Assembly (NCBI GenBank): GCA_005889295.1
Contig: VBEY01000235.1
Span: forward strand, 1-38,246
Direction: 5' to 3'
Length of the DNA: 38,246 nucleotides
Source: Chloroflexota bacterium
GTDB taxonomy: Bacteria; Chloroflexota; Limnocylindria; P2-11E
Part shown: in pieces, positions 1 through 38,246 of the stretch
Position numbering within the stretch: the first letter of the stretch is position 1
How the letters are laid out: every line of letters begins with the position of its first letter
Position numbers and translations under genes: made by a program
The notes under the pieces: generated by a model
What the model saw: the letters and a program-made list of their open reading frames with translations, nothing else
Told to the model about the DNA's origin: nothing
The model's database searches: none

Positions 1-5300
<5,300 letters not shown>

Positions 5301-5321
5301 CCACGGTCACGCGATCTTTCT

Positions 5322-5356
5322 GGAGGCCGCCCGAGGGGGCGGCCTCCCTCTTGTCT
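5322..5356 (+). terminator. Rho-independent-type terminator after rpoC
   Basis: Perfect 11-bp stem GGAGGCCGCCC-GAGG-GGGCGGCCTCC (5322-5332/5337-5347) followed by pyrimidine-rich CTCTTGTCT; 21 nt after the rpoC stop. Confidence 0.8.
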
Positions 5357-5798
5357 ACCCCTGAGCCTCGACTCCCGCCTTCAGCTGTTTCAAGAGCCTC
5401 GGCCCTATCACCAGGCCAAGCATTAACGAGATTGGCATGGAGAGCAGGGCCATAACGCCAGGAGTGTCGTACGACTCCTCGAGCGTCATCCTGGTTCCGT
5501 CGCCCTCGTTCTCAAGCAGGTAGCTACCCTCTTTCGCCTTCACGGGACCGCTGTACGAGACATACGTCCAGGACATCCGCGTGGGCGGTTCGCAGCGGGT
5601 GACCTCAGTCAAATAGTCGCCGCTCGAGTTTGTGCCGCGGAACTTTGCGCCCTGGTGCGTTGGTTTTGGGTCAAGGCGCGTCACTTGTTTGATGAACGGC
5701 CGTCGCCAGATCGGATCGTTGCTCTCGTTGTCGAGATAGGACCACACCTGTTGGATCGGGCGGCCGATTACCACGCTCTTCCGCACGCGGATGCCCAC
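5355..5798 (-). CDS. SRPBCC (START/Bet v1-like) family protein
   Basis: 147 aa; N-terminal VRKSVVIGRPIQQVWSYLDNESNDPIWRR..., typical SRPBCC start; C-terminal hydrophobic helix. Only minus-strand gene supported in the window. Confidence 0.7.
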   Translation of the reverse strand: MGIRVRKSVVIGRPIQQVWSYLDNESNDPIWRRPFIKQVTRLDPKPTHQGAKFRGTNSSGDYLTEVTRCEPPTRMSWTYVSYSGPVKAKEGSYLLENEGDGTRMTLEESYDTPGVMALLSMPISLMLGLVIGPRLLKQLKAGVEAQG

Positions 5799-5946
5799 TC
5801 CGCACCTCCCCCACTTAGTGGCCGGAGCGCGCGAGAGTGTAGTGATACCTCCTGAGGAGACTCGGCGGCCGGTCTCTAGGCTGCCGACCTGGCATGGTCC
5901 CGCGATGGGGAGCCGCCCGCAGGGAGCCCGGGATTTGCGGAGGCGG

Positions 5947-5976
5947 TTGACCGTGCGGCACCAAGCCCGATAAACT
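5947..5976 (+). promoter_or_regulatory. Candidate sigma70-type promoter for the rpsL operon
   Basis: TTGACC (5947-5952), 18-nt spacer, TAAACT (5971-5976), upstream of the structured rpsL leader. Confidence 0.5.
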
Positions 5977-5989
5977 CTTTATTCGGCCT

Positions 5990-6119
5990 GTCTTTCGAGA
6001 CGGTGACCGCCCTTCGGGGCGGTCATTTCGCGCATCGGCCCTCTCGCGATCTTGTGACTGCGGCCGCGCTGCGCCCGGGGACCTAGCCCATGCCGGGCGG
6101 GCTCTCCGGTCGGGGAGAG
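5990..6119 (+). promoter_or_regulatory. Structured 5' leader of rpsL (possible attenuator or autoregulatory region)
   Basis: GTCT-TTCG-AGAC (5990-6001); perfect TGACCGCCC-TTCG-GGGCGGTCA (6004-6025); GCCCGG/CCGGGC (6073-6078/6093-6098); CTCTCC-GGTCGG-GGAGAG (6102-6119). Confidence 0.5.
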
Positions 6120-6190
6120 AACCAAGGCAACACGCCAAGTACTCGTCTGCGCATTACGTGCGCGCGCGAGTCACAAATAAAGGAGAGAAC

Positions 6191-6625
6191 GTGCCCACGA
6201 TCTCGCAGCTGGTACGCAAGGGACGCAAGCCGCAGGGCAAGAAAGTCGACACACCGGCGCTCCGGACGACCTGGAACTCAAAAAAGGGTCGCCTCGTGGA
6301 GCTGCGCCGCGGCGCGCCCCAGAAGCGTGGCGTCTGCACGATCGTCCGCACGATGACCCCGAAAAAGCCGAACTCCGCGCTTCGGAAGATCGCGCGTGTC
6401 CGCCTGACCAACCACATGGAAGTCACGGCCTACATCCCGGGCATCGGCCACAACCTCCAGGAGCACTCCGTCGTGCTCGTCCGTGGCGGCCGGGTGCCGG
6501 ACCTACCCTCCGTGAAGTACCACATCATTCGCGGCACGCTCGACACCGCGGGCGTCAAGGATCGGAAGCAGGGTCGCAGCCTCTACGGCGCGAAGAACCC
6601 GAATCCCAAGAAGAAGGCCGGTTAG
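6191..6625 (+). CDS. rpsL: Ribosomal protein S12
   Basis: GTG start with AAAGGAGAG upstream; [40 protein letters not shown]. Confidence 0.97.
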
Positions 6626-6628
6626 TCC

Positions 6629-7099
6629 ATGCCCCGTAGAGCACGACCGACTGACCGCAAGCGCCTGCCCGATCGCAAGTACGGGAACCCGACGCTGCAG
6701 CAGTTCAACAACAACGTGATGCGCAACGGCAAGCGCGCGACGGCCGAGGGCATCGTCTACAACGCGCTAACCCTCGCTGAGACCTCGACGCGCAAGCCGG
6801 GCATCGACGTCTTCGAGACGGCGATGCGCAACGCCATGCCTTTGATCGAGGTCAAGCCCCGGCGGGTCGGCGGCGCGACCTACCAGGTGCCGGTGGAGAT
6901 CCGCGCCGATCGCCGCACCTCGCTCGCGATGCGCTGGATCATCCAGGCCGCGCGCAAGCGTCCCGGCAAGTCGATGGCCGAGCGGCTCGCGGGCGAGCTC
7001 ATGGACGCGATGAACAACACCGGCGGCGCGGTCCGCCGCAAGGAAGAGACCCACAAGATGGCCGAGGCCAACAAGGCCTTCAGTCATTACAAGTGGTAG
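6629..7099 (+). CDS. rpsG: Ribosomal protein S7
   Basis: [20 protein letters not shown]..., [30 protein letters not shown]. Confidence 0.98.
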
Positions 7100-7101
7100 C
7101 G

Positions 7102-9204
<2,103 letters not shown>

Positions 9205-9223
9205 GGACAAAGGGGAGGGTCAC

Positions 9224-10423
9224 ATGGCAAAGAAGAAGTTCGAGCGCACCAAGCCGCACGTGAACGTGGGGACGATCGGTCACATCGACCACGGCAAGAC
9301 CACGCTTACCGCGGCGATCACCAAGACCCTCTCGCTCAAGGGCGGCGCGGAGTTCCGCGCCTTCGACACGATCGACAACGCACCCGAGGAGCGCGAGCGC
9401 GGCATCACGATCTCGATCGCGCATGTCGAGTACGAGACCGACAAGCGCCACTACGCCCACGTCGACTGCCCCGGCCACGCCGACTACATCAAGAACATGA
9501 TCACCGGCGCCGCGCAGATGGACGGCGCGATCCTCGTTGTCTCGGCGGCAGATGGCCCCATGCCCCAGACAAGGGAGCACATCCTGCTCGCCCGCCAGGT
9601 GGAAGTGCCGCAAATCGTCGTCTTCCTCAACAAGGTCGACATGGTCGACGACGAGGAGCTCCTCGAGCTCGTCGAGCTGGAAGTCCGCGAGCTGCTGTCC
9701 AAGTACGGCTACAAGGGCGAGGAGGTCCCGATCATCCGCGGCTCCGCTCTCAAGGCACTCGAGAGCAATTCCAAGGACGTCAACGCGCCGGAATTCAAGT
9801 CGATCCTCGACCTCATGAACGCCGTCGACACGTACATCCCAACCCCCGTCCGGGCCAAGGACAAGCCGTTCCTCATGCCGATCGAGGACGTCTTCGGCAT
9901 CAAGGGCCGCGGCACCGTCGCGACCGGCCGCGTCGAGCGCGGAATCGTGAAGGTCGGCGAGGAGATCGAGATCGTCGGGATCCGTGACGCTAAGAAGTCG
10001 GTCGTTACGGGCGTGGAGATGTTCCGCAAGCTCCTGGACCAGGGCGAGGCCGGCGACAACATCGGCTTGCTCCTGCGAGGCCTCGAGCGCGACGACATCG
10101 AGCGCGGCCAGGTCATCGCGAAGCCCGGCAGCGTGAAGCCGCACACCACGTTCAACGCCGAGGTGTACGTCCTCTCAAAGGAAGAGGGCGGCCGGCACAC
10201 GCCGTTCTTCTCCGGGTACCGCCCGCAGTTCTATCTGCGGACGACCGACGTGACCGGCGAGGCCAAGCTCGCGCAGGGCACGGAGATGATCATGCCGGGC
10301 GACAACTCGACGCTCGAGGTCACCCTGATCACACCGATCGCGCTCGAGGAAGGCCTTCGCTTCGCGATCCGCGAAGGCGGACACACCGTCGGCGCGGGCG
10401 TGGTTACGAAGGTGATCGCCTAA
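9224..10423 (+). CDS. tuf: Elongation factor Tu
   Basis: ATG 9224 preceded by [63 protein letters not shown]. The track ORF 8981 is over-extended into fusA. Confidence 0.98.
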
Positions 10424-10731
10424 TGGCCAAGCAGCGCATCCGGATCCGCCTCAAGGCGTACGACCACAAGCTCATCGACCAATCCGCTGCGCAGATCGTC
10501 GAGACCGCGCAGCGGACGGGCTCGACGGTCACCGGTCCGGTTCCGCTGCCGACACGCATCGAGAAGTTCACGGTCATCCGGAGTCCATTCATCTACAAGG
10601 ACTCGCGCGAGCAGTTCGAGATCCGTACGCACAAGCGGCTCATCGACATCAACGATCCATCGCAAAAGACGGTCGACGCTCTCATGAAGCTGAACCTTCC
10701 GGCGGGCGTCGATATCGAGATCAAGCTCTAA
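10423..10731 (+). CDS. rpsJ: Ribosomal protein S10
   Basis: [45 protein letters not shown]. Confidence 0.98.
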
Positions 10732-10746
10732 GAAGGCCCAAAAAAG

Positions 10747-11430
10747 ATGAGCGACGAAACGAAAGTGGAAGAGAAGGACGAGCAGGCCGAGTCGAACGCT
10801 GCGCCGGCCCTGAAGAAGCCGGTGCTCCTCGGTCGCAAGCTGGGCATGCTTCAGCACTTCAAGGAAGACGGCTCGGTGGTCGCGGCGACGATCATCGTCG
10901 CCGAGGCGAACGTGGTGACGCAGGTCCGCACCAAGGAGCGGGACGGCTACAGCGCCATCCAGCTCGGCTTCGGGCGCGCAAAGAAGCCCGACCGCATGAC
11001 GAAGGCGGAGCTCGGTCACCTCAAAGATCTGCCCCCGATGCGCGTGCTCCGCGAGGTCCGGCTCGACGACATCGACGGCTTCGCGACGGGGCAGGAGATC
11101 GGCGTGGACCGCTTCACGCCGGGTGACAAGGTGCACGTGAGCGGCGTCTCCAAGGGCAAAGGCTTCCAGGGCCCCGTCCATCTGCATCACTTCACCCGAG
11201 GACCGAAGTCGCACGGCTCCGACCACCTGCGCCGTCAGGGCTCGGTGGGCTCGGGCACGACACCCGGTCGCGTCCTCAAGGGGCTCCGCATGGCGGCCCA
11301 CCAGGGCGCGGACAAGGTCACCGTTCGGAATCTCGAGATCCTGCGCTCCGATCCGGCGCGCGCGCTCCTCGTCATCGCCGGCGCGGTACCCGGTGGGAAG
11401 AACGGGATCGTCATGGTGAGAAAGGCCTGA
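10747..11430 (+). CDS. rplC: Ribosomal protein L3 with N-terminal extension of about 25 aa
   Basis: LLGRKLGMLQHF, VSGVSKGKGFQGPVHLHHFTRGPKSHGSDHLRRQGSVGSGTTPGRVLKGLRMAAHQG. Confidence 0.97.
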   Translation: MSDETKVEEKDEQAESNAAPALKKPVLLGRKLGMLQHFKEDGSVVAATIIVAEANVVTQVRTKERDGYSAIQLGFGRAKKPDRMTKAELGHLKDLPPMRVLREVRLDDIDGFATGQEIGVDRFTPGDKVHVSGVSKGKGFQGPVHLHHFTRGPKSHGSDHLRRQGSVGSGTTPGRVLKGLRMAAHQGADKVTVRNLEILRSDPARALLVIAGAVPGGKNGIVMVRKA

Positions 11431-12377
11431 TGGCAGACAAAGAAAAGGACCGGAAGAAAGCCACGCCGGTGGCAAAGAAAGCAGCCCCGGCGAAGGCCGT
11501 GTCAACAGCGAAGGCCGCGCCGACGAAGGCGGCGCCCCCGAAGGCGGCTGCAAAACCGGCTGTCCGGCCCGCCGCGGCGAAGGCCAAAGCGCCCGCGAAG
11601 CGCGCCGTCGCCCGGCCGGTCACGCGCGTCGTCCGCCCCGAGCCGCAGCGCGAAGAGCGCCGCGAACGTGAGGAGGAACGGCCTGAGGCCCCGCGTCCCC
11701 GACGCGAAGCGCGTCCGCTCCCGACGGCACCTGCCGGCCACGCGCCGGTGATCAAGGCCGACGGCAGCTCCGACGGTTCGGTCGAGCTCCCCGCGGCCAT
11801 CGTCTCACCGACGAAGCGGCGCGGCGTGCTGTTCCAGGCGCTCCTCGCGTCGCTCGCGAACGCGCGGCAGGGCACGAGCGCGACGAAGAATCGCTCGCGC
11901 GTGGCCGGCGGCGGCGCGAAGCCGTGGCGTCAGAAGGGCACCGGTCGCGCACGTCAGGGCTCGACGCGGTCGCCCCAGTGGCGGCACGGCGGAGTGGTGT
12001 TCGGTCCGAACGGCCGTCGCTACAAGCAGCGGATGCCGGCGAAGATGCGTCACGCAGCGTTTGCGCAGGCCCTCGCCGCACACGCCGCGAGCGGGCACAT
12101 GCTCGTCGTCGACGAGCTGCGGTTCGACGGCGAGCAGCTCCGCGCCCGCGAAGTCGTCGACTGGCTCGCGCGCGTGGGCGATACCGGCCGAGCCGTGCTC
12201 GTGACGGCGGAGACTGACGAGCGCGTCGGACGCGCCACGGCGAACCTCAAGGAATTCGATCTCCGCACCCCGGGAACGCTGCGCCTCGCGGACGTCCTGC
12301 GCGCGGAGACGGTCCTCGTCCTTCGGCCCGCGCTCGATGCGCTGGCCGCGCGCGCGACCGTCGGGAGCGCGGAATGA
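11430..12377 (+). CDS. rplD: Ribosomal protein L4 with Ala/Lys/Pro/Arg-rich N-terminal extension of about 100 aa
   Basis: Core ANARQGTSATKNRSRVAGGGAKPWRQKGTGRARQGSTRSPQWRHGGVVFGP; position between rplC and rplW. Confidence 0.96.
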   Translation: MADKEKDRKKATPVAKKAAPAKAVSTAKAAPTKAAPPKAAAKPAVRPAAAKAKAPAKRAVARPVTRVVRPEPQREERREREEERPEAPRPRREARPLPTAPAGHAPVIKADGSSDGSVELPAAIVSPTKRRGVLFQALLASLANARQGTSATKNRSRVAGGGAKPWRQKGTGRARQGSTRSPQWRHGGVVFGPNGRRYKQRMPAKMRHAAFAQALAAHAASGHMLVVDELRFDGEQLRAREVVDWLARVGDTGRAVLVTAETDERVGRATANLKEFDLRTPGTLRLADVLRAETVLVLRPALDALAARATVGSAE

Positions 12378-12670
12378 GCTTTAAAGGCAACACGATCCTC
12401 ATCCGTCCAGTCATCACCGAGCGCTCGATGAGCCAGACGAACGCCCGGCGGTACACGTTCGCGGTCGCGAAGAGCGCGACCAAGCGTGACATCGCCGACG
12501 CCGTCTCGGATTCGTTCAAGGTCGACGTCGTCGCCGTGAACGTCATTCACGTGCCTGGCAAGACGCGGCGGCTCGGGCGGCGCATCGGCCATCGTCCCGA
12601 TTGGAAGAAGGCCGTCGTCACGATCGGCGAGGGCCAGCGCATCGAGAAGTACTTCGTGGAGGGCGTGTAA
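12374..12670 (+). CDS. rplW: Ribosomal protein L23
   Basis: ILIRPVITERSMSQTNARRYTFAVAKSATKRDIADAVSDSFKVDVVAVN. Confidence 0.96.
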   Translation: MSFKGNTILIRPVITERSMSQTNARRYTFAVAKSATKRDIADAVSDSFKVDVVAVNVIHVPGKTRRLGRRIGHRPDWKKAVVTIGEGQRIEKYFVEGV

Positions 12671-12673
12671 GAA

Positions 12674-13513
12674 GTGCCGCTGAAGCAATACAAGGCGACA
12701 TCGCCGGTGCGTCGCTTCCGCCAATCGGCCTCGTTCGAAGAGCTGACCAAAGGCAAGAAGCCGGAGCGCAGCCTCACTGAGCGCAAGCTGCGCCATGCCG
12801 GCCGCAACGCGCAGGGCCGCGTCACGACACGCCATCGTGGCGGCGGCGAGAAGCGGAACTACCGCATCGTCGACTTCAAGCGCGACAAGGACGGGATCCC
12901 CGCGAAGGTGACGGCGATCGAGTACGACCCGAACCGCTCGGCCCGCCTCGCGCTCATCGTGTACCGCGACGGCGAGAAGCGCTACATCATCGCGCCGAAC
13001 GACCTGCGGGTCGGCGACCCGGTCATCTCCGGACCGGACGCCGAGGCGCGCGTCGGCAACTGCCTGCCGCTCGAGCACATCCCCACCGGCACGCAAATCC
13101 ACGGCATTGAGCTCCAGCCCGGTCGCGGTGCGCAGCTCGTGCGCGCCGCCGGCGGCGCAGCGCAGCTCGTCGCGAAGGAAGGCGAATACGCGCAGATTCG
13201 TCTGCCTTCCGGCGGCATCCGCGTCGTCCACGTCCGCTGCCGCGCGACGATCGGGCAGATCGGCAACGTCGAGCACGAGAACCAGAAGGTCGGCGGCGCC
13301 GGGCACAAACGCCACATGGGCTGGCGCCCAGCCGTTCGCGGCGTGGTGATGTCACCGCGCGACCACCCTCACGGAGGCGGCGAGGCGAAGTCGCCCGTCG
13401 GTGGTCAGGCGCAGACGCCGTGGGGCAAGCCGGCGATGGGCCTTAAGACACGCAACAACCCGCGCACCGATCGGTTCGTGACCGAGCGGCCGCCGAAGAG
13501 GAAGTCCAAGTAA
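12674..13513 (+). CDS. rplB: Ribosomal protein L2
   Basis: GTG start; [55 protein letters not shown]. Confidence 0.98.
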
Positions 13514-13598
13514 TGAAACGAGCGAGGAGCGGCTTTGCCGCGACGAAGCGAGTCACTCCGCCTGGGGCGTGTCTCCCGGCGCAGCCGGAGATTGAGCA
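13514..13598 (+). repeat. Intergenic RBS-hairpin repeat, copy A (upstream of rpsS)
   Basis: GAGCGAGGAGCGGCTTTGCCGCGACGAAGCGAGTC...GGGGCGTGTCTCCCGGC-GCA-GCCGGAGATTGAGCA|ATG; matches copies B, C and D. Confidence 0.93.
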
Positions 13599-13961
13599 AT
13601 GAGCCGATCAGTAAAGAAGGGCCCCTTCGTCGAGAAGTCCCTCAAAGAAAAGATCGACATGCTGAACTCGCGAAACGAGAAGAAGGTCGTGAAGACCTGG
13701 TCGCGCCCGTCGATGATCCTGCCGATCATGGTCGGCCACACCATCGCGGTCCACGACGGCCGCCGTCACGTGCCGGTCTTCATCACCGAGAACATGGTTG
13801 GGCACCGGCTCGGCGAGTTCGCGGCCACGAGGAGCTTCCGCGGGCACGGGCGCGCGATCGCGGCGGCCGAGGCGGCGAGCGCGATTGTTGCGCCTGGGGC
13901 CACGCCGGCGGCGGGTGCCGGCACGCCCGAGCGCGCCACCAATGTGAGGGCAGGTGCCTAG
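13599..13961 (+). CDS. rpsS: Ribosomal protein S19 with Ala/Gly-rich C-terminal extension
   Basis: [70 protein letters not shown]. Confidence 0.97.
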
Positions 13962-14301
13962 CGTGGAAGTGAAGGCGTCCGCCCGTTTTCTCCGGCTCTC
14001 CCCGAGGAAGGCTCGTCTCGTGACTGATCTCATCAAGGGGAAGAGTGCCGAGGAGGCCATCTCGATCCTTGAGAACCTCCCGAAGTCGACGTCGCTGCCG
14101 CTCGGCCGCGTCGTGCGCTCGGCGATCGCCAACGCCGAGAACAACTTCAACCTGACGCTCGAGAACCTGTACGTGAAGCGCGCCATCGCGAACGAGGGCC
14201 CGCGCATGAAGCGCGTGTGGTACCGCGGTCGCGGTCGTCGCGATCTCAAGGTGCACCGGATGGCGCACCTCGAGGTCGTGCTCGACGAGAGGGGAAGTTA
14301 A
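13954..14301 (+). CDS. rplV: Ribosomal protein L22
   Basis: GTG start overlapping the rpsS stop; [43 protein letters not shown]. Confidence 0.96.
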
Positions 14302-14389
14302 GAATGGACCGAGCGAGGAGCGGCTTTGCAGCGACGAGCGAGTCAACCCGCCTGGGGCGCATCTCCCGGCGAAGCCGGAGATTGATCTA
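14302..14389 (+). repeat. Intergenic RBS-hairpin repeat, copy B (upstream of rpsC)
   Basis: GAGCGAGGAGCGGCTTTGCAGCGACGAGCGAGTCAACCCGCCTGGGGCGCATCTCCCGGC-GAA-GCCGGAGATTGATCTA|GTG. Confidence 0.93.
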
Positions 14390-15121
14390 GTGGGTCAGAA
14401 AACACATCCGATCGGGTTCCGCCTCGGTTTCACGAAGACGTGGAACGCGAAGTGGTTCGCGAACAAGAAGAACTACCCGGTGCTCCTCAAGGAGGACATC
14501 GGGATCCGGAGCGCGATCCGCAACCGTCTGCGGGACGCCGCGATCGCCCGGATCGACATCGAGCGCTCGGCGAACCAGGTGACCGTCACGATCCAGACGG
14601 CCAAGCCCGGCGTCGTCATCGGCAAGGGCGGCGCGAAAGTCGAGGAGCTGCGGCAGGTCCTCGGGAAGATGACCGGCAAGATGGTGAAGGTGAACATCTT
14701 CGAGATCCGGTACCCGGAGCTCGACGCATACCTCATCGCCGAGAACGTCGCGCAGCAGCTCGAGCGGCGCGTCTCCTTCCGAAAGGTGCTGAAGCAGACC
14801 GTGCAGCGCTCGATGAAGTCAGGCGCGAAGGGCGTTCGCGTGGCGGTCTCCGGTCGCTTGGGCGGCGCGGAGATGAGCCGTCGCGAGTGGGAGCGCGAGG
14901 GACGCGTGCCGCTCCATACCCTGCGGGGCGACATCGAGTTCGGACGGGCGATCGCGAAAACGACGTTCGGCACGATCGGCGTGAAGGCGTGGGTCTACAA
15001 GGGCGAGATCGAGCCGGCCCCGCGCCAGGTTACGCAGGCGAACGCACCTGCCGCCGCACCCCAGCGTCCGCCGGCTCCTCCAGCACCGGCACCCGCGCCG
15101 GCGCCGGCCAGGGTGAGCTAG
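14390..15121 (+). CDS. rpsC: Ribosomal protein S3 with Ala/Pro-rich C-terminal tail
   Basis: [58 protein letters not shown]; tail [26 protein letters not shown]. Confidence 0.98.
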
Positions 15122-15564
15122 TGCTCCAGCCCAAGCGGCTCAAGCACCGCAAATTCCAGCGCGGCCGGATGAAGGGCGCGGCCCATCGTGGCAACAGGAT
15201 CACGAAGGGCGACTACGGGCTCAAGGCGATGGAACCGTGCTGGATGACGGCGCGCCAGATCGAGGCGGCCCGGCGAGCGGTCACGCACCACTTCAAGCGT
15301 GGCGGCGCGGTTTGGATCAACGTGTTTCCCGACAAGCCCGTGACCAAGAAACCCGCCGAAGTCCGGATGGGATCGGGCAAAGGCGCGCCCGACCACTGGG
15401 TCGCGGTCGTGCGACCGGGCCGGATCATTCTGGAGGTCGGCGGCGTCAACCGCGCGCTCGCGAAAGAGGCGCTGCGGCTCGCTGCGTACAAGCTCCCGAT
15501 AAAGACCCAGTTCATCGAGAGAGAGGAGGCACGGGCGGATGAAGGACATGCGGCGGCTGTCTGA
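15121..15564 (+). CDS. rplP: Ribosomal protein L16
   Basis: GTG 15121 overlapping the rpsC stop (TAGTG); [51 protein letters not shown]. The track ORF 14440 is over-extended. Confidence 0.97.
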
Positions 15565-15739
15565 TAACGAGATCGCGGACCAGCTGCGCGGCGCGCGTGA
15601 GGAGCTCTTCGACGCGAAGTTCAAGCTCGCCACCCGCCAGCTGAAGAACTTCCGAACCATGCCGCACGCGCGGCGAAAGATCGCCCGCCTGCTCACGGTG
15701 ATGCGCGAGCGAACCAGTGAGAGTGAGACCAATGGCTGA
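15539..15739 (+). CDS. rpmC: Ribosomal protein L29
   Basis: [55 protein letters not shown]. Confidence 0.95.
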
Positions 15740-16334
15740 GAAGACCGAGAAAAAGACGGCGGCCAAGACCACGACGCGCGCGAAGGCGCCCGCGAAGGCC
15801 GCCCCGGCGCGTGCCGCCTCCGCGGCGAAGGCTCCGGCGAAGCCTCCGGCGAAGGCCGCGGTCGCGGCGCGCCCTGTTGGAAAGCGCACCGTCGCCCGCA
15901 AGCGAGTGGCGCCGGCGCAGGCCGCGGTCGGCGAGAAGGAGCAGTTCACGTGGCGCCGGCTGCGCCGCAAGACGAAGGTCGGTGTCGTGGTTTCCGCGAA
16001 GATGGCGAAGACGATCGTCGTCGAGGTCGGCCGCTTCCGCGAGCACCCGCTCTACAAGAAGATGATCCGGCTCCGCAAACGCTTCGCGGCTCACGACGAG
16101 AAGGGCGAGGCCAAGGCGGGAGACCTCGTGCGTATCCAGGAGAGCCGGCCGTTCAGCGCCACCAAGCGCTGGCGGCTCGTCGAGGTCATCTCGCGTGCCG
16201 GTGAGGCCGGGGCAGCGGCGCCGCGAGTCGCCGACATCGAGAAGGCGCTCGAGGAGCAGGAGGGCGTGACCGAGATCCTCACTCCCGAGCGTGGAGAGGA
16301 CGAGCAGGAGACGGAGGAGAAGGCGGAAGAGTGA
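15732..16334 (+). CDS. rpsQ: Ribosomal protein S17 with long Lys/Ala/Pro-rich N-terminal and acidic C-terminal extensions
   Basis: Core [69 protein letters not shown]-terminal tail [30 protein letters not shown]... Confidence 0.95.
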
Positions 16335-16699
16335 TCAGACCCTACACACGAGTTCGTTGCGCGGATAACACCGGTGCGCGTGAGCTCTCGGTGATCCGTG
16401 TGCTGGCGTCGTCCACCGGGACGACCGCGGAGATCGGCGACGTCTTCATCGCCGCAGTGAAGAACGCCATCCCGAACTCGGGTGTGAAGAAGGGCGAGGT
16501 CGTGCGCGCGGTCGTCGTGCGCCAGACGAAGGAGTACCGCCGCACCGATGGCTCGCTCATCCGGTTCGACGACAACGCGGCCGTCCTTCTGAACCCGCAG
16601 AACCAGCCGCGCGGGACACGGATCTTCGGTCCGGTCGCGCGCGAGCTTCGCGAGCGCAACTTCATGAAGATCGTGTCGCTCGCGCCGGAGGTCCTTTAG
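16331..16699 (+). CDS. rplN: Ribosomal protein L14
   Basis: [74 protein letters not shown]. Confidence 0.98.
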
Positions 16700-17038
16700 A
16701 TGGCTGGCGGCATACGCCTGCGCAAGGGCGATGAGGTCATGGTGATCACCGGCAAGGACCGCGGGAAGCGCGGCCGCGTCCAGGAGGTGCGGCCGCGCGA
16801 CCAGACCGTGGTCGTCGCCGGCGTGAACATCGCCAAGCACCACACCAAGCCGAACCCGGCCAAGAATCAAAAGGGTGGGATCGTCGAGCAGCCCATGCCC
16901 CTCGGGCTCGGGAAGGTCATGGTCATCTGCCCGCACTGCGGAAAGCCCACCCGCATCGCGCACCGCACCGAGGAGGACACCAAGGAGCGCGTCTGCAAGC
17001 GATGCGGTGAACCGATCGTCGTGGAGCAACCGGCATGA
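16700..17038 (+). CDS. rplX: Ribosomal protein L24
   Basis: [53 protein letters not shown]. Confidence 0.97.
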
Positions 17039-17583
17039 CGGCGGTACTCAAAGAGCGGTATGACAAGACGGTCAAGGATGACCTGCGGAAGCAGTTCAGC
17101 TACGGCAACGTGATGCAGATCCCGAAGGTCGAGAAGATCGTCGTCAATATCGGCATGGGCGAGGCCATTGGCAACGCCAAGGCGATGGACGCGGCGGCTG
17201 GCGATCTCGCGAAGATCACCGGACAGCGGCCGATCATCACGAAGTCGAAGAAGGCGATCTCGAACTTCCGGCTTCGCATCGGCATGCCGATCGGGCTGAA
17301 GGTCACGCTTCGCGGCGAGCGTATGTGGCACTTCCTCGAGAAGCTCGTGACCGTGGCGCTCCCGCGCATTCGGGACTTCCAGGGCGTGCCCGACAAGAGC
17401 TTCGACGGACGTGGCAACTACTCGCTCGGTCTCAAGGAGCAGCTCGTCTTCCCGGAGATCGAGTACGACAAGATCGACCGGCTGCGCGGCATGGAGATCA
17501 CGATCTGCACGACGGCGAGAACGGACGAAGAGGCACGCGCGCTGCTGCGCAACCTCGGGATGCCGTTCCGCACTGCGTCCTAA
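17035..17583 (+). CDS. rplE: Ribosomal protein L5
   Basis: [63 protein letters not shown]. Confidence 0.98.
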
Positions 17584-17593
17584 GAGGTAGAAG

Positions 17594-17779
17594 ATGGCCA
17601 AGAAGAGCCTCATCCTGAAATCGCAGCGCCCGCCCAAGTTCTCGGTGCGGGTGCACCACCGCTGCCAGGTGTGCGGACGGCCGCGAGGCTACCTTCGGAA
17701 GTTCGGCCTCTGCCGGATCTGCTTCCGCGAGCGCGCGCTGATCGGCGAGCTGCCGGGCGTCACGAAGTCGAGCTGGTGA
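17594..17779 (+). CDS. rpsZ: Ribosomal protein S14 type Z (zinc-binding)
   Basis: 61 aa with [29 protein letters not shown] terminus. Confidence 0.97.
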
Positions 17780-17792
17780 CAGGAGGTTGGTG

Positions 17793-18290
17793 TTGACCGA
17801 AGAGATGACCGCGTTGCGCGAACAGCCTGCGGAGGCGGCGGACCGGTCCGAGCGACCGGCGCGTAAGCCTGCCCCCGCGAAGAAGGCGCGACCGAAGGGG
17901 ATCGGAATGCCGAACGATCCGGTCGCCGACCTCCTCACGCGTGTCCGCAACGCGGCGGGCGCTCGCCACGAAACCGTGTCGGTCCCGGCGAGCCGCATGA
18001 AGGCTGAGGTTGCCCGCATCCTGCGCGACGAGGGCTACATCTCCGGGTACGAGCAGCCGAATCCGCGCGAGCTGGTCCTGCGGATGAAGTACGTCGGCAA
18101 GCTCCCCGCGGTGTCCGGCTTGCGACGCATCTCGAAGCCCGGTCTCCGCGTGTACGCGCGCAAGAGCGAGATGCCGCGCGTGCTCGGCGGTCTCGGCGTG
18201 GTCATCGTCTCGACCTCGTCCGGTCTCATGACTGGCCGGGAAGCGCAGCGCAAGGGCCTCGGTGGCGAGGTCCTGGCTTACGTGTGGTGA
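17793..18290 (+). CDS. rpsH: Ribosomal protein S8 with N-terminal extension (start TTG 17793, with AGGAGG at 17781-17786)
   Basis: [79 protein letters not shown]. Confidence 0.95.
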
Positions 18291-18294
18291 TCGC

Positions 18295-18849
18295 ATGAGC
18301 CGAATCGGACGACTCCCGGTCACGATCCCGAGCGGGGTCGATGTCAAGATCGACGGCCAGACCGTGAGCGTGAAGGGCCCGAAAGGCCAGCTGACGCGGA
18401 CGTTCCACGAGAACATGAAGATCGATCGTCAGGACGGAAAGATCGCGGTGCAGCGCGCCGACGACTCGCAGGTGAATCGCGCGCTCCACGGTCTGACCCG
18501 GACGCTCATCGCCAATATGGTCGCGGGCGTGACGACGGGCTTCGCCAAAGACCTCGAGATCAGCGGTACCGGTTACCGCGCGGTGCTGCAGGGCAAGAAG
18601 CTTCAGCTCGCCCTCGGGTTCTCGCATCCGATCGAGATCGACCCGCCCGCCGGTGTCGCGTTCACGGTCGAGACGCCGCAGAAGCTCCGGGTCTCGGGCA
18701 TCGACAAAGAGGCGGTCGGGGAGGTCGCGGCGAAGATCCGCGGTCTCCGCGAACCTGACCCGTACAAGGCGAAGGGCGTGAAGTACGCGGGCGAATACAT
18801 CCGGCGCAAGGCGGGCAAGGCCGGTAAGGTCGGGGCGGCGAAGGCGTAA
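18295..18849 (+). CDS. rplF: Ribosomal protein L6
   Basis: [60 protein letters not shown]. Confidence 0.97.
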
Positions 18850-19202
18850 TGGCAAAGCAGACAAGACTCGAAAACAGGACGCGCCGTCATTCGCGCGTGC
18901 GCGAGAAGATCCGTGGAAGCGCGGGCCGTCCACGTCTCGCGGTCTTCCGCTCGATCACGCACATCTACGCGCAACTCATCGACGACGACTCGGGCCGGAC
19001 GCTGGTCGCCGCCTCGAGCGTCGAGGCGAAGGACGGAAAAGGTAAGAAGAGCGAGCGCGCGAAGACAGTCGGCACGATGATCGGCGAGAAGGCGAAGGCC
19101 AAGGGCATCGCCGAGGCGGTCTTCGATCGCGGCGGCTACCGCTACCACGGAAGAGTCAAAGCGCTGGGCGACGCAGCCCGAAGCGCCGGATTGAGGTTCT
19201 AG
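18849..19202 (+). CDS. rplR: Ribosomal protein L18
   Basis: [72 protein letters not shown]. Confidence 0.97.
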
Positions 19203-19205
19203 TTA

Positions 19206-19742
19206 ATGCCACGAATTGACCCGAATCGCCTGGAGCTGACCGAGCGCGTGGTCCAGATAAACCGCGTGTCGAAGGTCGTCAAGGGTGGCCGGCGCTTCTC
19301 CTTTTCCGCGATCGTCGTCGTCGGTGACGGCCGCGGCCACGTCGGCGCGGGCCTGGGCAAGGCCGACGAGGTCCCTGGCGCGATCAACAAGGGCCGCGAA
19401 GACGCCAAGAAGCACTTGATGCTGGTGCCGCTCGTCGATCGCACGATCCCGCACCAGGTGGTGGCCGACTTCGGCGCGGCGCGAGTCGTGCTGCGTCCGG
19501 CATCGAAGGGCACGGGCGTCATCGCCGGCGGATCGGTCCGAGCAGTCGTGGAATCCGCCGGGATCAGCGACATCCTCTCGAAGTCACTCGGAAGCACCAA
19601 CCCGGTGAACGTGGTGCGGGCGACGATCAAAGCGCTTTCGCAGCTGCGGTCGGCCGAGACCGTTCGGCAGACGCGCGGGCTTCCGCCGCGCGAGCCGCGC
19701 GAGCCGCGCGAAGCGCGTGAGCCCGCCGGGGTGGCGTCGTGA
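19206..19742 (+). CDS. rpsE: Ribosomal protein S5
   Basis: [49 protein letters not shown]-terminal [16 protein letters not shown] tail. Confidence 0.97.
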
Positions 19743-19933
19743 CGCGACTCGAGATCCGCCAGCACAAGAGCGCCATTGGCGAGAAGAAGGGCGCGAAGCA
19801 GACGCTGTCGGCGCTCGGCCTTCGGCGTCCCGGCCAGAGCGTGTCGCACGAGGACTCGGCGTCGCTCCGCGGAATGCTTCGTCGCGTGGCCCACCTCATC
19901 GTGGTCACTGACGAGAAGGACGGAAGCGGCTGA
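19739..19933 (+). CDS. rpmD: Ribosomal protein L30
   Basis: [53 protein letters not shown]; position between rpsE and rplO. Confidence 0.93.
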
Positions 19934-20385
19934 TGCGCCAGCACGAGGTCGCTCGACCGCGCGGCTCGCGCAAGCTGCCCCGGCGTCTCGGTCGCGGGAC
20001 GTCGCAGGGCCAGGGCAAGACGGCCGGCCGTGGCACGAAGGGACAGCTCGCGCGCACCGGCCCAGGGATTCCGGGCTGGTTCGAGGGCGGTCAGACCCCG
20101 CTGCACATGCGCGTCCCCAAGCTCCGAGGGTTCAAGAACCGCTTTCGGAAGACCTTCGTTGCCGTGAATGTCGGACGACTGGCCGACTACGCGGCCGAGG
20201 GAAAAGTCTCGCCGGATACCCTCGCCGCGAAAGGCCTCATCGGAAAGGACGCCCGCATCAAGGTGCTGGGCGACGGCGTCATCGGCACGAAGCTCGAAGT
20301 CCATGCCCATTCGGTGTCCGCGACGGCGCGCCAGAAGATCGAGTCCGCCGGCGGCTCCATCGTCATCATCACCCCGGCCGTCTAG
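19933..20385 (+). CDS. rplO: Ribosomal protein L15
   Basis: PRRLGRGTSQGQGKTAGRGTKGQLARTGPGIPGWFEGGQTPLHMRVPKLRGFKN. Confidence 0.97.
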   Translation: MRQHEVARPRGSRKLPRRLGRGTSQGQGKTAGRGTKGQLARTGPGIPGWFEGGQTPLHMRVPKLRGFKNRFRKTFVAVNVGRLADYAAEGKVSPDTLAAKGLIGKDARIKVLGDGVIGTKLEVHAHSVSATARQKIESAGGSIVIITPAV

Positions 20386-20391
20386 CCGCGT

Positions 20392-21675
20392 ATGGGCATG
20401 TTCCAGGCGCTCATCGATGCGCTCCGCACCCCGGATTTAAGAAACAAGATCCTCTTCACGCTCGGCATGATCCTGGTTTTCCGCTTCCTCGCGCACGTGC
20501 CGCTGCCGGGCGTGAACCAGGCGCAGCTCACGGCGCTTCTCCAGAACAACCAGCTGATCAACCTGCTCGATCTCTTCTCCGGTGGCGGTCTCGCGCGATT
20601 CTCAATCGTCGCGCTCGGCGTGAACCCCTACATCAACGCGTCGATCATCATGACGCTCCTCAACCAGACGATCCCGGCCCTCGAACGCCTGTCCAAGGAA
20701 GGCGAGTACGGCCGCAACAAGATCAACCAGTACACGCGCGTCCTCACCGTTCCGCTCGCGCTCCTTCAGGGCATCGGCGTCGCGGTCTTCATGCAGCGCC
20801 AGGGCGTCCTGAACGCCTTCGGGCCCGACGCGCTTGCGCCCACCCTCTCGCTCCTCGCGTCGCTCACGGCAGGCACGATCATCCTCATGTGGCTCGGTGA
20901 GCTGATCAGCGAGCGCGGGATCGGGAACGGCATCAGCTTCATCATCTTCGCGGGGATCGTGGGTCGGCTCCCGAACACGGTCGAGCAGACCCTTCAGGTG
21001 CAGCAGAACGCGATCGCCCTGGTCTCGATCGCCGTGATCGCGGTCCTCGTCATCGCCGCGATCATCTTCATCCAGGAGGGTCAGCGGCGGATCCCGGTCC
21101 AGTACGCGAAGCGTGTCCGCGGCACGCGGATGTACTCCGGTGGCAGTACCTTCATCCCGCTCCGGGTGAATAGCGCCGGCGTCATCCCGATCATCTTCGC
21201 TATCTCGATCTTGCTGCTCCCGAGCCAGGTCGCGCAGTACTTCACGACGAGCGATACCGAGTGGCTGCGCAATCTCTCCACTGCGATCGTGGCGTTCTTC
21301 CAGAACCCGGTGTTCTATAACGCGACGTACTTCGTGCTCGTCGTAGCGTTCACGTTCTTCTACACGGCGTTCACGTTCGTGCCGAATGACGTCGCGGACA
21401 ACATCAAGCGGTACGGCGGGTTCATCCCGGGCATACGGCCGGGCCGACCGACGGCCGAGTTCCTGTCGCGGGTCGTGACGCGCATCACCATCGCCGGCGC
21501 GCTGTTCCTCGGCATCGTGGCGGTGATGCCGACACTCATCGGTGACATCACGTCGGTCCAGACCCTGCGGCTCGGTGGCACGAGCATCCTCATCGTGGTC
21601 GGCGTCGTCGTCGAGACGATGAAGCAGCTCGAGGCCCAGCTGCTCCAGCGAAGCTACGAGGGCTTCATCCGTTAG
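20392..21675 (+). CDS. secY: Preprotein translocase subunit SecY
   Basis: LLDLFSGGGLARFSIVALGVNPYINASIIMTLL, GELISERGIGNGISFIIFAGIV, GGFIPGIRPGRPTAEFLSRVVTRIT; multiple hydrophobic segments. Confidence 0.98.
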   Translation: MGMFQALIDALRTPDLRNKILFTLGMILVFRFLAHVPLPGVNQAQLTALLQNNQLINLLDLFSGGGLARFSIVALGVNPYINASIIMTLLNQTIPALERLSKEGEYGRNKINQYTRVLTVPLALLQGIGVAVFMQRQGVLNAFGPDALAPTLSLLASLTAGTIILMWLGELISERGIGNGISFIIFAGIVGRLPNTVEQTLQVQQNAIALVSIAVIAVLVIAAIIFIQEGQRRIPVQYAKRVRGTRMYSGGSTFIPLRVNSAGVIPIIFAISILLLPSQVAQYFTTSDTEWLRNLSTAIVAFFQNPVFYNATYFVLVVAFTFFYTAFTFVPNDVADNIKRYGGFIPGIRPGRPTAEFLSRVVTRITIAGALFLGIVAVMPTLIGDITSVQTLRLGGTSILIVVGVVVETMKQLEAQLLQRSYEGFIR

Positions 21676-22289
21676 TGACCGAGCGCGTGTCCGCACCTGA
21701 GACCTCCGGCGTCCGCGGCAGCGGTGGGGACCTCGTCGTCATGGGGCCGCCCGGGGTGGGGAAGGGGACGCAGGCGAAGGCGCTCGCGCAGGAGAGCGGC
21801 TGGATCCAGCTTTCGACCGGGGAGGTCTTCCGCGATCACATCCGTCGCCAGACCGAGCTCGGGCGTCGCGTGAAGACCTACCTTGACCAGGGCGCGTACG
21901 TGCCGGACGACGTGACCGTCGATCTCGTCCGCGACCGCCTGAGGAGCATCCCATCGTCCACGCGCGTCCTCTTCGACGGTTTCCCGCGCACCGTGGCGCA
22001 GGCCGAAGCGCTCGATCGGCTCCTCGCCGAGATGGGCCGAAGGGTCGCCGGAGTGGTGATCCTCGAGGCACCCCGCGACGAGCTCTACGCCCGCCTCTCC
22101 AGCCGGGCGATGGCGGAGCAACGCGCTGACGACACGCCGGAGGTGATCGCGAATCGCCTCGACGTTTACGACGAGCAGACCCGCCCGGTCATCTCGTACT
22201 ACGAGGATCGCGGACTGGTGAAGCGGGTGAACGGTGTGGGTCGGCGCGAGGACATCACCGCGAGGCTCCGCGAGGCGCTCGAATCGTGA
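21675..22289 (+). CDS. adk: Adenylate kinase (short-lid type)
   Basis: VVMGPPGVGKGTQAKALA, LSTGEVFRDHIRR, FDGFPRTVAQAEAL, QRADDTPEVIANRLDVYDEQTRPVISYY. Confidence 0.96.
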   Translation: MTERVSAPETSGVRGSGGDLVVMGPPGVGKGTQAKALAQESGWIQLSTGEVFRDHIRRQTELGRRVKTYLDQGAYVPDDVTVDLVRDRLRSIPSSTRVLFDGFPRTVAQAEALDRLLAEMGRRVAGVVILEAPRDELYARLSSRAMAEQRADDTPEVIANRLDVYDEQTRPVISYYEDRGLVKRVNGVGRREDITARLREALES

Positions 22290-23071
22290 TCACCCTCAAG
22301 ACGCCCGCGCAGATGTCGAAGATGCGCGAGGCCGGTCGCGTGGTGGCGGCGATGCTGGATGCCTGTCGCGCGTCGGTGCGCCCGGGGATCACGACCGCCG
22401 AGCTCGATCGGGTCGCTGCGGAGGTGCTCAAAAAGGCCGGCGCGAAAAGCTCGTTCCTCGGCTACAGCACTCCGCCGTATCCCGCGACGATCTGCACTTC
22501 GGTGAACTCCGAGATCGTCCACGGCATCCCCTCGCCGAAACGCAAGCTCCGCGAGGGCGACATCGTCGGCATCGACGCGGGCGCCATCGTCGATGGGTGG
22601 CACGCCGACGCCGCGATCACGCTCCCGATCGGGAAGGTCTCGGACGAGGCCGCGCGCCTCATCGCGGTCACGGAGGAGGCCCTCCGGATCGGCATCGCCA
22701 GTGCGAAGGTCGGTGGGCGGATCGGCGACATCGGCGCGGCGGTCGAGGAGTACGTGCGCAGCCAGGGCTTCAGCGTCGTGCACAACTACGTCGGGCACGG
22801 GATCGGTCGCGCCATGCACGAGGACCCGCAGGTCCCGAACTACCGGCCCACGAACGGCCAGCCCAACCCCCCGATCAGCGAGGGCCTCTGTATCGCCATC
22901 GAGCCGATGGTCAACATCGGAGGGCCGGAGACTCGGACGCTCGACGACCAATGGACGGTGGTGACCGCGGACCGGAGCCTTTCGGCGCACTTCGAGCACA
23001 CCCTGGCCTGCACCGCCGCCGGGCCGGTCGTGCTGACGCGGGCCGGCGAGGGCGCCGCGGTGGCGGCCTGA
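22286..23071 (+). CDS. map: Type I methionine aminopeptidase
   Basis: MREAGRVVAAMLDACRASVRPGITTAELD, NSEIVHGIPS, VGIDAGAIVDGWHADAAITL, YVGHGIGRAMHEDPQVPNY. Confidence 0.97.
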   Translation: MITLKTPAQMSKMREAGRVVAAMLDACRASVRPGITTAELDRVAAEVLKKAGAKSSFLGYSTPPYPATICTSVNSEIVHGIPSPKRKLREGDIVGIDAGAIVDGWHADAAITLPIGKVSDEAARLIAVTEEALRIGIASAKVGGRIGDIGAAVEEYVRSQGFSVVHNYVGHGIGRAMHEDPQVPNYRPTNGQPNPPISEGLCIAIEPMVNIGGPETRTLDDQWTVVTADRSLSAHFEHTLACTAAGPVVLTRAGEGAAVAA

Positions 23072-23080
23072 TGCTGACGA

Positions 23081-23110
23081 TTGCCCGGGACTGGCCGGTC
23101 TTGGTACACT
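23081..23110 (+). promoter_or_regulatory. Candidate promoter for the infA-rpmJ-rpsM-rpsK-rpsD-rpoA-rplQ segment
   Basis: TTGCCC (23081-23086), 18-nt spacer, TACACT (23105-23110) with TGG upstream (extended -10), in the map-infA gap. Confidence 0.5.
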
Positions 23111-23158
23111 GTTATCTCCCGTGGGCTCATGCCGCGGGTCAGCCTGTGTCTGGAGAAG

Positions 23159-23392
23159 ATGGCGAGTAAACCAAGCAACAAAGAGGTCATCGAGGTGGAA
23201 GGGACGGTCGCAGAAGCCCTTCCGAATGCGATGTTCAAGGTCGAGCTCCAGAACGGGCATGCGGTCTTGGCACACATCAGCGGCAAGATGCGGATGAACT
23301 TCATCCGGGTCGTGCCGGGCGACAAGGTCCTGGTGGAGCTGTCGCCGTACGACCTAAAACGGGGACGAATTACAAGGCGAGTGAGGTACTAG
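23159..23392 (+). CDS. infA: Translation initiation factor IF-1
   Basis: [64 protein letters not shown]; start ATG 23159 after TGGAGAAG. Confidence 0.97.
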
Positions 23393-23505
23393 TGAAGGTC
23401 CGCGCGTCAGTCAAAAAGCGTTGCGACAAGTGCAAGATCATCCGGCGCGAGCGGCAGATCCTCGTGATCTGCTCTGAGCCGAAGCACAAGCAGCGGCAGG
23501 GTTAG
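23392..23505 (+). CDS. rpmJ: Ribosomal protein L36 (zinc-binding)
   Basis: Hand translation (absent from ORF track): [40 protein letters not shown] overlaps the infA stop. Confidence 0.97.
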
Positions 23506-23509
23506 GGGC

Positions 23510-23893
23510 ATGGCCCGTATCGCTGGCGTCGACATCCCGCGCGAGAAGCGCGTCGACGTGTCGCTGCGCTACATCTTCGGCATCGGTGCGACGACCGCGC
23601 GCGAGGTGCTCGAGCAGGCGCGGATCGAGGGTGCCACGCGGGTGCGCGACCTTACCGAGCCTCAGGTCGCGAAGATCCGCGAGATCATCGATCGCGGCTT
23701 CACGGTCGAGGGTGACCTCCGCCGCGAGATCGCACTCAACATCAAGCGCCTGCAGGAGATCGGCAGCTACCGCGGTCTTCGCCACCGGCGCAATTTGCCC
23801 GTTCGCGGGCAGCGCACGCGCACCAACGCGCGCACGCGCCGCGGAACGCGCAAGACGGTAGCCGGAAGAAAGAAGGCGGTGTCTAAGACCTAA
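23510..23893 (+). CDS. rpsM: Ribosomal protein S13
   Basis: [60 protein letters not shown]. Confidence 0.98.
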
Positions 23894-24366
23894 TGGCGCA
23901 AGAGCGAAAGCAGGAAAAGCAGGAGCGTCCCGAGAAGGGCGCGGACAAGGCGGAGAAGTCCGACGCGGAAGCAAGTGCCGCGGCCGAGGCCAAGCCGCGT
24001 CGCCGCCGCGAGAAGCGCGTCGTGCCACGCGGCGCGGCGCACGTGAAAGCGTCGTTCAACAACACGATCGTGTCGCTCACCGACCCCGCGGGAAACGTGA
24101 TCGCGTGGTCCTCGGCCGGCGCCGCCGGCTGGAAGGGCTCGCGCAAGAGCACGCCCTACGCGGCGCAGGTCGCCGCGGAGACGGCGGCTCGGAAGGCGCT
24201 CGATCTCGGCCTCAAGGTGGTCGAAGTGTTCGTACGCGGTCCGGGCGCTGGCCGTGAGGCGGCCATCCGCGCGCTCGAGGCGACCGGCCTCGAGGTGACC
24301 GCGATCACCGACGTGACGCCGATCCCTCACAACGGCTGCCGGCCACCGAAACGGAGGCGCGTCTAA
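23893..24366 (+). CDS. rpsK: Ribosomal protein S11 with charged N-terminal extension
   Basis: [69 protein letters not shown]. Confidence 0.98.
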
Positions 24367-24989
24367 TGGCTCGCTACACCGGCCCGGTGTGCCGGATCTG
24401 CCGCCGCGAGAGCATGAAGCTCTTCCTCAAAGGCGAGAAGTGCTTCACCAAGTGCACGTTCGAGAAGCGCTCGTCGCCGCCCGGCATGCATCAGCAGCGG
24501 CGACGCAAAGTCAGTGACTTCGCGCTCCAGCTTCGCGAGAAGCAGAAGGCGCGGCGCATGTACGGGGTGCTCGAGCGCCAGATGAAGAACACGTTCGACC
24601 GCGCCGCCGAAGTAACGGGCGCGACGGGCGAGACGCTCCTCATCAACCTCGAGACGCGCCTCGACAACACCGTGTACCGCTCCGGGTTCGCGAAGTCTCG
24701 CTCACAGGCGCGCCAGCTCGTGACCCATGGGCACATCACGGTGAATGGCCGCGAGACGAAGACCCCGAGCTACACCGTGAAGGCGGGCGACGCGATCGCC
24801 GTTTCCGAGAAGAGCCGCGGCTCGAACTACTTCAAGGAGATGACGGCCTGGGCAAAGACGCAGACCCGCCCGGGCTGGCTCGAAGTCGACCCCGACGCGT
24901 ACACCGCCAAAGTCCTCGCGGCGCCGAGCCGCGATCAGATCGAAGCACAGGTCAACACCCAGCTCATCGTCGAGCATTACTCGAGATGA
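24366..24989 (+). CDS. rpsD: Ribosomal protein S4 (zinc-type)
   Basis: [72 protein letters not shown]. Confidence 0.98.
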   Translation: MARYTGPVCRICRRESMKLFLKGEKCFTKCTFEKRSSPPGMHQQRRRKVSDFALQLREKQKARRMYGVLERQMKNTFDRAAEVTGATGETLLINLETRLDNTVYRSGFAKSRSQARQLVTHGHITVNGRETKTPSYTVKAGDAIAVSEKSRGSNYFKEMTAWAKTQTRPGWLEVDPDAYTAKVLAAPSRDQIEAQVNTQLIVEHYSR

Positions 24990-25071
24990 GGCGAGGCCTA
25001 ATCGAGAGCTGCGCTCGCGAAGCCGCAGCGCAGATACCAACGCGCTAGCCCCGCAGGAAGGAACCGAAGTC

Positions 25072-26097
25072 ATGACCCTAGTAGAGCTTGAGTACCCCAA
25101 GATCGAGCGCATCGAGGGCGACGAGCGTTACGCGAAATTCGCGTGCGAGCCGCTCCCGCCCGGATACGGCACGACCCTTGGGAACTCGCTGCGTCGCGTG
25201 CTCCTGAGCTCGCTCCCAGGCGCCGCGATCACGGCCGCGCGCGTGCGTGGCGTCGCCCACGAGTTCTCCACCATTCCCGGCGTGAAGGAGGACGTCGTCC
25301 AGCTCGTCCTCAACCTGAAGCAGATCCGTCTCCGCTCGTTCGCGAGCGAGCCGGTGACGCTCACCCTCGAGAAGTCCGGTCCCGGCGAGGCGACCGCCGC
25401 GGACATCATGACCACGAGCGAGATCGAGATCGTCAACCCCGAGGCGAAGATCGCCACCCTTGAGCCCGATTCATCGCTCTGGCTCGAGCTGACCGTCGAG
25501 ACTGGCCGCGGATTCCACTCGGCCGATCGCCGCGAGGGCCTGCCGATCGGAGTCATCCCGATCGACGCGCTCTACAGCCCAGTCAAGAAGGTGAACTTCG
25601 CGGTCGAGAGCACTCGCGTCGGACAGGTCACGAACTACGACCGCCTCATCCTCGAGGTCTGGACCGACGGGACGACGACGCCCGACGACGCGGTCGCGCA
25701 GGGCTCGCAGATCCTCGTGCAGCAGTTCTCGCTCTTCGCCGGGCTCACCCGGTCGCAGACCGCGCTCGCGCAGCCCGAGCGGACGAACGGCTCGGCGCTG
25801 CCGGCCGCCATCGCGGACATGCCCATCGAGGACCTCGACCTCCCGCAGCGGGCCTTCAACTCACTGAAGCGGCACGGCATCACCAAGGTCGGTCAGCTCC
25901 TGCAGACCCCCGACGACGAGCTCCTCCGCATGCGCAACTTCGGCAAGAAGTCGCTTGACGAGATCAAGGAGCGCCTCGCGGCGCGCGGTCTCATCGAGGC
26001 GCCGGTACGCGACGAGTCGTCGATTGGCAGCGACGAGCCGGTGGCCGAGGATGAGGGCGAACCCGAGACGAGCATGACCGAGGGCGACGAGAGCTAG
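25072..26097 (+). CDS. rpoA: DNA-directed RNA polymerase alpha subunit
   Basis: FACEPLPPGYGTTLGNSLRRVLLSSLPGAAITAARV, FNSLKRHGITKVGQLLQTPDDELLRMRNFGKKSLDEIKERL. Confidence 0.98.
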   Translation: MTLVELEYPKIERIEGDERYAKFACEPLPPGYGTTLGNSLRRVLLSSLPGAAITAARVRGVAHEFSTIPGVKEDVVQLVLNLKQIRLRSFASEPVTLTLEKSGPGEATAADIMTTSEIEIVNPEAKIATLEPDSSLWLELTVETGRGFHSADRREGLPIGVIPIDALYSPVKKVNFAVESTRVGQVTNYDRLILEVWTDGTTTPDDAVAQGSQILVQQFSLFAGLTRSQTALAQPERTNGSALPAAIADMPIEDLDLPQRAFNSLKRHGITKVGQLLQTPDDELLRMRNFGKKSLDEIKERLAARGLIEAPVRDESSIGSDEPVAEDEGEPETSMTEGDES

Positions 26098-26188
26098 TGC
26101 GCAAGGTTGAGCGAGGAGCGGCTTTGCGGCGACGAGCGAGTCGATCCTGCCGGAGGCATGTCTCCGGCGGCAGCCGGAGATTAATCTA
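26098..26188 (+). repeat. Intergenic RBS-hairpin repeat, copy C (upstream of rplQ)
   Basis: GAGCGAGGAGCGGCTTTGCGGCGACGAGCGAGTC...GGCATGTCTCCGGC-GGCA-GCCGGAGATTAATCTA|GTG. Confidence 0.93.
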
Positions 26189-26731
26189 GTGCCGCATCAA
26201 GTCCACGAGCGGAAATTCGGACGACGCACCGGTGCACGCCGGGGAATGCTTCGCAACCTGACGCTCTCGGTGCTTCGATACGAGCGCGTGAAGACGACCG
26301 AGGCGAAGGCCAAGGAGGTTCGTCTGTTCGTAGACCGGATGATCAACCTCGGCAAGGACGGATCCCTGGTCGCGCGGCGCCGCGCGCTGGCGTGGCTCCC
26401 TGAGCCCGTCATCGTCGAGAAGGTCTTTTCGGATCTCGCGATCCGCTGGCCCGACCGCGGCTCGGGATACGTGCGAATTACCCATATCGGCCGGCGCGTC
26501 GGCGATTCGGCGCCGCAGATGCTCCTCGAGCTCGTGCCCGCACCAGAGAAGCCGACGGCCGAGAAGCCGGATGCGGCAGAGGAGCCCAAGCCGCGTCGTA
26601 GGCTCGCCCTTCCGCGCCGGCGGGCGACGGCGGCCAAGAAGGAAGAGACGAAGGCCGAGGCGAACGCCAAAGCCGCGGCCAAGGCGACGGCACCCAAGAA
26701 GAAGAAGACGGCGAAGGGAGCAGCGACCTAA
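26189..26731 (+). CDS. rplQ: Ribosomal protein L17 with long Lys/Ala-rich C-terminal extension
   Basis: MPHQVHERKFGRRTGARRGMLRNLTLSVLRYERVKTTEAKAKEVRLFVDRMINLGK. Confidence 0.96.
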   Translation: MPHQVHERKFGRRTGARRGMLRNLTLSVLRYERVKTTEAKAKEVRLFVDRMINLGKDGSLVARRRALAWLPEPVIVEKVFSDLAIRWPDRGSGYVRITHIGRRVGDSAPQMLLELVPAPEKPTAEKPDAAEEPKPRRRLALPRRRATAAKKEETKAEANAKAAAKATAPKKKKTAKGAAT

Positions 26732-26753
26732 AACGCCACACTGGAAGGCGCGC

Positions 26754-27530
26754 GTGGCCTACGACGGAACGAGCTACGCGGGTTTCCAGGTGCAAGCGAA
26801 CGCGCGCACCGTGCAGGGAGAGCTCGAGCGAGCGCTCTCTCACGTGTGCGACGAGGCGGTGAGGGTCACCGGCGCGGGACGGACCGATGCCGGGGTGCAC
26901 GCGAGCGGACAGGTGATCGACTTCCGGACGGCGAGCGCGCTGGACGGAGTGACGATCGGCCGGGGGGTCAACGCCCTCCTGCCGGAGGACATCGCGGTCT
27001 CGGCGCTCGAGCCGGCGGCGGAGGACTTCCACGCCCGGTTCAGTGCGACGGGGCGGACATATGAATATCGGATCCGGCACGCGCCGGAACGCGACCCGCT
27101 TGAGCGGCGCCGCGAGCTCCAGATCGCGGGGCCCCTCGACCTCGCGGCGATGCGGGACGCAAGCGCACTGCTGGTGGGCCGACGGGATTTCTCGTCGTTT
27201 GCGGCGGGCCCGGGCGGAGTCCGGTCCGTGCGGCGCGCCGAATGGTGTCAGCCCGGGACGAGCCAGCTCCGTTTCGAGGTCGAGGCGGATGCGTTTCTGC
27301 GGGGCATGGTCCGCGCGATCGTCGGGACGCTGCTCTGGGTGGGCCGCGGAAAGATCGACGTACCGGGCTTTGAACGGATCGTCGCGGCGAACGACCGGGC
27401 GAGGGCGGGTCCGAGCGCACCGGCGAACGGGCTGTGCCTGATCGCCGTGGAATACCGACAGGACGCAGCTAACGCTGCGTCCGAAGAGGGGTTGCAGGGG
27501 ATACCTCCCCTGCGCGAAGAGGATGAATAG
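26754..27530 (+). CDS. truA: tRNA pseudouridine synthase A (start uncertain)
   Basis: VAYDGTSYAGFQVQANARTVQGELERAL, GAGRTDAGVHASGQVIDF, FHARFSATGRTYEYRI, FLRGMVRAIVGTLLWVG. GTG 26754 follows GGAAGG; the upstream ATG 26571 would overlap rplQ by 161 nt. Confidence 0.93.
   Translation: MAYDGTSYAGFQVQANARTVQGELERALSHVCDEAVRVTGAGRTDAGVHASGQVIDFRTASALDGVTIGRGVNALLPEDIAVSALEPAAEDFHARFSATGRTYEYRIRHAPERDPLERRRELQIAGPLDLAAMRDASALLVGRRDFSSFAAGPGGVRSVRRAEWCQPGTSQLRFEVEADAFLRGMVRAIVGTLLWVGRGKIDVPGFERIVAANDRARAGPSAPANGLCLIAVEYRQDAANAASEEGLQGIPPLREEDE
27461..27513 (+). promoter_or_regulatory. Two tandem perfect hairpins between the truA core and rplM
   Basis: GGACGCAGC-TAAC-GCTGCGTCC (27461-27482) and GCAGGGGA-TACC-TCCCCTGC (27494-27513), ending 20 nt before the rplM ATG. 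Confidence 0.65.
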
Positions 27531-27533
27531 GAA

Positions 27534-27974
27534 ATGAAGACGTACGCAACGAAGCAGAGCGAGATCACGCGGAGTTGGCGCGTCGTCGATGCCGACGGCG
27601 CGACTTTGGGTCGCCTCGCGACCGAGGTCGCCGCGATCCTCCGCGGGAAGCACAAGACGATCTTCTCCCCACACCTCGACACCGGCGATCCGGTCATCGT
27701 CGTGAACGCGGCGAAAGTGCGCGTCACCGGCAACAAGCTCAAGGCGAAGAACTACGTGCGGCACTCGGGGTACCCCGGCGGCCTGCGGTCGGAGACGCTG
27801 GAGCAGCTCCTCGCCCGCCGACCCGAGGAAGTCGTCCGCCGCGCGGTGCGCGGCATGCTCCCACGGAACCGCCTCGGCGAGCAGATGTCGCGCAAGCTGC
27901 ACGTGTACGCAGGCGCCGACCATCCCCACGCCGCGCAGAAACCCGAGCCGATGCGTAAGGAGTCCGAATCATGA
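27534..27974 (+). CDS. rplM: Ribosomal protein L13
   Basis: [67 protein letters not shown]. Confidence 0.97.
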
Positions 27975-28366
27975 AGGCGTTGCCGTATTTCCAGGGCACG
28001 GGACGTCGCAAGACATCGATCGCTCGCGTCCGCCTCGTTCCCGGTGAAGGCGCGGTCGTCGTGAACGGGAAACCGCTCGATGACTACTTCGCTCGCGACG
28101 GCGCGACCGACCAAGCCCTGCTGCCGTTCACAGTCACGAGCACCGCGCGCCGGTTCAACGCGATGGTCAAGGTCGAGGGAGGCGGTGTGAGCGGCCAGAT
28201 CGGCGCGATCGCGCATGGCATCTCGCGCGCACTCCTCCAGGTAGATAGAGAGCATCTCCCGGCGTTGCGGAAGGCCGGTCTTCTGACGCGCGACCCCCGC
28301 GCCAAGGAGCGCAAGAAGCCGGGTCTCAAGCGCGCCCGAAAGGCGCCTCAGTTCACGAAGCGCTAG
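27971..28366 (+). CDS. rpsI: Ribosomal protein S9
   Basis: [62 protein letters not shown]. Confidence 0.97.
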
Positions 28367-28399
28367 CCCGAAGGCGCGCTCGGAGCGCAGACTAGGGCG

Positions 28400-29626
28400 A
28401 TGGCTTCGAAAGACTTCAATTACCAGGTCGCGCTCAAAGAAGGGCTCAAGAGCCTCGAGCAAGGGCGCTTGCGCCAGGCCGAGCAGAGCTTCAAGTACCT
28501 GGTCGACAAGTTTCCGGGGGCCGAGGGCGGCTATCGCGGTCTGGCGAAGGTGCATTTCGAACAGGAGGATCGCGCGGCCGCCCTCAAGGTGCTCCGCGAA
28601 GGTGCCGCCGCACTCACCAAGTCCGGCGAGCGCTCCGGCGCTATCGGTCTCCTCCGCCAGGCCGTCGTCCTGGATCCGCGCGACCTCGCCACGCACCGCC
28701 GGCTCGCCGCAGGCCTTGCGCTGGCCGGCGACACCGACGCGTCCGTGCAGGAATACGCGCGCTTCATCCGCAGTCTTCGCGACAGCGGTGACACCGAGCG
28801 GGCGAAGAACGAGGCGGCGTTCGCGAAGGGTCAGCTTCGCGGCGTGACCGGCGTCACGGAGCTTGCCGCGATCGCGGACGGAACGCCATCGGTCGCCGAA
28901 GAGTCCGCGCCAGAGACGACACGCTTCTCCGAGCGAGAAGGGGGCAGCGCGCTCCGTCCGCAGCCCGTCGACCATTGGGCGGTTCCGCGAGCCGAGCCTG
29001 CGCAAGCGTTCACGCCGCCACCCGAGCCGCCGGCCGCCACATCACCCGACGACCCGTGGGCCGCGGCGCCCCCGACGACATATCCGCCGCCAAGCGCTTC
29101 CGAACAACAGGTGCGAGAGATCACGCTCGAGAACGACCCATGGGCGCCGCTCGCGCCCGCGCCGGCCGCGAGGTGGACGCCCGGGGCCATGGCCGACAAC
29201 GGGGCACCCGAAGAGGCTGCCGCGACCCTGCCGGTCGAAGTGAAGGCGGACGAGGCGTGGTCACCGGAGCCGCAAGCCGGCGATTCGGACGGGGAGCCGA
29301 CGACCGATGTCGATCCCGAGGGGGTCGAAGCCGCGGCGGCCCGGTATCTCGCGACGCGGGATCCCCGCGCCGCGGGCCTCGCACTTGAGGCCGCTCGGTA
29401 CTACATCGAAGAGGGCCACCTCGACGCGGCCTCGGATCTGCTCCTCCAGCTGATCGCGGCAGGGGTGGCGGATCACGATGCGCAGCGCCTTCTCGTCGAC
29501 GTCGTCCGCACGCTCGGCAAGCGCGAAGTCGCCAAAGCGAAGTGCGAGCTGCTCGTTCACGCGCTCCTCCTGGACGGTCGAAACGACCTTGCGGCGGAGG
29601 TCGAGGCCCTGGCGCTCACTGACTGA
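28400..29626 (+). CDS. Tetratricopeptide-repeat-like protein with Pro/Trp-rich linker
   Basis: KEGLKSLEQGRLRQAEQSFKYLVDKFPGAEGGYRGLAKVHFEQEDRAAALKVL...GAIGLLRQAVVLDPRDLATHRRLAAGLALAGD resembles TPR helices; ATGA overlap with cdaA. Confidence 0.7.
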   Translation: MASKDFNYQVALKEGLKSLEQGRLRQAEQSFKYLVDKFPGAEGGYRGLAKVHFEQEDRAAALKVLREGAAALTKSGERSGAIGLLRQAVVLDPRDLATHRRLAAGLALAGDTDASVQEYARFIRSLRDSGDTERAKNEAAFAKGQLRGVTGVTELAAIADGTPSVAEESAPETTRFSEREGGSALRPQPVDHWAVPRAEPAQAFTPPPEPPAATSPDDPWAAAPPTTYPPPSASEQQVREITLENDPWAPLAPAPAARWTPGAMADNGAPEEAAATLPVEVKADEAWSPEPQAGDSDGEPTTDVDPEGVEAAAARYLATRDPRAAGLALEAARYYIEEGHLDAASDLLLQLIAAGVADHDAQRLLVDVVRTLGKREVAKAKCELLVHALLLDGRNDLAAEVEALALTD

Positions 29627-30468
29627 TGGACGCAATCCAGAAGCAGCTCACTGACCTTCTCAACCTGCTCACCAGGGGCCAGCCGTTCGGCTGGAACAAC
29701 GTGCTCGACGTGCTCATCGTCGCCGTCTTTGTCTACTACGTGCTCGCGCTCATCCGGGGCACCAGGGCTGTCCAGCTTCTGATCGGAGTCATGGTGCTCG
29801 TGCTCATCTACGTCGTTGCGACGTCGCTGCACCTCACCCTGACGACTCTGCTGCTTCAAGCGCTCTTTGCCGTCGCCTTGATCGCGCTCGTGGTGGTCTT
29901 CCAGCCGGAGCTGCGGCGCGCCCTCGGCCAGATCGGCCAGCTCGGCCCGCTCAACCGGCTCCTCACACCGGGTAGCGAAGAGGAGCTCGAGGGCATCGTC
30001 GATGAGCTGGTCCGGGCCGCTCTGCTCATCAGCGAGGCCAAGCACGGCGCCCTCATGGTTCTCGAAAGGGCAACCGGCCTACAGGACTACAGCGAGACCG
30101 GCGTTCCGGTGAACGGAAAGCTCACTGCCGAGCTCCTCGCCTCCATCTTCATGACGCGATCCCCGCTGCATGACGGCGCCGTGATCGTCCGCGGGGGACA
30201 GATCCTCGCCGCGGCGTGCCTCCTCCCGCTTGAGGAGAGCGCCGACCGTGGCGCACACCGTTACGGCATGCGACATCGCGCGGCGCTCTCGATCAGCGCG
30301 CAGACCGACGCGATCGTCGTGGTCGTGTCGGAGGAAACCCAGGCGATCTCGATCGCGGCGGGCGGTCGCATCATCGGCGCGCTGGACGAAGAGCGTCTTC
30401 GTCGGGTCCTCTCGTCGCTCCTCCGGAGTCGGATCCAGCCGCTTCCGTTCCGCAGCAAGGCGTCATAA
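29626..30468 (+). CDS. cdaA: Diadenylate cyclase CdaA (membrane, DAC domain)
   Basis: N-terminal TM helices; PLHDGAVIVRGG and MRHRAALSISAQTDAIVVVVSEETQAISIAAGG (DGA and RHR catalytic motifs); followed by YbbR-like and glmM. Confidence 0.95.
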   Translation: MDAIQKQLTDLLNLLTRGQPFGWNNVLDVLIVAVFVYYVLALIRGTRAVQLLIGVMVLVLIYVVATSLHLTLTTLLLQALFAVALIALVVVFQPELRRALGQIGQLGPLNRLLTPGSEEELEGIVDELVRAALLISEAKHGALMVLERATGLQDYSETGVPVNGKLTAELLASIFMTRSPLHDGAVIVRGGQILAAACLLPLEESADRGAHRYGMRHRAALSISAQTDAIVVVVSEETQAISIAAGGRIIGALDEERLRRVLSSLLRSRIQPLPFRSKAS

Positions 30469-30470
30469 CG

Positions 30471-31745
30471 ATGGCGCGCGTTCCCGCGCCGGCACGGCCG
30501 CTTTTGCCGCGCCGGCGTGTCGACCTCCGCAGGATCGCGACCGCGGACCTTCCGCTGAAGATCGTCGCGGTCCTCATCGCGATGATCTTCTGGGTTGTCT
30601 CCGTCCTCGGCGCCCCGCCGACCGAGGTCATACGGGATTACGGCGGCCGCGTCGCGGTCGAAAGGCCGCAGTCCGTTCCCGCCGGTTACGTGCTCCAGGG
30701 CCAGCTCGGAGACGTCGGCGTGAGGCTGCGGGGAGCCGAGGCCGCACTCGCGAACGTGGTCGCATCGGACCTTCACGCAACGCTCGACCTGCCCGCCGCT
30801 GACCTGCATCGTTCCGATCCGCAGGACGTGCCGGTCCGCGTCGAGGTGGCGACGGCTGGTGTGAAGGTGGAAAGCTACGCGCCGGCCACGGTGACGGTGC
30901 GCATCGAGCCGATCACCTCGCGCGACGTCGCGGTTCAGGCGCGCTTCGCGAACGACCCGCCCACGGGCACCGTCGCAGGCGACCCGGCGATCACGCCGAG
31001 CCAGGTCAGGGTGAGCGGCGCGGCGAGTCAGGTCGCGCGTATCGCGGCGCTCTACGCGACGGTGCGCTTCGGCGACGCGGTCACCGACCTCGTCTCGAGC
31101 GTGCAGCCGACCGCGGTCGACGCCTCGGGCGCGACCATCGAGGGCCTCACCGTGGACCCCGCGGTCGTTCAACTGACCGTCCCGGTGCTTCCGACGGCGA
31201 CCACGAGGACCGTGCCGGTGGTCCCTGCGCTGCGCGGCTCCGTCGCCGCCGGCTACTGGATCACACGCGTGACGAGCGATCCGACCGTGGTGACGGTACG
31301 CGGCGAAAGCGCGGCGCTGAGCGCGATCGACCAGGTCACGACGGCGGCGCTCGACGTGACCGGCCTCGGCGCCGACACGACCTTCCAGGTCGCGTTGCTA
31401 CTGCCAGCCGAGGGCACGTCGCTCATCAAAGCCGCCCAGGCGACGGTGACGGTATCGATCGCGCCTCTCACGGGCAGCCGGGCTTTTCCCCTCGTGGCGG
31501 TGCAAGCCTCGAGTCTCGGTAGCGGTTTCGTCGCGGAGTTCGACCCGCCGGCCATCAGCCTCGTCGTGGCCGGTCCCGTACCTGCACTCTCGGGAATCAC
31601 GACAGGACAGGTCGTCGCGACGGTCGACGCGACGGGCAAGGGACCGGGCACTTACCCGGTCGACGTGGTCGTCCGGACGCCCGCGGGCACGACGGCCCAG
31701 AGCGTGCAACCGACCCGAGTGACGCTCACCATACGAACGAGGTAA
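30471..31745 (+). CDS. cdaR: YbbR-domain protein (CdaA regulator)
   Basis: Single N-terminal TM (LPLKIVAVLIAMIFWVVSVLG), beta-rich repeats with VRVSGAASQVARI; position between cdaA and glmM. Confidence 0.85.
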   Translation: MARVPAPARPLLPRRRVDLRRIATADLPLKIVAVLIAMIFWVVSVLGAPPTEVIRDYGGRVAVERPQSVPAGYVLQGQLGDVGVRLRGAEAALANVVASDLHATLDLPAADLHRSDPQDVPVRVEVATAGVKVESYAPATVTVRIEPITSRDVAVQARFANDPPTGTVAGDPAITPSQVRVSGAASQVARIAALYATVRFGDAVTDLVSSVQPTAVDASGATIEGLTVDPAVVQLTVPVLPTATTRTVPVVPALRGSVAAGYWITRVTSDPTVVTVRGESAALSAIDQVTTAALDVTGLGADTTFQVALLLPAEGTSLIKAAQATVTVSIAPLTGSRAFPLVAVQASSLGSGFVAEFDPPAISLVVAGPVPALSGITTGQVVATVDATGKGPGTYPVDVVVRTPAGTTAQSVQPTRVTLTIRTR

Positions 31746-31756
31746 TCAGGAACCGC

Positions 31757-33085
31757 TTGACGAGGCTCTTCGGCACCGACGGCGTCCGCGGCGTCGCGAA
31801 TCTCGACCTCACCCCGGAGCTCGCGCTTCGGCTCGGCCGGGCGGCCGGGCACGTCCTCGGCGGGCCGGGCCATTCGGTGGTCATCGGGCGTGACACCCGC
31901 CGAAGCGGCCGCATGCTCGAGAGCGCGCTCGCCGCGGGGCTGTGTTCGGTCGGCATGGAGGTGCGCCTGGTCGGGCATGTTCCAACACCCGGGCTCGCGT
32001 ATCTCGCGAAGACAGATCAGTTCGTGGCCGGTGCCGTCATCAGCGCGTCGCACAACCCCGCGCCAGACAACGGAATCAAGTTCTTCGATCACCGCGCGCA
32101 GAAGCTGCCGGATAGCGTCGAGGACCGGATCGAGGGTCTGATGACCGGAGACGACACCCTTCCTCGTCCCACCGAGGGCGGCATCGGCCTGGTCGGTGAC
32201 TCCAGGGGACTGGTGAAGGAGTACGAGAACTTTCTCGTGGGGAAGGCGCCGCGGCTCGACGGCATCCGTGTCGCGCTCGACTGCGCGAACGGGGCCACGT
32301 ACCGCGTTGCGCCGGCGGTCTTCGCACAAACGGGTGCGGAGGTCCTCGCGTACTTCGACAAGCCCGACGGCCAAAACATCAACGAAGGATGCGGGGCCAC
32401 CGCGCCCGAAGCGCTCCAGCGACTCGTCGTTGATAACAAGGCCGACGTTGGTTTCGCATTCGATGGCGACGGCGACCGCGTGATCGTTATCGACGAGCGT
32501 GGCCGCGCGCATAACGGCGATTTCGTGCTGGCCCTCGCGGCCCGCCACTTCGTACGCAACGGCAAGCTCAACCCGAAGATCGTCGTCGGGACGGTCATGA
32601 CGAACGGCGGCCTCGAGTACATGCTCGCTCGTGACGGTGTCCGGCTCGAGCGCACGCAGGTCGGGGACCGCTACGTCTGGGAAGCCATGGAACGGCTCGG
32701 CGCGCAGTTCGGAGGCGAATCGTCCGGACACGTAATCTTCCGCGAGTACTCGACCACCGGTGATGGCATCTTCACCGCGCTCGAGGTGTTGCATCTCGCG
32801 CGCGCGGAGGGGCGCACGCTCGGGGAGCTTGCCGACGAGATGAAGTTCTGGCCGCAGGTGACTCGCAACGTGAAGGCCGCGCGCCGCCGTGAGTGGGAGA
32901 AGAACGACGCCTTCCGTGCCGCGAAGCAGAGCGCCGAGGCGAGACTCGGGTCCACCGGGCGCCTCCTGGTTCGGCCATCGGGGACCGAGCCGGTCCTCCG
33001 GATCACTGTCGAGGCGCAGGACTCCACGGTGGCCAAGAGCACCGCGAACGAGCTCGCCCAGGTCGCCGCGAAGGAGCTCGTCTGA
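31757..33085 (+). CDS. glmM: Phosphoglucosamine mutase
   Basis: TTG start; LFGTDGVRGVANLDLTPELALRLGRAAG, GAVISASHNPAPDNGIKFF, FDGDGDRVIVID, GGESSGHVIF, RPSGTEPVLRITVEAQD. Confidence 0.96.
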   Translation: MTRLFGTDGVRGVANLDLTPELALRLGRAAGHVLGGPGHSVVIGRDTRRSGRMLESALAAGLCSVGMEVRLVGHVPTPGLAYLAKTDQFVAGAVISASHNPAPDNGIKFFDHRAQKLPDSVEDRIEGLMTGDDTLPRPTEGGIGLVGDSRGLVKEYENFLVGKAPRLDGIRVALDCANGATYRVAPAVFAQTGAEVLAYFDKPDGQNINEGCGATAPEALQRLVVDNKADVGFAFDGDGDRVIVIDERGRAHNGDFVLALAARHFVRNGKLNPKIVVGTVMTNGGLEYMLARDGVRLERTQVGDRYVWEAMERLGAQFGGESSGHVIFREYSTTGDGIFTALEVLHLARAEGRTLGELADEMKFWPQVTRNVKAARRREWEKNDAFRAAKQSAEARLGSTGRLLVRPSGTEPVLRITVEAQDSTVAKSTANELAQVAAKELV

Positions 33086-33197
33086 TGAAAACGAGCGAGG
33101 AGCGATGCGCTTCGCGCCCAGGGGCCCCTCCCCCTGCCCGCGACGAGCGAGACAACCCGCTGGGGCGTGTCTCCCGGCGAAGCCGGAGATTGAGCTG
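33086..33197 (+). repeat. Intergenic RBS-hairpin repeat, copy D (upstream of glmS; enlarged central segment)
   Basis: ACGAGCGAGGAGCG-[variable GC hairpins]-CGCGACGAGCGAGACAACCCGCTGGGGCGTGTCTCCCGGC-GAA-GCCGGAGATTGAGCTG|ATG. Confidence 0.92.
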
Positions 33198-34938
<1,741 letters not shown>

Positions 34939-35107
34939 GCGAGCCGGCGGTGCGGGTGGCACGGGGGAGCGGGTTGCGCGCGAGCCGTAGGCCCGCCGCG
35001 TCGTTCGGTCGACGGCGGCACGCGCGCGGAGCGGACGGGCAGGCGAGCGCGCGGCCCCGACCCCGGGACAGGACCCGCAGCGCCGTCGCTCTAGAGACGG
35101 TCATCTG

Positions 35108-35476
35108 GTGAGTTCGGAGGTGGGGATCGACATCATCGAGACGGGGCGGATCCGCAATGTGCTCGAGAAGCATCCGCGGCGCTTCCTCGATCGCGTGTAC
35201 ACGGAGTGGGAACAGATGTACTGCCGGACGAACATCCTGCATCTCTCCGGTCGCTGGGCCGCTAAGGAAGCCGTGTCCAAGGTCCTCGGGCTGGGCGTCC
35301 GCGGCGTCGGCTGGAGAGAGATCGAGATCCGGCGCACACGGGCCGGGCAGCCCACCGTCACGCTCCACGGCCGCGCCGAAGCGCGACGTGCAGCCATCGG
35401 ATTGAGGAGCCCTCTGTCGGTGTCGATATCCCACATCCGGGATCTGGCCGTCGCGGTGGCCGTAGGGCTGCGCTGA
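35108..35476 (+). CDS. acpS: Holo-[acyl-carrier-protein] synthase
   Basis: GTG start; VGIDIIETGRIRNVLEKHPRRFLDRVYTEWE, LSGRWAAKEAVSKVLGLGVRGVGWREIEI, SVSISHIRDLAVAVAV. Confidence 0.93.
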   Translation: MSSEVGIDIIETGRIRNVLEKHPRRFLDRVYTEWEQMYCRTNILHLSGRWAAKEAVSKVLGLGVRGVGWREIEIRRTRAGQPTVTLHGRAEARRAAIGLRSPLSVSISHIRDLAVAVAVGLR

Positions 35477-36369
35477 CCCCGCGGTCGGCGTCGACGGCGC
35501 TCGACGCTCGCGTCGTCCGCGCTGCGCTCAAGCCCCTCCCCAAGGATGCCGGTAAGGAGATCCGAGGTCGCCTGCTCATCGTCGGCGGCTCGCTGCGATA
35601 TCCCGGCGCCGCGCTCCTGGCATCGCGCGCGGCCCTCCGCTGCGGGGCGGGCGTCGTGACGATCGCCGCGGCGCGCACGGTCGTCGAGGCGATCGCCGGT
35701 GAGGATCCGAATGTCACTTTGTTTCCGCTCGCCGAGGCGCAGGCGGGGGTGGTCTCCGCGGCCGCGGCGGCTCAGGTTTCGACCGTGACCACAGAGCGGA
35801 CACGGGCGCTGCTGATCGGACCGGGCCTGGCGCACGCGCCAGGCACCGACGACTTCGTGATCGCGACGCTCCGCAACGCGCGCTCGATCACGACGGTCAT
35901 CGATGCCGACGGGCTGAACGCGCTTGCTCGCACCGAGGCCTGGCGCGACTCGCTGCCGACCAAGACGATCCTTACGCCACACGACGGCGAGGCCGCGCGC
36001 CTTGCCGGCAGTGTCGTACCGTCGGGAGCCGCGCGCATCGCGTTCGCGGAGCGACATGCGCGTGAGTGGGGCGCGGTCGTCTGTCTCAAGGGCGCTGTGA
36101 CCGTCGTGAGCGACGGGAAGAAGACGTACGTGCACGATCAGCCCAATCCCACGCTGGGCGTCGGTGGATCGGGCGACGTGCTTGGCGGCGCCATCGGCGC
36201 GCTCGTGGCCCGCGGGCTCGCACCGCTCGCCGCCGCAGCCTCGGGCGTGTGGGCACACGGACGCGCGGGTGCTCTGCTTGCGAGCGAGATCGGTGAGTCC
36301 GGGGCGCTGGCCAGTGAGATCGCGGACGCCCTTCCACGGGCGCTCCGTGAAATAGTCGAAGGAAGATGA
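35473..36369 (+). CDS. nnrD: ADP/ATP-dependent NAD(P)H-hydrate dehydratase, stand-alone (start uncertain, possibly CTG)
   Basis: Hand-extended upstream: LPKDAGKEIRGRLLIVGGSLRYPGAALLASRAALRCGAGVVTIAA, VIDADGLNALA, TILTPHDGEAARLAG, VVCLKGAVTVV, GVGGSGDVLGGAIGALVARG. Confidence 0.88.
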   Translation: MTPRSASTALDARVVRAALKPLPKDAGKEIRGRLLIVGGSLRYPGAALLASRAALRCGAGVVTIAAARTVVEAIAGEDPNVTLFPLAEAQAGVVSAAAAAQVSTVTTERTRALLIGPGLAHAPGTDDFVIATLRNARSITTVIDADGLNALARTEAWRDSLPTKTILTPHDGEAARLAGSVVPSGAARIAFAERHAREWGAVVCLKGAVTVVSDGKKTYVHDQPNPTLGVGGSGDVLGGAIGALVARGLAPLAAAASGVWAHGRAGALLASEIGESGALASEIADALPRALREIVEGR

Positions 36370-37538
36370 CTGCCTCCGAGGCCATCCGCTCGACCGTGGC
36401 CGACGTGGACCTCGACGCGATCGCCTCGAACGTCGAGGCCATCCACACGCGGTCGAAAGCCGAGGTCATCGCCGTGGTGAAGGCCGACGCATATGGTCAC
36501 GGCGCCGAGGCGGTCGCCGAGACCTGCTTCGAGGCCGGCGCCGTCATGGTCGCCGTGGCCACGATCGAGGAGGGTCTGGCCCTCCGTGAGGGCGGCGTCA
36601 ACGGCCCGATCCTCGTGTTGCTCGGTTCGACCGAGTCGTCCGAGGTGGCCCACGCCGTCGCTCAGGAGCTCGTGCTCGTGGTCTGGGACGTCGAGCGCGC
36701 ACGCGCCATCAGTGAGGCCGCGGCCGCGCTTCGTCGGATCACCCGCGTCCACTTCAAGGTCGACACCGGACTCACACGGCTTGGCGCCCCGACGAACGAG
36801 GCGGCGGCGCGATATCGCTCGATCGCGTCGTTGCCGCATCTCGAGATCGACGGGATTTTCACGCACTTCGCTACCGCGGACGATCCCGATCCCTCGAACG
36901 ACCGCGCCCAGCTCGGGAGATTTCGGGACGTTCTGACATCGATCCCCGATCGCCCGCGTCTGGTGCATGCCGCCGCGAGCGCGGGCGTCGCCGCGTTCGG
37001 ACCCGTCGACGGCATGAACGCGGTGCGCACGGGTCTCGCGATCTACGGGCTGCACGCCGCCCCGCACCTCGCAGGGGCGCTGCCGCTCCGTCCCGCTCTC
37101 ACGTGGCGGTCGCGGGTGCATCGCATCGCGAGCGTTCCCGCTGGCACGGGGGTGTCGTACGGCCACGAGTACCGGCTTCCCCGCGATGGCCGGATCGCAA
37201 CGGTGCCGGTCGGGTACGGCGATGGACTGCCCCGCGTGGCGGGGAAACGCGGCGCCGTCCTGCTTCGCGGTCAACGGGTGCCGTTCGCGGGCCGCATCTG
37301 CATGGATCTGGTGATGCTCGACGTAACCGCCGTCGAGGGCGCCCGCGAGGGCGATGACGTGACGCTCATCGGCGCGCAGTCCGGCGCGAAGCAGACGGCG
37401 GAGGACCTCGCCGAGGCGTGCGGCACGATCAACTACGAGATCGTCACCGGCATCCGCCGGCGTGTCCCGCGGCGGTACTTTCGGGGCGGAAAGATCGTCG
37501 CGACGCGCACGCTCGCCGAGGGGTATCACGGCCGATGA
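36366..37538 (+). CDS. alr: Alanine racemase
   Basis: VIAVVKADAYGHGAEAVAETCFEAGA, HFKVDTGLTRLGAP, MNAVRTGLAIYGLHAAP, GVSYGHEYRLPRDGRIATVPVGYGDGLPR, GRICMDLVMLDVT. Confidence 0.97.
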   Translation: MTASEAIRSTVADVDLDAIASNVEAIHTRSKAEVIAVVKADAYGHGAEAVAETCFEAGAVMVAVATIEEGLALREGGVNGPILVLLGSTESSEVAHAVAQELVLVVWDVERARAISEAAAALRRITRVHFKVDTGLTRLGAPTNEAAARYRSIASLPHLEIDGIFTHFATADDPDPSNDRAQLGRFRDVLTSIPDRPRLVHAAASAGVAAFGPVDGMNAVRTGLAIYGLHAAPHLAGALPLRPALTWRSRVHRIASVPAGTGVSYGHEYRLPRDGRIATVPVGYGDGLPRVAGKRGAVLLRGQRVPFAGRICMDLVMLDVTAVEGAREGDDVTLIGAQSGAKQTAEDLAEACGTINYEIVTGIRRRVPRRYFRGGKIVATRTLAEGYHGR

Positions 37539-38246
37539 GGCGTCGCCGCTGGTTGACGCTCCTCGCGCTGGTCCTCGTCCTGAGCGGGTGCATTCCGCCT
37601 CAGGCGACACCAAGCCCATCGCCCACGGATTCCTTCAGCACACCGGTGCCGAGCACTCCGACGCCGCTCGCGTCGACGACGCTCACGACGCTCGACATGA
37701 CGGCTGCACTGCTCGCCAAGTCGCTGCCGTACGCCAACGGTTTCGAGCTCACGCGAACGGTCCGCGGCCGCTCGGGCCAGCCCGCGAACGGCTTTGAGCC
37801 GGTGCGTACCACGCCTCCTGTCGAGGACATCGGCAGCACTCACGATTTCTGGACGTACGACTTCGCGGCGAAGAAGAACGTCAGGACCACGGCGACGCTT
37901 CGTCTCCTCACCGATCACGCGAAGTGGTGGGTTGCGAACGACGCGAGCGTCGATTTGAACGGCCTGCGAACGACCGCATCCGCGTTTGAGGACAAGGTCT
38001 ATCCGACCGACCGGCGGCTCTACGGAGAGGAGTGGTCTCCCGGTATCGACGCCGACCCGCGCATCAACCTCGTTTTCGCGCGTCTCCCAGGGTCAGCGGC
38101 CGGGTACTTCAGCGGCTCCGATGAGGAGCCCGTCTGGGTGAACGAGTTCTCGGCCGAGCGCGAGATGATCTACATCAACACGCTCGGGGCGCGTCCGGGG
38201 TCGGCCGAGCTGAACAGGATCATCGCCCACGAGTTCTGCCACATGA
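37535..38246 (+). CDS. Secreted lipoprotein zinc metalloprotease-like protein (3' truncated by window)
   Basis: Hand translation (absent from track): MRRRRWLTLLALVLVLSGCIPPQATPSPSP (lipobox LSGC) ... LNRIIAHEFCHM (HExxH); ATGA overlap with the alr stop. Confidence 0.75.
   Translation, partial: MRRRRWLTLLALVLVLSGCIPPQATPSPSPTDSFSTPVPSTPTPLASTTLTTLDMTAALLAKSLPYANGFELTRTVRGRSGQPANGFEPVRTTPPVEDIGSTHDFWTYDFAAKKNVRTTATLRLLTDHAKWWVANDASVDLNGLRTTASAFEDKVYPTDRRLYGEEWSPGIDADPRINLVFARLPGSAAGYFSGSDEEPVWVNEFSAEREMIYINTLGARPGSAELNRIIAHEFCHM

Follow-up and report, generated by a model that had tools for sequence, protein, structure and literature searches.

Small intergenic repeats such as MITEs, ERIC/RU, Correia, RUP and BOX elements are dispersed sequences of ~100 nt that lie mostly between genes in tens of copies, some of them with ORFs (PMC2759123, PMC10969869). 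REP sequences and BIMEs are dispersed stem-loop repeats in intergenic space that often abut genes, and the frequent GT pairing in REP stems has been cited as a sign of transcription (PMC3733652). Rickettsia palindromic elements (RPEs) are small palindromic selfish elements whose presence still permits the host locus to be translated (PMC10969869). Termination-reinitiation at ATGA or TGATG overlaps, with variable dependence on a Shine-Dalgarno sequence (SD), has been demonstrated experimentally in E. coli and Haloferax (PMC6728339).

Here, we analyzed a window of 38,246 nt from a Chloroflexota bacterium (contig VBEY01000235.1), in which a sequence-only reading had picked out four hairpins and interpreted them as a conserved device for burying the SD. 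We find that each belongs to a larger dispersed element. In size, dispersal, intergenic placement and copy number, this element resembles MITEs, ERIC/RU, Correia, RUP and BOX, and like REP/BIME it is an intergenic stem-loop repeat. Unlike in MITEs, its ends (GAGCGAGG... and ...GATTGAGC) are by inspection not inverted repeats of each other. With respect to the fixed-length target-site duplications of MITEs, its flanking direct repeats are enriched, variable in length and not present in every copy. It further departs from MITE- and ERIC-type repeats in its strong sense orientation and in a mini-ORF that reaches from the stop of one gene to the start of the next and is fused with neither. Whereas a REP is a palindrome of 20-40 nt, the element measures ~80 nt, contains two structured modules and is flanked by direct repeats; its consensus lacks the terminal GTAG/CGTC tag, and its 3′ stem, unlike REP stems, is almost without G-T pairs. 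Y1/RAYT transposases were found in 0 of 28 genomes of the window's family, with control genomes positive, and we therefore reject REP/RAYT membership, for which size and tag also fail. Like an RPE, the element can coexist with translation at the host locus, but RPEs are in-frame fusions inside ORFs, whereas the element sits between ORFs with a separate mini-ORF that uses all three element frames among the four window copies. It shares the ATGA/TGATG stop/start geometry of termination-reinitiation coupling; in contrast to plain termination-reinitiation, coupling here would be relayed via a mini-ORF supplied by the repeat. We file the element among the dispersed small repeats but outside their named families, as it lacks tested defining features of MITEs (terminal inverted repeats), REPs (Y1 transposase, size, tag) and RPEs (a position inside ORFs). 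The part of the literature that we searched contained no description of the element or of a coupling-preserving repeat, which weakly suggests that it is new.

The hairpins are the 3′ third of a dispersed ~80-nt element

All four stems were confirmed in the sequence (Table 1). In an alignment of 150 nt around each hairpin, similarity among the copies, which we call A-D, starts ~55 nt before the hairpin at GAGCGAGGAGCG and runs to GAGATTGAGC, so that the repeated unit is ~80 nt, not 20, and each hairpin forms its 3′ third. Within the genome that contains the window (339 contigs, 3.23 Mb), the ~80-nt sequences of the four copies match one another and six other places (E = 6e-30 to 7e-14), making ten places that match over most of the repeat. 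Because the matches cover this wider repeat and not the 15-nt core alone, a chance origin of the four hairpins is excluded. A covariance model trained on 66 copies located 15 copies in the window's genome and 2-37 copies in each of 28 out of 28 genomes of its family, a family of soil bacteria represented by MAGs of uncultivated Chloroflexota; 73 more distant genomes yielded a single weak match, in one genome of the same order. The total came to about 420 copies. Copies range from 71 to 105 nt in length, and tandem arrays occur with periods of roughly 83-93 nt. An Rfam scan of the window returned no family above the gathering threshold. A second dispersed repeat, the GC-rich CAGGGGCCCCTNCCCC, occupies 35 genome sites, as opposed to 0 for its reversed control, and lies nested within hairpin loops, 5′ or 3′, in several element copies (window 33103-33137, L257-L286).

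Table 1. Element copies, mini-ORFs and hairpins in the window.
Feature	Junction	Coordinates	Strand	Remarks
Element copy A	rplB / rpsS	13519..13597	+	C-GAGCGAGGAGCG ... GAGATTGAGC; orthologous site empty in L146 and others
Mini-ORF A		13513..13602	+	29 codons + stop; ATG overlaps rplB stop (TAATG); TGA overlaps rpsS start (ATGA)
Copy A 3′ hairpin		13572..13591	+	Stem A of the sequence-only reading; SD-like GGAG in 3′ arm
Element copy B	rplV / rpsC	14310..14387	+	Site empty in all relatives with rpsC start located
Mini-ORF B		14304..14390	+	ATG just past rplV stop; TAG overlaps rpsC GTG
Copy B 3′ hairpin		14362..14381	+	Sequence and folding
Element copy C	rpoA / rplQ	26108..26186	+	Filled also in G003, G004; empty in G006, G008, G001, G010
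Mini-ORF C		26097..26189	+	GTG overlaps rpoA stop (TAGTG); TAG overlaps rplQ GTG
Copy C 3′ hairpin		26161..26180	+	Without bulge; sequence and folding
Element copy D	glmM / glmS	33092..33195	+	5′ hairpin enlarged by second GGGGCCCC-type repeat
Mini-ORF D		33085..33198	+	ATG overlaps glmM stop (TGATG); TGA overlaps glmS ATG (TGATG)
Copy D 3′ hairpin		33170..33189	+	Sequence and folding
Extra GC-rich segment around CGCCCAGGGGCCCCTCCCCCTGCC	in copy D 5′ hairpin	33103..33137 (approximate bounds)	+	Member of second dispersed repeat

Orthologous junctions are filled in some genomes and empty in others

Copies A-D follow rplB, rplV, rpoA and glmM and precede rpsS, rpsC, rplQ and glmS, respectively. 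We compared these junctions among relatives, as far as the fragmentation of the MAGs allowed, and found all four empty in most of them. The rplB-rpsS junction is filled in the window's genome (G000) and in G006; its empty sites read AAGTCCAAGTA|ATGAG in G008 and overlap as AAATGAGC in others, and G018, from another genus, carries a diverged element copy. Among relatives with the rpsC start located, only G000 has a filled rplV-rpsC junction. The rpoA-rplQ junction is filled in G000, G003 and G004, and the glmM-glmS junction in G000 and, among 27 relatives, only in G012, a member of another genus. At many empty sites the stop and start codons overlap, as TAATG, TAGTG, TGATG or ATGA. The element is thus polymorphic for presence and absence at orthologous sites.

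Direct repeats with a match score of at least 9 flank 26 of 93 copies, compared with 17 of 456 mispaired flanks. The clearest of them, AGGAGGCCAAATGAGCGA, flanks L007 on both sides, and in copy C both flanks share CTAGTGC. These duplications vary in length from ~7 to 20 nt, and many copies have no clear one. Judged by its sequence context, the element behaves as a mobile insert that has apparently spread by transposition. That the element arose as a retroelement through a shared reverse transcriptase is unsupported, since that domain occurs in only one of the 28 family genomes.

Mini-ORFs keep a common register between neighboring genes

We assigned gene frames from codon-position composition rather than from annotation, which leaves start codons ambiguous; on this basis, 63 copies are co-directional with both neighbors and 10 are antisense to both (p = 1.6e-10), while a minority of copies are antisense, convergent or divergent. 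Each of copies A-D lies within a mini-ORF whose start codon overlaps, or closely follows, the stop of the preceding gene and whose own stop falls on the start codon of the next gene. The start-to-start distances (86, 86, 92 and 113) are all 2 mod 3 because this stop-on-start geometry requires it. Such a chain closes within 8 nt in 44 of 53 scorable co-directional copies and within 4 nt in 29 of the 53, with stop/start offsets of +1 and -2 dominating its junctions; by the criteria used, 9 of the 53 lack a chain.

The chain depends on phase. Deleting 1 or 2 nt inside the element in silico leaves it in 28% of the 53 copies, whereas deleting 3 nt leaves it in 83%. When orthologues are collapsed into 41 groups, the chain is present in 80%, compared with 24% and 27% after 1-2-nt shifts (p ~ 2e-13). 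TTG starts raise the observed and the shifted rates alike, hence we also applied a stricter test with only ATG and GTG starts and a 4-nt tolerance, in which 36% keep the chain versus 4-5% when shifted. The register holds although chain length varies from 75 to 126 nt, and we judged element length alone to be an unlikely cause, as lengths vary. Copy A and its orthologue in G006 (L043) differ by a +1 and a -1 indel that compensate each other, so that both have an ATG-to-ATG distance of 86. The element's amino-acid frame varies among copies.

Other short inserts occupy comparable junctions. An insert unrelated in sequence lies before glmS, rplV or rpsS at five sites in four genomes (L315-L319 in G009, G010, G025 and G015). 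Its mini-ORF, in a conserved peptide frame, ends like YVHLLTEVL-stop just before the next start, and its CACCTCC-TTAC-GGAGGTG hairpin fully buries GGAGG. Mini-ORFs that end on the next start or close to it also occur in other short insertions or duplications, at L154 (before rpsS, G001), L166 (before rpsS, G011) and L156 (before rpsC, G013); this fits a general selection for coupling in this clade.

Two structured modules with few G-T pairs in the 3′ stem

The 5′ module is predicted to fold into a hairpin whose short Watson-Crick stretches are separated by three tandem G-A/G-A mismatches, which are kept in 82-87 of 88 copies. Covarying pairs comprise (-1:31), (2:28), (3:27), (6:24) and several of (9-13:17-21), with changes such as C-G to T-A at (-1:31) and G-C to C-G at (6:24). 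In our covariation test, 10 pairs showed double changes, a score that 0 of 500 shuffles reached and that left all slid controls far lower. G-T cells in this module are about twice as frequent as A-C cells, so that RNA may also contribute.

Folded in isolation, each 3′ hairpin has the 8 base pairs previously attributed to it: a single C is bulged in copies A, B and D (-9.6 kcal/mol), and copy C forms a perfect stem (-15.5 kcal/mol). In longer folds of the leaders, the outer TCTC/GAGA pairs of A and D give way to other pairings that leave GGAG only partly paired. Neither minimum free energy folding of the full leaders (z of -0.5 to -1.6) nor folding with DNA parameters was informative. Across 89 distinct hairpins, we counted 48 distinct 3′ arms, with 743 of 754 stem cells Watson-Crick and a single G-T, in line with the earlier claim that structure is kept despite sequence change. 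The loop is mostly C-GNA-G (CGAAG in 43). Both tandem sheared G-A steps and GCGAAGC-type GNA triloops are known as stable motifs of DNA, and GCGAAGC mini-hairpins have been used in published work. Together, the scarce G-T pairs and GNA triloops fit DNA folding better than an RNA switch, and the scarcity of G-T argues for a DNA-level constraint or palindrome-templated mutation.

Parts of the 5′ module recur elsewhere. Its G-A-rich core, GAGCGAGGAGCG-N3-GCGACGAGCGAG, tips longer inverted repeats in Halorubrum, other haloarchaea and unrelated bacteria (WY bins, a Parcubacteria MAG), at loci that include L072, L074, L078, L086-L088, L096, L102, L105, L115, L132 and L140. As far as sequence similarity can tell, this suggests a recurring structural motif across unrelated repeats. 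Seven further loci (L082, L100, L118, L076, L126, L125 and L016) have the 5′ module only, joined to a different 3′ half (GAGCGCAGCG...CGAGGCGAGCGCGA or CGAGTGACAACGAG); the 5′ module therefore serves more than one repeat family.

SD burial is a feature of some copies only

In copies A-D, no SD lies nearer the downstream gene than the GGAG in the 3′ arm, which is 8 nt from the start in A and 9 nt in B-D, just as the sequence-only reading had measured. Its view that burial of this SD is what the hairpin is conserved for does not extend to the family: GGAG, GAGG or AGGA is found in the 3′ arm of only 25 of the 89 distinct hairpins, and in the 52 scorable co-directional copies an SD-like motif lies in the hairpin arm in 19, lies downstream of the hairpin in 13 and is absent in 20. 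SD burial thus characterizes some copies only. In copies A-D, the purine-rich end of the upstream gene (e.g. AGAGGAAG before the rplB stop) is now positioned for the mini-ORF. Of the modes of control that had been proposed for the hairpins, translational coupling is the best functional reading, whereas a thermometer or protein binding is without support because the genes have no relation to one another, sister species differ in which sites are filled and the stems are nearly devoid of G-U. What had been overlooked is that a ribosome on the mini-ORF would have melted the hairpin before reaching the downstream start.

Discussion

We consider it likely that a mobile, non-autonomous ~80-nt element, whose 3′ module comprises the hairpins, is tolerated in operons by preserving termination-reinitiation coupling. 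The element would insert around the stop/start junction of adjacent operon genes, often duplicating local sequence. A duplicated or built-in start codon would then overlap or abut the upstream stop and open a mini-ORF through the element that ends at or overlapping the start of the downstream gene. A ribosome that ends the upstream gene would restart on this putative mini-ORF, melt the 3′ hairpin as it translates, terminate on the downstream start and reinitiate there. The ancestral SD near the upstream stop may now serve the mini-ORF in copies A-D, with the element's own GGAG serving the downstream gene. Such a relay of translation would allow the insert to be tolerated in an essential operon.

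Could the hairpin instead be a cis-acting RNA switch, that is, a thermometer, a protein site or an SD sequestrator that controls translation of each gene? Stable hairpins of conserved structure with GGAG in the 3′ arm, their position before four genes that encode ribosomal proteins and GlmS, and the orientation bias would suit such a switch. Yet the SD lies in the arm in a minority of copies, the 754 stem cells contain one G-U, the target genes are unrelated, the same junction is filled or empty among congeneric species, 10 copies are antisense, and Rfam offers no match. We reject a switch as the general function on arm composition and the SD position counts, and regard this explanation as decidedly improbable. 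Also improbable, if slightly less so, is that the element is purely selfish REP/MITE-like DNA, with the register a mechanical by-product of element length and an ATGA/TTGA target motif and without selection on coupling. Direct repeats, tandem arrays, DNA-type stem loops and the clustering of insertion points at stop/start overlaps are what such an element would show; nevertheless, the register holds while element and chain lengths vary, the indels between copy A and L043 compensate each other, and a 63:10 orientation bias is hard to obtain by target choice alone.

A role at the level of mRNA, as an operon spacer, an RNA-processing or a transcription-pausing element (an RNase site or mRNA stabilizer), would account for the strong stems and their sense orientation, and ERIC and Correia repeats are reported to affect mRNA processing (PMC10969869). 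This role leaves unexplained why a shift of 1 or 2 nt breaks a feature kept at 80% of sites, and we think it very unlikely.

Returning to the coupling-preserving element, we propose, with more doubt than confidence, that it represents a mobile class that survives by translation relay: such elements would target overlapping stop/start codons, supply a stop-free mini-ORF in the right phase and thereby invade essential operons, such as those for ribosomal proteins, without polarity. An as yet unrecognized enzyme may move them as single-stranded DNA that is folded through GNA triloops and tandem sheared G-A steps.

If translation is relayed in this way, ribosomes still pass from each gene to the next, and a repeat can thereby colonize even the most constrained operons. 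With its dozens of separate insertions and their empty sister sites for comparison, the element would then serve as a natural experiment in translational coupling. The G-A-rich core in unrelated repeats of haloarchaea and of other bacteria hints at a wider structural motif. Finally, these copies carry a warning: a conserved, SD-hiding hairpin in front of several genes can be the footprint of a mobile element, not a regulator.
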